From positions 4,712,001-4,776,000 of the forward strand of contig NZ_LT629740.1 in NCBI RefSeq assembly GCF_900105165.1: a DNA stretch of 64,000 nucleotides, given 5' to 3'. Below, one piece after another: positions 1 through 64,000 of the stretch (its first letter is position 1; each line of letters starts with the position of its first letter). The DNA is from Mucilaginibacter mallensis (GTDB lineage: Bacteria > Bacteroidota > Bacteroidia > Sphingobacteriales > Sphingobacteriaceae). The translations under genes and the position numbers were made by a program. The notes below the pieces were generated by a model. That model searched no databases. It was not told where the DNA came from and worked only from the letters and a program-made list of their open reading frames with translations.

Positions 1-1431
1 CAAAAGCTACGCGGAATGTTTGCTTTTGCACTTTATGATAAGGCAAAAGCATTAACCTATCTGGTACGTGACACAGCGGGCATAAAACCCCTATATTATC
101 ATATTGAAAACGGACAGCTAAGCTTTTCATCCGAAGTAAAAGCCTTAAAAACTGCCGGTATAGCTACCCAGACCGACAGCCAATGGCAGGTACGTTTTTT
201 AGCATTTGGGCACATACCCGAGCCCTATACCACATTAAAAAACGTATTCAGCCTGCCTAAAGGTCACTTTTTATGCTGGGATAATAACAAAAGCACGTTT
301 ACAAGCGGTGAATATTATACACATGTAAAAGAATCATACATCACCAACGAAAATGAAGCTAAACAGCTCTTACATGATGCGCTAACATCTTCAATCGACC
401 GCCAGTTGATAGCTGACGCGCAGGTTGGTGTTTTTTTAAGCGGGGGTATTGATTCGAGCCTTATTACTTTACTTGCAAACGCGCGAAAAACAACTCGGTT
501 AAAAACTATATCCATATTTTTTAACGAAAAGGCTTATGATGAAAGCGCCTATCAAAATGTAGTATTTAATGAAATACAGGGCGAAAAGTTTACGCATTTG
601 GTAAAACAGCACGATTTCGAAGAATCTTTTCCGCAAATACTGGCTGCTATGGATATGCCTACAACCGATGGCATTAATACCTGGTTCATCAGTAAATATG
701 CCCAGCAGGATGGCTTAAAAGCCGTACTTTCAGGCCTTGGTGCCGACGAACTATTTGGTGGGTATCCATCTTTTAACAGGATACAATATTTAAGATCTTT
801 AAGAAAGATACCTGCACAGCTGGTTTCACTTGCATTACCTTTTGCGCCTGATCAGTATAAAAAAATAGAATTTTTATCGCATAATCATCCCCTGGCCGAT
901 TATCTTTTATTGCGCGGGCTATTTACCCCTGCCGATATAGCCAAGATACTTAATACTGATGTTAAGCAGGTTACTGATATATTATTTAGCGATACTATTA
1001 CATCAGGCTGCAAGCATTATGATGAGGAATATGCCGCCTGGATGGAAACAAACCTTTACATGCAGAATCAACTATTACGGGATACAGATATAATGAGCAT
1101 GAGCCACGGCTTAGAAGTAAGAGTTCCTTTTCTTGATGAGGATTTCCACCGTTTAACCATGCGTATCTCACCTGATATTAGGTTCAGCAAAATACAGGGT
1201 AAAAAACTATTGATTGATAGCTTTAAAGATATACTGCCCGAAAAGATTTGGAACAGGCCAAAAATGGGTTTCTCATTCCCGCTGCAACAATGGATGCAAC
1301 AACTCCCTGCAACTAGCAATTACAACCTGTACCAGGGAAAAACAGCACAAAACGTGATTAAAAAATTTAAAGAAAATAAGGTGCATTGGTCAAAAAGCTT
1401 TGCATTATACCAGCTAAAAACGCATGAGTAA
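1..1431 (+). CDS. asnB: Asparagine synthase (glutamine-hydrolysing), 5'-truncated by window edge
   Basis: Amidates aspartate or, in surface-polysaccharide loci, often a sugar acid or peptide carboxylate, using glutamine and ATP. The frame is open from base 1 (QKLRG before the Met at 16), and LRGMFAFALYD is an internal motif of the N-terminal glutamine amidotransferase domain, so roughly the first 110-120 residues lie outside the window. The synthetase domain carries the ATP-pyrophosphatase PP-loop SGGIDSS at residues 142-148 counted from the Met at 16, and later LGADELFGGY and EVRVPFLDEDF, all typical of AsnB. It overlaps the next glycosyltransferase by 8 bases (ATGAGTAA), which places it in the polysaccharide operon. 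A role in modifying the glycan rather than free asparagine supply is inference. Confidence 0.92.
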   Translation, partial: QKLRGMFAFALYDKAKALTYLVRDTAGIKPLYYHIENGQLSFSSEVKALKTAGIATQTDSQWQVRFLAFGHIPEPYTTLKNVFSLPKGHFLCWDNNKSTFTSGEYYTHVKESYITNENEAKQLLHDALTSSIDRQLIADAQVGVFLSGGIDSSLITLLANARKTTRLKTISIFFNEKAYDESAYQNVVFNEIQGEKFTHLVKQHDFEESFPQILAAMDMPTTDGINTWFISKYAQQDGLKAVLSGLGADELFGGYPSFNRIQYLRSLRKIPAQLVSLALPFAPDQYKKIEFLSHNHPLADYLLLRGLFTPADIAKILNTDVKQVTDILFSDTITSGCKHYDEEYAAWMETNLYMQNQLLRDTDIMSMSHGLEVRVPFLDEDFHRLTMRISPDIRFSKIQGKKLLIDSFKDILPEKIWNRPKMGFSFPLQQWMQQLPATSNYNLYQGKTAQNVIKKFKENKVHWSKSFALYQLKTHE

Positions 1432-2554
1432 AAAAGTAATGCTTTTTAGTTTACAAACGTTCAGCACAACGGGCGGCATTCAAAAAATGACCCGCACGCT
1501 TGCGCATTCTCTATACCATGTCGCCAAAGAAAATAACTGGGATTTTAAAATGCTTGCGGCCTATGATGCAGATCATGACCTGATGCCGCAATACCTGCCC
1601 TCAGAAAATTTCAGGGGCTTTAACTCAAACAGGATTAGCTTTGTGCTACAATCGCTAAAAGAAGCAGCAAAGGCTGATGTTATTATATTAAGCCATATTA
1701 ACCTGGCATTTATTGGCGTAATTATAAAAACAATTAACCCAAAATGTAAGGTATGGCTCATAGCGCATGGTATTGAGGTTTGGCGGCCGTTATCAAAGTT
1801 AAAAAAAGTACTTTTATCAAAATGCGATAAGGTTATATCCGTGAGCAATTTCACACGGCAGCAGGTAATTACAATGCATAATGCTGATGCGGCCAAAAGC
1901 TTTGTTTTAAACAACGCGATAGATCCTTTCATGAAATTGCCGCATACATTTTCAAAACCGCAAAGCCTGCTTACCAAATATGGTTTAACCGGTAACGAAC
2001 CTTTAATATTTACCCTAACAAGGCTGGCAGCCTCGGAGCAATACAAGGGTCATGAGCAGGTTATAAAAGCTATAGGCAAACTAAAAAACAAATTACCAGC
2101 TATTAAATATATGCTCTCCGGGCAATATGATACTGAAGAGGGCATACGCATAAAAGAACTTATAGCAGCAAATAACGTACAAGAGCAGGTAATATTAACG
2201 GGCTTTGTAGCCGAAAAAGATTTGTCTGATCATTTTTTGTTAGCCGATCTGTTTGTGCTGCCCAGTAAAAAGGAAGGTTTCGGAATTGTGTTTATTGAAG
2301 CGCTGGCATGTGGCCTACCCGTTATTTGCGGTAATGCCGATGGCAGTATTGATGCCATACGCAACGGCGAACTGGGCAAAGCAATTGATGTAAACAACAT
2401 AACCGAACTGGAAGAGGCAATAACCGAAAGCCTAAAAGTGCCGCTAACATTACAACAACGCGAAAATCTGCAGCAACAATGTTTGCTTCATTTTAATGAA
2501 CAGGATTATATGAATAAATTACAGCAATTATTAAATGACGGATCAATCAGCTAA
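1424..2554 (+). CDS. Glycosyltransferase family 4
   Basis: Cytoplasmic retaining glycosyltransferase of the GT-B fold. The N-terminal Rossmann half opens with a strand followed by a Gly-rich loop (TTGGIQKMTR). The C-terminal half holds the nucleotide-sugar site, with the E-x7-E signature in EGFGIVFIEALACG near residues 283-296. The 376 aa length is usual for GT4. The start overlaps asnB by 8 bases and the end overlaps the exporter permease by 20 bases, so translation is probably coupled. Donor and acceptor cannot be read from the sequence. Confidence 0.88.
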   Translation: MSKKVMLFSLQTFSTTGGIQKMTRTLAHSLYHVAKENNWDFKMLAAYDADHDLMPQYLPSENFRGFNSNRISFVLQSLKEAAKADVIILSHINLAFIGVIIKTINPKCKVWLIAHGIEVWRPLSKLKKVLLSKCDKVISVSNFTRQQVITMHNADAAKSFVLNNAIDPFMKLPHTFSKPQSLLTKYGLTGNEPLIFTLTRLAASEQYKGHEQVIKAIGKLKNKLPAIKYMLSGQYDTEEGIRIKELIAANNVQEQVILTGFVAEKDLSDHFLLADLFVLPSKKEGFGIVFIEALACGLPVICGNADGSIDAIRNGELGKAIDVNNITELEEAITESLKVPLTLQQRENLQQQCLLHFNEQDYMNKLQQLLNDGSIS

Positions 2555-3404
2555 TAAAGAGCATTGGGATATTGAGATCAGCGCTAAAAGCAGTCTGCTT
2601 GACCTAAAGCTGAAGGATACCTGGCATTACCGCGACCTGCTTTTTCTGCTGGTACGCCGCGATTTTGTATCATTTTATAAGCAAACCATATTGGGCCCGC
2701 TTTGGTTTTTTATACAGCCCATAGTTACCATTTTAATTTATAACCTGGTATTCAGCAACCTGGCCGGTATAAAAACGCCGGGGGTACCAGCCCCGCTCTT
2801 CTATTTGGCAGGCACTATCCTCTGGAATTATTTTTCAGATTGTCTTACAAAAACATCCACCGTGTTTAAAGATAACGCGGCCATGTTGGGTAAGGTTTAT
2901 TTCCCAAGGCTTATTATGCCCTTAAGTATTGTGCTATCAAATCTGGTAAGATTTGCTGTTCAGTTCATTTTATTTATAGTACTCATCGGCATTTATTATG
3001 CAAAAGGCATTGTTCTTATTCCAACCGGTATAATATTGCTATTTCCTTTGCTTATCATTCTTATTGCGGCTCTGGGTCTTGGTTTAGGCATGATCATATC
3101 AGCTGTTACCACAAAATACCGCGATCTGGCCTTTGTGGTGACATTCGCTGTGCCTTTGTTAATGTATACTACTACCGTTATTTATCCCTTATCAACCGCT
3201 ATTACTAAATATCCCAAATACAGCTGGATAATAAAATATAACCCCGTAACCCCAGTGATCGAAACTTTCAGATATGGATTCTTCGGCACCGGTGATTTTA
3301 CCTGGGGCCTGTTAGGATATAGCTGTGCAGTAACTGCTGTTATACTCTTTTTGGGTATAGTTATTTTTAATAAAGTAGAAAGAACCTTTGTTGATACCGT
3401 GTAA
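2535..3404 (+). CDS. wzm: Polysaccharide ABC exporter, permease subunit (Wzm type)
   Basis: Inner-membrane half of an ABC-2 type exporter that moves undecaprenyl-linked polysaccharide or teichoic-acid-like glycan out of the cytoplasm. It is 289 aa with a cytosolic N-terminus, the family motif KDTWHYRDLLFLLVRRDF ahead of the first helix, about six hydrophobic segments (around residues 55-80, 90-110, 130-155, 160-190, 205-225, 255-275), and a conserved QTILGPLWFFIQP stretch. The stop overlaps the ATPase start by one base (TAATG). The pairing with the next gene makes the assignment firm. The cargo is inferred from the neighbouring glycosyltransferases. Confidence 0.9.
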   Translation: MTDQSANKEHWDIEISAKSSLLDLKLKDTWHYRDLLFLLVRRDFVSFYKQTILGPLWFFIQPIVTILIYNLVFSNLAGIKTPGVPAPLFYLAGTILWNYFSDCLTKTSTVFKDNAAMLGKVYFPRLIMPLSIVLSNLVRFAVQFILFIVLIGIYYAKGIVLIPTGIILLFPLLIILIAALGLGLGMIISAVTTKYRDLAFVVTFAVPLLMYTTTVIYPLSTAITKYPKYSWIIKYNPVTPVIETFRYGFFGTGDFTWGLLGYSCAVTAVILFLGIVIFNKVERTFVDTV

Positions 3405-4648
3405 TGACTAAAGTTATAAAAGCAGAAGGGCTGTCAAAAGCATACCAGTTAGGCGATTTTGGTACAGGCACCGTCTCGCGCGATCTGGAGCGCTTTTGGG
3501 CACGGATGCGTGGAAAAGAAGATCCCTTTCTTAAAATTGGCGAAACAAACGACCGTACAGTAAAAAGCGAAAGCGATATTGTATGGAGTATAAAAGACAT
3601 GAACTTTGAGATTGAACAGGGTGATGCCGTGGGCATTATTGGCCGCAATGGCGCAGGCAAAAGCACACTGCTTAAAGTACTAAGCCGCGTTACCTCCCCT
3701 ACAACAGGCTCCGTAAAAATAAAGGGCCGTATAGCAAGCTTGCTCGAAGTTGGTACAGGCTTTCACCCTGAATTAACCGGGCGTGAAAACATATTTTTAA
3801 ATGGTGCCATACTTGGCATGCGCAAAACCGAGATCAAACGCAAGTTTGATGAGATAGTAGCATTTGCCGGGGTTGAACGTTATATTGATACTCCTGTAAA
3901 ACGCTACTCATCGGGTATGTATGTGCGCCTGGCTTTTGCAGTTGCAGCGCATTTAGAATCAGAAATTCTTATAGTTGATGAAGTATTAGCCGTAGGCGAT
4001 GCTGAATTTCAAAAGAAATGCCTGGGCAAAATGGGCGACATCAGCAAAGGCGAAGGCAGAACAGTATTGTTTGTGAGCCACAATATGGGTGCTGTAAATT
4101 CACTTTGCACCAGCGGTATCTATTTAAAAAATGGTATGATCGAAAAACGGGGCGATATCGTTTCTGTTATACAACACTATAATTCGGTTAACCAAACGCT
4201 GTCTGCCGCCAATAGCTCAACTTCTTCAAAACCTCAGATCACCCAGGTGGTAATTGATGCTGATGAGATCATAAATGGCAATTTAAAGTGCACTGTATTC
4301 TTTAATTCACCATTTGTAATCGACTCGCCGAATGTGGGTGTGGTAATTAAAACAGCATTTGGCAATCCTGTATTTGGCACAAATTTTAAGCTTCACGCAC
4401 TTAACCATACTAATACACCTGTACAAAATGGCCAGGCTACACTGTTTGTTCCTGATTTGCCATTGCATTACGGAACTTACTTGTTAAGTGCCTTTTTAGG
4501 CGATGATCAAACCGATTTTGATCTGAAAATAGATTATTTAACTTTTGATTTCTTCCCTAAAAACAAATTGCTGCACCAATATAATATCGAAGATATTGGC
4601 GCAGTTCAGGTTAATGCCGATTGGTCGCTTTTAGCCGATCGCACTTAA
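3404..4648 (+). CDS. wzt: Polysaccharide ABC exporter, ATP-binding subunit (Wzt type)
   Basis: Energises export of the glycan through the preceding permease. The nucleotide-binding domain has Walker A GRNGAGKST at about residues 79-87, a signature YSSGMYVRLAFA near 168, Walker B ILIVDEVLAVGD near 188-199, and the switch histidine in FVSHNMG. An insertion of about 25 residues after the first strand (FWARMRGKEDPFLKIG) is common in Wzt/TagH proteins. After about residue 255 comes a beta-rich domain of about 150 residues ending at 414. This matches the Wzt C-terminal domain, which in characterised systems recognises the modified non-reducing end of the chain. The one-base overlap with the permease indicates coupled expression. 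Confidence 0.92.
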   Translation: MTKVIKAEGLSKAYQLGDFGTGTVSRDLERFWARMRGKEDPFLKIGETNDRTVKSESDIVWSIKDMNFEIEQGDAVGIIGRNGAGKSTLLKVLSRVTSPTTGSVKIKGRIASLLEVGTGFHPELTGRENIFLNGAILGMRKTEIKRKFDEIVAFAGVERYIDTPVKRYSSGMYVRLAFAVAAHLESEILIVDEVLAVGDAEFQKKCLGKMGDISKGEGRTVLFVSHNMGAVNSLCTSGIYLKNGMIEKRGDIVSVIQHYNSVNQTLSAANSSTSSKPQITQVVIDADEIINGNLKCTVFFNSPFVIDSPNVGVVIKTAFGNPVFGTNFKLHALNHTNTPVQNGQATLFVPDLPLHYGTYLLSAFLGDDQTDFDLKIDYLTFDFFPKNKLLHQYNIEDIGAVQVNADWSLLADRT

Positions 4649-4657
4649 TTATTTCAA

Positions 4658-5203
4658 TTGAAACGACATTTTAAAATAGCAAGCTTTTTTAGAATTTTAT
4701 CTGCCAGGATAGCTGGGATAGATATTAACTATGCTGTTAAATTACATCCGCGCGTAACTTTAAAGCTTACATTTTTAAACAGGAGTACCGGTGCAATCAG
4801 CATAGCTGAGGATTGTGAAATAGGAACAGGAGCTGTCCTAAACTCATACGGCGGAAAAATTAACATAGCGCAATTTGTATATATTGGTGAATACGTGGTA
4901 ATATATGGCCATGGAGGGGTAGAAATTGGTGCGAAAACATTAATAGCAATGCACACCTGTATAGTTTCATCTAACCATACGGTGCCCGGTCAAAGTATCC
5001 CCATTAGGTCAATGCCCGATATATTACTACCGGTTAAAATAGGTTCAGATGTTTGGATTGGTGCCGGTTGCAAAATATTAGGCGGTGTTACTATTGGCGA
5101 TGGTTGTGTAATTGGGGCAGGTTCGGTAGTAACAAAAGATCTGCCGCCTTACAGTATCAGCGTTGGTAACCCGGCCAGAGTTATTAAATACCGTGAAGAA
5201 TAA
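4658..5203 (+). CDS. Acyltransferase, left-handed beta-helix (hexapeptide repeat)
   Basis: Probably O- or N-acetylates a sugar of the polysaccharide with acetyl-CoA as donor. The 181 aa protein is built of hexapeptide repeats ([LIV]-G-x4), for example [29 protein letters not shown] and [13 protein letters not shown], and has the xat-family loop SSNHTVPGQ with the expected catalytic histidine. It ends in [14 protein letters not shown], the usual end of the family. The only reasonable start is TTG at 4658 (MKRHFK); no ATG lies nearby and the previous stop is 10 bases upstream. Confidence 0.85.
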
Positions 5204-5215
5204 ACTGCATATTAC

Positions 5216-6160
5216 TTGAGTTTAAATAACAACATACCTGCTGTATCGGTAATTATACCAACCTATAATCCCGGTTTAGAAAATCTTCAGCAAACGTTAA
5301 ATGGCTTAAAAAATCAAGACCTACCTGTAGATTCATGGGAATGTATCATTGTAGATAACGCCTCGGTTAACAATACACTTCAATTAATTGATACCGGCTG
5401 GCATCCCAATTTCAGAATTGTTAAAGAAAGCAGGCAAGGATTAACTTTTGCACGATTAAAAGGTTACGAAGAAAGCAAAGCTAACCTGATTATACTGGTA
5501 GACGATGATAACATCTTAGCTCCTGATTATTTATCAATAGCGCTGTCTTTATTTAATAAACACCCAAAACTTGGTGTTGCAGGTGGTAAAAGCATCGGTG
5601 TTTTTGAAAGCCAGCCCGACGAATGGTTTCAGCAATTCTATAGTTTAGTTGCGGTAAGGCCACATGAGCAGCCACAAACTATTACCGGTAATTTATCAAA
5701 CGGTTATCCACCCATCGCCCCTATTGGTGCAGGCATGATATTAAGCCGTAAATGTTTTGAACAATATTATAATTATATCAAATCAAACAAAAGCATAGTA
5801 AAAGACAGAACAGGCAATAACTTAAGCTCCGGAGGTGATAATGAGATCAATATCATCGCTTTAAAAAACGGATTTAAAGTCGGCTATTTTCCCGAATTAA
5901 GCTTACAACACCTTATAAATAATGGCCGCTTAGCCGTCCCGTATCTGAAAAGATTAAATTATTCATCCAATAACTCGTGGGTAAAGGTCTTATATGCCCA
6001 TGATCTGTGCCCGTGGAAACCTATTTCTCCACTAGGCGTCATACCCAGGAACATCAAAGCGTTTTTCAATTATAAACCATGGAAAAGCCCGGCAAATGCC
6101 ATTAAGTACCATGGTGCCCGCGGATTATTCAAAGGCTTGTCTGAACTAACAGAATCATAA
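5216..6160 (+). CDS. Glycosyltransferase family 2
   Basis: Inverting GT-A fold transferase, presumed cytoplasmic at the membrane. It shows the N-terminal SVIIPTYNPG strand-loop, a VDNAS nucleotide-binding segment and the metal-binding LVDDDN (DxD) near residue 97-102. A later SSGGDNEI segment resembles the ED acceptor/catalytic motif in variant form. The 314 aa protein has no clear membrane helix. The start is TTG at 5216, since no ATG precedes the conserved strand. The 12-base gap from the acyltransferase fits one operon. Sugar specificity is unknown. Confidence 0.85.
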   Translation: MSLNNNIPAVSVIIPTYNPGLENLQQTLNGLKNQDLPVDSWECIIVDNASVNNTLQLIDTGWHPNFRIVKESRQGLTFARLKGYEESKANLIILVDDDNILAPDYLSIALSLFNKHPKLGVAGGKSIGVFESQPDEWFQQFYSLVAVRPHEQPQTITGNLSNGYPPIAPIGAGMILSRKCFEQYYNYIKSNKSIVKDRTGNNLSSGGDNEINIIALKNGFKVGYFPELSLQHLINNGRLAVPYLKRLNYSSNNSWVKVLYAHDLCPWKPISPLGVIPRNIKAFFNYKPWKSPANAIKYHGARGLFKGLSELTES

Positions 6161-6177
6161 GTCTTAACCTTTGGCTA

Positions 6178-7134
6178 ATGTCAAACGTTAAACAATTATA
6201 TTACCCCCCCATCTTGCAACGATTAATAAACTTCTTATACCGCACCCCAAAATCAAAATTAAAAACCTATAAGCGTTTTGGAGGCTACTATAATTACCAA
6301 AAAGTAATTAACGGCAATAAGCAAATGAAAAGGGCAGCGTACAAGTTACCCATATCCCCAAGCTATGCCGATGGTTTGCCTGTTTATTTTTTAACGGGTA
6401 AAAAATACATCCACCAAACCTTGTTTTGTATAAGCTCTCTTTTAAAGGTAAGTACAGAAAGATTTCATTTTGTACTTATTGACGATGGAACTTTTACGCC
6501 TGCAATAGCTGATTTGATTTCAACAAAATTACCCGGAGCTACCATAGTAACTAACGACCAGATAAACACCAACCTGGAAAAACATTTACCTGCTGATAAG
6601 TACCCTGTTTTACACCATAAACGTAGCGTATATCCGCATATTAAAAAAATGCTGGATGTTCATACCGCCGGTATAAGCGATTGGAAACTCGTATTGGACT
6701 CCGATATGCTTTTCTGGAAAGAGCCCAAAGCCATGATTAACTGGCTTAAAAACCCCGACAGTCCATTACATATGGTTGATACTGTAAATAGCTATGGCTA
6801 TTCACCCGCACTCATGCATGAACTATGCGGATCAGAAATTCCAAAACTGATCAATGTGGGTGCTATTGGCTTAAACACTACCACTTTAAACTGGGATGCC
6901 ATAGAGTTTTGGGTAAAAACACTTGAAGAAAAAGAAGGCACCAGCTATTATCTTGAGCAAGCATTATCGGCTATGCTTATAGGGCAAACACCATCGGTAG
7001 TTTTAGATAAGGACGACTATAAAGTAAACCCGTCTGCTGCCGACCTGCAACAAACAGCAAACACGTTACATCATTATGTCGATCTGTCAAAAGAAATATA
7101 TTTGAAGAACGCCTGGAAATTGATACATGAATAG
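6178..7134 (+). CDS. Putative GT-A type glycosyltransferase
   Basis: Unassigned 318 aa protein with features of a nucleotide-diphospho-sugar transferase: a strand GLPVYFLTGKKYIHQTLFCI near the start of the catalytic region, FVLIDDG, and a DSD metal motif (WKLVLDSDMLFWKEP) around residue 175-185, like GT8-type or related GT-A enzymes. A region with AIGLN (INVGAIGLN) fits the acceptor side. It overlaps the next GT2 gene by 8 bases, supporting a role in the same glycan. I do not recognise a named family, so glycosyltransferase is inferred from motif layout and context. Confidence 0.6.
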   Translation: MSNVKQLYYPPILQRLINFLYRTPKSKLKTYKRFGGYYNYQKVINGNKQMKRAAYKLPISPSYADGLPVYFLTGKKYIHQTLFCISSLLKVSTERFHFVLIDDGTFTPAIADLISTKLPGATIVTNDQINTNLEKHLPADKYPVLHHKRSVYPHIKKMLDVHTAGISDWKLVLDSDMLFWKEPKAMINWLKNPDSPLHMVDTVNSYGYSPALMHELCGSEIPKLINVGAIGLNTTTLNWDAIEFWVKTLEEKEGTSYYLEQALSAMLIGQTPSVVLDKDDYKVNPSAADLQQTANTLHHYVDLSKEIYLKNAWKLIHE

Positions 7135-8086
7135 CCCTTTAGTTTCCATTTGCATGCCCGCTTATAATGCTGGATCATATATTATCGAATCAATTAATTC
7201 GGTCATTGATCAATCCTATAAAAATTGGGAACTGATCATCGTAAATGATGGATCTACCGACAATACAAGTGAACAGCTTGAAAAATTAAAGGATGATAGA
7301 ATAAAAATCTATCACCAGGAGAATAAGGGTCAATGCACTGCTGCTAATAAAGCATTCTCATTATCTAAAGGCGAACTGATAAAGTTTATGGATGCCGATG
7401 ATTTGATATCTCCTGATTTCATTAAAAACCAGGTTGAAGTTATCGCCGGTAGTGAAAAAACAATCGCTTCAGCTTCCTGGGGGCGATTCTACAATAACGA
7501 TTTAAATACTTTCAAGCTAGTAACAGATAGCATTAAAAGCGATAGGGCACCGATTGATTGGCTGGTTGAATCAATGACCGGAAAGCAGGTCATGTTGCAA
7601 TGTGCCTTATGGCTGATCCCAAGGCCTATATTAACCGTATCAGGCTTATGGAACGAAAAACTGTCATTAATAAACGACTTTGAATTTTTTATAAGAGTAT
7701 TCTTAAAAGCCGAAAAAATCAGCTACGCCGACGATGCCATATTGTATTACAGAAGCGGCTTAAATCAGTCTTTATCCGGATTGAAATCTAAAAAGGGAGC
7801 TGAATCTGCTTATGAATCGATCGATTTAGGCGTTAAACATATGTTGGACTATGAATCTAGTCCTCGTATAAGAAACCTCGCAGCCAATCATTTTCAACAT
7901 TTTGTCTATGATTTTTATCCATCGCATGCATCTGTTACCAACAAGGCGGAACAAAAAATTAAAGACTTTGGCGGTTCCAGTATTTCATATGCTTCCAGAG
8001 GTTACACTAAAATATTAACACAAATCATTGGCTGGAAAGCTTGTAAAAAAATCAAGTACACTTTATCAGCATTTAAAAATTGTTAA
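7127..8086 (+). CDS. Glycosyltransferase family 2
   Basis: GT-A inverting transferase of 319 aa. Residues 5-110 form a textbook GT2 core: VSICMPAYNAG, the helix ESINSVIDQSYKNWELIIVNDGSTDNT, and the DxD motif FMDADDLI near 87-94. The middle holds LSLINDFEFFIRV, a variant of the acceptor-site ED motif. The start overlaps the preceding gene by 8 bases. No membrane helix is obvious. Function in assembling the repeat unit is inferred from the neighbours. Confidence 0.88.
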   Translation: MNSPLVSICMPAYNAGSYIIESINSVIDQSYKNWELIIVNDGSTDNTSEQLEKLKDDRIKIYHQENKGQCTAANKAFSLSKGELIKFMDADDLISPDFIKNQVEVIAGSEKTIASASWGRFYNNDLNTFKLVTDSIKSDRAPIDWLVESMTGKQVMLQCALWLIPRPILTVSGLWNEKLSLINDFEFFIRVFLKAEKISYADDAILYYRSGLNQSLSGLKSKKGAESAYESIDLGVKHMLDYESSPRIRNLAANHFQHFVYDFYPSHASVTNKAEQKIKDFGGSSISYASRGYTKILTQIIGWKACKKIKYTLSAFKNC

Positions 8087-8097
8087 ATCTATAAATA

Positions 8098-9075
8098 ATG
8101 CCTACCTGTAGAGTTTACCTGTTTACCTATGATCGCAATGAAATGCTTAAACGGGCTATTGCCAGTTTAATTGGTCAAACATTTACAGATTGGGTATGCG
8201 AGCTGCACAATGATTTGCCCGGCAATACTTTTCCCGAAGAATACGTAAGATCACTGGGCGACGACCGCTTCATCATAAAAACTCATCCTGTAAATTTAGG
8301 TACTACCCAATCATTCAACCTGGCTTTTGCCGGTTGCGACGAAGATTACGCCACCATGCTTGAAGATGACAACTGGTGGGAACCTACTTTTTTAGAGGAG
8401 ATGATCCGGGTAATGGAGAAGGACAACAGCATAGCTGTTAGCTGGTGCAATATGCATATCTGGAAAGAGAATGAAGACCGTACCTGGCATGATACCGGCA
8501 AAACTATCTGGCCTGTTAACCATGATCGTTTCTTTACCTGGCCTCAGCCATCACAGGCATTAGGGCATCTTCACTCTACTGGTGCAATGTTGTACAGGGG
8601 TAGTAAAGCTGCACAATACCAGATCCCTCCCGGCTCCTTATCAAACGCGGTAGAAGTTATCAGGGAAAGGGCTTTTGAACACCCTATATTTTTAAATTCA
8701 AAAGTATTGGCCAACTTTTCGCAAACGCTGGTTACCAGCCAAACAAAGGACAAAATAAAATGGACAGGCACACTGATCATGACAGTGGCATCATACATTA
8801 ACAGCAGCAGTAACCCAAAGGCCACAACAAAACAGTTGCTGGAGTTTTACCGTACACGGCGGCCATCGCCTGTAGCGGTATTTTTCCTGGCGGTTTGCTT
8901 CTACCTCAAAAAACCATCATTACTGCTTAATTTAAATGCTAATGATTGGTACAGAACTATAAGATGGTGCGTGGGGAATATAGCCAACATAAAACCTATG
9001 GCGGCATACTTAAAAAGCCAGGAAGAAACCTGGAAATATCTAAAAGCCAATACAAAACAATTCGAATCAGTTTAA
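8098..9075 (+). CDS. Glycosyltransferase family 2 (divergent)
   Basis: A 325 aa GT-A-like enzyme beginning CRVYLFTYDRNEMLKRAIAS and reaching TMLEDDNWWEP near residue 85-95, the DxD site in the form EDDN. The N-terminal Rossmann-like region with LIGQTFTDW is typical of GT2. The C-terminal 100 residues are mixed helical with one possible membrane-associated stretch (VAVFFLAVCFYLKK near residue 258-271). It lies 11 bases after the previous gene and 16 before the next. Substrate is unknown. Confidence 0.8.
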   Translation: MPTCRVYLFTYDRNEMLKRAIASLIGQTFTDWVCELHNDLPGNTFPEEYVRSLGDDRFIIKTHPVNLGTTQSFNLAFAGCDEDYATMLEDDNWWEPTFLEEMIRVMEKDNSIAVSWCNMHIWKENEDRTWHDTGKTIWPVNHDRFFTWPQPSQALGHLHSTGAMLYRGSKAAQYQIPPGSLSNAVEVIRERAFEHPIFLNSKVLANFSQTLVTSQTKDKIKWTGTLIMTVASYINSSSNPKATTKQLLEFYRTRRPSPVAVFFLAVCFYLKKPSLLLNLNANDWYRTIRWCVGNIANIKPMAAYLKSQEETWKYLKANTKQFESV

Positions 9076-9091
9076 TTACCAGCCAATACAA

Positions 9092-10111
9092 ATGCGCATA
9101 CTCTTAATTATGAATCCCGGTATCCCCGTTCCTCCTAAATTATACGGAGGGATTGAACGTATTGTATACCTGTTAGCCGAAGAGTACCACAGGCTTGGCC
9201 ATGAAGTTACATTGCTTGCCGGGCCAGAATCCTATTGCAGCGGCACTACTATCACCTTTGGTTCAAACAAAGCCAAACAAAGTAAATGGGATAGTATAAA
9301 AGAGATTGCATTTGCCTGGAAGTTCTTAAAAACCCGTCATAAGGATTTTGATCTCATCCATAATTTCGGGCGGTTGATCTATTTTTTACCTATTCTAAAT
9401 AGCCCGGCAAATAAAATAATGTCGTACCAGCGGCAGATATCAACTAAAGGAATAGAATTCATGTCTGCCAGAGCAAAGCACCTCACTTTTACCGGCTGCA
9501 GCAATTACTGCGTATCCACCGGTAATGTTGCAGGCAGATGGGCAACGGTGTATAATGCACTCGACTTTTCAAAATACGACCTGAAGGATACCGTACCTGC
9601 TGACGCGCCATTAATGTTCCTGGGCCGCCTTGATGAAATTAAAGGTTTGCATACAGCAATGGATGTCGCCAAAGCTACAGGTTCCAAATTATGGATAGGC
9701 GGCAACATACCCACTACTCCAGATAACTATGCTTATTATAAAAGGGAAATTGAGCCCCGGATTGATGGTGAGCAGATCATTTATCTTGGAGAATTAGATG
9801 ACGAACAAAAAAACAATTATCTCGGCAAAGCAAGAGCTGTATTATTCCCCATACAATGGGATGAGCCATTTGGTATTGTAATGATTGAGGCCATGGCATG
9901 CGGCACCCCGGTTATTGCCTTTAAAAGAGGTTCTGTACCCGAAGTAGTTGATGAAGGTATAACCGGCAATGTGGTAACTACTGCAGATCAAATGATCAGC
10001 GCGATTTCCGGTTTAAACAATATTAACAGATCGGCGTGCAGATTACGAGCTTATAATAAATTTAATATTAATAAGATCGCCAAAGACTATTTAAATTTAT
10101 ATGAGCATTAA
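9092..10111 (+). CDS. Glycosyltransferase family 4
   Basis: Retaining GT-B transferase of 339 aa. The N-terminus MRILLIMNPGIPVPPKLYGG with GGIERIVYLLAEEYHRLGHEV is the usual GT4 acceptor-side opening. The C-terminal domain has FLGRLDEIKG and the E-x7-E signature DEPFGIVMIEAMACGTPVIAF near residues 259-279, followed by GSVPEVV. The presence of both halves and the intact donor site argue for an active enzyme. It sits inside the polysaccharide operon, with a 14-base gap to the next gene. Confidence 0.9.
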   Translation: MRILLIMNPGIPVPPKLYGGIERIVYLLAEEYHRLGHEVTLLAGPESYCSGTTITFGSNKAKQSKWDSIKEIAFAWKFLKTRHKDFDLIHNFGRLIYFLPILNSPANKIMSYQRQISTKGIEFMSARAKHLTFTGCSNYCVSTGNVAGRWATVYNALDFSKYDLKDTVPADAPLMFLGRLDEIKGLHTAMDVAKATGSKLWIGGNIPTTPDNYAYYKREIEPRIDGEQIIYLGELDDEQKNNYLGKARAVLFPIQWDEPFGIVMIEAMACGTPVIAFKRGSVPEVVDEGITGNVVTTADQMISAISGLNNINRSACRLRAYNKFNINKIAKDYLNLYEH

Positions 10112-10125
10112 TCATATTAATAATA

Positions 10126-11355
10126 TTGGGGTTGAAATATAAAGTATTACTGCTAACATCCGGCCAACCCTCCCTAAACCCGCGCCTTGTTAAAGAAGCC
10201 GACGCTTTGAGTGATGCCGGTTATGACGTAACTGTACTTTATGTTTACTGGAATGATTGGGCAACAAAATTTGATGCGCTATTATTACAAAACAAAAAAT
10301 GGAAAGCCATACGCGTAGGCGGCGATCCATATCAGCAAAAAACAACTTATTTTTTTAGCAGGCTGATACATAAAATAAGCAGATCCGTCATACAAAAAAC
10401 TGGCCCGGTAAATATGCTGTCGCAGACAGCCATATCCCGCGGTGCTTATTTTTTAACACGCGAAGCAAAAAATCATAAAGCCGACCTATATATCGGCCAT
10501 AACCTGGGCGCTTTAGCAGCGGTTATAAAAGCAGCGGAAAAACACCATGCCAAAAGCGGCTTTGATACCGAGGATTTTCACCGCCAGGAAGTAAGCGACG
10601 ATAAAAATTCGCTTCATTTTAAAAATGTTAAATATTTAGAGGATAAATATTTAAGCAAAGCTGATTACGTTACCTCGGCAAGCCCACAAATTGCTAATGC
10701 TTATGAGCGGTTATATCCCGGCATTAAGCCTGTCTCCATTCTGAATGTATTCCCGCAGGATACAAGCGTTAAAGAGCGGGGTGTTAATAACGGTATAATC
10801 AAATTATTCTGGTTCTCACAAACCATAGGTACTAACCGCGGGCTTGAAGAAGTGATAGAGGCACTAAACCGCTTGGATTCAGATAACATTGAGCTGCATT
10901 TATTAGGGAACAGTAATGAGAGCATCAAACAGCTGTTTTTAAATAAAGCACGCACCGGTAAACAGCAAATCTTTTTTCATGAACCTATCTTAGCCGATGA
11001 TCTGATTAGTTTTGCCTCACAATTTGATATAGGTTTGGCATCAGAAAATAGCACGCCTTATAACCGGGATATTTGTTTAACAAACAAGATCTTCACTTAC
11101 TTACAGGCGGGTTTAACTATCATAGCCAGCGATACAACAGCGCAAAAGGCATTTTTAAATGAATATCCCGGCATTGGAAAAGTATATCAAAAAAATGATA
11201 TACAATCATTAACAAACATCCTGTCAGTCTATCAGGCCGATAGCGAACTACTGCACAATACTTGCGCCGCTTCATTAAAACTCGGCAGAGAAAAGATGAA
11301 TTGGGAAAATGAAAATAAAAAATTCCTGAGCTTGGTAGAAAAAACGCTAAACTAA
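10126..11355 (+). CDS. Glycosyltransferase, GT4-like
   Basis: A 409 aa GT-B type protein. The N-terminal half begins KYKVLLLTSGQPSLNPRLVKEADALSDAGYDVTVLYVYW, typical for GT4-like enzymes. The C-terminal half has LFWFSQTIGTNRGLEEVIEAL and a donor-site region CLTNKIFTYLQAGLTIIAS, in which the second Glu of the usual E-x7-E pair is not evident. The start is TTG at 10126; a second in-frame TTG at 10132 is equally possible, and no ATG is close. The family assignment is good, but activity with a normal nucleotide sugar is less certain than for its neighbours. Confidence 0.75.
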   Translation: MGLKYKVLLLTSGQPSLNPRLVKEADALSDAGYDVTVLYVYWNDWATKFDALLLQNKKWKAIRVGGDPYQQKTTYFFSRLIHKISRSVIQKTGPVNMLSQTAISRGAYFLTREAKNHKADLYIGHNLGALAAVIKAAEKHHAKSGFDTEDFHRQEVSDDKNSLHFKNVKYLEDKYLSKADYVTSASPQIANAYERLYPGIKPVSILNVFPQDTSVKERGVNNGIIKLFWFSQTIGTNRGLEEVIEALNRLDSDNIELHLLGNSNESIKQLFLNKARTGKQQIFFHEPILADDLISFASQFDIGLASENSTPYNRDICLTNKIFTYLQAGLTIIASDTTAQKAFLNEYPGIGKVYQKNDIQSLTNILSVYQADSELLHNTCAASLKLGREKMNWENENKKFLSLVEKTLN

Positions 11356-11379
11356 TAACAAATCATAATAAGTTTCAAC

Positions 11380-12099
11380 ATGGGCATTAAACTACAAGTT
11401 GGTATTGCGATTGAAAAAAGTATTGATAAACTAGTTCAGGTAAACTATAAATTACTCCCTTTTATTCCTAACGGCAGAATATTACCGCTAGATTTAAAAA
11501 GAGCTTTAATAAAGCCTAAGACTATCTTTGATATAGGCGCTAATATTGGTCAAACGTCAAACTACTTTCTAAAAAACTTTCCTGATGCTGAAATTTACAG
11601 CTTTGAACCTGTAGCTGCTACCTATGCGCAATTGGCCGCAAATGTAAAAAGTAATAAGATACATATATATAATGAGGGTTTAGGTGCTGCCGTCTCAAAT
11701 CAAACTATATATATCAATGATTCAAGTGAAACATCTTCATTAAAAGACGTTGATGGCAAATTCTCCAAAACAGAGGTTGTAAAAATCAATACTGCACAAA
11801 ACTTTTGCACGCAAAATAAAATAAAAGAAATTGATCTGTTAAAAATAGATGTTGAAGGTTATGAGCTGGAAGTATTGGATGGACTTGGTCCATTATTAAA
11901 CAATGTAAAAGCCATCTATTCGGAAGTTGGATTTGATAAAAACGACCCTAACAAAACTTATTTTCCTGACCTTCTTGAAAGATGCGAAAAAAGTGGTTTT
12001 ATCACATCAGGCTTTTATGACCCATATCGTTGGGGTAATGGCAAACTCAACGTTTTTTATAATGTGTTATTAATTAATACTAATCTGATTGATATATAA
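11380..12099 (+). CDS. FkbM family methyltransferase
   Basis: S-adenosylmethionine-dependent O-methyltransferase of 239 aa. The SAM site is TIFDIGANIGQTSNYF near residues 48-63 (motif I), followed by the acidic loop YSFEPVAATY, and a late LLKIDVEGYELEVLDGL, the FkbM hallmark at about residues 163-179. In polysaccharide loci such enzymes usually methylate a sugar hydroxyl. It is followed by a 102-base gap, the longest in the operon, which holds a probable gene remnant, so this gene may have been inserted there or may have replaced a neighbour. Confidence 0.85.
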   Translation: MGIKLQVGIAIEKSIDKLVQVNYKLLPFIPNGRILPLDLKRALIKPKTIFDIGANIGQTSNYFLKNFPDAEIYSFEPVAATYAQLAANVKSNKIHIYNEGLGAAVSNQTIYINDSSETSSLKDVDGKFSKTEVVKINTAQNFCTQNKIKEIDLLKIDVEGYELEVLDGLGPLLNNVKAIYSEVGFDKNDPNKTYFPDLLERCEKSGFITSGFYDPYRWGNGKLNVFYNVLLINTNLIDI

Positions 12100-12205
12100 G
12101 GTATTTCAATATAAACGAGTAAAACCTCCTATCACTTTTATTGAATTATTAAAAAAGGGCTGCGTGCCATTTTACGAAAAAAAATATTCTTCTCAGCCAA
12201 ATTGA
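12089..12205 (+). pseudogene. Possible 3' remnant of a lost gene upstream of the next glycosyltransferase
   Basis: In the gap after the FkbM gene one frame stays open from 12089 to a TGA at 12203-12205. It has no plausible start. It reads RVKPPITFIELLKKG then CVPFYEKKYSSQPN. The TGA overlaps the following TTG start by TTGA, the same stop-start geometry as intact gene pairs here. The pattern of hydrophobic and charged residues recalls the C-terminal end of RgpF/rhamnan-synthesis-like proteins (PT..W..L...G.PF.K), but this resemblance is from memory and weak. A chance open stretch of 38 codons is possible. Confidence 0.3.
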
Positions 12206-13488
12206 AACGCGTACTCATCATCTCACCTTGCCTTCCACCAATAAATGCTGCCGATATGCAGCGGGTACGCATGAGCTTACCTTATTTCGAGGATTGTGGA
12301 TGGGTGGCAGAAGTAGTTACGGTTGATCCGCAATATGTAGATATGGTTAAGGATGATCTATTATTAAAGAGCGTTCCCCCTGATATTAAAATACATACGG
12401 TTAAGGCCTTTGATAAAAAATGGACATCAAAACTGGGCCTAGGCAGTATCGCTTTACGTTCATTATGGTTTTATAAACAAAAAGTTAACGCGCTGCTAAA
12501 AGAACAGAAATTCGACCTGATCTACTTTTCTACAACCCAATTCCCGGTGAGCATATTGGGCGCATATTGGAAAAAACGGTTTAACATCCCTTATGTGATC
12601 GACATGCAGGACCCATGGCATTCAGAATATTACCGCAATAAACCTAAGGCCGAACAACCTTCAAAATATTGGTTCTCCTATCGTTTAAATAAAACCCTTG
12701 AACCCATCGCTGTGAAACACGTGGGCGGTCTTATTAGTGTATCGGTAAGCTATATAGAGGATTTAAAAAACAGATATCCGCAAATAAAGGACATCCCATC
12801 ATCCGTAATAACATTTGGTGCATTTGAACCTGACTTTAAAATTGCTGCTGAAAATGCTGATAAATTTAATCCATTATTAGATCCGGGGTTCACTAACCTG
12901 GTTTACATAGGTCGCGGTGGTTACGATATGCAAAGGGCAATTGATTTTCTGTTTAAAGCATTTAAAGCCGGAATGAAAACCGATGCCAATAACTTTCAAT
13001 CAATAAAGATGTACTTTATTGGTACAAGTTATGCACCTGCAGGTGGGGGAAAACAAACCATTATGCCCCTGGCTAAACAATATGGTATTGAAAACAATGT
13101 TATCGAAATTACCGACCGCATAAGTTATTACCATACCCTTGCAACCTTAAACCAGGCCGATGCATTATTTATTCCAGGTTCCGACGATCCTAAATACACA
13201 GCATCAAAAATATATCCATACCTGTTGGCTAAAAAGCCTTTGCTCACTATATTTCACGAAAACAGCAGTGCCAATAATGTATTGAGAACCTGTTGTGACA
13301 ACGCGTCGGTACAAACTTTCCCAACCCGGGAAGGTGAAATCACAAGCAACATAACCGGTTTCCTTACCGGGCTGGCAAAAAAGGAGTTGCCCGCCGTTAT
13401 ATTAAAAGATGAATTTGACCGGTATAGCGCCGCCGCAATGACTGAAGCGCAAATCGCGCTGTTCAATAAAGTACTGACCAAAAAATGA
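12202..13488 (+). CDS. Glycosyltransferase (GT4-like)
   Basis: A 428 aa GT-B type enzyme. The N-terminus KRVLIISPCLPPINAADMQRVRM is the acceptor-side opening seen in many Bacteroidota GT4-like sugar transferases. It continues with YFSTTQFPVSILGAYWKKRF and VIDMQDPW. The C-terminal half has LVYIGRGGYDM and a donor-side segment FIPGSDDPKYTASKIYPYL. The start is TTG at 12202 (MKRVLI); an ATG would only come after the first strand. The end overlaps the next gene by 4 bases (ATGA). Confidence 0.8.
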   Translation: MKRVLIISPCLPPINAADMQRVRMSLPYFEDCGWVAEVVTVDPQYVDMVKDDLLLKSVPPDIKIHTVKAFDKKWTSKLGLGSIALRSLWFYKQKVNALLKEQKFDLIYFSTTQFPVSILGAYWKKRFNIPYVIDMQDPWHSEYYRNKPKAEQPSKYWFSYRLNKTLEPIAVKHVGGLISVSVSYIEDLKNRYPQIKDIPSSVITFGAFEPDFKIAAENADKFNPLLDPGFTNLVYIGRGGYDMQRAIDFLFKAFKAGMKTDANNFQSIKMYFIGTSYAPAGGGKQTIMPLAKQYGIENNVIEITDRISYYHTLATLNQADALFIPGSDDPKYTASKIYPYLLAKKPLLTIFHENSSANNVLRTCCDNASVQTFPTREGEITSNITGFLTGLAKKELPAVILKDEFDRYSAAAMTEAQIALFNKVLTKK

Positions 13489-14627
13489 AAAAGCTGGCCA
13501 TAATTACTACGCACCCCATTCAATATTACTCGCCGGTATTTAAATTACTGCACCAAAGGCAGCAAATTGAGATTAAGGTTTTTTATACCTGGGGCGAAGG
13601 CGCCGTGAATAAATTTGATCCGGGCTTTGGCAAAACGGTACAATGGGACTTGCCATTGCTCGATGGCTATCCTTATGAGTGGGTTATCAATACTTCAAAA
13701 AATCCGGGGTCACATAGCTTTAATGGTATTATAACCCCTGGTTTAATTCAGCAAATAAAAGACTATGCCCCTGATGCTATACTAATTTACGGATGGGCGT
13801 ATGCCAGCCATTTAAAGGTGCTCAGGCATTTCAAAAACAAAATACCCATTATATTCAGGGGCGATTCAACCTTGCTCCGTAAAGAAGGTGGTTTTAAAGC
13901 GTTGCTAAAATTTGTTTTATTAAGGTGGATATATACCCATGTTAACCATGCCCTGTATGTGGGCACAAACAACAACGCTTATTTTAAAAAGTATGGCCTA
14001 AAGGAACAACAGCTTAGCTTTGCACCTCATGCCATAGATAATGAAAGATTTGCACAAAAAAGGAATGATGAGGTAAAAGCGCTGCGTGATGGATTAGGCC
14101 TCGATGATAATGACATACTTATTTTATTCGCCGGCAAATTTGAAGATATAAAATCTCCTTTTTTATTGCTTGATGCCTTTCAATCAATAAATAAAGAAAA
14201 TGTTCATCTGCTGCTTGTTGGCAACGGGGCATTGGAAAATGAATTAAAACTGAAAGCAGCCGAAAATCCTAATATTCATTTTATGGGTTTTCAAAATCAA
14301 TCTTATATACCGGTTGTGTACCAGGCATGCGATCTTTTTTGCCTGCCATCAAAATCAGAAACCTGGGGGCTTGCTATAAATGAAGCTATGGTATGCCAAA
14401 AAGCTGTTTTGGCATCAGATAAAGTTGGCTGTGCCATTGATTTGATTCTCCCTGGTAACAACGGAGCCATATTTAAAGAATCATCATTAGCTGATTTGGT
14501 CTTACAATTGAATAACTTAGTCGAGAAAAACACAGACGGTTTAAAATCAATGGGCAAATCATCCAAACAAATAATTAACGACTGGAATTTCGAAAAACAA
14601 GCCCAGGCAATTGAAAAAGCTGTATAA
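13485..14627 (+). CDS. Glycosyltransferase family 4
   Basis: Retaining GT-B glycosyltransferase of 380 aa. The opening KKLAIITTHPIQYYSPVFKLL is characteristic of a Bacteroidota/Cyanobacteria GT4 subgroup. The donor domain has ILFAGKFEDIKSPFLLLDAF and the E-x7-E signature SETWGLAINEAMVCQKAVLAS near residues 286-306. It overlaps the upstream gene by 4 bases, and the next gene starts at the base after its stop. Its position just before the Wzy-like gene and near the exosortase-like fusion suggests these genes act together. Confidence 0.87.
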   Translation: MKKLAIITTHPIQYYSPVFKLLHQRQQIEIKVFYTWGEGAVNKFDPGFGKTVQWDLPLLDGYPYEWVINTSKNPGSHSFNGIITPGLIQQIKDYAPDAILIYGWAYASHLKVLRHFKNKIPIIFRGDSTLLRKEGGFKALLKFVLLRWIYTHVNHALYVGTNNNAYFKKYGLKEQQLSFAPHAIDNERFAQKRNDEVKALRDGLGLDDNDILILFAGKFEDIKSPFLLLDAFQSINKENVHLLLVGNGALENELKLKAAENPNIHFMGFQNQSYIPVVYQACDLFCLPSKSETWGLAINEAMVCQKAVLASDKVGCAIDLILPGNNGAIFKESSLADLVLQLNNLVEKNTDGLKSMGKSSKQIINDWNFEKQAQAIEKAV

Positions 14628-16028
14628 ATGAAACACGTTTCGTTTGAAAGGTACTTAATTCTGTACGTGCCATGGGTGCTTGCGCTATTGTTTCAATCAA
14701 TGCCTGCAGTGTCCTATCTTATTGCATGGCTCGGTTCATTCTTTATTTTTTTCCTTGTATACACAGGCAGAATAAAACCTTTACCTACCGATCGTACCAT
14801 CGCTGAACAGATTATGCGGCCTATCTTCATAGTCCAAATCATCTTTGTTGGGTATATGGCCTGTTCGTCTATCTTTTACTTTTTAAATTTATACGGGTAT
14901 GATAACTTTCATAAAACAAATGAATATCTTCTGGTAGATCAAGACAAATTGGCACTCGTGGCTCAATGCCAGCGGTATTACATATTGGGCCATGCCGCTC
15001 TTGTTACTGGCATGCTGATATTTATGAAATACCCTGTCGAAACAAAATACTATATTGAAAAAGAAAAAATGGCTAATATGGTTCTGATAATGGCCCTGAT
15101 AGCCTTTCCTGTATCCCTGTTTTTCTTAAATGTTCCTGGCTTAACCCAATTTTATTATCAATTAAACTCATTGAGCTTTATTGCCGGCACGCTGGCATTA
15201 GCATTTGCCATCCCACTACAAAAAATATGGAACACTATTATATGCCTGGTATTGTATTGTTTCAACTTTTATCAAGGGGTAATTTCCGGTTATAAGGAAC
15301 CTATTATAATAAGTGTTATGGTGTTAGGTCTCTTTCTATATCCGAGCTATAAAAAAATAGTTCTGGTAGTATTTGTTCCGGCATTATTACTATTATTCGT
15401 GATACTTCCTAAGTTCGCTGCCACATTTCGCCAGAATGCATGGTCGGGTGAAACACAAGCTGATGAAGCCACAGCTCTTGCTCTTGACGCGGCGCTGAAT
15501 GATGATTCAAAAGATGGAACAAACTGGGATTTCCTGGTTAACAGGCTCAGCGAAATAGATATGTTTACCGTATACGTCCAGTCTACCCCCCAAAATATTG
15601 ATTATTACGGCTTTCAGTTATTAAAGCAATCGGCAATAGTACTTGTACCCCGTATATTCTGGCCCGGAAAACCAATCACCGAAGATCTGGTAATGGAACG
15701 GGTATATGACGCCGGGGCGGTGAACAGAAATTCACAGGTTTCGGCCAAGCCAGCTTATATAGTAGATACTTACCTCTCAGGAGGCACCTTCGGTGTGTTT
15801 ATCGGCCTTTTTCTGTATGGTGCCATAGCCTCGGCTATCTCTGTTAAAGCCGAGAAGCTTTTTGGCGGATATACCTTAGGCACAGCCCTCATTTTTACCG
15901 GTCTGTTCCAGATATTTTGGCGGGGACTTAGTTTTGAATTCCTGATCAACTCCGTTTTTTGGGGTTATATCAGTATGCTTGTCATAGCTAAAATTCTTAC
16001 AGCAACTAAAATTTTAAAAGAGATTTGA
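14628..16028 (+). CDS. Wzy-like polytopic membrane protein (polysaccharide polymerase candidate)
   Basis: A 466 aa inner-membrane protein with about 10-12 hydrophobic segments, for example residues 8-45, 65-90, 115-130, 145-170, 180-195, 200-240, 240-265 and 375-460. A large loop at about residues 265-375 contains RQNAWSG and ends near PRIFWPGKP. This layout of many helices plus one long periplasmic loop with conserved Arg/Pro is that of O-antigen polymerases and ligases. It directly follows a GT4 and precedes another by a 4-base overlap. NCBI describes a Wzy-like protein associated with exosortase Y in this phylum; the linked exosortase-like gene fits, but I could not check the match. Confidence 0.65.
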   Translation: MKHVSFERYLILYVPWVLALLFQSMPAVSYLIAWLGSFFIFFLVYTGRIKPLPTDRTIAEQIMRPIFIVQIIFVGYMACSSIFYFLNLYGYDNFHKTNEYLLVDQDKLALVAQCQRYYILGHAALVTGMLIFMKYPVETKYYIEKEKMANMVLIMALIAFPVSLFFLNVPGLTQFYYQLNSLSFIAGTLALAFAIPLQKIWNTIICLVLYCFNFYQGVISGYKEPIIISVMVLGLFLYPSYKKIVLVVFVPALLLLFVILPKFAATFRQNAWSGETQADEATALALDAALNDDSKDGTNWDFLVNRLSEIDMFTVYVQSTPQNIDYYGFQLLKQSAIVLVPRIFWPGKPITEDLVMERVYDAGAVNRNSQVSAKPAYIVDTYLSGGTFGVFIGLFLYGAIASAISVKAEKLFGGYTLGTALIFTGLFQIFWRGLSFEFLINSVFWGYISMLVIAKILTATKILKEI

Positions 16029-17161
16029 AAATACTTCAGATCAGCGCATCATATAAACCGGCTTATATCTATGGCGGCCCAATCATGTCGGTGTCAATGC
16101 TGGCCGAGCAATTATCCAAATTAGAGGCGGAAGTAACCGTTTTTACCACTACGGCTAATGGATTAAACGAATTACCTGTTAATACAAACCAACCTGTATT
16201 TATTGATGGCGTAACTGTTATTTATTTTAAACGCATAACTAAAGACCATACCCATCTCTCACCTGCCCTGCTAAAAAACGTTTGGCAAAAAGCCAGGGAT
16301 TATGATGTTGTTCATATCCATGCCTGGTGGAACCTGGTTTCCATGCTATCATGCCTTATAGCGGTAATGCGCAATGTAAAAGTTGTTGTATCACCAAGGG
16401 GAACACTTAGCAACTATTCATTCAACAACAAAAACAACGGCATAAAAGGATTAATACATACCTTTTTAACAAAGCCATTGCTTAAAAAATGTGATATCCA
16501 TACTACTTCTGATAATGAATATTCAGCAGTTAAAAGTATCATCCAGGCCAAACACATTTTTAATATCCCCAACTTCATCCGGCTTAATGTAAATAAGCAA
16601 TATGCGGTTGTACCTTCTATCGACCATATCAAACTAATTTTTCTTTCCCGAATAGAAGAAAAAAAAGGGTTGGACATTCTGTTTGATGCGCTTAAAGACG
16701 TTCAGATACCATATAGGCTAACTATTGCCGGTGATGGCAATAGTGATTATATTAAGTCGCTTAAAGCAATCGCTGTAAATAATAATATTGATGCACATAT
16801 AGATTGGATAGGCTTTCAAAGCGATAATAAGTTTGATCTGCTGCATGAGCATGACCTGCTTGTACTGCCATCACATGATGAAAACTTTGGCAACGTAGTT
16901 ATCGAAAGCCTGAGTGTGGGTACAGCAGTATTAATAAGCGAACAGGTGGGCTTGGCTGATTATGTGGTTACTAATAACTTAGGCTGGATATGCCAAACAA
17001 ATGCCTCTTCAGTAAGTGCTGCAATCAGCACCATTAACAGCAGGTTTGATGAATTACAGCGAATAAGAAAGGAAGCGCCTGCAATTATTTTAGAGGATTT
17101 TAACTATAACAACATGGCCGTAAAATATATAAATATGTACAATCAAATAATTACAAAATGA
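16025..17161 (+). CDS. Glycosyltransferase family 4
   Basis: GT-B retaining transferase of 378 aa. It begins MKILQISASYKPAYIYGGP with the glycine loop GGPIMSVSMLAEQLS. The donor-site part has LIFLSRIEEKKGLDILFDAL and the E-x7-E signature DENFGNVVIESLSVG near residues 283-297. The start is TTG at 16025, overlapping the Wzy-like stop by 4 bases (TTGA). The end overlaps the methyltransferase by 4 bases (ATGA). Both couplings support a shared pathway. Confidence 0.88.
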   Translation: MKILQISASYKPAYIYGGPIMSVSMLAEQLSKLEAEVTVFTTTANGLNELPVNTNQPVFIDGVTVIYFKRITKDHTHLSPALLKNVWQKARDYDVVHIHAWWNLVSMLSCLIAVMRNVKVVVSPRGTLSNYSFNNKNNGIKGLIHTFLTKPLLKKCDIHTTSDNEYSAVKSIIQAKHIFNIPNFIRLNVNKQYAVVPSIDHIKLIFLSRIEEKKGLDILFDALKDVQIPYRLTIAGDGNSDYIKSLKAIAVNNNIDAHIDWIGFQSDNKFDLLHEHDLLVLPSHDENFGNVVIESLSVGTAVLISEQVGLADYVVTNNLGWICQTNASSVSAAISTINSRFDELQRIRKEAPAIILEDFNYNNMAVKYINMYNQIITK

Positions 17162-17781
17162 GTGAGTATAAAGAATTCGGATACGAAAACGCTGATCCTT
17201 TTCACACATTCTTTTATATTAAAAAGGAGTTGCTCCCGCTGCTGAATAAAGACACCAATAAATGCATTTTGGATATGGGTTGTGGCAATGGCTATATGGC
17301 TAACTACCTGATATCAAAAGGATTTAACGTTTATGGTACTGATGCTTCTGAAGACGGTATCGCAATTGCCCGTCAGCAACACCCCGACCGTTTTTTTATC
17401 CAGGATTTTTCAACGGATGAATTACCGGAAGAATTGAAAGGGATTACATTTGATACCATCATCTCAACAGAAGTAATTGAACATTTGTATGATCCCTTTC
17501 AGTTTGCCGAACTGTGCCACAAGATATTAGACAAAAGCAAAGGTGAACTGATATTAACCACCCCTTACCATGGCTATTTAAAAAACCTGCTATTAAGTAT
17601 ATTTGATAAATGGGATAAGCACATCGACCCTTTATGGCAGGGCGGGCATATCAAGTTCTGGTCGAAGAAATCAATTACACAATTGTTAAACGAACGCGGT
17701 TTTAAGGTAACTGATTTTAGAGGCTGCGGCAGGCTGCCCTACTTATGGATGACGATGATGATAAAAGTAAAAGTAGCGTGA
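17158..17781 (+). CDS. Class I SAM-dependent methyltransferase
   Basis: A 207 aa small-molecule or glycan methyltransferase. Motif I is ILDMGCGNGYMANYL near residues 39-53, the acidic end of strand 2 is YGTDASEDGI, and motif post-I/II appears as FDTIISTEVIEHLYDP near 102-117, resembling UbiG-type enzymes. It overlaps the upstream GT4 by 4 bases and the downstream fusion gene by 4 bases if the latter starts at its GTG. In this context it likely methylates a sugar or lipid intermediate, which is inference. Confidence 0.85.
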   Translation: MSEYKEFGYENADPFHTFFYIKKELLPLLNKDTNKCILDMGCGNGYMANYLISKGFNVYGTDASEDGIAIARQQHPDRFFIQDFSTDELPEELKGITFDTIISTEVIEHLYDPFQFAELCHKILDKSKGELILTTPYHGYLKNLLLSIFDKWDKHIDPLWQGGHIKFWSKKSITQLLNERGFKVTDFRGCGRLPYLWMTMMIKVKVA

Positions 17782-19184
17782 CAGATAAGTTTTCGGTTAT
17801 TGTTTTAACTTATAACGAAGAGCGCAACATCCGGGCCTGCCTGGAAAGCCTGCAGCCGCTAAATGTTGCCATATTTATTGTTGATTCCGGCTCTACCGAT
17901 AAAACGCTGGAGATTTGCAGCGAATATACTGCCAATATTTTTCATCACCCTTTTGAAAACTATAGCGTTCAAAGAAACTGGGCCTTTAATAACCTCCCGA
18001 TAACTACCGGCTGGGTACTCAATCTTGATGCCGATCACCGGGCTACTCCTGAACTTGCGACTGAACTCACTGCTACATTTAACCAGCCTATAGATACTGA
18101 TATTAACGGTTTCCTGGTGAGCCGCAGAACTATGTTTATGGATAAATGGATAAAACATGGCGGCCACTACCCTACCTATCATGCCATACTATTCAGAAAA
18201 GGTTTTGGCCAGTGCGAGAATAAGCTATATGATCAGCACTTTAAAATAACCGGTAAAACCAAAATTTTAAAAGGTGATATGATAGATATTATCACCGAAT
18301 CATTAAATACTTTTATTGCAAGGCATAACCATTGGGCAACTCTTGAAGCGGAATACTTGATCAGTACCGCTAATGATGACACCGTAAATGGTGAGGTGAT
18401 AAAAGCCAAATTAACCGGCAACCCCATTGAGCGCAGACGTTACATTAAAAAACAATATGAAAGCTTCCCGCTGTTTGTAAGGCCCATTGTGTACTTTATA
18501 ATCAGGTATTTTATTCGATTAGGATTTTTGGATGGAACAGAAGGATTGATCTTCCATTTTTTACAGGGTTTCTGGTTCCGTTTTTTGATTGACGCCAAAA
18601 TTTATGAAAAAAGGAAAAAGGCAGGCAAAGCTTCAGGTTCAAATCAAATAATCAAGTTTATTTTCTCGTTCATATTTTTGTTCCTGGTCTTCTATTTTTT
18701 TAATATCATGTTTTTTGGGCTTACCAGCCAGGGTAATCACTACAGCCCCTTTTTAGCAGAGCACTTAAACTACATACAAGGTTTGCGTTCTTTATTATTG
18801 AGTACCAGCGCATCTATATTAAATATGCTGGGCTTTACGGCTATTACCAGTAATACCGAAATGCTGGTTGTCGGGCACCAGGCCATACAGGTAGTATACT
18901 CCTGCCTTGGCTTGGGTATTATCAGTTTCTTTACGGCATTTGTGCTGGCATACCCTAAACCATTAAAAAAGAAACTGATCTTTATTGCAGCGGGTATCTT
19001 TATCATTGAACTTTTAAATGTGATCCGTTTTGTATTGCTGGGTTTGTATTGGAATAAAAATGCCGCTAAAACTATCGACCATCATACACTATTTAATATC
19101 TTTATCTATATAATTATAGCTATAAGCTTGTATTTTTGGATAAAGAACCCTGTAACCGAAAACAAGGAGCATGCAGCAAACTAA
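17778..19184 (+). CDS. Glycosyltransferase family 2 fused to an exosortase-like membrane domain
   Basis: Two-domain protein. The first about 270 residues are a GT2 of the WaaE/KdtX type, with FSVIVLTYNEERNIRACLESL, VDSGSTDKTLEI and the metal site LNLDADHRATPEL. After a basic linker the last about 180 residues hold four to five helices with the exosortase/archaeosortase triad: Cys in VVYSCLGLG, Arg in NVIRFVLLG, and His in TIDHHTLFN (codons at 18903, 19026 and 19080/19083). I chose GTG at 17778 because it overlaps the preceding stop by 4 bases (GTGA) and directly precedes the first strand; an in-frame ATG at 17745 would add an unusual MDDDDDKSKSS and a 37-base overlap. Exosortases cut C-terminal sorting tags; no tagged substrate is seen in this window. 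NCBI's exosortase Y group is a likely match, unverified. Confidence 0.8.
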   Translation: MTDKFSVIVLTYNEERNIRACLESLQPLNVAIFIVDSGSTDKTLEICSEYTANIFHHPFENYSVQRNWAFNNLPITTGWVLNLDADHRATPELATELTATFNQPIDTDINGFLVSRRTMFMDKWIKHGGHYPTYHAILFRKGFGQCENKLYDQHFKITGKTKILKGDMIDIITESLNTFIARHNHWATLEAEYLISTANDDTVNGEVIKAKLTGNPIERRRYIKKQYESFPLFVRPIVYFIIRYFIRLGFLDGTEGLIFHFLQGFWFRFLIDAKIYEKRKKAGKASGSNQIIKFIFSFIFLFLVFYFFNIMFFGLTSQGNHYSPFLAEHLNYIQGLRSLLLSTSASILNMLGFTAITSNTEMLVVGHQAIQVVYSCLGLGIISFFTAFVLAYPKPLKKKLIFIAAGIFIIELLNVIRFVLLGLYWNKNAAKTIDHHTLFNIFIYIIIAISLYFWIKNPVTENKEHAAN

Positions 19185-19722
19185 TCTTTCGGCTTATAAT
19201 AATTACCCTTTTCATCCCGGTGGCAACCCGCTGAAAAGGATAGTATGGTTTTATATTAATGCTGTAGTTTTTAAAACCAGCCTATTGCCGGTTAATAGCA
19301 TTAAGGTGTTCTTACTCCGTTTATTTGGGGCTAAGATCGGTAACAACGTAACTATAAAACCCTGTGTAAACATTAAATACCCCTGGTTTTTAACCATAGG
19401 CGATGAAACATGGATCGGCGAAAACGTGTGGATAGATAACCTGGTAATGATTACCATAGGTGCTAACGCCTGCCTTTCGCAGGGTGCATTATTACTTACA
19501 GGCAGCCACAACTATAAAAAATCAACTTTCGATCTGATAACAGGCAGTATAATTTTAGAGGATGGTGCCTGGATAGGTGCGCAGGCTATAGTGAACCAGG
19601 GCGTTACCGTTGCCAGTCATGCGGTACTTACCTCGGGTTCGGTAGCCACTAAAGACCTCGCGGCATATGCCATTTACCAGGGAAACCCTGCGGTAAAAGT
19701 AAGGGAGCGGATTATAAATTAA
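19171..19722 (+). CDS. WcaF-type colanic-acid acetyltransferase family protein
   Basis: Hexapeptide-repeat O-acetyltransferase of 183 aa acting on a polysaccharide precursor with acetyl-CoA. The N-terminal YPFHPGGNPLKRIVWFYIN and VFLLRLFGAKIG are typical of the WcaF/maltose O-acetyltransferase branch. Repeats such as IGENVWIDN, IGANACLSQGALLLTGSHNY (with the catalytic His) and IGAQAIVNQGVTV follow, and it ends YQGNPAVKVRERI. It overlaps the fusion gene by 14 bases. Confidence 0.85.
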   Translation: MQQTNLSAYNNYPFHPGGNPLKRIVWFYINAVVFKTSLLPVNSIKVFLLRLFGAKIGNNVTIKPCVNIKYPWFLTIGDETWIGENVWIDNLVMITIGANACLSQGALLLTGSHNYKKSTFDLITGSIILEDGAWIGAQAIVNQGVTVASHAVLTSGSVATKDLAAYAIYQGNPAVKVRERIIN

Positions 19723-19728
19723 TTTATT

Positions 19729-21297
19729 TTGCAAAAGATCAGCACACATAGCATTATTCTCATTATCATCGGCATAATTACCGTGGGGTTGGGAATAATG
19801 ATCTTTATTGATCCACCTTCTATTTACCCCGATCCCAGCCATGGCTTCCAGGTGCTGCGCTCCATGCAAATGGGCAGCAAATTCAATATGCTGGTAAGCC
19901 CTAATCAGGATGATATCTCAAAAAACAACTCCGACTTTTTAACCTGGTGGTCGCCGGGGCAATATTTGATCCCTTATTGGTTCAAACTATTATTTGGTCT
20001 AAACACCGGCCGTGCATCGGCACTGCTCATTATTATTTTTCAGTTGTCAGGCTTAGCCGGTTTTTATTGTTTTTTCAAAAAAATAGGGTTCACATCGCTT
20101 GTATCAGCCATTAGCCTGGTGCTTATTATTTGCCAGCAGGCATTTATCATTCCCTACATCTTTTATAGCGGCGGCGAGATTTTGATCTTCGGCTTCGAAG
20201 GCTGGTTTTTATACGGATGTATCGCAATAGAGAAACCAGGCATCAAACTATTACTATTTGTACTGCTATCCGGCTGGATAGGCTTTTTATGCAAATCATC
20301 ATTTATGTGGGTGTATGTAGCCGGGCTCGCATGCCTTTGGCTGCGCCTGTCTGCAATTAAAAGCCGGCTTAACATTCAGCACTTAATTAAGAACGGTATA
20401 TGGCTCGCCATTCCGGCTGCCATATCGCTTGCGGCCATTTATGTTTTTTTCCTGTCGAAAGGCGCTAACCCTGCATCAAATTCAACCGGATTTACGGCAA
20501 GCTGGCAGGCTATCGGTTTCCCACTAGGCTCACCCCTGCTTTCAGGCTTTTCGGTTGACGACCTTTTACATGGCTTAATATTTCACCAACCCGGTAATAC
20601 CTTAACACCTGCTTATGTATTGCCTATTTTACTTTTAACGGTGTTGGTAAGCTTGATCTTGATTTTGGCCATTGTGCGTTATGTGCCTAAAAATAATTAC
20701 CGCTTGTTCATAATTGTTTTTTACGTTATATCGGTATTATTTTTTAGCGTCGCATTTTTGCGTCAGCTTAATATCTCCTATGAGAGCCGCCACTTCCGCA
20801 TCCTAAGCCTGATGCTGGCGCCTGGGATCATTTATTTGTTTAGCAAATTCAAACCAGTATATCAGATTCTTTTTGGGTTGATATGTCTTTACATAGCTTT
20901 TATTAACTATTCAACCCTGGCACGAATTCATGAGGTGAATAGCCTGAGTGCGAGGGGAAATACAGGAATAGCGCAGCAATCCATCGATCAGCCATCATTA
21001 GATTATGTATTGCAGCTTGATAAGCAAAACACCAATGCTATATTCGCTTTCACAACACCTGATGTTGGTTTGGAAATAGAACACAACCGCATCATCACGC
21101 TCGATCAGCCGCCGGCAAATATTCCTTTTGATAATGATGATTATAGCTATGATGGTCACGCCGGACCATTATACATTGTACTGCCCGCAAGTTATGACGG
21201 AGCACAGGCTAGTATGATTATGAAATTCTTCCGGGGGTATAAGGACTTCTCCATTCAAAAACTTAGCCCGATGTACACGTTGTACTCGGCTAAGTAA
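19729..21297 (+). CDS. Large integral membrane protein, possibly GT-C type glycosyltransferase
   Basis: A 522 aa protein with about 11-12 hydrophobic helices, for example 8-27, 95-115, 120-145, 150-170, 180-205, 215-240, 300-325, 335-350 and 370-395, and a soluble C-terminal tail of about 120 residues. The first periplasmic loop (IDPPSIYPDPSHGFQVLRSM) carries Asp residues where GT-C enzymes keep their catalytic acid, and WWSPGQYLIPYWF resembles the same class. I do not recognise a named family. The start is TTG at 19729. It is the last gene of the polysaccharide operon and is convergent with obgE, with only 18 bases between them and no visible hairpin. Confidence 0.55.
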   Translation: MQKISTHSIILIIIGIITVGLGIMIFIDPPSIYPDPSHGFQVLRSMQMGSKFNMLVSPNQDDISKNNSDFLTWWSPGQYLIPYWFKLLFGLNTGRASALLIIIFQLSGLAGFYCFFKKIGFTSLVSAISLVLIICQQAFIIPYIFYSGGEILIFGFEGWFLYGCIAIEKPGIKLLLFVLLSGWIGFLCKSSFMWVYVAGLACLWLRLSAIKSRLNIQHLIKNGIWLAIPAAISLAAIYVFFLSKGANPASNSTGFTASWQAIGFPLGSPLLSGFSVDDLLHGLIFHQPGNTLTPAYVLPILLLTVLVSLILILAIVRYVPKNNYRLFIIVFYVISVLFFSVAFLRQLNISYESRHFRILSLMLAPGIIYLFSKFKPVYQILFGLICLYIAFINYSTLARIHEVNSLSARGNTGIAQQSIDQPSLDYVLQLDKQNTNAIFAFTTPDVGLEIEHNRIITLDQPPANIPFDNDDYSYDGHAGPLYIVLPASYDGAQASMIMKFFRGYKDFSIQKLSPMYTLYSAK

Positions 21298-21315
21298 TTC
21301 CACACAAGCTTTTTA

Positions 21316-22320
21316 TTATTGTTCTTTATTGATCTCTGTCCAAAGGAGGTCCTTTAGCTCATTAATCCCTTTTTGAGCTACCGATGATATAAAGATCGAC
21401 GGAACATCCTGCGGCACTTCCTTCTTCATTTCCTGCAGTAACTCATCGTCCAGCATATCCGATTTGGTAATAGCCAATACACGTGGTTTGTGGATCAGTT
21501 CGGGATTATACTCCTGTAATTCCTTCAACAGGATGTTGTATTCTTCTTTTATAGTACGATTGGTATCAGCAGGCACCATGAATAATAATACCGAGTTACG
21601 CTCGATATGTCTCAGGAACCTAAAGCCTAAGCCCTTGCCCTGCGATGCACCCTCTATGATACCCGGAATATCCGCCATGACGAACGATCTGCCGTTACGG
21701 TAGGCAACTATACCCAAATTAGGCACAAGCGTTGTAAAGGCGTAATCGGCTATCTCCGGCTTTGCTGCCGAAACTACTGATAACAGCGTTGATTTACCCG
21801 CATTAGGGAAACCAACCAAACCAACATCAGCCAGTAATTTTAGTTCAAGTACGTTCCATTCCTCCTTGCCATCTTCGCCGGGTTGTGCAAAGCGCGGGGT
21901 TTGGAAGGTTGATGTTTTAAAATGCCAATTGCCTAATCCTCCCCTGCCTGCTTCGGTAAGTATGCGGGTTTCGCCATCCTGGGTTATTTCAAATAATGTT
22001 TCACCGGTTTCTGAATTTTTTGCGATAGTACCCAGTGGTACTTCCAATATCTCGTCCCTGCCGGTTTTCCCGCTTTTTTGTGAGCTCCCGCCCGATTCAC
22101 CGTCGCCTGCAATTACGTGTTTACGGAATTTAAGATGCAACAAAGTCCAAAGCTGTGCATTGCCTTTAACGATCACGTGCCCGCCTCTGCCGCCATCACC
22201 ACCATCAGGACCACCCATAGCGGTATGCTTATCGCGGTGCAAATGCGCCGAACCCGACCCACCATGCCCCGAACGGCAGCATATCTTCACATAATCAACA
22301 AAATTTGAACCCTGGGACAT
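21316..22320 (-). CDS. obgE: Obg family GTPase
   Basis: Essential GTPase that binds the large ribosomal subunit and links growth to stress responses. The 334 aa protein has the glycine-rich Obg fold at residues 1-158 ([22 protein letters not shown] with [14 protein letters not shown]), then a G domain with G1 GFPNAGKST near 167-175, G3 DIPGII near 212, and G4 TKSD near 286. It ends soon after the G domain, so it lacks the variable OCT domain of some orthologues, which is normal for this phylum. adk lies upstream on the same strand. Confidence 0.97.
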
Positions 22321-22335
22321 CTCTTTTTTATTTTA

Positions 22336-22400
22336 GTCGGAAAGTCTTTAAGTCAGCAAAGTCCGAAAGTTTAAGCAAATTGCCTATACTTCCGGACTTT
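22336..22400. repeat. Iterated-word inverted repeat in the adk-obgE gap
   Basis: The gap contains the word AGTC(C/G)GAAAGT two to three times and an imperfect inverted pair: AAAGTCCGAAAGT at 22358-22370 faces ACTTCCGGACTTT at 22388-22400. It could fold in the adk-obgE transcript, for processing or weak termination. The word is not shared with other gaps, but the architecture is. Confidence 0.5.
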
Positions 22401-22426
22401 ACAAATTATTTAGCTTTCTGCGTTTA

Positions 22427-23008
22427 TTATTTTTTTAACCAGGAATCAATAATAACGTTTATCGTGGCAAATATCTCATCTACTGATCCAATACCATTAA
22501 TGCTGTTAAATTTATCCTGTTGTTTATAAAAACCGGCAACTGGTGCCGTTTTATCATTGTATTCATGTATACGCTTGCGGATGATCTCCGGATTAGCATC
22601 ATCCGGGCGGCCTGAATCTTTTCCTCTTAATAATAGCCGGCGCTCTAATTCATCATCATCAACTTCCAGGGCAATCATGCCTGATATTAATGATGATTTA
22701 GTTTCAAGCAAAACATCCAAAGCTTCAGCTTGAGCAACTGTGCGTGGAAAACCATCGAAAATAAATCCCTTTCCATCCTTATTGGCATCCAGTTTATTGC
22801 TGATCATACCAATAACAACCTCGTCAGGAACTAATTTACCATGATCCATCAACTTCTTTGCTTCTAAACCTAGTGGTGTTCCCTGTGATATCTCCCCGCG
22901 CAAAAGATCACCTGTAGATAGGTGGATCAGGCCATATTTTTCAATAAGTTTTTGTGATTGAGTACCTTTGCCTGCTCCGGGCGGGCCGAACAATACCAAG
23001 TTTAGCAT
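22427..23008 (-). CDS. adk: Adenylate kinase
   Basis: Converts ATP + AMP to two ADP in the cytoplasm. The P-loop LFGPPGAGKGTQ is at residues 5-16, followed by LSTGDLLRGEI, the AMP-binding DGFPRTVAQAE near 86-96, and LLLRGKDSGRPDDA in the region of the LID. At 193 aa with a short LID and no Cys4 zinc site, it is the short form common in Bacteroidota. It is followed by obgE on the same strand after 106 bases, and preceded by the tRNA-Arg gene. Confidence 0.97.
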   Translation of the reverse strand: MLNLVLFGPPGAGKGTQSQKLIEKYGLIHLSTGDLLRGEISQGTPLGLEAKKLMDHGKLVPDEVVIGMISNKLDANKDGKGFIFDGFPRTVAQAEALDVLLETKSSLISGMIALEVDDDELERRLLLRGKDSGRPDDANPEIIRKRIHEYNDKTAPVAGFYKQQDKFNSINGIGSVDEIFATINVIIDSWLKK

Positions 23009-23024
23009 GCTTATATCAAATTAA

Positions 23025-23054
23025 AAGCCTTCCGGTACAATTACTGAAAGGCTT
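23025..23054 (-). terminator. Possible terminator of the tRNA-Arg gene
   Basis: AAGCCTT at 23025-23031 pairs with AAGGCTT at 23048-23054, and the loop side can extend partly with CCGGTA/TTACTG. On the - strand it lies between the tRNA 3' end and the adk start, followed by a T-rich but interrupted tract. It may also be an mRNA leader hairpin of adk. Confidence 0.35.
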
Positions 23055-23107
23055 GATATTTTTGCGCACCTAAGGATTTTATCCTTGTGATATAGTGCAA
23101 TTCTATG

Positions 23108-23181
23108 TGCACTTGAAGGGAGTCGAACCCCTAACCTCCTGATCCGTAGTCAGGTGCTCTATCCAATTGAGCTACAAGTGC
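23108..23181 (-). tRNA. tRNA-Arg (anticodon ACG)
   Basis: The reverse complement folds as a full cloverleaf of 74 nt. The acceptor stem is GCACTTG/CAAGTGC with discriminator A. The D arm is GCTC...GAGC, the anticodon stem CCTGA/TCAGG encloses loop CTACGGA with anticodon ACG, and the T arm is AGGGG-TTCGACT-CCCTT. It decodes CGN (CGU, and by inosine at position 34 CGC and CGA). CCA is not encoded. I see no duplicated 3' end nearby that would mark an integration site. Confidence 0.95.
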
Positions 23182-23244
23182 TAAGTCTTCACTAAAATCG
23201 GCCCTAATGTTATAACGACTATAACTGCCTTTTTTAACGGACTG

Positions 23245-23252
23245 CAAAAATA
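23245..23252 (-). promoter_or_regulatory. Candidate -7 box for tRNA-Arg
   Basis: On the - strand TATTTTTG matches the Bacteroidota primary-sigma -7 consensus TAnnTTTG, about 64 bases before the tRNA 5' end. No convincing TTG -33 box lies 17-23 bases upstream, so the call is tentative. Confidence 0.35.
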
Positions 23253-23287
23253 GGATTTTTATTTTAATCCCCTAAAAAAATGTAAAA

Positions 23288-23749
23288 TTACTTTACGATC
23301 GCTGCTATTGCATTAAAATCAGGCAGATCTGTTGCTACTTCAAGCACCTCTGCGTAGATAATATTTTGCTCTTCGTCAATAACAAAGGCCGCGCGTTTTG
23401 ATACGCCTTTTAAGCCAAAAACAAAGTTTTCATATATAGAACCGTATGCTGTTGATACTTCCTTGTTAAAATCCGACAGCAGATCAAACTGGTAATTATT
23501 CTCTTCTTTAAACTTAGCCAGTGTAAAAGGCGAATCAACTGAGATACCTAAAATCACCGCGTTTAAGCCCTCATAATAGCCAAAGCTATCGCGCATGGTG
23601 CATAGCTGGGTGGTACAAGTGCCTGTAAAAGCCATCGGGAAAAAGTGGATAACAACTTTTTTGCCCTTAAAATCAGCCAAGGAAACTTCCTTCAATGCTG
23701 ATGAATATAAAGTGAACTGCGGAGCTGGTTGACCTGGTTGGAATGACAT
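23288..23749 (-). CDS. Peroxiredoxin (AhpE/Bcp-like)
   Basis: Thiol peroxidase of 153 aa reducing hydrogen peroxide and organic peroxides in the cytoplasm. The thioredoxin-fold active site PMAFTGTC gives the universal PxxxTxxC motif (Pro38, Thr42, Cys45), with a second Cys five residues on (TTQLC, Cys50) that could act as resolving residue as in atypical 2-Cys enzymes. The order of motifs fits the AhpE/redoxin branch. It lies upstream of the tRNA-Arg gene on the same strand and diverges from the TlpA-like gene. Confidence 0.92.
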   Translation of the reverse strand: MSFQPGQPAPQFTLYSSALKEVSLADFKGKKVVIHFFPMAFTGTCTTQLCTMRDSFGYYEGLNAVILGISVDSPFTLAKFKEENNYQFDLLSDFNKEVSTAYGSIYENFVFGLKGVSKRAAFVIDEEQNIIYAEVLEVATDLPDFNAIAAIVK

Positions 23750-23894
23750 AAGTTTTTTTTCTGCAAATAAATGATAATAAAACTAAAGTCTGGCTTCTGA
23801 TCATAATCCAATGGTCAAAATATTTAATTTATTTAAACCGGGGAGATGATATGAACTGATATTAAGCTTAAATTTATAGGTATAAACCTTCAAA

Positions 23895-25106
23895 ATGAAG
23901 TCCATCGTAGCCCTGTTATTTTTCCTTTTCCTGCTCAGCAGCCTGGCATCCGCGCAGAAAAAACAGGCTGTGCCCAATTATATATTAAGGGGGACTTTTA
24001 CCGGCAAACACAGTCATGCATTGTTCCTGGATTATAAAGACAATAACGGAAAAAAAATCCGGCGGAAGGCTTACATCAAAGAGGATAAATTTACATTCAA
24101 AGGTTGGATCAGCAGCCCCGTTTATGCCACCCTTATGAGCGATATTAAAGTGATGCCCAACAATAAGTACGACGTGTCAAATGGTACTGAAATATTTTTA
24201 AGTCCGGGCGAGATGACCGTTTCCCTGCACGAAAATGATTTTGAGCATGCAAAAATAACAGGATCGCAAATGCAGGATGATTGGGATGAATTAATTAAAC
24301 AGGAAAAGCCTATCCAACAAAATAAACTTTCATTATATAATAAATCATGGAAAATATCAGCCGGAGGCAATACACCGAAAAACCATGCGGCTGTTGTAGC
24401 CATTGGTGGAAAAATTGATTCATGTGATGAATTGGTAAAACAAATGGATTATCGGTTTGCCTTTACACATCCCAACTCTTATTTAAGCGCCTACCTGGTC
24501 AACAATTATATAGAGGAGCTACCGCTTGATACTATTGAAAGGTATTATAATACATTTTCTTCATCTGTAAAAAACAGTATTGCAGGGCTAAGCATACAGA
24601 AAGAATATACTTATCGTAAGGCTTCTGCCCGGGGAAGTATAGCACCATTATTTACTAAAACAGATATAAATGGACACCCATTTAACCTGCAATCGTTCAA
24701 GGATAAAAATTATGTAATGCTTATATTCTGGGCAAGTTGGTGCCAATGCGATGATTATCAACATTTAAACCAGTTATATGCTAAATATCATACTAAGGGT
24801 TTGGAAATCGTTGGCATATGTACTGATTTTGTAACCCCCGGCTGGAAGGATACTATAAATAAACATGGCACTAAAAACTGGCATCATATAGCAGAAAATA
24901 TGGGGACATCTAAATATAACAACATACTAGAAGTAATGTATAATATTAATGGGATGCCGCCTTCTACTATTTTCCTGATAGATAAGAAAGGTAAGATCAT
25001 CGGTCGTTATTATGGCAGCATTCAACAGGACTTTGAGAGAAGAATTGACGAAGGAACGCTGAATGACCTGGATAAAAAGTTAGCCCAGGTCATCCCCAAT
25101 AACTAA
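23895..25106 (+). CDS. TlpA-like thioredoxin-fold lipoprotein/periplasmic protein with altered CxC active site
   Basis: Secreted 403 aa protein. The signal peptide spans about residues 1-20 (MKSIVALLFFLFLLSSLASA). Residues about 25-130 resemble the DUF4369 beta domain usual in Bacteroidota TlpA proteins. From about 255 a thioredoxin domain follows, with IAPLFTKTDINGHPFNLQSF and MLIFWASWCQCDDYQH. The active site is Cys283-Gln-Cys285 rather than WCxxC, so the second cysteine is shifted by one. It ends with INGMPPSTIFLID, carrying the cis-Pro loop. Such proteins reduce disulfides or mature c-type cytochromes; with CxC the redox role may differ (isomerase-like). The gene stands alone. Confidence 0.85.
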   Translation: MKSIVALLFFLFLLSSLASAQKKQAVPNYILRGTFTGKHSHALFLDYKDNNGKKIRRKAYIKEDKFTFKGWISSPVYATLMSDIKVMPNNKYDVSNGTEIFLSPGEMTVSLHENDFEHAKITGSQMQDDWDELIKQEKPIQQNKLSLYNKSWKISAGGNTPKNHAAVVAIGGKIDSCDELVKQMDYRFAFTHPNSYLSAYLVNNYIEELPLDTIERYYNTFSSSVKNSIAGLSIQKEYTYRKASARGSIAPLFTKTDINGHPFNLQSFKDKNYVMLIFWASWCQCDDYQHLNQLYAKYHTKGLEIVGICTDFVTPGWKDTINKHGTKNWHHIAENMGTSKYNNILEVMYNINGMPPSTIFLIDKKGKIIGRYYGSIQQDFERRIDEGTLNDLDKKLAQVIPNN

Positions 25107-25186
25107 CCAATTAGTTTTAACTTTATTTAACAAACAGGCTGGTTATCAATACCTATCTTTAGGTTTCTCATTAAACCTTATTCGTT

Positions 25187-27589
25187 ATGCTTAAAAACTA
25201 CATTAAAACAGCCTTTCGCAGCCTGTTAAAAAACAAGGGCTTTACCTTTATAAATGTACTGGGCCTGGCCTTAGGTTTGGCTACCTGCCTGCTGATCGTT
25301 TTTTATGTTTTTGATGAATTAAGCTACGACCGCTATAACACCAAGGCTGACCGCATTTATCGTGTAAATACGGATATGAAATATGGCGGCAACATCAGTT
25401 CATTTGCCATTGCCCCGCCACCTTTGGCAGCCGCTATCAGAACTAATTTCCCCGAAATTGAAGCTACTACCCGGTTAATTAAATCTTTAGATACCCGTAT
25501 CAGGAAAGGGAATGAGAATGTAATTGAAGATAAGGTAGCCTATGCAGACCCATCAGTTTTCGCTGTGTTTACTTTACCCATGTTGTCCGGCGACCCGAAA
25601 ACTGCACTGGTAGAACCAAATACTATAGTTATAAGCGAATTGGCAGCACGGAAATATTTTGGCAGTACCAACGTAGTTGGTAAATATTTGCACTTGGTTG
25701 GAGAGAATAGAGATTACAAAATAACAGGTGTCATTCGCAACATGCCGACACAATCTCATTTTAATTTCGACTATTTTATATCTATGGCCGCAATACCATC
25801 AAGCAAAGAGCAGAACTGGAATAGTATTGTTTATAGCACCTATATATTATTTAAACAGTCAGGTAATCATGAGAATTTCGTATCTAAATTAAATAAACTC
25901 TTTTACCAGAATTTTGGAGCGACAAATTATGCTACGCTTACTAAAAGTGGTAATTACCTAAAATTGAACTTAACGTCGCTAAAGGATATCCATCTGCAAT
26001 CAAACCGCCAGTACGAATTGGGTACCAACAGCAGCATAACCTATGTTTATATTTTCGGAGCAATCGCGTTGTTTGTATTGCTCATCGCCTGTATCAATTT
26101 CATGAACCTTTCCACCGCACGTTCCGCCAATCGTGCCCGCGAGGTAGGTGTGCGCAAGGTATTAGGCTCATCGCGTAAAAGCCTCATCGCCCAGTTTATT
26201 TCCGAATCATTATTGGTAACGCTGTTCGCTACCATTATAGCTGTGTTGGCTGCATGGGCATTGTTGCCGCTGTTCAATCAAATATCGGGCAAACAATTAA
26301 CCTTATCTGCCCAATTACTGGGCTGGTTAATCCCGTCATTATTGGTAATGATTGTTGTAGTTGGCGTATTGGCGGGCTCTTACCCGGCTTTTTACCTGTC
26401 GGGATTTAAGCCCATCAATGTATTAAAGGGCAAATTGTCAATTGGTTTTAAGGGCAGCAACTTCCGCAACTTTTTGGTGGTGCTGCAGTTTTCTATTTCT
26501 ATTTTCCTCATCATAGGTACATTGGTAATCTATAATCAGCTCAATTATATTCAGCATAAAGATCTCGGCTTTAACCGCAGTCAGGTTTTAGTTATAAAAT
26601 ATGTTGATGTGCTGGATAATGCCAAAACGCTTAAACAGGAGATCAAGCAATTACCCGGCGTAGCAAACGCTACGCTGAGCAGCTTTATACCTACCGGCAG
26701 CTTAAGGGCGCCTGATGCAGTATTCACCAACAAAACACCCGATGGTAAAAGTGCTTTGTTTACCGAAATATGGCCGGTAGACGAGGATTACCTCAACACT
26801 ATGGGCATGAAGCTGGCCACAGGCCGTAATTTTTCCAGTGAGCTTATATCGGATTCATCCACTGTTATTATTAATGAAACCGCTGCACGCATGCTGGGTT
26901 TTGCCAAAGATCCGCTGAATAAAAAATTATACAAAGTAGATGGGCCAAGTAAATCGATAAAGGAATACAGCGTTATTGGTGTGGTAAAGGATTTTAATTT
27001 CAGTTCCTTACGGAATAATATTACACCTGTGGTTATGCTACTGGGTAATAACACAGGCGCTTTAAGTGTTAAGATAGATGCCAAAAATATGACACCCTAC
27101 GTCGCCAAAATAGAAAACTCGTGGAACTCCGTTTCGCCAAACCAGCATTTCCAATATTCGTTTATGGATGCCGATTTTGATGCAGCTTACCGTTTTGAGC
27201 AGCGCACGGGCAAGCTGTTCTTGTCGTTTACCGTATTCGCCCTCATCATCGCCTGCCTCGGCTTATTCGGCCTGGCCGCCTATGCCGCCGAACAGCGTAA
27301 TAAGGAAATCGGTATCCGCAAGGTACTTGGAGCCAACCTATCTACAGTGATTGCGCTGCTGTCAAAAGATTTCATCAAACTGGTATTAATATCCATAGCT
27401 ATCGCCACCCCATTAGCCTGGATGGCCATGCACAAATGGTTGGAAGGTTTCGCCTACAGGCAAAATATACAATGGTGGGTTTTGATTGTTACCGGTTTGG
27501 GTGCTATCCTTATCGCGTTTATTACTATCAGTTTTCAGGCTATCAAGGCGGCGCTGGTAAACCCGGTTGAAAGTTTAAGGAGCGAATAA
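25187..27589 (+). CDS. FtsX/MacB-type ABC transporter permease
   Basis: An 800 aa inner-membrane protein with two tandem MacB/FtsX units. The N-terminus KNYIKTAFRSLLKNKGFTFINVLGLALGLATCLLI is the standard Bacteroidota opening. A periplasmic MacB_PCD domain spans about 45-270, three helices lie near 285-305, 335-365 and 380-410, then a second start-like segment FRNFLVVLQFSISIFLI at about 428. A second periplasmic domain and a final three-helix FtsX domain at about 680-790 with RNKEIGIRKVLGA end in VNPVESLRSE. No ATPase gene is adjacent, as is usual for these permeases in this phylum. The substrate is unknown. Confidence 0.92.
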   Translation: MLKNYIKTAFRSLLKNKGFTFINVLGLALGLATCLLIVFYVFDELSYDRYNTKADRIYRVNTDMKYGGNISSFAIAPPPLAAAIRTNFPEIEATTRLIKSLDTRIRKGNENVIEDKVAYADPSVFAVFTLPMLSGDPKTALVEPNTIVISELAARKYFGSTNVVGKYLHLVGENRDYKITGVIRNMPTQSHFNFDYFISMAAIPSSKEQNWNSIVYSTYILFKQSGNHENFVSKLNKLFYQNFGATNYATLTKSGNYLKLNLTSLKDIHLQSNRQYELGTNSSITYVYIFGAIALFVLLIACINFMNLSTARSANRAREVGVRKVLGSSRKSLIAQFISESLLVTLFATIIAVLAAWALLPLFNQISGKQLTLSAQLLGWLIPSLLVMIVVVGVLAGSYPAFYLSGFKPINVLKGKLSIGFKGSNFRNFLVVLQFSISIFLIIGTLVIYNQLNYIQHKDLGFNRSQVLVIKYVDVLDNAKTLKQEIKQLPGVANATLSSFIPTGSLRAPDAVFTNKTPDGKSALFTEIWPVDEDYLNTMGMKLATGRNFSSELISDSSTVIINETAARMLGFAKDPLNKKLYKVDGPSKSIKEYSVIGVVKDFNFSSLRNNITPVVMLLGNNTGALSVKIDAKNMTPYVAKIENSWNSVSPNQHFQYSFMDADFDAAYRFEQRTGKLFLSFTVFALIIACLGLFGLAAYAAEQRNKEIGIRKVLGANLSTVIALLSKDFIKLVLISIAIATPLAWMAMHKWLEGFAYRQNIQWWVLIVTGLGAILIAFITISFQAIKAALVNPVESLRSE

Positions 27590-27661
27590 GGCCGTTTTGT
27601 AAGCGTAAATTTACAAACAGAACTACCTCATTAGGGTTATATTAGCGAAATATTTACCCCT

Positions 27662-28648
27662 ATGAAAGCAGTTATCATAACCCAGCCCGGCGGACCGGAA
27701 GTTTTGCAGATAGCAGAAAGGCCCAAACCCGAAATTACCGCCGATGAGGTGCTGGTTAAAGTTGCTGCCGCGGGTATTAACCGCCCTGATGTATTTCAGC
27801 GTAAAGGGAATTATCCGCCCCCGCCCGGAGCTCCACAGGATATCCCCGGACTGGAAATCGCCGGCCTTATTGTTAAGGTTGGTGCAAACGTTACCCGTTG
27901 GAAGGAAGGCGACCGCATATGTGCCTTGCTCAACGGCGGCGGCTATGCCGAATATTGCAGCGTACCCGCCGGGCAATGCCTCCCAATACCCGACGACCTA
28001 TTATATATAGAAGCTGCATCCCTGCCTGAAACTTTTTTCACCGTGTGGAGCAATGTGTTTGATCGCGCCAAACTAAAAAAGGGTGAAAGTCTGCTGGTAC
28101 ACGGCGGCTCGGGTGGTATTGGCGTTGCAGCCATACAAATGGCAAAAGCTATGGGCAGCACCGTTTATACTACTGCAGGATCGGATGATAAATGCCGTGA
28201 ATGCGAAAAACTCGGCGCAACAAAGGCCATCAACTATAAAACAGAAAACTTTAAAGATGCAATCCAGCAATTAACTAATGGCAAAGGTGTTGATGTAATA
28301 CTGGATACCATCGGTGGAGACTACACACCTCTAAATCTCCAATCACTGGCTGATGAGGGCCGCTTAGTACAGATCAACAGCGTAAAAGGCAAGGATGCAC
28401 AGGTTGACCTATCCTTAGTAATGCGCAAACGCATCACCATAACCGGCTCTATGCTGCGCTCGCGAGATGTGGCTTTTAAAGCGGCTATCGCACACAGTCT
28501 TGAAACAAACATCTGGCCCTTTTTGGCATCCCACGAAATAAGGCCTGTTATATATGAGGTGTTCCCGGCGGCAAAAGCAGCCCAGGCACATCAATTAATG
28601 GATAGCGGTAACCATACCGGCAAGATCATTTTGAGTTTTGAGGCATAA
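27662..28648 (+). CDS. NAD(P)H quinone oxidoreductase, PIG3/zeta-crystallin family
   Basis: Zinc-independent medium-chain dehydrogenase of 328 aa that reduces quinones or enones with NADPH. The N-terminal GroES-like part has AAGINRPDVFQRKGNYPPPPG, a PIG3 signature. The cofactor domain has HGGSGGIGVAAIQMAKAMG near residues 145-163 and ILDTIGGDY near 217-225, and the family's final GKIILSFE. Catalytic zinc ligands are absent as expected. It appears to be a single-gene unit upstream of atpD. Confidence 0.93.
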   Translation: MKAVIITQPGGPEVLQIAERPKPEITADEVLVKVAAAGINRPDVFQRKGNYPPPPGAPQDIPGLEIAGLIVKVGANVTRWKEGDRICALLNGGGYAEYCSVPAGQCLPIPDDLLYIEAASLPETFFTVWSNVFDRAKLKKGESLLVHGGSGGIGVAAIQMAKAMGSTVYTTAGSDDKCRECEKLGATKAINYKTENFKDAIQQLTNGKGVDVILDTIGGDYTPLNLQSLADEGRLVQINSVKGKDAQVDLSLVMRKRITITGSMLRSRDVAFKAAIAHSLETNIWPFLASHEIRPVIYEVFPAAKAAQAHQLMDSGNHTGKIILSFEA

Positions 28649-28761
28649 AATATATTATCTATTGTTTATAATAAATTAGCATTGTTGAAGCTAATTGATA
28701 CTCATTACAATAGGCGTCAAAAAATTCTATCACAACTATTTAAATATTTGACAAGAAAGCT

Positions 28762-28769
28762 TAACTTTG
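28762..28769 (+). promoter_or_regulatory. Candidate -7 box for atpD
   Basis: TAACTTTG fits the Bacteroidota TAnnTTTG consensus exactly, 61 bases before the atpD start. A TTG 17-23 bases upstream is not seen (the nearest, at 28748, is too close), so only half of the promoter is supported. Confidence 0.4.
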
Positions 28770-28815
28770 CGCTCCGAAATAGTGGGAAATATTATTTCGT
28801 ATTAATTTTTTATAA

Positions 28816-30336
<1,521 letters not shown>

Positions 30337-30431
30337 TAGCAAGTACTTAGTATCAAGTAGCAAGACAAATTTTGACTTGCTACTTGATATCATCTTTACT
30401 TGATACCTGATACTAAATACTTGATACAAAA
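30337..30431. repeat. Iterated-word inverted repeat in the atpD-atpC gap
   Basis: The gap is built from the word ACTTGATAC and its complement. AGTATCAAGTAGCAAG at 30349-30364 faces CTTGCTACTTGATAT at 30376-30390, and a further run of ACTTGATAC-type words continues to 30427. The 3' part shares GATACTAAATACTTGATAC with the gap before leuA. It can form a long hairpin between the two cistrons. Confidence 0.65.
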
Positions 30432-30434
30432 AAA

Positions 30435-30683
30435 ATGACTTTAGAAATCCTTACTCCTGATAAAAAAGTATTTGAAGGCGAAGCCACTTCGGTAACGCTG
30501 CCGGGTACATTAGGCTCATTTGAAATTTTGAACCACCATGCTCCTATTATCTCAACCCTGCAAGATGGTAAGTTAGTAGTACGCGGCTCAGGTAAAGAAG
30601 AAATATTTTTTATACAAGGCGGCGTTGTTGAAGCCTTAAATAATGTAGTTACCGTATTAGCAGAGGGCATCACCCACAAATAA
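30435..30683 (+). CDS. atpC: ATP synthase F1, epsilon subunit (short form)
   Basis: Central-stalk subunit linking the c-ring to F1. At 82 aa it contains only the N-terminal beta-sandwich (MTLEILTPDKKVFEGEATSV, GTLGSFEILNHHAPIIS, FIQGGVVEALNNVVTVLAE) and lacks the C-terminal helical hairpin that inhibits ATP hydrolysis in longer forms (about 135 aa in E. coli). The stop is clean and a terminator follows 25 bases later, so this is a native short form, known in Bacteroidota, not a truncation. Confidence 0.95.
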   Translation: MTLEILTPDKKVFEGEATSVTLPGTLGSFEILNHHAPIISTLQDGKLVVRGSGKEEIFFIQGGVVEALNNVVTVLAEGITHK

Positions 30684-30708
30684 GACGAAACTTACAAAGA
30701 TTTATAGA

Positions 30709-30740
30709 AAGCCCTTCGGTATTGCCGGAGGGCTTTTTTT
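30709..30740 (+). terminator. Rho-independent terminator after atpC
   Basis: A 10-base stem, AGCCCTTCGG/CCGGAGGGCT with one G-T pair, around a 5-base loop (TATTG), directly followed by a run of T. It lies 26 bases after the atpC stop and is the clearest terminator in the window. Confidence 0.88.
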
Positions 30741-30775
30741 GTGGGGTTGATTAATTAAATAGATGAAATAATTAA

Positions 30776-31711
30776 TTAGGACAAATCCTTTTCCGTAGGA
30801 TCTTCGTAATACCAAGAGTCACCCGAAATATTTCTGTTAATTTTTATCAAGTTATCAAGCACAAACTCTTTTTCACCAATTTGGTTTGTTTCGAATATCC
30901 CAGATCTTATCAATTTTAAACTATTATTATCAATTAATTCTGTTTTTAAAGCCAAATTGTATCCTCCAATTGGGGGCGTTGTTTGAATTCCTTTGACACT
31001 ATGATATAAAATTCCATCCATATATATATGTGATTTATCTTCAATATCATCTATATTTCCCCAATTTGGTTGTTTTTCAAATTGATCATCAAAGAGATAA
31101 TTGCTATAGCATGCGGTTAGCCAATATTGTAGATGTGACTCCTTTTTGATAGGAAGTTCAAACAATTCATTTATGTAATCAAAAAAGTCTTTTATAAATT
31201 GTTCTTTAGCAAATTGGTTATACTTCTCTTTTAATTCTATTTGGTGTGACTCTGTGCCTTCATGTGTGAAATTTCCAAATCTCATATCTATTACATAAAT
31301 ATCCTTTGTCACTTCCCACATACCCACTTCTAAACGTTCGCTATTTTTCGTAAAGACTTTGTTTTGATCATCACTTTCAGAAATAAAATAAGAACACTCC
31401 CCAATAGATAAATGTCGAGTTGTGGAGCAATAGAAATGTCTCTGTTCTGGCTCACTACAACGATTAAAATATGGGTAATCATATTCTATAGGCCTATAAC
31501 TTAAATATTTTTTTCGACCGAGTGTAATATCATTTCTATAAATTGGAACAGTACGATATACAAAATCGCCTTTTCGTATTACATTAATCAAAACAGGCAT
31601 TTTACTAAATAAAACATCATAAAGAACATTCTTTAAATTTGGGTATTCAGAGAAATTAATTTCTTTTTTTAGTTTGATTATGTTTAATAATTCAGTCGGG
31701 GTAATTAACAT
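30776..31711 (-). CDS. RES-domain-like protein (possible NAD-degrading toxin)
   Basis: 311 aa, otherwise unrecognised. The layout resembles the RES domain of Res/ParT toxins: Arg53 in FVYRTVPIYR, an RP-x-FNR-like segment (SYRPIEYDYPYFNR), FYCSTTRHLSIGECSYF with Glu105, and MDGILYHSVKG with Ser218 followed by GGYNLAL. Thus the name-giving Arg, Glu and Ser are all present in order. Characterised RES enzymes degrade NAD+. It lies 29 bases downstream of the Fic gene on the same strand. The gene is visibly more AT-rich than its neighbours, suggesting horizontal gain. No Xre-type antitoxin is adjacent. The assignment rests on motif reading only. Confidence 0.55.
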   Translation of the reverse strand: MLITPTELLNIIKLKKEINFSEYPNLKNVLYDVLFSKMPVLINVIRKGDFVYRTVPIYRNDITLGRKKYLSYRPIEYDYPYFNRCSEPEQRHFYCSTTRHLSIGECSYFISESDDQNKVFTKNSERLEVGMWEVTKDIYVIDMRFGNFTHEGTESHQIELKEKYNQFAKEQFIKDFFDYINELFELPIKKESHLQYWLTACYSNYLFDDQFEKQPNWGNIDDIEDKSHIYMDGILYHSVKGIQTTPPIGGYNLALKTELIDNNSLKLIRSGIFETNQIGEKEFVLDNLIKINRNISGDSWYYEDPTEKDLS

Positions 31712-31740
31712 TTATTATTAAGAATTTATAAAAAAAATAA

Positions 31741-32523
31741 TTAACTTATTGACTGCGCCAACATCAACAAAAAAGGCATAGCTTTCCCATAATCCAATAA
31801 CTCATATTCCAAACCCATCACTCGTATATTATTATAATAGGTTTGATGATGATCGTAATAGAATTTCTCTGATTGGATGAACCAGGCCTTATCTTCCAGC
31901 TTTTGAGCCAGGAACCATTTTTCAAGTAACCGGGCAGTCCTACCGTTGCCATCATCAAAAGGATGGATCTTCACAAAAACAAGATGGATGAGCGATGCAA
32001 AGAACAGTGTTTCTTCAAAACTCAATTCCGCACCCAGTAATACAGCGATATCATTATATAATTTATCAAGTTCTGGTTTAACCAAATTTGGCGGACAGGC
32101 AACATATTCTATTTTACCATCGGCTGTTGTTACAAACATATTCCCGGTCCTTATCTTACCGCGATATACCTTTTGCAAAATATGCTGTGTTAATAATATA
32201 TGGGCTTGTTTAATGGCATCAGCAGTTAAAGCATTATTTTGAGCAAACTGGTAAGCTTCATACAGATCATCAATCTTTTGAGTATGATCAGGCAAAAACT
32301 TCACGCCCCATTTTTTATGTTTGATAAAGGAATCCAGTTCAATATCCGCTCCCTCTATCTTAGAAGAAAACACAGCTGAAACCGAAGTATAAAAGCTGAA
32401 AGTATCTGCTGATAGTTCGCTATCCTTTAAATTTTCAAAATTTGCAGAAACAGATTTATTTACTTGCTGCAAATAATCATTTAATAAAGCGGTAGGCAAT
32501 ATTTCAAACTGTATTTCTTCCAT
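31741..32523 (-). CDS. Fic/DOC family protein, class II with N-terminal inhibitory helix
   Basis: Probable AMP-transferase (or other NMP-transferase) modifying protein hydroxyls. The 260 aa protein has the complete core HPFDDGNGR at residues 187-195, including the catalytic His and the phosphate-binding Asn and Arg. Upstream it has the inhibitory motif SxxxEG as SSKIEG at about 53-58, placing it in class II, where the N-terminal Glu blocks ATP. This part also fits the usual 'Fic family, N-terminal' domain. It is the first gene of a two-gene unit with the RES-like protein. The target is unknown. Confidence 0.9.
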   Translation of the reverse strand: MEEIQFEILPTALLNDYLQQVNKSVSANFENLKDSELSADTFSFYTSVSAVFSSKIEGADIELDSFIKHKKWGVKFLPDHTQKIDDLYEAYQFAQNNALTADAIKQAHILLTQHILQKVYRGKIRTGNMFVTTADGKIEYVACPPNLVKPELDKLYNDIAVLLGAELSFEETLFFASLIHLVFVKIHPFDDGNGRTARLLEKWFLAQKLEDKAWFIQSEKFYYDHHQTYYNNIRVMGLEYELLDYGKAMPFLLMLAQSIS

Positions 32524-32884
32524 GCTGATAACTCTTCACAAAGTAAGATAAATTGGGCTTTGTTTGTGATAATTTTTTGTGATAAAATCCCATTTCAGGA
32601 AGAAAATCGACACTTTACTATGCATGCATAAAATCGATACCGAATACCGTTTTAAACTTTGGTATGTTTTGTTAAAAATTATATTACGCATAATTTTAAT
32701 AATAAAAAATATAATTTCGTATATTTAAAATAAACATCTATAATATACTAAATAAAAATAAAGGGTTGTGTGTATTGTTATTCGCGATAGCTATATCTAC
32801 CTTACAAATACGGATTTGCAGAGATTCAGTAAATCTAAATCAATAAAGAACCTGTAACAAAATTAGTATAAATATTCTACCATA
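32524..32884. other. 361-base gene-free gap between fic and ilvD (divergent)
   Basis: This AT-rich gap must hold the promoters of fic (-) and ilvD (+). I see a 12-base palindrome TATGCATGCATA at 32619-32630, flanked by AAATCGA/AAATCGAT words, an ATACC...GGTAT inverted pair near 32647-32669, and near-consensus -7 boxes (TATGTTTT, TAATTTCG) without a good TTG partner. No terminator-type attenuator, T-box or riboswitch fold is recognisable. A transcriptional regulator site is likely but unproven. Confidence 0.4.
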
Positions 32885-34594
32885 ATGAGCGCACCTGATA
32901 CAACAGAAGCAATAGAATTGAACCGGTACAGTAAAACCTTTACCCAGGATCCTACGCAGCCAGCAGCACAGGCCATGCTATACGGAATCGGCTTAACCGA
33001 CGACGATATGCAGAAACCACAGGTAGGTGTAGCAAGCATGGGTTATGATGGTAACACCTGTAACATGCACCTTAATGATCTTGCTAAAATAATTAAACAA
33101 GGTATTTGGGATGCAGAAATGGTTGGTCTTATCTTCCACACTATTGGTGTGAGCGATGGCATGAGCAACGGTACCGAAGGTATGCGCTATTCATTGGTTA
33201 GTCGTGATATTATCGCCGATTCAATTGAAGCAGTTGTTGGTGCTCAATATTATGATGGTGTTATCACCCTGCCGGGCTGTGATAAAAATATGCCGGGCTC
33301 TATTATGGCAATGGGACGTTTAAACCGCCCGTCGATAATGGTATATGGTGGTACTATTAAACCGGGCCACTGGAAAGGTGAAGACCTGAACATCGTATCA
33401 GCATTCGAGGCCTTAGGCCAAAAAATGGCAGGCACTATTAGTCCGGAGGACTTTATGGGCGTAATAAAAAATGCCTGTCCGAGCGCCGGAGCTTGCGGTG
33501 GTATATACACTGCAAACACCATGGCTGCAGCTATCGAGGCTTTGGGCATGAGCTTACCTTATTCATCGTCAAACCCTGCTTTAAGCGAAGAGAAGAAAGC
33601 AGAATGTTTAGCAGCAGGAAAAGCGATCAAGATCTTATTAGCAAAAGACATAAAACCGACAGACATCATGACCCGCGAAGCATTCGAGAATGCGATCGTA
33701 GTTATTATGGTATTGGGTGGATCAACCAACGCGGTATTGCACTTAATTGCAATGGCAAAAAGCGTAGGCATAAAAATTACCCAGGACGATTTCCAGGCGG
33801 TAAGCAACCGCATCCCTGTTTTGGCTGATATGAAGCCAAGCGGTAAATACATGATGGAAGACCTGCACAAAGTAGGCGGCGTACCTGCGGTAATGAAATA
33901 TTGCTGGGACCAGGGATGGCTGCATGGTCATTGCTTAACTGTAACAGGTAAAACAATTGCCGAAAATCTACAGGAAATACCATCAATCAATTTCGATACA
34001 CAGAAAATAATCCTGCCGGTTGAAAATCCTATCAAGGCTACCGGTCACTTACAGATACTATACGGAAACCTTGCCGAAGGCGGCAGCGTAGCCAAGATCA
34101 CCGGTAAAGAAGGCACCAGCTTTGAAGGCCCTGCACGCGTGTTTGATGGTGAGTTTGAATTGATCCACGGTATACAAAGCGGTCGCGTTGAAAAAGGTGA
34201 TGTAGTGGTTATCCGCAACGTTGGCCCTAAGGGCGCGCCTGGCATGCCTGAGATGTTAAAACCTACATCAGCCATATTTGGCGCAGGCTTAGGCAGTTCA
34301 GTAGCATTAATTACTGATGGCCGTTTCTCTGGTGGCACACATGGTTTTGTGGTTGGCCACATCACCCCTGAAGCTTATGACGGCGGTGGTATCGCTTTTG
34401 TAAAAGATAACGACAGGATCTTTATTGATGCCATTAACCGCACCATTAATGTAATGATCAGCGACGAAGAATTTGCGGCCCGTAAAGCAGCCTGGGTAAA
34501 ACCAGCACTTAAGGTTACAAAAGGTGTTTTATATCGCTATGCAAAAACAGTTACCTCAGCTGCTGAAGGCTGTGTAACAGATGAAATGGAATAA
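32885..34594 (+). CDS. ilvD: Dihydroxy-acid dehydratase
   Basis: Dehydrates 2,3-dihydroxy-isovalerate or -3-methylvalerate to the 2-oxo acids, the last common step of valine and isoleucine synthesis. The 569 aa length is typical. The Fe-S cluster cysteines are in NTCNMHL (near residue 56), [10 protein letters not shown] (near 128) and [10 protein letters not shown] (near 201), and [20 protein letters not shown] and [15 protein letters not shown] are the C-terminal signatures. It is the first gene of the ilv-leu cluster. A repeat doublet starts within its stop codon. Confidence 0.98.
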
Positions 34595-34689
34595 GCCCCC
34601 TAACCCCCTAAAGGGGGAACAAGAGGGTAATAAAAAGATATAAATTAATAAATTAAACAAAAATTCCCCCTTTAGGGGGTTAGGGGGCT
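34594..34689. repeat. REPIN-like doublet filling the ilvD-ilvB gap
   Basis: A perfect 26-base inverted repeat: 34594-34619 (begins AGCCCCCTAACCCCC, ends AAAGGGGGAA) and its reverse complement at 34664-34689, separated by 44 AT-rich bases. Each arm also holds the small palindrome CCCCCTAAAGGGGG or its TTT form. The left arm begins in the ilvD stop codon and the right arm ends two bases before the ilvB ATG, so the whole gap is repeat. The transcript can fold into a very strong hairpin covering the ilvB initiation region. Confidence 0.85.
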
Positions 34690-34691
34690 TT

Positions 34692-36431
34692 ATGGAAGTT
34701 GCACAACAGGAAGTACTAACAACACCGGCAGCAAAAGAAGCTGTTGAAGTTTCAGGGTCAGTAGCATTATTAGAAGCATTGATCACTGAAGGTGTGGATA
34801 CCATTTTTGGCTATCCGGGTGGCGCTATTATGCCTATTTATGACGCTTTGTATGATTACAAAGAAAAATTAAACCACATACTGGTCCGTCATGAGCAGGG
34901 CGGCATACATGCCGGTCAGGGCTATGCGCGTACCTCAGGTAAAGTCGGTGTCGTCTTCGCAACAAGCGGGCCGGGTGCAACTAACCTGGTAACTGGTTTG
35001 GCTGATGCACAAATTGATAGCACGCCATTAGTATGTATCACCGGCCAGGTGTTTGCACACCTGTTAGGTACTGATGCTTTCCAGGAAACTGATGTGATCA
35101 ATATTACCACCCCAGTTACCAAATGGAACTACCAGGTAACTGATGCTAATGAGATTCCTGAAGTGATCGCTAAGGCTTTCTATATAGCTAAAAGCGGCCG
35201 CCCCGGACCTGTTTTGATCGACATCACCAAAAACGCGCAGATCCAGAAGTTCGATTATAAAGGCTATGTAAAATGTAACCATATCCGTAGCTACAGGCCA
35301 AAACCTATCGTTCGCCATCAATATATCGAAGAAGCTGCGGCTTTGATCAATCAGGCTAAAAAACCATTTGTATTATGGGGACAAGGCGTAATATTAGGCA
35401 GTGCCGAGCAGGAGTTTAAAGCTTTCATCGAAAAAAGCGGTATTCCTTCAGCTTGGACAATCCTTGGCGCAGGCGCTATCCCAACAGATCACCCGCTTAA
35501 CGTGGGTATGCTGGGCATGCATGGCAACTACGGCCCTAACGTGCTGACTAATGATTGCGATGTATTGATCGCCATCGGTATGCGTTTTGATGACCGTGTA
35601 ACCGGTCGTTTAGACAAATACGCCAAACAGGCTCAGGTTATCCATTTGGATATTGACCCGGCTGAGATCGACAAGAACGTAAAAACAACCGTACCTGTTT
35701 GGGGCGATTGTAAAGAAACCTTGCCATTGCTTACCGCTTTGGTTGATAAAAAAGAACATACCGAATGGCTTAAACTTTTTAATGAGTACACTCAAAAAGA
35801 AGTTGACGCGGTAATACATACCGAGCTGAACCCAACATCAGAAGAGATGACCATGGGCGAGGTGATCAAACAACTGAATGAGTTAACTAATGGCGATGCC
35901 GTTATTGTGACCGACGTTGGCCAGCACCAGATGGTGGCCTGTCGTTATGCACAGTTCAACAAAACACGCAGCAACGTTACCAGCGGTGGTTTAGGCACTA
36001 TGGGCTTTGCATTACCAGCAGCCATAGGCGCTAAATTTGGCGCTCAGGAACGTGATGTTGTTGCCATTATTGGTGACGGTGGTTTCCAGATGACCTTACA
36101 GGAGCTGGGTACTATTATGCAAACAGGTGTTGATGTTAAGATCATCATCCTTAACAACCGATTCTTAGGCATGGTGCGCCAATGGCAGGAATTATTTAAC
36201 GAGCGCCGCTACTCATTTGTTGATATCCAAAGCCCTGATTTTGTGGCACTGGCTGCGGCTTACCGCATAGCTGGCAAATGCATTAATAACAGGGAAGATC
36301 TGGTACCTACATTAAAAGAAATGATAGCCCACAAAGGTTCATACCTGTTAGAAGTAATGGTAACTAAAGAGAATAACGTATTCCCGATGGTACCGCAGGG
36401 ATGCAGCGTAAGTGAGATCAGGCTTAAATAA
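34692..36431 (+). CDS. ilvB: Acetolactate synthase, large (catalytic) subunit
   Basis: ThDP-dependent enzyme condensing pyruvate with pyruvate or 2-oxobutyrate. The 579 aa protein has EALITEGVDTIFGYPGGAIM with the catalytic Glu in RHEQGGIHAGQG near residues 63-74, FAD-site residues in DVLIAIGMRFDDRVTG, and the ThDP motif GDGGFQMTLQELGT...NN near 457-485. The start ATG lies right after the repeat arm. It precedes ilvN by 19 bases, giving the usual holoenzyme pair. Confidence 0.98.
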   Translation: MEVAQQEVLTTPAAKEAVEVSGSVALLEALITEGVDTIFGYPGGAIMPIYDALYDYKEKLNHILVRHEQGGIHAGQGYARTSGKVGVVFATSGPGATNLVTGLADAQIDSTPLVCITGQVFAHLLGTDAFQETDVINITTPVTKWNYQVTDANEIPEVIAKAFYIAKSGRPGPVLIDITKNAQIQKFDYKGYVKCNHIRSYRPKPIVRHQYIEEAAALINQAKKPFVLWGQGVILGSAEQEFKAFIEKSGIPSAWTILGAGAIPTDHPLNVGMLGMHGNYGPNVLTNDCDVLIAIGMRFDDRVTGRLDKYAKQAQVIHLDIDPAEIDKNVKTTVPVWGDCKETLPLLTALVDKKEHTEWLKLFNEYTQKEVDAVIHTELNPTSEEMTMGEVIKQLNELTNGDAVIVTDVGQHQMVACRYAQFNKTRSNVTSGGLGTMGFALPAAIGAKFGAQERDVVAIIGDGGFQMTLQELGTIMQTGVDVKIIILNNRFLGMVRQWQELFNERRYSFVDIQSPDFVALAAAYRIAGKCINNREDLVPTLKEMIAHKGSYLLEVMVTKENNVFPMVPQGCSVSEIRLK

Positions 36432-36450
36432 ACCCCTAAGAGATTAAAAG

Positions 36451-37056
36451 ATGAGCAATCAAGATACAGAAAAGCAGGAATTTAACATCACGGTTTATAC
36501 GGAAAACCAAATTGGTCTTTTAAACCGGATAGCTATTATATTTACACGCCGTAAGATCAATATCGACAGCCTGAATACTTCTCCGTCAGAAATAGAGAGT
36601 ATCCACCGCTTTAATATTGTGATCACTGAGTCGGAGGATGTGGTACGCAAGCTAACCCGCCAGATTGAAAAACAGGTGGAAGTTTTAAAAGTATACTACC
36701 ATACCAATGCCGATGTGATATGGCAGGAACTGGCTTTATACAAGGTATCAACAGATGTGATAGCCGAGAAGGTAAGTGTGGAACGTTTATTGCGCGAAAA
36801 TGGTGCACGTGTTGTAGTTTTGCGTAAAGACTATACCGTTTTTGAAACCACCGGTCACCGCGAGGAGACTGATAACCTGATAGCCATTTTACAACCTTAC
36901 GGCCTCATAGAGTTTGTACGCAGTGCAAGAGTAGCTATTATTAAGGATAGCGAAGGCTTTAACTCTAAACTACGTGAGTTTGAAAGACTGGAACCAGGTG
37001 AAGATGTGATTGAGAACGAATACCTGAATAAAGGGCAAAAAGTGTTCAGCATGTAG
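36451..37056 (+). CDS. ilvN: Acetolactate synthase, small (regulatory) subunit
   Basis: Activates IlvB and carries valine feedback sensitivity. The 201 aa protein starts with an ACT domain (FNITVYTENQIGLLNRIAIIFTRRKINIDSL) at residues about 10-85, and a C-terminal ACT-like half follows with LIAILQPYGLIEFVRSARVAI near 140-165. The size fits the longer small-subunit type. It lies between ilvB and ilvC. Confidence 0.96.
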   Translation: MSNQDTEKQEFNITVYTENQIGLLNRIAIIFTRRKINIDSLNTSPSEIESIHRFNIVITESEDVVRKLTRQIEKQVEVLKVYYHTNADVIWQELALYKVSTDVIAEKVSVERLLRENGARVVVLRKDYTVFETTGHREETDNLIAILQPYGLIEFVRSARVAIIKDSEGFNSKLREFERLEPGEDVIENEYLNKGQKVFSM

Positions 37057-37106
37057 CCCAATCCCGTAAGGGAAACCAATTAGTTAACTGATAGAATTTA
37101 AATATA

Positions 37107-37143
37107 AAAATCGGTGAGATCACCCCAAAATCGGTGAGATCAC
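37107..37143 (+). repeat. 17-base direct repeat upstream of ilvC
   Basis: AAAATCGGTGAGATCAC occurs at 37107-37123 and again at 37127-37143, separated by CCC. Related ATCGGTGTAATCA words occur just before the methyltransferase gene at 42535. It lies 21 bases before the ilvC start and may be another iterated-word intergenic element. Confidence 0.7.
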
Positions 37144-37163
37144 AAAAATCAAAAATCAAAACA

Positions 37164-38222
37164 ATGGCAAAATTAAATTTCGGCGGTAGTGAAGAAAATG
37201 TAGTAACCCGCGAGGAGTTCCCTTTATCAAAAGCTCAGGACGTATTAAAAGATGAAGTTGTAGCTGTTATCGGTTACGGCGTTCAGGGTCCGGGCCAGGC
37301 ATTAAATCAAAAAGACAATGGTATCAACGTTATCGTTGGTCAGCGCAAAGGCACCAAAACTTGGGATAAAGCTGTTGCAGATGGCTTTGTACCGGGCGAA
37401 ACCCTTTTTGAAATTGAAGAAGCCCTTGAAAGAGGAACTGTTATTTGCTATTTATTAAGCGATGCAGCACAGATTGCTTTATGGCCAACTGTTAAAAAAC
37501 ACTTAACTCCGGGCAAAGCATTATATTTTTCACATGGTTTCGGTATTACTTTCAACGAGCAAACCGGTATCATCCCTCCTGCTGATGTTGACGTATTTTT
37601 AGTTGCTCCAAAAGGATCTGGTACTTCATTACGCCGCATGTTCCTGCAAGGCCGTGGCTTAAATTCAAGCTACGCTATCTTCCAGGATGCTACAGGTAAA
37701 GCATTTGACAGGGTTATCGCTTTAGGTATCGCAGTTGGTAGCGGTTACTTATTCGAAACTAACTTCAAAAAAGAAGTTTATAGCGATTTAACCGGCGAGC
37801 GTGGTACACTAATGGGTTGTATCCAGGGTATCTTCGCTGCTCAGTACGATGTATTGCGCGCAAACGGTCACTCACCATCTGAAGCCTTCAACGAAACTGT
37901 TGAAGAGTTAACCCAATCATTAATGCCACTTGTTGCTGAAAATGGTATGGACTGGATGTATGCAAATTGCTCAACTACTGCACAACGTGGTGCTTTAGAT
38001 TGGTGGAAAAAATTCCGCGATGCTACTAAACCAGTATTTGAAGATCTGTACAAAAGTGTTGCAACAGGTGTTGAATCACAACGCTCAATCGACTCAAACA
38101 GCCAGCCTGATTACCGCGAAAAACTGGATGCAGAATTAAAAGAACTGCGTGACAGCGAAATATGGCAAGCAGGTAAAACTGTACGCAGCCTACGCCCTGA
38201 AAACCAGGTTGTAGAAGCGTAA
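37164..38222 (+). CDS. ilvC: Ketol-acid reductoisomerase
   Basis: Mg- and NAD(P)H-dependent isomerisation and reduction of acetolactate/acetohydroxybutyrate. The 352 aa protein has the Rossmann motif VIGYGVQGPGQALN near residues 33-46, and GQRKGTKTWDKA as cofactor-specificity loop. The knotted C-terminal domain contains YSDLTGERGTLMG and the metal-site Glu residues. I start at ATG 37164 (MAKLNFGG); an upstream in-frame GTG at 37134 would add ten residues encoded by the direct repeat and is unlikely. Confidence 0.96.
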   Translation: MAKLNFGGSEENVVTREEFPLSKAQDVLKDEVVAVIGYGVQGPGQALNQKDNGINVIVGQRKGTKTWDKAVADGFVPGETLFEIEEALERGTVICYLLSDAAQIALWPTVKKHLTPGKALYFSHGFGITFNEQTGIIPPADVDVFLVAPKGSGTSLRRMFLQGRGLNSSYAIFQDATGKAFDRVIALGIAVGSGYLFETNFKKEVYSDLTGERGTLMGCIQGIFAAQYDVLRANGHSPSEAFNETVEELTQSLMPLVAENGMDWMYANCSTTAQRGALDWWKKFRDATKPVFEDLYKSVATGVESQRSIDSNSQPDYREKLDAELKELRDSEIWQAGKTVRSLRPENQVVEA

Positions 38223-38249
38223 GCCCCCTAACCCCCTAAAGGGGGGAAC
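38222..38249. repeat. Single REP-type arm after ilvC
   Basis: Begins AGCCCCCTAACCCCC and ends in GGGGGGAAC, matching the ilvD-ilvB arms with one extra G. It starts in the ilvC stop codon. No inverted partner is found in the following gap, so this is a singlet. Confidence 0.8.
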
Positions 38250-38265
38250 AATAAAGGATAATAAG

Positions 38266-38292
38266 TAGCGATGGGTTTGAAACCCATCGCTA
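38266..38292. repeat. TAGCGATGGGTTT hairpin
   Basis: Perfect 13-base inverted repeat TAGCGATGGGTTT / AAACCCATCGCTA with a 1-2 base loop. A near-identical copy lies at 62707-62735 and a diverged one after hemA. There is no T-run, so it is more a repeat element than a simple terminator. Confidence 0.75.
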
Positions 38293-38310
38293 TAATAAAA
38301 TAATAAAATT

Positions 38311-38391
38311 TGTCATTGCGAGGAGGTACGACGCGGCAACCTCGTCGCCAAACTAACTAAGAGATTGCCACGCTATCGCTCGCAATGACAT
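38311..38391. repeat. 81-base palindromic element ending TGTCATTGCGAG/CTCGCAATGACA
   Basis: The ends are perfect 12-base inverted repeats, and the inner part keeps partial symmetry (GGCAACCTC facing GAGATTGCC). Elements with TCATTGCGAG ends are familiar between Bacteroidota genes, from general knowledge. It ends one base before an ATG of leuC. Confidence 0.75.
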
Positions 38392-38404
38392 AATGAATAA
38401 GTTT

Positions 38405-39835
38405 ATGGGACAAACACTTTTTGACAAGATTTGGGATGCACACGTCGTCAGTAGCAACGAGGGTTTTCCCGACATTTTATACATCGACACGCACTTTATA
38501 CATGAAGTAACCAGTCCGCAGGCATTTGATGGCTTGCGCGCACGGGGGTTACCGGTCTTCAGGCCAAAACAAACGGTTGCCACAGCCGACCACAACGTTC
38601 CTACATGGAACCAGCACCTACCCATCAAAGAAGAACTTTCCCGTTACCAGGTTGACATGCTCACAAAAAATTGTGCAGAATTTGGTATTGAATTATATGG
38701 CTTAGGCCACCCCTTCCAGGGCATTGTACACGTAATAGGCCCTGAACTGGGCATTACCCGCCCTGGAGGTACTTATGTTTGCGGCGATAGCCACACCTCA
38801 ACCCATGGCGCTTTTGGTGCCATAGCGTTTGGTATAGGCACATCGCAGGTGGAGCAGGTAATGGCAACACAGTGCCTGTTACAACAACGCCCAAAACGCA
38901 TGAAGATTGAAGTTAACGGCCAATTGCAAAAAGGCGTTGGCGCTAAGGATATCATCCTATATATCATTTCAAAAACATCTGCCGCTGGCGGTACAGGTTA
39001 TGCTGTTGAATATGCAGGCGATACGATCCGCTCGTTAAGTATGGAAGGTCGCATGACCATCTGTAACATGAGCATTGAAATGGGTGCCCGTTGCGGCCTT
39101 ATCGCACCCGACGAAACCACTATTAACTATGTAAAAGGCCGCGAATTTGCCCCTAAAGGCGAAGAGTGGGATAAGGCAGTTGCTTACTGGCAAACGCTGT
39201 ACTCTGATGAAGATGCAGATTTTGATGCCATATTAAGCTTTAACGCCGAAGATATTGAACCAATGATCACCTACGGAACTAACCCGGGCATGGGCATTGG
39301 CGTTACACAGCACGTGCCGGAGACCTTATCTTTTGAGGAGAAGGAACAAGGATCATACAAAAAAGCATTGGCTTACATGGGCCTGCATGATGATGAGCAG
39401 TTGCTGGGCAAACCTATTGATTATGTATTTATCGGCAGCTGCACCAACTCACGCATTGAGGATTTGCGCCAGGTAGCTGAGTTTGTAAAAGGAAAGCACA
39501 AGGCCGATAATGTTACGGTTTGGGTGGTTCCTGGATCAAAACAGGTACAGGAACAAGCCATCCGCGAAGGTTTGGACAAGATATTTGATGCAGCCGGTTT
39601 CCCGCTGAGAGAGCCAGGATGCAGCGCCTGCTTAGGTATGAATGAGGATAAGATCCCGGCAGGTAAATACTGCGTATCAACCTCAAACAGGAACTTTGAA
39701 GGCCGCCAGGGACCAAACTCACGTACATTTTTAGCCAGCCCGCTAACCGCCGCAGCAAGCGCGATTACGGGTAAGGTTACGGATATAAGAGAGTTTTTAA
39801 AGTCTGAACCAGAATTAAGCGAATTAATGAATTGA
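38405..39835 (+). CDS. leuC: 3-isopropylmalate dehydratase, large subunit
   Basis: Aconitase-family enzyme isomerising 2- to 3-isopropylmalate, paired with LeuD. About 476 aa with [14 protein letters not shown] at the N-terminus, the 4Fe-4S ligands in GSCTNSR and in [10 protein letters not shown], and [10 protein letters not shown] near the end. I choose ATG 38405 because the family begins M[14 protein letters not shown]. An in-frame ATG at 38393 gives four more residues. It is unusual in being separated from leuD by two unrelated genes. Confidence 0.96.
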
Positions 39836-39843
39836 TAGAATTA

Positions 39844-40254
39844 ATGGAAGCCAATAAAAATGCAGCATCACAATTTAACGATTGCACCAGCAAAATTATT
39901 GGTAGTGCAATGCGAGTGCACTCTGCATTAGGAAATGGCTTTCAGGAAGTGATCTATCAAAGAGCGTTAGAAATTGAAATGAGCTTAGAAGGACTCGGAT
40001 TTGTAAGAGAAATGGAAATGCCTATCTTTTATAGAGAAGAACACATAGGAACAAGACGGGTAGATTTTTTTGTTGAAGGCGAAATAATGGTTGAGTTAAA
40101 AGCGATTATTGAATTAGAAGATGTTCATTTGGCCCAGGCAATTAATTATCTCGAAGCTTATAACATTAAAACAGGCTTGCTTATAAATTTCGGAAGTAAA
40201 AGTTTACAATTTAAGCGCTTATTAAATAAAAAATATAAACTCAACGTGAATTAA
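39844..40254 (+). CDS. GxxExxY family protein (PD-(D/E)xK nuclease-like)
   Basis: About 136 aa. The family signature appears as GFQEVIY (G-x2-E-x2-Y), followed by RRVDFFVEGEIMVELKAI, where Asp and ExK fit a PD-(D/E)xK nuclease core, and HLAQAINYLEAYNIKTGLLINFG at the end. All likely catalytic residues are present. ATG 39844 is chosen; a TTG at 39832 overlapping the leuC stop (TTGA) is an alternative. The family's function is unknown. Its place inside a leucine operon is not explained by metabolism. Confidence 0.85.
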   Translation: MEANKNAASQFNDCTSKIIGSAMRVHSALGNGFQEVIYQRALEIEMSLEGLGFVREMEMPIFYREEHIGTRRVDFFVEGEIMVELKAIIELEDVHLAQAINYLEAYNIKTGLLINFGSKSLQFKRLLNKKYKLNVN

Positions 40255-40331
40255 ATAATTAATTGAATTTACCAATTTATGTAATTCTAAAAATTCAATT
40301 AATTCTAAAAATTCAGGTTCAGACATTAAAT

Positions 40332-40613
40332 ATGATTTTAGAAGTAGCCGTACTAAATGTGATACCTGGTCAGGAAGATGAGTTTTTAAAAGCATTTTCC
40401 AAAGCACAAAACATCATATCACAAATGAAAGGTTATATCTCGCACCAGCTAAAAAGATGTATTGAAAATACAAGTCAGTTCATTTTATTGGTTGAATGGG
40501 AAACACTAACCGATCATACAGAGGGTTTCAGAGGATCAAAAGAATACCAGGAATGGAAAGGGTTATTACATCATTTTTATGACCCCTTCCCTACTGTTGA
40601 ACATTATGAATAG
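40332..40613 (+). CDS. Antibiotic biosynthesis monooxygenase (ABM) domain protein
   Basis: A 93 aa dimeric alpha-beta barrel protein of the ABM type: ILEVAVLNVIPGQEDEFLKAF at the start, GYISHQLKRCIENTSQFILLVEWETL in the middle and the final HFYDPFPTVEHY. Family members include small monooxygenases and heme-degrading enzymes, but most have no known substrate. The start at ATG 40332 fits the domain; the longer frame from 40263 is encoded by the AATTCTAAAAATTCA repeats. It lies between the GxxExxY gene and leuD. Confidence 0.8.
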   Translation: MILEVAVLNVIPGQEDEFLKAFSKAQNIISQMKGYISHQLKRCIENTSQFILLVEWETLTDHTEGFRGSKEYQEWKGLLHHFYDPFPTVEHYE

Positions 40614-40683
40614 AGATTAGAGGCTGGAGGTTAGAGATTAGAAAATCAATGACCAATGACTCGATGACTAATGACATATAATT

Positions 40684-41280
40684 ATGGCAACCAAAATATT
40701 CAAACACATACAAACCAGCGTTGTGCCGCTACCTATCGAGAATATCGATACGGACCAGATCATACCTGCACGTTTTTTAAAGGCCACTACCCGCGAGGGC
40801 TTTGGCAATAACCTGTTCCGCGATTGGCGTTTTGATGAGAACGATAACCCTAAGCAGGATTTCGTGCTCAACAACCCAAATTATAGCGGTAAAATACTGG
40901 TTGCAGGCAAAAATTTCGGTTGCGGAAGCAGCCGCGAGCACGCAGCCTGGGCCATTGCCGATTATGGTTTTGATGCCGTAGTAAGCAGCTTCTTCGCTGA
41001 TATTTTTAAAGGTAATGCCCTTAACAACGGTTTATTACCGGTACAGGTGAGCGATGAATTTTTACAAAAGATCTTCGACGCGGTTTTTGAAGATGAACAC
41101 GCGGTAGTAGAAGTTAACCTGGTTGATCAGTTCATTAAAATAGTAGCCACCGGCGAAACAGAAGCTTTTGAAGTTAACCCCTACAAAAAAGCCTGCATGA
41201 CCAACGGTTATGATGATATTGATTACATCCTGAGTAAAAAAGAATTAATAGCGGAGTTTGAAAGCCCCCTAGCCCCCTAA
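40684..41280 (+). CDS. leuD: 3-isopropylmalate dehydratase, small subunit
   Basis: Swivel-domain partner of LeuC, 198 aa. It has [17 protein letters not shown] near residues 19-35, [18 protein letters not shown] near 79-96, and [12 protein letters not shown]. The last residues, SPLAP, and the stop codon are encoded by a REP-type arm beginning at 41263, so the native C-terminus has been replaced or extended. leuB follows after 38 bases. Confidence 0.96.
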
Positions 41281-41374
41281 AGGGGGAACTGTTAGCGGTT
41301 TAACATGATTAATAAATAATGAGTACTACAGAAAATAATGCTTCTAAAACTCCCCCTTCAGGGGGTCGGGGGGC
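41263..41374. repeat. REPIN-like doublet spanning the leuD end and leuB start
   Basis: The left arm at 41263-41290 (AGCCCCCTAGCCCCC to GGGGGAACT) provides the last five leuD codons and its TAA. The right arm at 41350-41374 (CTCCCCCTTCAGGGGG then TCGGGGGGCC) is an imperfect inverse copy inside the leuB coding sequence. The spacing is as in the other doublets, but here both arms are translated. Confidence 0.85.
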
Positions 41375-42443
41375 CAAACACATATTAGTAATACCCGGTG
41401 ATGGCATCGGACCGGAAGTAACAACCTGGGGAAAAGCCGTATTAGAGCAAATTGGCAAGGATTTTGGCCATGAATTTACGTTTGACGAGGCATTGATGGG
41501 CCACGTTGCTATTGAGGCAACCGGCAATCCATTACCTGATGAAACTTTGGCAAAAGCAAAAGCCAGCGATGCCATACTGTTTGGCGCGGTTGGCCATGCT
41601 AAATATGATAATGACCCATCTGCCAAGGTTCGCCCGGAGCAGGGTTTATTGAAGATACGTAAAGAGTTGGGTCTGTATGCCAACCTGCGCCCCATCATGT
41701 TATTTGATGAGTTGTTGGAAGCATCAAGCCTTAAACCAGAGATATTAAAGGGAACGGATATTTTGTTCTTCCGCGAATTGACAGGTGATGTTTATTTCGG
41801 CGAGAAAAAACGCAGCGAGGACAGGAATACTGCTTCCGACCTGATGATCTATTCACGTTACGAGGTTGAACGCATCGCGATAAAAGCATATGAGGCTGCA
41901 CGTGTTCGTGGCAAAAAATTATGTTCGGTAGATAAGGCCAATGTACTTGAAACCTCACGCCTATGGCGCGAAGTGGTTCAGGAGATAGCCAAAAACTATC
42001 CGGATGTAGAGACTGAGCACATGTTCATTGATAACGCCGCTATGCAACTGGTTAAAAACCCTAAAAAGTTTGATGTGGTATTAACCGCCAATCTTTTCGG
42101 TGATATTTTAACTGATGAGGCATCGCAGATAGCAGGATCAATGGGTATGTTGGCATCGGCATCAATTGGTGATGGTACCGGTTTCTTTGAGCCCATCCAC
42201 GGTTCGGCACATGATATCGCCGGCCAGGATAAAGCTAATCCGCTGGCATCAATGCTATCAGTAGCGCTAATGCTGGAAATTGGTTTCGGTTTGAAAGAAG
42301 AAGCTAAAAAGGTAACTGATGCAATTGATAAAGCATTAAAAGATGGCTACCGCACAGGCGATATCGCGGATAGCAAAACTGATAAAAGCAAAATATTAGG
42401 TACCAAAGCCATGGGGCAAAAGGTACTGGAGTATTTAAGTTAA
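41319..42443 (+). CDS. leuB: 3-isopropylmalate dehydrogenase
   Basis: NAD-dependent oxidation and decarboxylation of 3-isopropylmalate. The 374 aa protein has ILVIPGDGIGPEV near residues 22-34, RPEQGLLKIRKELGLYANLRP, the metal/substrate motif DILTDEASQIAGSMGMLASAS near 267-287, and FEPIHGSAHDIAGQ. Only one start is available (ATG 41319). The resulting N-terminus has an extra stretch TPPSGGRGA encoded by the repeat arm before the normal fold begins. Catalytic residues look complete. Confidence 0.96.
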   Translation: MSTTENNASKTPPSGGRGAKHILVIPGDGIGPEVTTWGKAVLEQIGKDFGHEFTFDEALMGHVAIEATGNPLPDETLAKAKASDAILFGAVGHAKYDNDPSAKVRPEQGLLKIRKELGLYANLRPIMLFDELLEASSLKPEILKGTDILFFRELTGDVYFGEKKRSEDRNTASDLMIYSRYEVERIAIKAYEAARVRGKKLCSVDKANVLETSRLWREVVQEIAKNYPDVETEHMFIDNAAMQLVKNPKKFDVVLTANLFGDILTDEASQIAGSMGMLASASIGDGTGFFEPIHGSAHDIAGQDKANPLASMLSVALMLEIGFGLKEEAKKVTDAIDKALKDGYRTGDIADSKTDKSKILGTKAMGQKVLEYLS

Positions 42444-42534
42444 AAGTCAAAAAATGACTCTATAACCAATGACACAATAACTAATGCCAAAAAAATCGGT
42501 GTAATTAAAAAATCATCGGTGTAATCAAAATAAT

Positions 42535-43290
42535 ATGAAATGGAACGCAGAATTGTATGACGACAAACACTCCTTCGTATTTGAATACGGAGAGAATGTA
42601 CTGGAATTGCTGGACATCAAACGCCGTGAGCAGATCCTGGATCTGGGTTGCGGTACAGGCCAGCTGACGGAGCGCATACAGGAACGCGGTGCTGTAGCCA
42701 CAGGCATTGATGCTTCACCAGAGATGATAAAAGCAGCACAGGAGAAATACCCTAATGTGCATTTTGAAGTTGCTGATGGTGCCAATTTTCATTTCGATAA
42801 ACAGTTTGATGCCGTTTTTTCAAACGCCACCCTGCATTGGATCTTAAAACCTGATGCAGCCATTAAATGTGTATATGATGCATTAAAACCCGGCGGCCGT
42901 TTTGTTGCCGAAATGGGTGGAAAAGGCAACGTGCAGAAAATGATCTCGGCTACGCAAAAAGTATTGAGAGAGCATGGTTATGAAGCTTTGGCTGATAAAA
43001 CCATATGGTATTTCCCGTCACTGGGCGAATATACCACTCGTTTAGAGGCGCAAGGCTTCAGGGTAACATTTGCGGCACATTTCGACCGTAAAACACAATT
43101 ACAGGATGGCGATATGGGCGTAACCAAATGGATCTGCATGTTCGGCAACCAGTTTATGGAAGGCATACCCAAAGACGAAAAAATGCAAATATTAAGCGAA
43201 ATAACCGACATACTTGAACCCGACTATAACGAAGACGGCCAATGGTATGCTGATTACAAGAGATTAAGGTTTATAGCAATAAAAGAATAG
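42535..43290 (+). CDS. Class I SAM methyltransferase, trans-aconitate methyltransferase-like
   Basis: 251 aa. Motif I is ILDLGCGTGQLTERI near residues 34-48, then TGIDASPEMIKAAQEKYP and FDAVFSNATLHWI near 86-98, a segment typical of trans-aconitate 2-methyltransferase relatives. Such enzymes methyl-esterify aconitate-like acids, and 3-isopropylmalate is a known substrate of related fungal/yeast enzymes, which would make sense beside leuB. That link is inference. Confidence 0.82.
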   Translation: MKWNAELYDDKHSFVFEYGENVLELLDIKRREQILDLGCGTGQLTERIQERGAVATGIDASPEMIKAAQEKYPNVHFEVADGANFHFDKQFDAVFSNATLHWILKPDAAIKCVYDALKPGGRFVAEMGGKGNVQKMISATQKVLREHGYEALADKTIWYFPSLGEYTTRLEAQGFRVTFAAHFDRKTQLQDGDMGVTKWICMFGNQFMEGIPKDEKMQILSEITDILEPDYNEDGQWYADYKRLRFIAIKE

Positions 43291-43296
43291 CGAAGC

Positions 43297-43380
43297 TAGT
43301 ATCAAGTAGCTAGTATCAGGTATCAAGATTTTTAGCGCCATGCTTCTGTCCTGATACTTGATACTAAATACTTGATACCA
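43297..43380. repeat. Iterated-word inverted repeat before leuA
   Basis: CTAGTATCAAG and GTATCAGGTATCAAG words face CCTGATACTTGATAC and AAATACTTGATACC. The last part shares GATACTAAATACTTGATAC with the atpD-atpC gap, so two gaps far apart use the same word. It ends about 25 bases before the leuA start. Confidence 0.65.
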
Positions 43381-43405
43381 AATAAAAAATAAAAAAGGAA
43401 AAACT

Positions 43406-44572
43406 ATGTTACACGATCCCAACCGCGTTTATGTTTTTGACACCACCTTGCGTGATGGTGAGCAGGTACCCGGCTGCCAGCTGACAACCCCAGAAAAAAT
43501 TGAGATTGCCCGCGAGCTGGAAGCACTGGGCGTGGATATTATTGAAGCCGGATTCCCAATTTCAAGTCCGGGTGATTTTCAGAGTGTGGTTGAGATATCA
43601 AAGGCTGTAAAAGAGCCTGTTGTTTGCGCTTTAACCAGGGCCAACAAAGGTGATATTGATGCCGCTGCTGAATCATTAAAATATGCTAAGAGGCCACGTA
43701 TCCATACAGGTATCGGTTCATCTGATATGCATATCAAGCATAAATTTAACAGCACCCGCGAAGAAATTCTGGAGCGTGCAGTTGATGCTGTAAAATATGC
43801 TAAAAAGTATGTTGAGGATATCGAGTTCTATGCTGAAGATGCTGGTCGTGCTGATGTGGTTTATTTAGCGCAGATGGTTGAGGCGGTTATAGCTGCCGGT
43901 GCAACTGTGGTAAACATTCCCGATACAAACGGCTATTGCCTGCCCGATCAATACGGCAGCAAGATCCGTTTCCTGAAAGAGAACGTAAGGAATATTGATC
44001 AGGCTATCATATCTGTGCATTGCCATAATGATTTGGGCTTAGCTACCGCTAACTCCATCGCAGGCCTGCAAAATGGTGCCCGCCAAATTGAAGGTACCAT
44101 CAATGGTATTGGCGAACGTGCAGGCAATACCTCCATTGAAGAAGTGGTAATGGTTTTAAAAACACACCAGGTTTTAGGCTTACATACGCACATCAATACC
44201 AGGAATTTTTATGAGCTGAGCCATATGGTAAGTACGCAAATGCGCATGCCGGTGCAGCCAAATAAAGCTATTGTTGGTAACAATGCTTTCGCGCATAGCT
44301 CAGGTATTCACCAGGATGGTTTCCTGAAGAACCGCGAGAACTATGAGATCATTCGTCCGGAGGACGTTGGTTTCCCCAGCGCCAGTATTGTGCTTACCGC
44401 TCGTAGTGGCAGGCATGCCTTAAAGTTCCATCTGGAGCGTTTGGGCTATAATTTAGACAAAGAAGATTTGAATAGTGCCTACTCACGCTTTTTAACACTT
44501 GCTGATATTAAGCTGGATATTAATGATGAAGACTTGCTGAGTTTAGTCGCATTTAAAATGGTAAAAGACTAA
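43406..44572 (+). CDS. leuA: 2-isopropylmalate synthase (short form)
   Basis: Condenses acetyl-CoA with 2-oxoisovalerate, the first leucine step. The 388 aa protein has the TIM-barrel motif [17 protein letters not shown] near residues 9-25, [13 protein letters not shown] near 205-217 (metal-site His) and [13 protein letters not shown] near 235. It ends shortly after the catalytic domain and lacks the about 120-residue LeuA dimer regulatory domain that binds leucine in standard forms of about 510 aa. The stop overlaps the ilvA start by one base. A related acyl-transfer role (citramalate or homocitrate type) cannot be fully excluded. Confidence 0.92.
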
Positions 44573-45825
44573 TGATGGACACAGCAAAAAATACGCAACT
44601 GGATTTTGACGCAGCCTTTGCGCGTTTAAACGGCGTGGTTAAAAATACCCCGCTTGAATATAACGCGGGCCTATCTGAAAAATACGAGTGCGAAATCTAT
44701 TTAAAACGTGAAGACCTGCAGGTGGTCCGCTCCTACAAATTGCGTGGCGCCTATAATATGATAAGCCAGCTTAACGAAGAACAGCTGAGCCGTGGCGTTG
44801 TATGCGCCAGCGCGGGTAACCATGCGCAGGGCGTGGCTTTTTCATGCAAGAAACTGGGCACAAAAGGCGTAATTTTTATGCCGGAGATCACCCCGAAACA
44901 AAAAGTTAAACAAACAGAAATGTTTGGCAATGGCAATGTTGAACTGGTTTTAACCGGTGATACTTTTGATGATTGTTTAAAAGAGGCATTGGCCTATACC
45001 GAAGCTCATAACATGACCTTCATACCTCCTTTTGATAACTACCGTGTTATCGAGGGCCAGGGAACTGTTGGTGTTGAGATCATGAACGATCTGCCCGATG
45101 TGGAAGCTGTAATTATGCCGGTTGGCGGCGGCGGTTTGGCAGCAGGTGCGGGTAGCTATTTCAGACAACAGAAACCGGATATACTGCTTATTGGTGTTGA
45201 GCCCGAAGGCGCGCCATCAATGGTAGGCGCGTTTGAGAACAACGGACCGGTTACCTTAGGTACCATCGATCGTTTTGTTGATGGGGCTGCAGTTAAGCGT
45301 GTTGGTTCGTTAACTTATGAATTGTGTCGTGAGGTTTTGGATGACATGCTGCTGGTACCCGAGGGTAAAGTATGTACCACCATCCTTAAATTATATAATG
45401 AAGATGCTATCGTAGTTGAACCTGCGGGCGCGTTATCAGTTGCCGTGCTTGACCTGTGCAAAGAGCAGATCAAAGGCAAAAAAGTAGTTTGTGTGATCAG
45501 CGGCGGCAATAATGATATTGAACGCATGCAGGAGATCAAGGAGAAATCCCTGTTATACGAAGGCCTTAAACATTACTTTATTGTACGTTTCCCGCAACGC
45601 CCGGGAGCGCTGAAACTATTTGTGAACAATGTTTTAGGTCCTGGTGACGATATTACCCGTTTTGAGTTCATCAAAAAAACATCCAAAGAAAACGGCCCTG
45701 CACTGGTTGGCATCGAACTAAAAAATGCTGAGGACTACCCTGCACTATTACAACGGATGGAAGCGCACAGGTTTGATGTGATCGAGATCAACAGGGACCA
45801 AACTTTGTTTGAGTATTTAGTGTAG
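44572..45825 (+). CDS. ilvA: Threonine ammonia-lyase (biosynthetic)
   Basis: PLP enzyme converting threonine to 2-oxobutyrate, the entry to isoleucine. The 417 aa protein has the PLP-lysine motif SYKLRGAYN near residues 51-59, SAGNHAQGVAFSC near 78-90, and the phosphate-binding VGGGGLAAG near 181-189. One ACT-like regulatory domain follows from about residue 330 (FIVRFPQRPGALKLFVNNVLG). The single regulatory domain is the short-form arrangement found in Bacteroidota and Firmicutes. The start overlaps leuA by one base. Confidence 0.96.
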   Translation: MMDTAKNTQLDFDAAFARLNGVVKNTPLEYNAGLSEKYECEIYLKREDLQVVRSYKLRGAYNMISQLNEEQLSRGVVCASAGNHAQGVAFSCKKLGTKGVIFMPEITPKQKVKQTEMFGNGNVELVLTGDTFDDCLKEALAYTEAHNMTFIPPFDNYRVIEGQGTVGVEIMNDLPDVEAVIMPVGGGGLAAGAGSYFRQQKPDILLIGVEPEGAPSMVGAFENNGPVTLGTIDRFVDGAAVKRVGSLTYELCREVLDDMLLVPEGKVCTTILKLYNEDAIVVEPAGALSVAVLDLCKEQIKGKKVVCVISGGNNDIERMQEIKEKSLLYEGLKHYFIVRFPQRPGALKLFVNNVLGPGDDITRFEFIKKTSKENGPALVGIELKNAEDYPALLQRMEAHRFDVIEINRDQTLFEYLV

Positions 45826-45826
45826 A

Positions 45827-45851
45827 AGCCCCCCGGCCCCTAAAGGGGAGT
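45827..45851. repeat. Single, diverged REP-type arm after ilvA
   Basis: Begins AGCCCCCCGGCCCC and ends TAAAGGGGAGT, a variant of the ilvD-ilvB arm family, starting one base after the ilvA stop. No partner arm is seen before the methyltransferase start at 45866. Confidence 0.7.
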
Positions 45852-45865
45852 AATTAGCAATTTAT

Positions 45866-46654
45866 ATGAACAAGGAGATTCAAAGAGACGGAGAAGTAAC
45901 AACTAAGATCTTTGATAACCGAAGTCTTGAAGCTGATTATACAACATTAATTCCGATATTAAAATCCGGCATGCGGGTTTTAGATGTGGGCTGCGGTACC
46001 GGCGCTATCTCCAAAGGAATTGCTGAAAGAGTCGGCCCTAACGGACATGTAACGGGCATCGACAATACAGAAAAATTTATTACCAGCGGTAAAGAAACTT
46101 ATCAGCATATTAAGAACCTCGATTTGAGTTATGCTGATATTTTTCAGTTCGAACCGGAAGAAAAATTCGACCTGATCGTATCTGCCCGCGTATTGCAATG
46201 GCTAAACAATCCCGTTGATGCCCTAAAGCGCTTTAAGGAACTATTAAAACCCGGCGGACAGGTATCAGTGCTGGATTATAACCACGAGCAATTACAATGG
46301 CACCCTGCCCCGCCTGAAAGTATGCTCCGTTTTTACAGTACTTTTTTAAGGTGGCGTGCCGATGCAGGCATGAATAACCACATTACCGAAGACTTGCCTG
46401 AATATTTTGCAGAAGCCGGTTTCGCTGATATCGAAATACACGACGCCAACGAGGTATATGTAAAGGGTCAGGATAATTTCCTCTCAAAAATTGGCATATG
46501 GGCAAAGGTAGCCGCATCAACCCAAATGGTGGATGAGGGATATATCAGCAATGATGACCGCTTACAAGCTATTGATGATTATAATGCCTGGATACAATCT
46601 GAGGCAGAAAGTATGACAATGGTTTTGAAAGAGTTTAGAGGGAAATTGGCTTAA
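45866..46654 (+). CDS. Class I SAM methyltransferase (UbiE/COQ5-like)
   Basis: 262 aa. Motif I VLDVGCGTGAISKGIAERVG near residues 33-52, the acidic residue in TGIDNTEKFI, and FDLIVSARVLQWLNNPVDAL near 97-116 are of the UbiE-like type. The C-terminal half is helical. It is the last gene of the branched-chain cluster on the + strand, and its stop overlaps the convergent ABC ATPase stop by 4 bases. The substrate is unknown. Confidence 0.82.
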   Translation: MNKEIQRDGEVTTKIFDNRSLEADYTTLIPILKSGMRVLDVGCGTGAISKGIAERVGPNGHVTGIDNTEKFITSGKETYQHIKNLDLSYADIFQFEPEEKFDLIVSARVLQWLNNPVDALKRFKELLKPGGQVSVLDYNHEQLQWHPAPPESMLRFYSTFLRWRADAGMNNHITEDLPEYFAEAGFADIEIHDANEVYVKGQDNFLSKIGIWAKVAASTQMVDEGYISNDDRLQAIDDYNAWIQSEAESMTMVLKEFRGKLA

Positions 46655-47652
46655 TACTCCAGCCACTTCCCTATTTTCACACTTAGCGCATCCCCTTCTT
46701 TATAGGTATGCGTCGCGTAATTACGCACACGCAGTTCTACCTCTTCCTTTTCCAGTATCAGGTCCTCATAAAAACCCTTGAAGAGGATGCTTTTGATATT
46801 CCAGTCGGATGATTTATTGCTGCTTAAGGTTATCCATTCAGGATAAATAACCGCGGTGTCCTTTTTAGCTTTTAGTTTGATGCCGCATAACTTCGCTTTA
46901 TCTGCGTCCAGTATATTGCAATTGGCCAGCAGACTTGCTGTATACAAGTGTTTAGGATTTTGGTAGATCCCTACAGGTGCACCCGATTCCAAGATCTTTC
47001 CATCCCTCATCACCACAAGTTCATCGGCCATTGATAGTACTTCGGATGGGTCGTGCGATACCATGATCACCGTAAGGCCGGTTTCCTTTACTATCTGGCG
47101 AATATCCTGCTGCAGGTCCTCACGGAAAGAGGTATCCACCTGGTTAAAGGGTTCATCCAGCAAAAGCACCTCTGGGCGGGTTATTATTGCTCTTGCAAGG
47201 GCCACACGCTGTTTTTCGCCACCACTCAGATCAAACACACGGCTATTGGCCAGTTTGGTCATGTTGAGCAGGCTTAACGCCGTGGCAACTTTCTCCTCCT
47301 TAGCCTGGATGTTGATATTGGGTAATAGCACGGCAACGTTATCCCATACTTTGGCAAATAAATTCAGGTCGTCGGTATGCTGGGTAACCATTTTCATGGC
47401 ATCATGCCCCGGGATCAGTTTTTCAGCAGGGCCCCAGATGCGATCGCCTTTAAATTGAACTTCGCCTTCATCGGGTGCAAGCAGACCGTAAAGCAGGCGC
47501 ATCAGCGTACTTTTTCCGCTGCCGCTTTCGCCAATTATTGCTGTTATTTTGCCGGGATTTATGGTGATGCTAACGTCTAAAACACCTGAAACCCTTTCGC
47601 CGGGATATTTTTTTGTTATTGAGGTTGCCTGTAAAAAATGTGGAGGAGCCAT
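46651..47652 (-). CDS. ABC transporter ATP-binding protein with C-terminal TOBE-like domain
   Basis: 333 aa. It has Walker A GESGSGKST near residues 39-47, the Q-loop VTQHTDDL, signature LSGGEKQR near 143-150, Walker B VLLLDEPFNQVD and switch His VSHDPSE. Residues about 235-333 form a small beta domain of the TOBE/OB type seen in solute importers of the PotA/FbpC group. No permease or binding-protein gene is nearby, so the transported solute and partners are unknown. It may alternatively act in trans. Confidence 0.88.
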   Translation of the reverse strand: MAPPHFLQATSITKKYPGERVSGVLDVSITINPGKITAIIGESGSGKSTLMRLLYGLLAPDEGEVQFKGDRIWGPAEKLIPGHDAMKMVTQHTDDLNLFAKVWDNVAVLLPNINIQAKEEKVATALSLLNMTKLANSRVFDLSGGEKQRVALARAIITRPEVLLLDEPFNQVDTSFREDLQQDIRQIVKETGLTVIMVSHDPSEVLSMADELVVMRDGKILESGAPVGIYQNPKHLYTASLLANCNILDADKAKLCGIKLKAKKDTAVIYPEWITLSSNKSSDWNIKSILFKGFYEDLILEKEEVELRVRNYATHTYKEGDALSVKIGKWLEY

Positions 47653-47722
47653 TATGACAAAGATACGTAAAATGAAAAGGCTATTGAATAACAGCCTTTC
47701 ATAAATGACACGCTGAATACGG

Positions 47723-48532
47723 TTAAAATATAAATGACATACCGAACGAAAAGTTCTTCAACCCATCCTGTTCAGGACTGTTCTCAAACATATTGTTCAT
47801 GTAATATTTAGCGAATATGCCAAAGCCCGCATAGCCAACCCGCAAAAACGGGCCGTATGTAAACTTAGTAAAGTTATAATCATTAAAAGCTTTCTGCTTC
47901 CCGTTTTCATCGCTGATCTGTTTAACCTTACCGCCCAGCAGTATCCCGCCTTCGGGCCCGAAAACAAAATGGAAACTACCGCCGTTATAGTCTTCTTTTG
48001 TACGAAAATCAAACGTTAGCGGGATCCGCAGGTAGGTGGATGAAAATCGGTTCTTACGGTAATCTATATTATCCTGGCGATAAGTTAATACAGGTTGGTT
48101 TTGCAGTATAGTGATATTATCGCGCAGGCGGATATTTGTCCAATCAAACCCTCCCGATAAATACATCCTGAATGTGCTATTAAACCGGTAGCTAAATTGT
48201 ATCACATCAAACCCGACATTGCTCGTTTTCCATGATCGGTAACGCAGAAATTCATTTTGTGGCGATAGCTTAAAGCTGCCATTATCAACCAGCGTCGATA
48301 ACCCGAAATCAAACCTTGCGAATGTTAGTCCCCAGCTAAAACCGGGCGCTTTTGAATGCTCATGGATAACGGTATCCTTGCTTTTATTAAAGTTGATATC
48401 CGTAGCCTCGTCAACAGAGCTCAATTTATGACCAGCCGCTTTTTTAGCTTTAACAGAATCCGTTTTGCTGTTTTGTGCAAATACACCTGTTGCCAGTGTG
48501 CAGATGATCAGGATAAAAATTAAGCGTTTCAA
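47723..48532 (-). CDS. Outer-membrane beta-barrel protein
   Basis: 269 aa. A signal peptide spans about residues 1-19 (MKRLIFILIICTLATGVFA, cut before QNSK). A Ser/Lys-rich linker follows, then alternating amphipathic strands of 8-10 residues from about 70, ending in the typical C-terminal signature NFSFGMSFIF with a final Phe. It resembles PorT/OMP_b-brl-type 8-10-stranded barrels of Bacteroidota. Upstream (divergent) lies the GNAT gene. Function is unknown. Confidence 0.75.
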   Translation of the reverse strand: MKRLIFILIICTLATGVFAQNSKTDSVKAKKAAGHKLSSVDEATDINFNKSKDTVIHEHSKAPGFSWGLTFARFDFGLSTLVDNGSFKLSPQNEFLRYRSWKTSNVGFDVIQFSYRFNSTFRMYLSGGFDWTNIRLRDNITILQNQPVLTYRQDNIDYRKNRFSSTYLRIPLTFDFRTKEDYNGGSFHFVFGPEGGILLGGKVKQISDENGKQKAFNDYNFTKFTYGPFLRVGYAGFGIFAKYYMNNMFENSPEQDGLKNFSFGMSFIF

Positions 48533-48626
48533 ATTCTGTAGATTTAGATCGGGAATTTAGTCAACTTTTTTTTAAGCTGAAAGTGAATCATTTTTAAATT
48601 CACTTGCCTGACATTATCTTTATACA

Positions 48627-49163
48627 ATGAATACCAACTTTACACCCTTTCCCGATCTGCAAACAAACCGCCTCCTATTAAGAAGGCTGACCAGCGATGA
48701 TTGTGTTCAGCTACAGCAACTCCGTTCGGATGAAAATGTAAACAGATACCTCAAAAGACCAAAATCTGTCACCATTGATGAATGTGAAGCGTTCGTTAAA
48801 AAGATAGATGGGAACCTCAATGATGGTATTGGCGCTTACTGGGTCATCGCCCCAAAAACCGATAATACCTTGATAGGTACTGTTTGCCTGTGGAACTTTA
48901 ACCTTGAAAATGAAACAGTAGACTTAGGCTATGAACTAAGCCCGACATACCAGGGACAAGGCTTGATGCTTGAGGTAGTTGAGAAAATTATAGCGTTTGC
49001 ATTTAACACTATGCAGGCAAAAACAATTTTCGCTTTAACACGCCCGGATAATGAAGGCTCCCGTAATTTATTAAAGAGAAGTAATTTTCAGCAGGATGTG
49101 GATTATCAATATGTGAGCGAAGAGGATGCTGAAGGGGATGTGGTTTATTTTTTAAAAAATTGA
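48627..49163 (+). CDS. GNAT family N-acetyltransferase (RimJ/RimL-like)
   Basis: 178 aa acetyl-CoA-dependent acyltransferase. The N-terminal TNRLLLRRLTSDDCVQLQQLR is the RimL-type opening. The acetyl-CoA pyrophosphate loop is in YQGQGLMLEVVEKII near residues 111-125, followed by TIFALTRPDNEGSRNLLKRSNF, typical motif B. The target (protein N-terminus or small molecule) is not evident. Confidence 0.9.
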   Translation: MNTNFTPFPDLQTNRLLLRRLTSDDCVQLQQLRSDENVNRYLKRPKSVTIDECEAFVKKIDGNLNDGIGAYWVIAPKTDNTLIGTVCLWNFNLENETVDLGYELSPTYQGQGLMLEVVEKIIAFAFNTMQAKTIFALTRPDNEGSRNLLKRSNFQQDVDYQYVSEEDAEGDVVYFLKN

Positions 49164-49206
49164 TAACCAAACGCATCTTTTATATATTTATTAAAATAGC
49201 TTTTTT

Positions 49207-49377
49207 ATGAGAACCAATATAGAGATAGATGAGGCATTGATAGCTAAAGCGCAAATGCTTACCAATATTCAAGACAAGAATATTATTATTGAGCAAGCCT
49301 TACAATTGTATATTTCCTTTGGAGGTTCAAAGAACTTAAGGCAGTTAAAGAAATACACCAATCAAGCAGGTAAATAA
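49207..49377 (+). CDS. VapB-like antitoxin (orphan)
   Basis: A 56 aa protein. MRTNIEIDEALIAKAQML is the ribbon-helix-helix opening of the VapB antitoxins of type II systems, followed by a helix with IIIEQALQLYI and a C-terminal NLRQLKKY segment that in homologues wraps the VapC toxin. The start is 43 bases after the GNAT stop. No VapC (PIN-domain) gene follows: only 13 bases separate it from the convergent hemJ. It is probably a surviving antitoxin without its toxin. Confidence 0.75.
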   Translation: MRTNIEIDEALIAKAQMLTNIQDKNIIIEQALQLYISFGGSKNLRQLKKYTNQAGK

Positions 49378-49390
49378 AGAAGTCGATTAA

Positions 49391-49924
49391 CTACTTCTTC
49401 AGCCTATAATATTTATAGATCTTCACCGCAGCCATCATCACAAATACAAAAATTATTAACCCGATAATAGTGTAAGGCCAATTGATATTATCCTTTACAA
49501 CGGCGCACATTACAATTACAAATAGCAACAAAGTAGCTAGCTCATTCCAAAGGCGCAATTGGGTTGATGTCCATTTAAATACGCCCCTGCGCATCTGTTT
49601 GATCTTGTTTTGGCAGATGTAGTGGTATATAACCAAACATCCCACAAAAAAAAGTTTTACGTGCAACCAGCGATCCTGCAACCATCCCGGGTCCAATACC
49701 AGCATGGTGATACCCGCCGCAATTACAATAAACATGGATGGGATGGTGATCACGTTCCACAGCCTGCGCTCCATGATCTCGAACTGGTCGGATAGTATTT
49801 TGCGTTCAGGATCAGGTTTGTCCTGCGCCTCGGTGTGGTAAATAAACAGGCGCACAATATAAAACAGCCCCGCCATCCAGCAGACTACAAAAATGATATG
49901 TATGGCTAATATGTATTGATACAT
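49391..49924 (-). CDS. hemJ: Protoporphyrinogen IX oxidase HemJ family (UPF0093)
   Basis: A 177 aa four-to-five-helix inner-membrane protein oxidising protoporphyrinogen IX to protoporphyrin IX. HIIFVVCWMAGLFYIVRLF near residues 9-27 with the conserved His, RRLWNVITIPSM near 53, and the WLQDRWLHVKL segment with a second His are the HemJ signatures. CopD-family labels apply to the same fold. Its place beside hemE and downstream of hemA-hemCD-hemB-hemL makes the heme role very likely. The start codon abuts a repeat arm. Confidence 0.85.
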   Translation of the reverse strand: MYQYILAIHIIFVVCWMAGLFYIVRLFIYHTEAQDKPDPERKILSDQFEIMERRLWNVITIPSMFIVIAAGITMLVLDPGWLQDRWLHVKLFFVGCLVIYHYICQNKIKQMRRGVFKWTSTQLRLWNELATLLLFVIVMCAVVKDNINWPYTIIGLIIFVFVMMAAVKIYKYYRLKK

Positions 49925-49925
49925 A

Positions 49926-50016
49926 AACCCCCTAGCCCCCTAAAGGGGGAACTTTTTGAATAACCTATCGATATACCCCTCGCATATTTACTCCCCCTTC
50001 AGGGGGCCGGGGGGCT
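49926..50016. repeat. REPIN-like doublet filling the hemE-hemJ gap
   Basis: The arm at 49926-49954 (ACCCCCTAGCCCCC then TAAAGGGGGAACTT) faces the arm at 49991-50016 (CTCCCCCTTCAGGGGG then CCGGGGGGCT), imperfect inverse copies of each other. One arm touches the hemJ start and the other the hemE stop, the same geometry as at ilvD-ilvB. Confidence 0.85.
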
Positions 50017-51034
50017 AATATTCCTTTATTATCTCTACCGCGTACTTCACATTATCAAACGGTATATCAGGCATAATGCCGTGACCTAGATTAAATATGA
50101 AACCCTTCTCACCTTTCATCCTATCGAACAAACGGTAGATCCTTTCTTTTATCACCTTTTTATCAGCATACAAAATATGCGGGTCAAGGTTGCCCTGTAC
50201 GGCTATACCGGCAGGTAAACGTTTTTTAATATCAAGCAGGTCAACATTCCAGTCGATAGAGATCACATCCGGTTTAGCCTCTGCCATTAGCGGTGCGAAA
50301 ACCGAGCTGCCTTTGCAGAAAGAGATCACCGGGATATCTTTCCTGTTTAGCTTACTGATGATCTCAGTGATATAGCGGTGCGAAAATTCTTTATAATCAT
50401 CCCATGCCAAAGCCTGTGCCCAGCTGTCGAATATCTGCACGGCATTTACACCGGCTGCAATTTGCAGGTTCAGATAATCTGCAGTAACGGTAGCAATTTT
50501 TGATAATAGCTGATGTGCCATCTCCGGCTCATTGTGCAGCATCAATTTAGTCAGCTTAAAATCTTTTGATGATCCGCCTTCAACCAAATAGCTCATTACA
50601 GTAAACGGCGCGCCTGCAAAACCTATCAGCGGGATGCTGCCGTTCAGCCTTTGTTGTATCACTTTAATAGCATCGGCTACATATTGCAGCTTGTGAACCA
50701 CCTGGGTATCCAAAGCATCAATATCAGCCTTAGTACGTACCGGGTTGGCAAACTTAGGCCCAACACCCTGGGTAAAGCTTAGATCGCCGCCCATGGCTTC
50801 ACCCGTAACTAATATATCTGAAAATAAAATGGCACCATCAATCCCTAACAGATCGACCGGCAACATAGTTACATCGGCTGCAAGCTCAGGGGTTTTGCAC
50901 ATCTCTAAAAAGGAATATTTATTTTTAATATCCCAATACTCTTTCATGAACCTGCCTGCCTGGCGCATCATCCAAACCGGCGGTCTTGGTGTTTCCTCTG
51001 AAAATGCTGCTTTAATTAATAACGAATCTCTCAT
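50015..51034 (-). CDS. hemE: Uroporphyrinogen decarboxylase
   Basis: Converts uroporphyrinogen III to coproporphyrinogen III. The 339 aa protein has the start signature PRPPVWMMRQAGRFMKEY (substrate-binding Arg residues) near residues 16-33, then MLPVDLLGIDGAILFSDIL with the catalytic Asp, GFAGAPFTVMSYLVEGG, and NLGHGIMPDIP near 316-326. It is the first gene after the TPR protein in the heme cluster on the - strand. Confidence 0.97.
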   Translation of the reverse strand: MRDSLLIKAAFSEETPRPPVWMMRQAGRFMKEYWDIKNKYSFLEMCKTPELAADVTMLPVDLLGIDGAILFSDILVTGEAMGGDLSFTQGVGPKFANPVRTKADIDALDTQVVHKLQYVADAIKVIQQRLNGSIPLIGFAGAPFTVMSYLVEGGSSKDFKLTKLMLHNEPEMAHQLLSKIATVTADYLNLQIAAGVNAVQIFDSWAQALAWDDYKEFSHRYITEIISKLNRKDIPVISFCKGSSVFAPLMAEAKPDVISIDWNVDLLDIKKRLPAGIAVQGNLDPHILYADKKVIKERIYRLFDRMKGEKGFIFNLGHGIMPDIPFDNVKYAVEIIKEY

Positions 51035-51044
51035 GTGTTTTTAG

Positions 51045-51125
51045 AAGAGAGTCAAGAGTCAAGAATCAAGAGTCAAGATTAGGGCAATTCCCTTCTTGAT
51101 TCTTAACTCTTGATTCCTGGCTCTT
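51045..51125. repeat. Iterated-word inverted repeat between the TPR gene and hemE
   Basis: AGTCAAGAGTCAAGAATC-type words at 51047-51078 face TCTTGATTCTTAACTCTTG and further words at 51094-51124. The repeat unit is about 8 bases. It makes a long imperfect hairpin upstream of hemE. Confidence 0.65.
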
Positions 51126-51130
51126 TACAA

Positions 51131-51652
51131 TTAGTGTTGTTTTAGTTCCAGTTCAAGCTTGGCTATCACCTCTTTCATTTTAGCGGTGATCTTGCCTTCA
51201 TGCTTACCGGCAAGTTCAAGGTAAGCGCGTGCTTTATCAAAATTTTGTTGTCGTATACTGATGTTGGCCACATGCACCAAAGCGGCCACATGGTCGTTAG
51301 CACTGCGTAAGGGGAATTGTGATGCCAGCTCATAATGTATTTCGGCGGCCTCATAATCCTGCTTTTGCAGACTTACCCCGCCTAATATAAACTCATAAAA
51401 GCCCCGCCTTTTTTTGCTCAGCCATGTGGGCCTCGCAATCTGCCGTAATAATGATTCAGCTTTGTCGTAGTCTTTTTTATGAAAACTTTTAGCGGCCAGT
51501 ATAACTGTTCCCTCTTTAAAGTATCCCCATATAATCAGCACCACAAACAGCACCATTACCGCGGCCAGCTCATACACATGCTGATAAATAAAGAACAATT
51601 GCATGGCTAAAAAGATGCCTACAAGTATTATCCGTGCGTTATTAGTGAACAT
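51131..51652 (-). CDS. Membrane-anchored TPR protein
   Basis: 173 aa. Two membrane helices lie at about residues 6-24 and 27-45 (ILVGIFLAMQLFFIYQHVYEL and VMVLFVVLIIWGYF). Three TPR-like repeats follow, for example KSFHKKDYDKAESLLRQIA, VSLQKQDYEAAEIHYELAS and ISIRQQNFDKARAYLELAG. TPRs mediate protein contacts. The gene starts 7 bases after the response regulator on the same strand and may be co-transcribed with the two-component system. Its partner is unknown. Confidence 0.75.
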   Translation of the reverse strand: MFTNNARIILVGIFLAMQLFFIYQHVYELAAVMVLFVVLIIWGYFKEGTVILAAKSFHKKDYDKAESLLRQIARPTWLSKKRRGFYEFILGGVSLQKQDYEAAEIHYELASQFPLRSANDHVAALVHVANISIRQQNFDKARAYLELAGKHEGKITAKMKEVIAKLELELKQH

Positions 51653-51659
51653 TTACTCC

Positions 51660-52367
51660 TTAGTGCTGATTATCGGTAAATTTATAACCTACACCACGAA
51701 TGGAGTGAAAGTAAACCGGGTTCTTAGGATCCGGTTCAAAATATTTACGGAACGTAAGTATAAAGTTATCAATGGTACGCGTTGATGGATAAACATCATA
51801 ATTCCATACAGTTTCCAGTATTTGCTCACGCGATACCGCATCATTCCTGCGCTCGATAAGCAGTTTCAGCAGCATGGTTTCCTTTTTGGTTAACGGCGTG
51901 ATAGATCCATCGGCATTTACCAGCTCAAACGAGTTGAAATGGATGGTTTTATCACCAATAACATAACTGTTAAACTCTTTCAGATCATCACCTTTCAGGC
52001 TGCGTTTTACCAAATTGTTTACCCGTAAGATCAGCTCTTCAAGGTTAAAAGGTTTAGTCAGGTAATCATCCGCACCTTTTTTAAGGCCCGATATTTTATC
52101 CTCATTGGTATTTTTAGCCGTCAGGAACATGATAGGCACCTCGGTATTCTCCAACCTTATGGTTTCAGCAACTACAAAGCCATCTATCTCGGGCATCATA
52201 ACATCCAGTATTACCAGGTTAAAACGTTCCTCTTTAAATATTTGTAATGCCTTTTTGCCGTTCTTAGCGGTCGATACTTTATACCCTTCCAGTTCCAGGT
52301 TAAGTTTAATGGCCTCTAACAGATGCTCTTCATCTTCGGCTAATAAAATTCTCTTCTTGTTTGGCAT
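51660..52367 (-). CDS. OmpR/PhoB family response regulator
   Basis: 235 aa transcription factor. The receiver domain (residues 1-120) has the acidic pair in LLAEDEEH, the phospho-acceptor Asp55 in VILDVMMPEIDGF, and the conserved Lys in LTKPFNLEEL. The C-terminal winged-helix domain (130-230) ends TRTIDNFILTFRKYF and RGVGYKF. The cognate histidine kinase lies immediately upstream, 12 bases away. Its regulon is unknown, but the genes sit within the heme cluster. Confidence 0.95.
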   Translation of the reverse strand: MPNKKRILLAEDEEHLLEAIKLNLELEGYKVSTAKNGKKALQIFKEERFNLVILDVMMPEIDGFVVAETIRLENTEVPIMFLTAKNTNEDKISGLKKGADDYLTKPFNLEELILRVNNLVKRSLKGDDLKEFNSYVIGDKTIHFNSFELVNADGSITPLTKKETMLLKLLIERRNDAVSREQILETVWNYDVYPSTRTIDNFILTFRKYFEPDPKNPVYFHSIRGVGYKFTDNQH

Positions 52368-52379
52368 ATAATTTACTAT

Positions 52380-53261
52380 TTAGGTTAATGCAAAAGTTAC
52401 TTCAAAAATGCTTCCTGCCGGGCGGTTATCCTTAACCTTTATGCTTGCCTCGTGTTTATCCAAAACCTCCTTCACTATGTATAACCCCAAACCAGTGCCT
52501 TTTGTGTTACGTGTGTCTTCGCTGCCCACACGATAAAATTTATCGAAGATACGGCCTTTTTCCGCATCGGCTATTCCAATGCCATGGTCTGCAACCTGCA
52601 GGAATACCTTGTCATCTTTTGAAAACAATTTTACGGCAACAACCTCGCACGGACTGGAATATTTTATAGCGTTCTCCACCAGGTTGGTTACTACCGATGT
52701 AAGCGCGAATTTATCGCCGGTAATCTCAATTTTAGGTTCAATCTCCGCATCAATTACCTGCTGATTACAATCGCATTTGGTAACCTGCAAACGGTTCACA
52801 ATGCTATCAACCAAAACCGACAAATTGAACTTGGCTTTAGGGAAAGTGTAGGAGCGGTTATCAATTTTTGATGCCAGCAGCATGTTCTCTACCATATCAT
52901 CCAATCGCTCAATATCCAGTAATGATTTATCTATAAAATCAAGGATCTGCACTTTGGTAAGATCCCTCTTTTGGATGGTTTGCAGTAATATTTTGATGGA
53001 TGCCAAGGGCGATTTCAGCTCATGGGTTACCGATAACAGGAAATTTCTTTTCTGTTCCTGCAGTTTGCTTTCCCTGTTAACTGTTTTGTGCAGACTGATA
53101 GCGCCAAACACGAATACGGTAACAAACATGGAGCCTTCGCCCAGTATCATACCCAGGCGATTGTGCTGCAAACTGTATAAATAATATGCCCACCATATCA
53201 ATTGCGCTACCGCGTAAATGATAAGGGCATAAAAAATAACTAATGAACGTTGCTTTATCAT
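52380..53261 (-). CDS. Sensor histidine kinase
   Basis: 293 aa inner-membrane kinase. Two helices (about 7-28 and 46-57) enclose a very short periplasmic loop, then HAMP-free transition to the H-box LSVTHELKSPLA with His80, N-box NLVENAIKYS, G1 DHGIGIA and G2 GTGLGLYIV. I start at ATG 53261 (MIKQRS), 7 bases after the hemL stop; a longer frame to 53363 would overlap hemL by 95 bases and is unlikely. The short sensor loop suggests an intramembrane or cytoplasmic signal. Confidence 0.9.
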   Translation of the reverse strand: MIKQRSLVIFYALIIYAVAQLIWWAYYLYSLQHNRLGMILGEGSMFVTVFVFGAISLHKTVNRESKLQEQKRNFLLSVTHELKSPLASIKILLQTIQKRDLTKVQILDFIDKSLLDIERLDDMVENMLLASKIDNRSYTFPKAKFNLSVLVDSIVNRLQVTKCDCNQQVIDAEIEPKIEITGDKFALTSVVTNLVENAIKYSSPCEVVAVKLFSKDDKVFLQVADHGIGIADAEKGRIFDKFYRVGSEDTRNTKGTGLGLYIVKEVLDKHEASIKVKDNRPAGSIFEVTFALT

Positions 53262-53268
53262 AACCTCT

Positions 53269-54639
53269 TTATTTTGTGTTGAATACAAGATCCAGACTAT
53301 CAAATATAGCACGTTTTGCCCGTTCCAAATCAACTTTTGTATGAGCTGATGAGATAAAGCCAACTTCGTAGCCTGATGGGCCCAAATAAACGCCCCTGTT
53401 GATGAGTTCGTGGTGCATTACTTTGAATTTATCCATGCTTGCGGGATCAATTTCTTCAGCTTTGGTTATCGTTTCCTTATCGGTAAAGGCAAACCAGAAC
53501 ATAGAGCCAATAGTGAACACCTTAAACTTATAACTACGTGCTGATGCAAAACGTTGTATTGATGCTGTAAATTCTTCTGTTTTATTAGCCAAATCACGGT
53601 AGAAACCCATGCGCAGTACTTCGGTTAACTGCGCGATACCTGCAGCCATAGCTACCGGATTACCCGATAAGGTACCACCCTGGTAAACCGGACCATCAGG
53701 CGATACACTGCCCATAATTTCGTCAGATGAGCCATAACAGCCAACCGGTAAACCACCGCCTATTATTTTACCATAGGTAAGGATATCCGGCTTGATCTGG
53801 TAAAGACCAGCGGCGCCCTCAAAACCGATCCTGAAACCTGATATTACTTCATCAAATATCAGCAATGTGCCGTTTTGGGTACATATCTCTCTTAAAAACT
53901 GTAAATACTCTTTGCTTTGCAGCAATAAGCCATTGTTTGCCGGGATAGGCTCGATTATTACCGCCGCAATCTGATCTTTAAATTCTTCGAATGCTTTTTT
54001 TAGCGCTTCGGTGTCATTTAATGAAACTACAATGGTTTCATCGGCAAATGCTTTGGGTACGCCTGCTGATGAGGTTTCGCCAAAAGTAACCAGACCCGAA
54101 CCTGCTTTTACCAACAGGGCATCGGTATGGCCATGGTAGCAGCCTTCAAACTTCAGTATTTTATCGCGTTTGGTATAGCCGCGGGCCAATCTGATGGCCG
54201 ACATAACGGCTTCGGTGCCAGAGCTTACAAAACGTAATTTTTCAACAAACTTGTTGTTTTTAAGGATGAGCTCTGCCAGTTCATTTTCCAAAGCCGTAGG
54301 CGCACCGAACGACATACCATTCTGCATTACCTCGATCACCCTTTCGCGAACCTTAGCGTTGTTATGCCCTAAAATAAGCGGGCCCCATGAGCAGCAGAAA
54401 TCAATAAATTCATTACCATCCGCATCCCAGATATGGCTGCCATCACCTTTTTCAATAAAAAGCGGCGTACCGTATACCGATTTAAAGGCCCTAACCGGTG
54501 AGTTAACCCCACCCGGAAAATAAGTTTTAGCCTTAGCATATAGCTCGGCAGATTTTTCCCTGCTGATATTTGGTTTCCCGGTTGTATTTACCGGCAAATC
54601 ATCCTCACTTGAAAATATTTTCTTAATCGAATCAAACAT
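53269..54639 (-). CDS. hemL: Glutamate-1-semialdehyde 2,1-aminomutase
   Basis: PLP enzyme making 5-aminolevulinate from glutamate-1-semialdehyde, the C5 path product of HemA. The 456 aa protein has YFPGGVNSPVRAF near residues 40-52, GCYHGHTDALLVKAGSG near 167-183, DEVISGFR with the PLP-binding Asp, and the Schiff-base Lys in TYGKIIGGGLPVG. The N-terminus has an about 24-residue extension before ISREKSAEL, compared with the usual length of about 430. No better start is present. Confidence 0.96.
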   Translation of the reverse strand: MFDSIKKIFSSEDDLPVNTTGKPNISREKSAELYAKAKTYFPGGVNSPVRAFKSVYGTPLFIEKGDGSHIWDADGNEFIDFCCSWGPLILGHNNAKVRERVIEVMQNGMSFGAPTALENELAELILKNNKFVEKLRFVSSGTEAVMSAIRLARGYTKRDKILKFEGCYHGHTDALLVKAGSGLVTFGETSSAGVPKAFADETIVVSLNDTEALKKAFEEFKDQIAAVIIEPIPANNGLLLQSKEYLQFLREICTQNGTLLIFDEVISGFRIGFEGAAGLYQIKPDILTYGKIIGGGLPVGCYGSSDEIMGSVSPDGPVYQGGTLSGNPVAMAAGIAQLTEVLRMGFYRDLANKTEEFTASIQRFASARSYKFKVFTIGSMFWFAFTDKETITKAEEIDPASMDKFKVMHHELINRGVYLGPSGYEVGFISSAHTKVDLERAKRAIFDSLDLVFNTK

Positions 54640-54645
54640 CTTTTT

Positions 54646-54717
54646 AAGTCAAAAATTAAAATTCAAAATTCAAAAGTGTTGCCGTGTTTTCGACTTTTTA
54701 CTTTTGAATTTTGACTT
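54646..54717. repeat. Iterated-word inverted repeat between hemB and hemL
   Basis: AAGTCAAAAATTAAAATTC at one end faces CTTTTGAATTTTGACTT at the other end of an about 72-base gap. The word AATTCAAA is repeated twice. It can form a hairpin in the hemB-hemL transcript. Confidence 0.6.
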
Positions 54718-54720
54718 ATA

Positions 54721-55692
54721 CTAAATCCACTTATTCTCCAACACCTCTTTAGCATGATACGTTAATATCGTGCTGGCGCCTGCCCTACGGATGCTGGTAA
54801 GCACCTCGGTAATGGCGCGCTGCTCATTTAACCAGCCTGTTTGTATGGCTGCTTTTATCATGGCATATTCGCCGCTTACATTATACGCCGCAACCGGCAA
54901 TTCAGTATTGTCTTTTATTAATTTGATCACGTCCAGGTAAGGCAATGCTGGTTTTACCATCAAAAAGTCGGCGCCTTCGGCCTCATCAAGCCGGGCTTCT
55001 ATCAAAGCTTCACCTTGATTAGCCGGGTTCATCTGGTATGTTTTCTTATCACCAAATTTAGGTGCCGAGTTTAACGCATCCCTAAACGGACCATAAAACG
55101 CACTGGCATATTTAGCCGAGTACGACATGATAGATACATTGGTGAATTTATTATCATCCAATACCTTCCGGATGTACCCCACTCTCCCGTCCATCATATC
55201 TGACGGCGCAATAATATCCGCACCGCTTTGCGCGTGTGCCAATGCCATTTTGCCTAATACTTCCAGCGTTTCATCGTTCAGAATTTCACCATTTTCCATA
55301 ATGCCATCATGACCGTCGCTGCTATAAGGATCCATGGCCACATCTGTAACCACACATGCTTCAGGAAAATTCTTTTTTACCGCGCGGATGGCCCGCAGGT
55401 ACAAGCTTTCATCGCGATAGCTTTCAGTAGCATATTTATCTTTCAGCGCCTCATCAATATTAGGAAACAAGTCGAAAGAATTTAAGCCTAGCTTTAAACA
55501 GCTCTCCACCTCGCGCAGCAAATTATCAATCGAATACCGGTAAATACCCGGCATTGATGACACTTCGCTTTTCTGATTTTCGCCCTCAATGATAAACAAT
55601 GGGAATATCAAATTAGCCGCGCTAACATGCGTTTCCTGTACCATCTGGCGTATTACCTCACTTTTCCTGTTTCTTCGTGGTCTTTGTAGCAT
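54721..55692 (-). CDS. hemB: Delta-aminolevulinic acid dehydratase (porphobilinogen synthase)
   Basis: Joins two 5-aminolevulinates to porphobilinogen. The 323 aa protein has VVTDVAMDPYSSDGHDG near residues 118-134, in which the Cys-triad of zinc-type enzymes is replaced by Asp and Ser, indicating a Mg/K-type enzyme. It also has the Schiff-base Lys regions AKYASAFYGPFRDAL and FLMVKPALPYLD near 243-254. It lies between hemCD and hemL on the same strand. Confidence 0.97.
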   Translation of the reverse strand: MLQRPRRNRKSEVIRQMVQETHVSAANLIFPLFIIEGENQKSEVSSMPGIYRYSIDNLLREVESCLKLGLNSFDLFPNIDEALKDKYATESYRDESLYLRAIRAVKKNFPEACVVTDVAMDPYSSDGHDGIMENGEILNDETLEVLGKMALAHAQSGADIIAPSDMMDGRVGYIRKVLDDNKFTNVSIMSYSAKYASAFYGPFRDALNSAPKFGDKKTYQMNPANQGEALIEARLDEAEGADFLMVKPALPYLDVIKLIKDNTELPVAAYNVSGEYAMIKAAIQTGWLNEQRAITEVLTSIRRAGASTILTYHAKEVLENKWI

Positions 55693-55897
55693 TTTTTTTA
55701 GTTCATTGGTTCACTGGTTCATTAGTTCATTGGTCTTAGCATCTGTATATGGCTTATACAAGCGATATCAGCGGACCTTTGCCCTGATTAACAATGAACG
55801 TTTGGTTCATTAGTTCATCGGTCTTAGCTCTTTTATACTGCTTGTATATTATACAAGCAACACCAATGAACTAATGAACCGGTGAACCAATGAACAA
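55693..55897. repeat. Repeat-filled gap between hemCD and hemB
   Basis: 205 bases of words related to GTTCATTAGTTCATTGGTC. Two direct copies ending in GGTCTTAGC lie near 55718-55740 and 55802-55828, and inverse copies (CAATGAACTAATGAACCGG) near 55864-55890, so the gap can fold as a long hairpin. A TATACAAGC/GCTTGTATA pair is nested inside. Confidence 0.65.
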
Positions 55898-57490
55898 TTA
55901 TATCCCAAACACCGCCTCGGCCAGCCCGACTTCATCGGGTGAAAAAGGCAGTATGTATTTTACACCCATTTCATCAAATTTTTTGCCTGTTGATTTGCCT
56001 ATCGCCACCACTTTTTGGTAGGGGTCGAGCAAATTCTCAGCAAAGTAGGCGTCAACGTTTGATGGGCTAGTAAATACCAGCACATCAGCACCCGATGCTT
56101 CTATTTCTTCTTCCATTACGGTTTCATAAACCGGCAGGTCGATGATCTTTGTATCAGCTGATAAGCCTTTTTGTATGCTCCGCATTGAGCCTTCGGCACA
56201 TGGAAATAATACGGTTGTGCCATTAGCCAGTTCAGCAAATTGTTTAGCAACATCGGCAGCATCATTACCAGTACCTACATAATTGGTAAAATGCCCCTTA
56301 CGGCGCAGCATTTCTTCCGATCCGCTACCCATTACCCCAAACTTTACATCCTTAGGGAAAAGTGGGTTCAGCTCAAAGAAATAATCTACCGCGTTTTTAC
56401 TGGAGAAAAACACCCAGTCAATATGCTTTAATATATATGAATCGAACTTGGTTATCACCGGCACGGTACGGATCAGTGAATGCGCCTCGATAGTGATACC
56501 ATGTTTTTCAATAGCTTTTCTGAAATAGCTTTGCTCTGAAAGATCGCGCGAAATGAATACGCTTTGCGGTAACTTGCGGTCCTTTGCAAATTTTGCTACC
56601 ACCTTTTCGGCCAGACCTTCAGTAGTTTTTGATTCCATGAACAACCTGTCCGGAAATTCATCATCCTCATCAGCCTTTGAGGTAAATACCTGGAACATAC
56701 CATCATCCTTATGGCAATAACAACCCAATGGTAAATGACAGCCGCCGCCGAAAAGCTTTAGCACCGTGCGTTCAACAGCTAACTCCTCGGCTACATCCGG
56801 ATGGTTCAAGGGCTGCAAAGCCTCGAATAGTTCATGGTCGCTTTCTCGGATCTGTATAGCCATTACACCTTGCGCCGCGGCAGGTATCAGTTCAACCGGG
56901 GTTAGTTCCTCCACATGAAATTCGCTCAGATCGATACCTAAACGGGATACGCCTGCTTTTGCCAGCATAATAGCATCATAACTTTCGTTACGTAGTTTTT
57001 GAATACGTGTTGGCACGTTGCCGCGCAAATCCTGGATTTCCAGATCAGGGCGATAAGCCAGTAATTGTGCTTTGCGCCTGTTGGATGAGGTACCGACTGC
57101 CGCGCCAAATTTTAATGACAATTTTTGGCGCACATCAACACAATCCTTTAGTATCAATAATAATTCTGATGGGTCTTCGCGTTCAGATACCGCCGCAATG
57201 ATCAATCCCGCAGGATTCTCAGTAGGCAGATCCTTATGCGAGTGAACCGCCAGGTCAATTTTACCGGCTAACAACTCTTCTTCTAACTCCTTGGTAAAAA
57301 AGCCCTTACCCTCCAGCTTATCAAAGCTGAGGTTAAGTATACGGTCGCCCTGGGTTTTAATAATTTTTAATTCAGCCGGAATATTAATAGCAGCGAGGCT
57401 ATCCTTAATAAAATTAGCCTGCCATAAGGCTAGTTCGCTGCCGCGTGTTCCAATAATAAGAGTTCTGTCCAATGGGCTCATGTTTAGCAC
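55898..57490 (-). CDS. hemCD: Porphobilinogen deaminase fused to uroporphyrinogen-III synthase
   Basis: 530 aa bifunctional enzyme. Residues 1-305 are HemC: LIIGTRGSELALWQA near 10-24, VHSHKDLPTE near 81-90, and the dipyrromethane cofactor Cys in LFGGGCHLPLGCYC near 245. Residues about 310-530 are HemD: FISRDLSEQSYF, DWVFFSSKNAVDYFFE near 355-370, GTGNDAADVA and DVLVFTSPSNVDAYF. No stop or frameshift lies between them. The fusion would couple the unstable hydroxymethylbilane product directly to ring closure. Fused HemC-HemD proteins are known from some Bacteroidota. Confidence 0.93.
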   Translation of the reverse strand: MLNMSPLDRTLIIGTRGSELALWQANFIKDSLAAINIPAELKIIKTQGDRILNLSFDKLEGKGFFTKELEEELLAGKIDLAVHSHKDLPTENPAGLIIAAVSEREDPSELLLILKDCVDVRQKLSLKFGAAVGTSSNRRKAQLLAYRPDLEIQDLRGNVPTRIQKLRNESYDAIMLAKAGVSRLGIDLSEFHVEELTPVELIPAAAQGVMAIQIRESDHELFEALQPLNHPDVAEELAVERTVLKLFGGGCHLPLGCYCHKDDGMFQVFTSKADEDDEFPDRLFMESKTTEGLAEKVVAKFAKDRKLPQSVFISRDLSEQSYFRKAIEKHGITIEAHSLIRTVPVITKFDSYILKHIDWVFFSSKNAVDYFFELNPLFPKDVKFGVMGSGSEEMLRRKGHFTNYVGTGNDAADVAKQFAELANGTTVLFPCAEGSMRSIQKGLSADTKIIDLPVYETVMEEEIEASGADVLVFTSPSNVDAYFAENLLDPYQKVVAIGKSTGKKFDEMGVKYILPFSPDEVGLAEAVFGI

Positions 57491-57565
57491 CGCAAATTTA
57501 ACCTTTTGCGCCTATGAATATAATATTAATTGAGGATATGAAAATAGGCTGACTAATGAAAAAGT

Positions 57566-57614
57566 GAAAGTTATAGCATAAGATTCAAAATTTGAATCTT
57601 ATGCTATAACTTTC
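57566..57614. repeat. 49-base perfect palindrome
   Basis: The 24-base left arm (GAAAGTTATAGCATAAG then ATTCAAA) is followed by one central A and then its exact reverse complement. There is no loop, so as DNA it would extrude as a cruciform. As RNA it gives a long hairpin. It lies 75 bases upstream of the hemCD start, between that gene and the preceding membrane-protein gene. Confidence 0.9.
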
Positions 57615-57630
57615 TTCATATTGTGAGTGG

Positions 57631-57710
57631 GGTGTCATCCTGAGCGCTAGTCGAATGGTGAGCGTAGAGGCCTTTGCCCGCATACTTCGACTAACGCTCA
57701 GCATGACACC
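57631..57710. repeat. 80-base palindromic element, copy 1
   Basis: Starts GGTGTCATCCTGAGCG and ends CGCTCAGCATGACACC, with inner TCGAA/TTCGA inverted pairs. A copy in the opposite orientation lies at 62481-62560; by eye only 6 of 80 positions differ. On the + strand T6 follows. Confidence 0.88.
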
Positions 57711-57780
57711 TTTTTTAATCTTCTTACAATTAAGGTTTGAAAGTCAGTGCTAGTGCAAAAGTAAATCTTATAATTTATTG

Positions 57781-58605
57781 CTACTTCACTTTCTTCTCAC
57801 TCCTCACCCTATAAGTGTGCAATAAATTTTCGAGCGCTTTTTTATTAGTATCAAATTCATTAATGTTAACCTTTTCGCTGCCATCCGGGTAATTATATTG
57901 CAGGTAAGTGTTTGATGATTTGCCAGCTTGGATAGTTACTACTTCATCATCCGTTATATCTTTCCAGGCAACAAATCCTGCAGAAATAGTTTCGATGCCT
58001 TTATCGTTCAGTATGATCTGTGCATCCTTATTCATAGCTTTTTTATATTCGGTATAAATAAAATAACCGGCAAAAGCACATAACAATGCCGCGCCGATGT
58101 ATTGCTTAATGATAAACAAATAGATACCCAGGCCCAGGCATAGCAACATCACAATGCACTGCACCAGTATTGCACTTTTTGAATAATAGATGGATGTTTC
58201 CGGTGGAACTGAAAGATCTTCCTCAAATACATCGTTCTGATTAAACTTATCCTGTAGCAATGCCCATTTATCCTTGTCAGCCGAGTTCCAGATCTCCGTC
58301 TTTTCCCAAAAGCTCCCTTCATTCCATATCAGCTGCGCTTCAACTGCTTTTCTTTGCAGTTCATGTACGTTCCTTACGTTATCAAAAGCCCATACCTTCC
58401 ATTTGGTAACCATAAAGCTCCAGTACAGCCATGCCAGCAACAGTCCGGCTATAATGCCAATTATCATGTATGAAGCCGGGATCAAATTTTGGATGCTCAA
58501 ATAAATACTCACACCTATTATCCCGAACATAATTACCATTACGGGGTAACTTATCATGCGGCGGCCGCGGCTTACGGCTTCATCTACTGTTACTGTTTCG
58601 TACAT
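57781..58605 (-). CDS. Membrane protein of unknown function in the heme cluster
   Basis: 274 aa. There are two N-terminal helices at about residues 20-40 and 45-65, then a soluble segment, two more helices at about 145-165 and 170-185, and a C-terminal domain with IILNDKGIETISAGFVAWKDI, which resembles bacterial PH-like domains of membrane proteins. I do not recognise a named family. It lies between hemA and hemCD, separated from both by strong inverted repeats, so it may be independently expressed. Confidence 0.6.
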   Translation of the reverse strand: MYETVTVDEAVSRGRRMISYPVMVIMFGIIGVSIYLSIQNLIPASYMIIGIIAGLLLAWLYWSFMVTKWKVWAFDNVRNVHELQRKAVEAQLIWNEGSFWEKTEIWNSADKDKWALLQDKFNQNDVFEEDLSVPPETSIYYSKSAILVQCIVMLLCLGLGIYLFIIKQYIGAALLCAFAGYFIYTEYKKAMNKDAQIILNDKGIETISAGFVAWKDITDDEVVTIQAGKSSNTYLQYNYPDGSEKVNINEFDTNKKALENLLHTYRVRSEKKVK

Positions 58606-58670
58606 TGTGCTAAGGGTAATTTGTTAAATTAATGGAGCTATAAATCTATTTAAAAAGCACTAAAAACAAA

Positions 58671-58701
58671 AATAGCGGTGAGTTAAAATCTCATCGCTAT
58701 T
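58671..58701 (-). terminator. Hairpin terminator after hemA (TAGCG repeat type)
   Basis: AATAGCGGTGAGTT pairs with TCTCATCGCTATT (imperfect), and on the - strand a tract TTTGTTTTTAG follows. It lies 24 bases after the hemA stop. It is a diverged relative of the TAGCGATGGGTTT hairpins. Confidence 0.6.
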
Positions 58702-58724
58702 TACTATATATTGGGTTAAGAATT

Positions 58725-59954
58725 TTATTGCTGGCTGTTGATCAATATATCCTTGGCCATGATCATAGGCACGCTGATATATTTTTTCTCCATGTAATTG
58801 ATCACTTTTTCCAGTATCTCGCGCGATTGCTGATCCATTCCCTGTACTTCGTCAAAAAATACGGTATTGATCGCATTATTGCGGATCTCTTTTATTTTTT
58901 CAGGCACCTGGCGCATGGCCAATTCAATACGGCGCTGTTTTAACATGGCTAAAAACTCCGTGATGTTTTCACCGATAATGGCCTCTGCGTGTACCAATTC
59001 ATGATACCGTTCCTGTAAATTTCTTTTGGCAACTTCATTTAATGAATGCACCTCTATAAAATTAACCGGAAATTGCTCTAATACTTCAGGGGCTGTATCA
59101 TTAGGAACAGCAAGATCAACAATAGTTTTCTTGCCGGTTTCACCGTTTAACAGTGAAGTATAAATTTCAGGGGTGATGATAGGGTCAACTGCTGATGTGC
59201 AGGTAATGATAACATCAAAGCCTTTGTTATAATCTTTTAAAGCGCCAAGTGTAAATGCCTCTCCGTTCAGATCTTTCGCTAATTGTTCAGCCTTTGAAAG
59301 TGTACGGTTAAATATGGCAAAGTTGGAGAATTTATGCTTTTGAAGATATTTGGAGATATTCTGGTTGGTTTCACCTGCACCGATAATAAGGATACGGGCA
59401 TTTGAACATAAATTGAAATCCTTAAGCTTACGGTAAGCCAATGACACTACCGAAATTGGATTTTTTGAAATATTGGTATTGGTGTAAACCTCTTTGGCTG
59501 CTTTTACTACACAGTTCATCACCATGCGTAAAAAATCACCGGTCAGGCCTGCTTCCCTGCATTGCTCATAGGCTTTACGAACCTGCGGCAGGATTTCCTT
59601 TTCGCCAACTATCAAACTTTCAAGCGAACATGAAGTGCGGAGCAAATGATTAAGCGCGTTCTGGTCTTCATAAATGGTAACGCCCTTTAAAAGCGTACCC
59701 ATTGAGTGGTGACAAACACCAATATTAAGCGAATTTAAAAACCGCTCGGTGTAAGCCATATCAACAACCTGATCAGTCACCAAAACAAATTCAACGCGGT
59801 TACAAGTACCCAAATAAAAGATCTCGGATATCTGAAACTGTGTTTTAACCTCTTGAAGCTTGTCTATCAGATTTTCCTGGCAAATCACCAATCGTCCTAA
59901 ATCCTTCAGCTCAATCTGTTTATGCGTAAAAGCTATTACCTTTAAGTACTTCAA
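58725..59954 (-). CDS. hemA: Glutamyl-tRNA reductase
   Basis: Reduces glutamyl-tRNA(Glu) with NADPH to glutamate-1-semialdehyde, the committing step of C5 heme synthesis. The 409 aa protein has the catalytic Cys51 in YLGTCNRVEF, SLESLIVGEKEILPQVRKAY with the conserved GE-I-Q pattern, and the NADPH loop ILIIGAGETNQNI near residues 181-193. The C-terminal helical dimerisation domain is complete. It is the first gene of the heme cluster. Confidence 0.97.
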   Translation of the reverse strand: MKYLKVIAFTHKQIELKDLGRLVICQENLIDKLQEVKTQFQISEIFYLGTCNRVEFVLVTDQVVDMAYTERFLNSLNIGVCHHSMGTLLKGVTIYEDQNALNHLLRTSCSLESLIVGEKEILPQVRKAYEQCREAGLTGDFLRMVMNCVVKAAKEVYTNTNISKNPISVVSLAYRKLKDFNLCSNARILIIGAGETNQNISKYLQKHKFSNFAIFNRTLSKAEQLAKDLNGEAFTLGALKDYNKGFDVIITCTSAVDPIITPEIYTSLLNGETGKKTIVDLAVPNDTAPEVLEQFPVNFIEVHSLNEVAKRNLQERYHELVHAEAIIGENITEFLAMLKQRRIELAMRQVPEKIKEIRNNAINTVFFDEVQGMDQQSREILEKVINYMEKKYISVPMIMAKDILINSQQ

Positions 59955-59978
59955 AGCAGTTTTTTAAATTTGACCCGA

Positions 59979-60012
59979 CAAAAATAACAGGATTAATAGG
60001 ATGCAATGTCAA
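59979..60012 (-). promoter_or_regulatory. Candidate hemA promoter
   Basis: On the - strand TATTTTTG (59979-59986) fits the Bacteroidota -7 consensus TAnnTTTG. Upstream TTG boxes lie at 17 bases (60004-60006) and 23 bases (60010-60012) spacing. The predicted transcript start is about 18 bases before the hemA ATG. Confidence 0.55.
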
Positions 60013-60125
60013 CACTTTGTCAAACAGGTGCATATATGTGGTATTTAGAATGTTTATAAATTGGCTCCATTGTCTTTAAATACAGGTTTTAAAACTGTTT
60101 AGGTCGTTTATTCGTACCTTAAAGA

Positions 60126-60500
60126 ATGGGCAAAGCTAAAAAAATAAGTCTTATTCTATTAATAATCGGCTACATAGCTGCTGGAATAAATCATTTTCGT
60201 ATTCCGGCATTTTATATCAGTATAATACCCGGCTATCTGCCATATCCGCAAATTTTAAATACATTAGCAGGGCTGTTTGAAATTGCTTTTGGTTTGATGC
60301 TGATATTCAGGCCGGCAAGAAAACTTGCCGCCTGGGGAATAGTATTAATGCTGATAGCTTTTCTGTCGGTACATATTGATATGCTCAGTGGGCACACACA
60401 AATTGGGGCTACACAAGTAAAGCCGGTTTGGGCATGGGCGAGGTTATTTTTTCAGCCGGTGCTAATTGTGTGGGCATGGTGGCATACGAGGAGTTCATAG
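60126..60500 (+). CDS. DoxX-like membrane protein
   Basis: A 124 aa protein with four hydrophobic helices (about residues 5-22, 40-62, 70-88, 100-120). The pattern GINHFRIPAFYISIIPGYLPYP with a first-helix His and GLFEIAFGLMLIFRPAR is typical of the DoxX/DoxD-like small membrane family. The function is not known for this branch. It diverges from hemA and is followed by a hairpin. Confidence 0.72.
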   Translation: MGKAKKISLILLIIGYIAAGINHFRIPAFYISIIPGYLPYPQILNTLAGLFEIAFGLMLIFRPARKLAAWGIVLMLIAFLSVHIDMLSGHTQIGATQVKPVWAWARLFFQPVLIVWAWWHTRSS

Positions 60501-60503
60501 ATA

Positions 60504-60546
60504 ATAGTTCATGGTTCATAGTAAAAAGTTATGAACCATGAACTAT
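60504..60546. repeat. Perfect 17-base inverted repeat after the DoxX-like gene
   Basis: ATAGTTCATGGTTCATA at 60504-60520 and its reverse complement at 60530-60546, with a 9-base loop. The arm itself is an iterated GTTCAT word, as in the hemCD-hemB gap. It can terminate or isolate the two + strand genes. Confidence 0.8.
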
Positions 60547-60563
60547 CAACCATTAACTAACAA

Positions 60564-61397
60564 ATGATAAAAAAAGAAAACTACAACATTCCCGGAGCTA
60601 AGGGCCGTGGTATGTTGATGGATATAACTTATGATACCCGGCATAAAGATGCGCCGGTAGTAATTTTTGCGCATGGTTTTAAGGGCTTTAAGGATTGGGG
60701 CACGCATAACCTGGTGGCAAATTATTTTGCCGAACATGGTTTCCGTTACCTGAAATTCAACTTTTCGCACAATGGCACTACGGCTGATAAGCCTATTGAT
60801 TTCGTTGATCTGATCGCCTTTGGCGATAACACTTTCTCCATTGAACTGGAGGACCTGCATGATGTGATTGATTTTGTATGCAACGGCTCAGCAATGCCAA
60901 CTGTAAAAAGCGTTTTTTTGATAGGGCACAGCATGGGCGGTGGTATAAGCATTATACAAACTGCTGAAGACAGCCGCGTTAAAAAACTGGTTACCATGGC
61001 ATCCATCTCCGGCTTTGGCAACTTATGGCCAAAGGAAGCCGAAGAACAATGGAAACTGCAAGGCGTTATGTATATGACCAATAAACGTACCGGGCAGGAG
61101 ATGCCGTTAAAGTCGACATTGCTTGATGATCTCAGGAATAATCCCGGGCGACTAGACATCCTGGCAAAGGCCTCACAAATAAAACAACCCTGGCTAATTG
61201 TACAGGGCGATGAGGATACAACTGTACCATTGAGCCATGCAAAAGAGCTGGCCGAAGCCAACAAACATGCTAAATTATCCGTTATAAAGGGCGGCGATCA
61301 TACCTTTGGCGCAACGCACCCCTATCCCAAGGATACATTGCCTGCCGAACTGCTGGACTTTTGCGATCAGTCGATCGCATTTTTTAAGAAAAAGTAA
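60564..61397 (+). CDS. Alpha/beta hydrolase
   Basis: 277 aa soluble hydrolase, likely an esterase. The nucleophile elbow is IGHSMGGG with Ser near residue 123. The acid residue is in GDEDTTVPLSHA near 216-227, and the His in KGGDHTFGATHP near 244-255. The oxyanion region AHGFKGFKDWG lies near 36-46. The family includes dienelactone-hydrolase- and BAAT-like esterases; the substrate cannot be told. Confidence 0.9.
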   Translation: MIKKENYNIPGAKGRGMLMDITYDTRHKDAPVVIFAHGFKGFKDWGTHNLVANYFAEHGFRYLKFNFSHNGTTADKPIDFVDLIAFGDNTFSIELEDLHDVIDFVCNGSAMPTVKSVFLIGHSMGGGISIIQTAEDSRVKKLVTMASISGFGNLWPKEAEEQWKLQGVMYMTNKRTGQEMPLKSTLLDDLRNNPGRLDILAKASQIKQPWLIVQGDEDTTVPLSHAKELAEANKHAKLSVIKGGDHTFGATHPYPKDTLPAELLDFCDQSIAFFKKK

Positions 61398-61464
61398 ACC
61401 GTAATTTAAAACGGCTTTAGGTTTATTATTAACACCAAACCTGTACCGTACCGTTATATAATAT

Positions 61465-62463
61465 ATGAATTTAAAAGGATCCGTTAAGAAGGGGAACAAA
61501 TTTCAAAATCCTATACCAACCGATGAAGCCGGGTTCGGCAAAATGATCCCTATTTTAAGAGAATACATTAACAACAAAGCTGAAAATGTTCCGCTTAAAA
61601 CGCTGGGGCCATTTAAAACTGATGTTTCTATTTACAACACTCCGCCCGAAAGTGGCTTGAGGGTAACCTGGGTTGGGCACTCCAGTTTATTGATTGAAAT
61701 CGATGGTAAACACATCCTCACCGATCCGGTTTGGGGCGAGCGCGCTTCCTTTTTATCATTTATGGGGCCAAAACGTTTTTTTGAACCGCCCATAGCACTT
61801 GCAGATCTGCCCCCGCTGGATGCCGTTATTCTATCACATGATCATTATGATCACCTGGATAAAGGTACCATTAAGTTTTTCGCGGGTAAGGATATACCTT
61901 TTTTCTGCTCAGTTGGGGTTAAGCAATATCTTACAAAATGGGGTATCAGCAAATATTTTATTACCGAAATGGATTGGGGCGATAGCCAGATGATCGGCCA
62001 GGATTTAACACTTACGGCTACCCCCGCAAGGCATTTTTCAGGCCGTGGAATAATTAACCGCAATGAAACGCTCTGGTCGTCATTTGTGATTAAGGGACCA
62101 AAGCATAATATCTTTTTCGGTGCTGATTCAGGCTGGTTCCCGGGCTTTGAAGCCATCGGCGAGGCCTACGGACCATTCGATCTAACTATGCTGGAGATCG
62201 GCGCATACGGCACCCATTGGGCCGATATACACATGGGGCCTGATAATGCCTCAAACGCGCACATCGCCCTAAAAGGAAAGATCATGATGCCGATACACTG
62301 GGGCACATTTAACCTTGCACCACATGCCTGGTATGAGCCTATTGAAAGGTTGGTACAATTCGGTAAAGACAAAAAAATAAAACTTTTCATCCCAAAACCC
62401 GGCGAGCCTACCGAAGTTAAAGAATATAACTCGGGTTGGTGGCAGCCTTATTTGAGTCATTGA
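61465..62463 (+). CDS. MBL-fold metallo-hydrolase (NAPE-PLD/UlaG-like)
   Basis: 332 aa zinc hydrolase. HxHxDH is present as SHDHYDHLD near residues 126-134, with further metal ligands in PARHFSGRG (near 193) and FGADSGWFPGFE (near 216), and the late HWGTFN His. The N-terminal GHSSLLIEIDGKHILTDPVWGERA is the UlaG/NAPE-PLD-like start. Relatives hydrolyse phospholipids, lactones or phosphodiesters. The substrate here is unknown. It follows the esterase by 67 bases. Confidence 0.9.
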   Translation: MNLKGSVKKGNKFQNPIPTDEAGFGKMIPILREYINNKAENVPLKTLGPFKTDVSIYNTPPESGLRVTWVGHSSLLIEIDGKHILTDPVWGERASFLSFMGPKRFFEPPIALADLPPLDAVILSHDHYDHLDKGTIKFFAGKDIPFFCSVGVKQYLTKWGISKYFITEMDWGDSQMIGQDLTLTATPARHFSGRGIINRNETLWSSFVIKGPKHNIFFGADSGWFPGFEAIGEAYGPFDLTMLEIGAYGTHWADIHMGPDNASNAHIALKGKIMMPIHWGTFNLAPHAWYEPIERLVQFGKDKKIKLFIPKPGEPTEVKEYNSGWWQPYLSH

Positions 62464-62480
62464 GTTTTGCCTAAATAAAG

Positions 62481-62560
62481 GGTGTCATACTGAGCGATAG
62501 TCGAAGTATGCGGGTAAAGGCCTCTGCGCTCACCCTTCGACTATCGCTCAGGATGACACC
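62481..62560. repeat. 80-base palindromic element, copy 2 (opposite orientation)
   Basis: Reverse-oriented copy of the element at 57631-57710, of identical length and with about 92% identity by eye. It lies just after the MBL-fold gene and before the convergent E2 gene, where it could end transcripts from both sides. Confidence 0.88.
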
Positions 62561-62576
62561 TATGTTCTATTATCCT

Positions 62577-62690
62577 AATTGCACTCGTCAAAGACGAGCG
62601 CAATCGTAATTTGTTATGCTGTGGAACGAAGCATTTATTATCCGCAGGACGACCGCGGATAGGTTCTTCGCTATCGCTCAGAATGACAAG
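62577..62690. repeat. Mixed Bacteroidota-type intergenic repeat
   Basis: Contains the hairpin CTCGTC-AAA-GACGAG (near 62585-62599), TCCGCAGGACGACCGCGGATA (inverted pair TCCGC/GCGGA), and an end TTCTTCGCTATCGCTCAGAATGACA that resembles the half-end of the 80-base element. No coding sequence is seen; the whole 62464-62771 gap is repeat material. Confidence 0.6.
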
Positions 62691-62706
62691 ATCGGTTTAA
62701 ACAAAA

Positions 62707-62735
62707 ATAGCGATGGGTTTAAAACCCATCGCTAT
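62707..62735. repeat. TAGCGATGGGTTT hairpin, second copy
   Basis: ATAGCGATGGGTTT / AAACCCATCGCTAT with a short central loop, nearly identical to 38266-38292. It lies 36 bases beyond the E2 stop on the - strand. Confidence 0.8.
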
Positions 62736-62771
62736 CATATCTTCTTGATTCCTGACTCTTAAATCCTGATT

Positions 62772-64000
62772 CTATACTAAAAGTCTAACCGGCTCTTCAA
62801 GTAATGATTTCAGCGTTAATAAGAATGCTGAACCTGTTGCGCCATCAACTACACGGTGATCGCAGCTTAAGGTTACTTTCATTACATTACCCGGTACAAC
62901 AGCGCCGTTTTTAACAACCGGAACTTGTTGTATACCACTTACTGCCAATATACAGGCATCAGGCGGGTTAATAATTGCGGTAAACTCATCAACACCAAAC
63001 ATACCTAAGTTTGATATAGTGAAAGTTGAACCTTCCCAATCAGCAGGCTGTAGTTTTTTGGCTTTAGCTCTTTGTGCAAAGTCTTTTACTTCAACTGATA
63101 TCTGGCTTAATGATTTGCCATCAGCAAAACGTACTACAGGTACCAGCAGGCCATCTTCAACCGCTACGGCAACACCAATGTTGATATGCTCGTTGTAACG
63201 GATCTTATCGCCTAACCATGATGAGTTGATATTTGGATGTTGTTTTAAAGCAACAGCGCAAGCTTTCAACACAAAATCGTTAAATGATATTTTAACCGGG
63301 GCAACCTCGTTTATTTTACCACGTGCAGCGATCGCCTGATCCATATCAATCGACATGGTTACATAGAAATGCGGTGCAGTAAATAAGCTTTCAGATAAAC
63401 GTTTAGCGATAACCTTACGCATTTGCGAAACAGGTTTCTCGGTAAATTTCTCCTGGCCAACATACTGTGGTATAACTACCGGTGCGGCAGCTTTAGCAGG
63501 CGTGGCAGCTTCAGTTGCAGCAGCAGGGGCTGATGCAGGTTTTGCAGCTGGTGTATAATCTTCTATATCCTTTTTAACTATACGGCCACCTTCAGCTGAT
63601 CCTTTCAGATCATTAAGGTTGATGCCTTTGTCTTTTGCAATTTTACGTGCAAGCGGTGATGCTTTTACGCGGCTGTCGTCGGCGCTTGATGGAGCAGCCT
63701 CAGCAACTGGTGCGCTTGGTGCAGCTTCAGCAGCGGCTGGCACGGCTTCAGTTATTGCAGCAGGTGCAGCACCTGTATCCTGCAATAAAGGGGTAATATC
63801 AGTACCTTCTTTACCAACAATGGCAATAATACCATTAACCGGTGCAGCTTCGCCCTCTTTGGGGCCTATGTATAATAAGGTACCATCTTCATAACCCACT
63901 ACTTCCATAGTCGCCTTATCGGTTTCTACGTCAGCTAATGAATCATCAGATTTTACTTTATCACCAACTTTAAAGTTCCATTTGTTTATCACACCTTCCG
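62772..64000 (-). CDS. pdhC: Pyruvate dehydrogenase E2 (dihydrolipoamide acetyltransferase), truncated at window edge
   Basis: Transfers acetyl groups from lipoamide to CoA in the pyruvate dehydrogenase complex. The frame runs off the right end with EGVINKWNFKVG, the beginning of a lipoyl domain, so only a few residues (M-x-) are probably missing in the family's usual layout; further lipoyl domains upstream cannot be excluded. The lipoyl Lys is in ETDKATME. An Ala/Pro-rich linker follows, then the E1/E3-binding domain RVKASPLARKIAKDKG near 110-125, another Ala-rich linker, and the catalytic domain with DHRVVDGATG. It may also be a 2-oxo-acid E2 of another specificity. Confidence 0.88.
   Translation of the reverse strand, partial: EGVINKWNFKVGDKVKSDDSLADVETDKATMEVVGYEDGTLLYIGPKEGEAAPVNGIIAIVGKEGTDITPLLQDTGAAPAAITEAVPAAAEAAPSAPVAEAAPSSADDSRVKASPLARKIAKDKGINLNDLKGSAEGGRIVKKDIEDYTPAAKPASAPAAATEAATPAKAAAPVVIPQYVGQEKFTEKPVSQMRKVIAKRLSESLFTAPHFYVTMSIDMDQAIAARGKINEVAPVKISFNDFVLKACAVALKQHPNINSSWLGDKIRYNEHINIGVAVAVEDGLLVPVVRFADGKSLSQISVEVKDFAQRAKAKKLQPADWEGSTFTISNLGMFGVDEFTAIINPPDACILAVSGIQQVPVVKNGAVVPGNVMKVTLSCDHRVVDGATGSAFLLTLKSLLEEPVRLLV

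Follow-up and report, generated by a model that had tools for sequence, protein, structure and literature searches.

A GT2-exosortase Y fusion of Mucilaginibacter mallensis and a family of small tagged proteins, its predicted substrates, encoded beside T9SS adhesins

Gene content of the locus

The window, i.e. the whole stretch of 64,000 nucleotides of Mucilaginibacter mallensis DNA that was analysed, carries a polysaccharide locus. Its first genes are Wza-like, Wzc-like and NusG-like and precede the window; the locus ends at position 21297. The following genes were assigned:

2535-3404, + strand: polysaccharide ABC exporter permease (Wzm-like), from its sequence; precedes the ATPase gene, same order in genomes G328 and G100
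3404-4648, + strand: polysaccharide ABC exporter ATPase (Wzt-like), from its sequence and the conserved locus order
12202-13488, + strand: GT4-like glycosyltransferase (PF13439, weak match)
13485-14627, + strand: GT4 glycosyltransferase (PF00534)
14628-16028, + strand: exosortase Y-associated Wzy-like polymerase (NF046084, 734.7 bits, cut-off 420)
16025-17161, + strand: XrtY-associated glycosyltransferase XYAG1, GT4 (NF046085, 558.6 bits, cut-off 400)
17158-17781, + strand: SAM-dependent methyltransferase (PF13489), homologues in loci L010, L016, L036 and L031
17778-19184, + strand: GT2-XrtY fusion gene, GT2 at about residues 1-285 (PF00535) and exosortase Y at residues 289-455 (NF046083)
19171-19722, + strand: WcaF-family O-acetyltransferase (PRK10502, 237.4 bits, cut-off 192)
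19729-21297, + strand: membrane protein whose C-terminal domain spans about 100 aa; final gene of the locus

A previous, sequence-only reading of this DNA had placed the fusion gene in a polysaccharide operon and had pointed to the Wzy-like and glycosyltransferase partner genes known for exosortase Y (XrtY) in this phylum. Both partners score above cut-off with their NCBIfam models, which confirms this setting. The genes on either side of the fusion overlap its ends. Homologues of the upstream methyltransferase gene adjoin split GT2-xrtY gene pairs as well, and the acetyltransferase is the conserved next gene, found in the same place in L007, L010, L016, L031, L151 and the Pedobacter duraquae locus L214. 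The product of the last gene has no match in Pfam or NCBIfam. Its C-terminal domain stands alone elsewhere, as a small secreted protein encoded in the same place (L010:2581-3042, L016:2588-3022).

Domains and predicted active site of the fusion

The fusion gene is a single uninterrupted ORF of 468 aa. Its GTG codon at 17778 falls where the homologues also start; translation might alternatively begin at an ATG at 17745. Residues 6-124 match Pfam Glycos_transf_2 (65.6 bits, cut-off 23.3), and this match together with D84-A-D86 agrees with the GT-A fold and DxD motif expected of a GT2 enzyme. The motifs D36, D41 and D84-A-D86 are invariant across 27 fused homologues. The Foldseek matches fall on the GT2 half (SunS, TarP, WrtF, chondroitin polymerase), and a sequence search found no solved structure for the exosortase half. 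The latter matches Pfam Exosortase_EpsH in residues 294-449 (27.0 bits, cut-off 25.7), and the fusion scores 49.3 (cut-off 23) with TIGR04178, the general exosortase/archaeosortase signature. Comparison with exosortase HMMs had been proposed as a check, and it identified exosortase Y: the NCBIfam model exosort_XrtY, which spans the 168-residue exosortase part only, gives 228.5 bits against a cut-off of 160. By this score and by its partner genes, the domain is assigned to the known family exosortase Y. Exosortase Y is described together with its Wzy (NF046084) and XYAG1 (NF046085), and the window holds the same domain and partner genes, all above cut-off. The fusion state, the tag and the adhesin partner described below are additions of the present analysis to the NF046083 family definition.

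The sequence-only reading had also seen Cys, Arg and His in an exosortase-like domain joined in one frame to GT2. The ORF, the two domain matches and the conservation of these residues bear it out. In the alignment, Cys376, Arg417 and Asp434-His435-His436 are invariant across the 27 fused homologues, and Cys-Leu-Gly, Asn..Arg and Asp-His-His are seen throughout 57 homologues, fused or split. Hydropathy gives four hydrophobic segments (287-318, 369-393, 398-425 and 435-459). Since Lys/Arg-rich loops lie on one side of these segments, Cys376, Arg417 and His435/436 are predicted at the periplasmic face of the membrane, with GT2 in the cytoplasm. Conserved Cys, Arg and His at the outer face, as predicted here, are what is expected of an exosortase or archaeosortase. 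In an AlphaFold2 model of middling confidence (mean pLDDT 75.7, pTM 0.50), Cys376 and His435 begin helices and Arg417 lies near a helix end.

Fused and split GT2-xrtY genes

Among 69 loci from named genomes, GT2 and xrtY are fused in 28, while another 29 carry them as an abutting, mostly overlapping gene pair (from 107 bp overlap to 26 bp gap). Against these 57 fused or abutting cases, L151, where a tag gene is inserted between GT2 and xrtY, is the sole interrupted pair among Sphingobacteriaceae-type loci with the upstream side covered. The more distant exosortases of Chitinophagaceae have no adjacent GT2. On the best XrtY tree about seven switches between the fused and the split state are counted, at least two of them forced by well-supported branches. 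Because fused and split forms alternate, what is general is the GT2-xrtY pairing, and fusion is one form that it takes. The view of the fusion as a special invention was rejected accordingly, and the weight which the sequence-only reading had put on the fusion itself must be lowered, half of the homologues being two separate genes.

So many relatives with two genes might also hint at an assembly or frameshift artefact. This is refuted by the same open fused frame in 28 other records from Mucilaginibacter and Pedobacter and, in the family search, in several other genera, and we give it practically no credence. Genome G048 holds two near-identical xrtY copies, each in two frames with a stop (C8:419976-420544 and C23:57626-58194).

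A family of tagged precursors

The sequence-only reading had proposed a scan for co-occurring proteins with a hydrophobic helix and a basic end, and such proteins were found. Run over related genomes, the PID-CTERM model gave weak full-length matches to small ORFs in genomes with XrtY and without XrtX. Mucilaginibacter genomes with XrtY carry such tagged precursors, and 48 of the genus, secreted proteins of 65-123 aa, were collected. In these a signal peptide and some 15-25 acidic Gly/Pro/Asp-rich residues lead to the motif C-P-L-D-T-W, after which come a hydrophobic helix and basic residues. The P and D of the tag are invariant; all 48 have a Cys at most four residues before the P as well as the basic tail, and 45 have two Cys. 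The predicted mature peptides are acidic, have a median length of about 17 residues and usually contain two Cys. None of ten tagged precursors scanned against NCBIfam scored above any cut-off.

In the system of the related exosortase X and PID-CTERM (NF046081, NF046080), the precursors are likewise secreted and very small, with a P-[IL]-D motif ahead of a hydrophobic helix and a basic terminus. Unlike PID-CTERM, the XrtY tags have Cys just before the P and W/Y after D-T. They reach at most about 25 bits with the PID-CTERM model (cut-off 26), many without any match, and judged by sequence the XrtY tag looks like a family outside PID-CTERM, though built alike. A sister tag, C-P-[LI]-D-D-Y, occurs in Mucilaginibacter genomes G301 and G344; in the latter, three sister-tag genes flank wzc.

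In M. mallensis itself the candidate substrate is a protein of 73 aa (G000:C1:816363-816584, - strand, equal to L079:2364-2585, - strand). Its gene lies 3.9 Mb away from the window, 13 bp behind that of a 1211-aa T9SS adhesin (L227:10599-14234, - strand). Neither the window nor the region immediately ahead of the locus contained a tag gene. The genome also encodes an XrtX-like exosortase (132 bits, cut-off 170), its gene directly behind two small PID-CTERM-type precursors (L005, G000:C1:2620119-2623388). XrtX genes adjoin PID-CTERM genes in related genomes too. G065, from another family, has a cluster of XrtX, T9SS adhesin and PID-tag genes next to one for a Wzc-like protein.

A literature search, with most subscription papers outside its reach, found nothing relevant on XrtY, its substrates, XrtX or PID-CTERM. 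As far as searched, the XrtY tag family and its link to T9SS adhesins appear to be undescribed; an earlier mention is possible.

T9SS adhesins as gene partners of the tag

In Mucilaginibacter, 40 of the 48 tag genes lie within 345 bp downstream of a large gene that encodes a T9SS type A sorting domain at its C-terminal end, 35 of them within 60 bp. The Por secretion tail PF18962 was present at the C-terminus of all 20 partner adhesins tested, and the partner in M. mallensis scores 30.0 bits (cut-off 23) with TIGR04183. The 23 large partners examined form one family, homologous over about 600 C-terminal residues. In most members Pfam recognises only the T9SS tail in this adhesin module. Compared with PDB, the module profile matches RemZ (E 2.4e-21). 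RemZ is a T9SS substrate, and RemZ and RemA are adhesins of the type 9 secretion system (PMC10994853). The Mucilaginibacter adhesins have in common with them the module before the sorting domain and the type A sorting domain; they differ in their length of about 1000-2260 aa, in being often arrayed and in the attached gene of an exosortase-tagged mini-protein.

Arrays of adhesins are common, with one tag gene at or near one end, and second adhesin copies as well as most adhesins within arrays lack a tag gene of their own. M. mallensis encodes a second RemZ-like T9SS adhesin of 1148 aa with no tag gene adjoining (L326:3869-7315). Adhesin-tag pairs also occur in three further genera. In Pedobacter duraquae DSM 19034 the locus reads GT2, xrtY, acetyltransferase, adhesin, tag gene, adhesin, tag gene, adhesin.

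The adhesin-tag pairs in L332, L339, L092 and L097 repeatedly have as neighbours a putative NAD synthase gene and the gene of a small lipoprotein, at a chromosomal site that is conserved. In G070, of a distant family, a 211-aa Asn/Tyr/Gly-rich protein with a PID-like tag is encoded behind two giant T9SS proteins (L350:9862-10497).

Co-occurrence and linkage of the tag with XrtY

In a family sample of 69 Mucilaginibacter genomes, with tag presence defined by E below 1e-5, the tag was found in 45 of 47 genomes with XrtY and in none of 22 without. In both of the remaining genomes with XrtY, G301 and G344, the sister tag is present. In another sample, restricted to genomes at least 90% complete, the table of XrtY and tag was 32/1/1/16 (both, XrtY only, tag only, neither), and the adhesin module was present in 33/33 genomes with XrtY versus 1/17 without. 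XrtY is clustered on the rpoB tree of the genus, where about three changes leave two to three independent contrasts, and the co-occurrence of XrtY and tag is not significant once relatedness is allowed for. For this reason genus co-occurrence was dropped as proof of the pairing; the main grounds for it are linkage and the way the tag is built. Co-occurrence points equally to XrtY and to other genes of its operon.

Linkage is provided by Pedobacter (genus group g53, taken as Pedobacter). In 39 of 43 of these genomes sister-tag genes lie less than 60 kb from xrtY, at a median distance of 37 kb. This distance equals the length of the polysaccharide locus, the tag genes lying at its opposite end from xrtY. 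In most Pedobacter genomes the tagged proteins are paralogues of 100-190 aa encoded beside wza/wzc of the XrtY locus. In G328 at least seven tag genes stand in tandem after wza, and at the far end GT2 and xrtY are separate genes side by side. G361 and G276 have similar arrays beside wza, on a contig other than that of the xrtY match. In G100, which belongs to a third genus, the XrtY locus is complete and a single tag gene adjoins its wza/wzc. Taken together, the pairing of XrtY and tag is well supported. The tandem arrays of Pedobacter (L207:14246-18391, L208, L210, L344, L345) encode Cys-containing proteins with diverse bodies beginning near G-C.

Two genomes have the adhesin and the tag but no exosortase of any kind: G040 (99% completeness; pair at L136, G040:C8:58000-70000) and G012 (83% completeness). 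The pair in G040 may be an orphan substrate or reflect a recent loss.

Discussion

We propose, with a probability of roughly 0.7, that XrtY cuts the tagged mini-proteins and attaches the resulting peptide to an acceptor that may be a glycolipid made by GT2, and that the peptide serves T9SS adhesins. The adhesin copies that lack a tag gene of their own and the genomes G040 and G012 count against this proposal. The substrates would be short Sec-exported precursors whose C-terminal tag has the motif C-P-[LIV]-D-[TSDN]-[WY] ahead of a hydrophobic helix and a basic tail. We infer that XrtY cleaves this tag; Cys376, Arg417 and His435-436 would act at the periplasmic face and cut at or near P-L-D. 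By analogy with archaeosortase A, the cut peptide would then be passed to an amine or hydroxyl of the acceptor. The conserved coupling of GT2 and xrtY suggests that this acceptor may be a lipid-linked sugar of the same locus, built by the GT2 partner. The sequence-only reading had raised the idea that the GT2-XrtY product attaches a glycan or glycan carrier to a tagged protein, and such a step might indeed take place. In Mucilaginibacter the peptide probably anchors, retains or matures a RemZ-like adhesin on the surface.

Archaeosortase A removes its tag in a Cys-dependent manner and its substrates become lipid-anchored; its gene neighbours PssA/PssD make the lipid acceptor, and a Cys thioester has been proposed (PMC7157517). 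Archaeosortase A is coupled to a phospholipid enzyme and XrtY to GT2, and their tags differ. These findings weigh on the question of whether XrtY does more than cut. It might merely release a short soluble peptide, a signal or an adhesin cap, with no glycan or lipid joined and with GT2 serving the polysaccharide only. The very short mature peptides and the evident task of a GT2 in a polysaccharide pathway would suit such a role. We nevertheless regard it as rather unlikely, since archaeosortase A substrates end up on a lipid made by neighbouring genes and the strict GT2-xrtY coupling, broken in L151 alone, looks like the same logic.

Still less probable, in our view, is a role of the tag as a plain membrane anchor, in which case the mini-proteins would be accessory membrane proteins of the T9SS with no connection to XrtY, merely co-inherited with it in one lineage. 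The phylogenetic clustering of XrtY and the adhesin-tag pair of G040 are in line with this, but it does not account for the linkage of tag genes to xrtY in Pedobacter and a third genus, for the sister tag in just those two Mucilaginibacter genomes that lack the first tag, or for an invariant P-x-D before helix and basic end resembling PID-CTERM beside XrtX. The constant position in a polysaccharide locus and the fusion to GT2 could finally mean that the exosortase domain no longer handles proteins and now serves polysaccharide export as the membrane portion of a glycosyltransferase. With Cys, Arg and His conserved and tag genes in the same loci, we hold this to be very improbable.

The proposal that XrtY processes tagged peptides for adhesins may be compared with XrtF of Flavobacterium johnsoniae, like XrtY a Bacteroidota exosortase; the fusion scores only 54.9 bits (cut-off 90) with the XrtF model. 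Without XrtF no zorbs are formed, and biofilm and surface colonisation are strongly reduced, as in T9SS mutants; the substrates of XrtF were left to future work (PMC10936215). The resemblance of this defect to that of T9SS mutants fits a role of exosortase-processed peptides for adhesins. As a tentative and rather doubtful extension, Bacteroidota exosortases such as XrtY and XrtX might form a two-system surface assembly, in which the exosortase places short Cys-containing peptides on a glycolipid or polysaccharide from its own locus. Giant RemZ-type adhesins, delivered separately by the T9SS, would then find in these peptides their dedicated anchors or partners in maturation.

Bacteroidota commonly possess exosortases, and a strain deleted for one of these enzymes, XrtF, is strongly impaired in biofilm and surface colonisation (PMC10936215). 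For the protein-sorting enzyme XrtY, substrates that were apparently undescribed before become testable. With a concrete tag, a substrate gene per genome and a partner adhesin, cleavage, acceptor and function can be addressed directly. Exosortase and T9SS, two sorting systems studied apart until now, would thereby become tied to each other.
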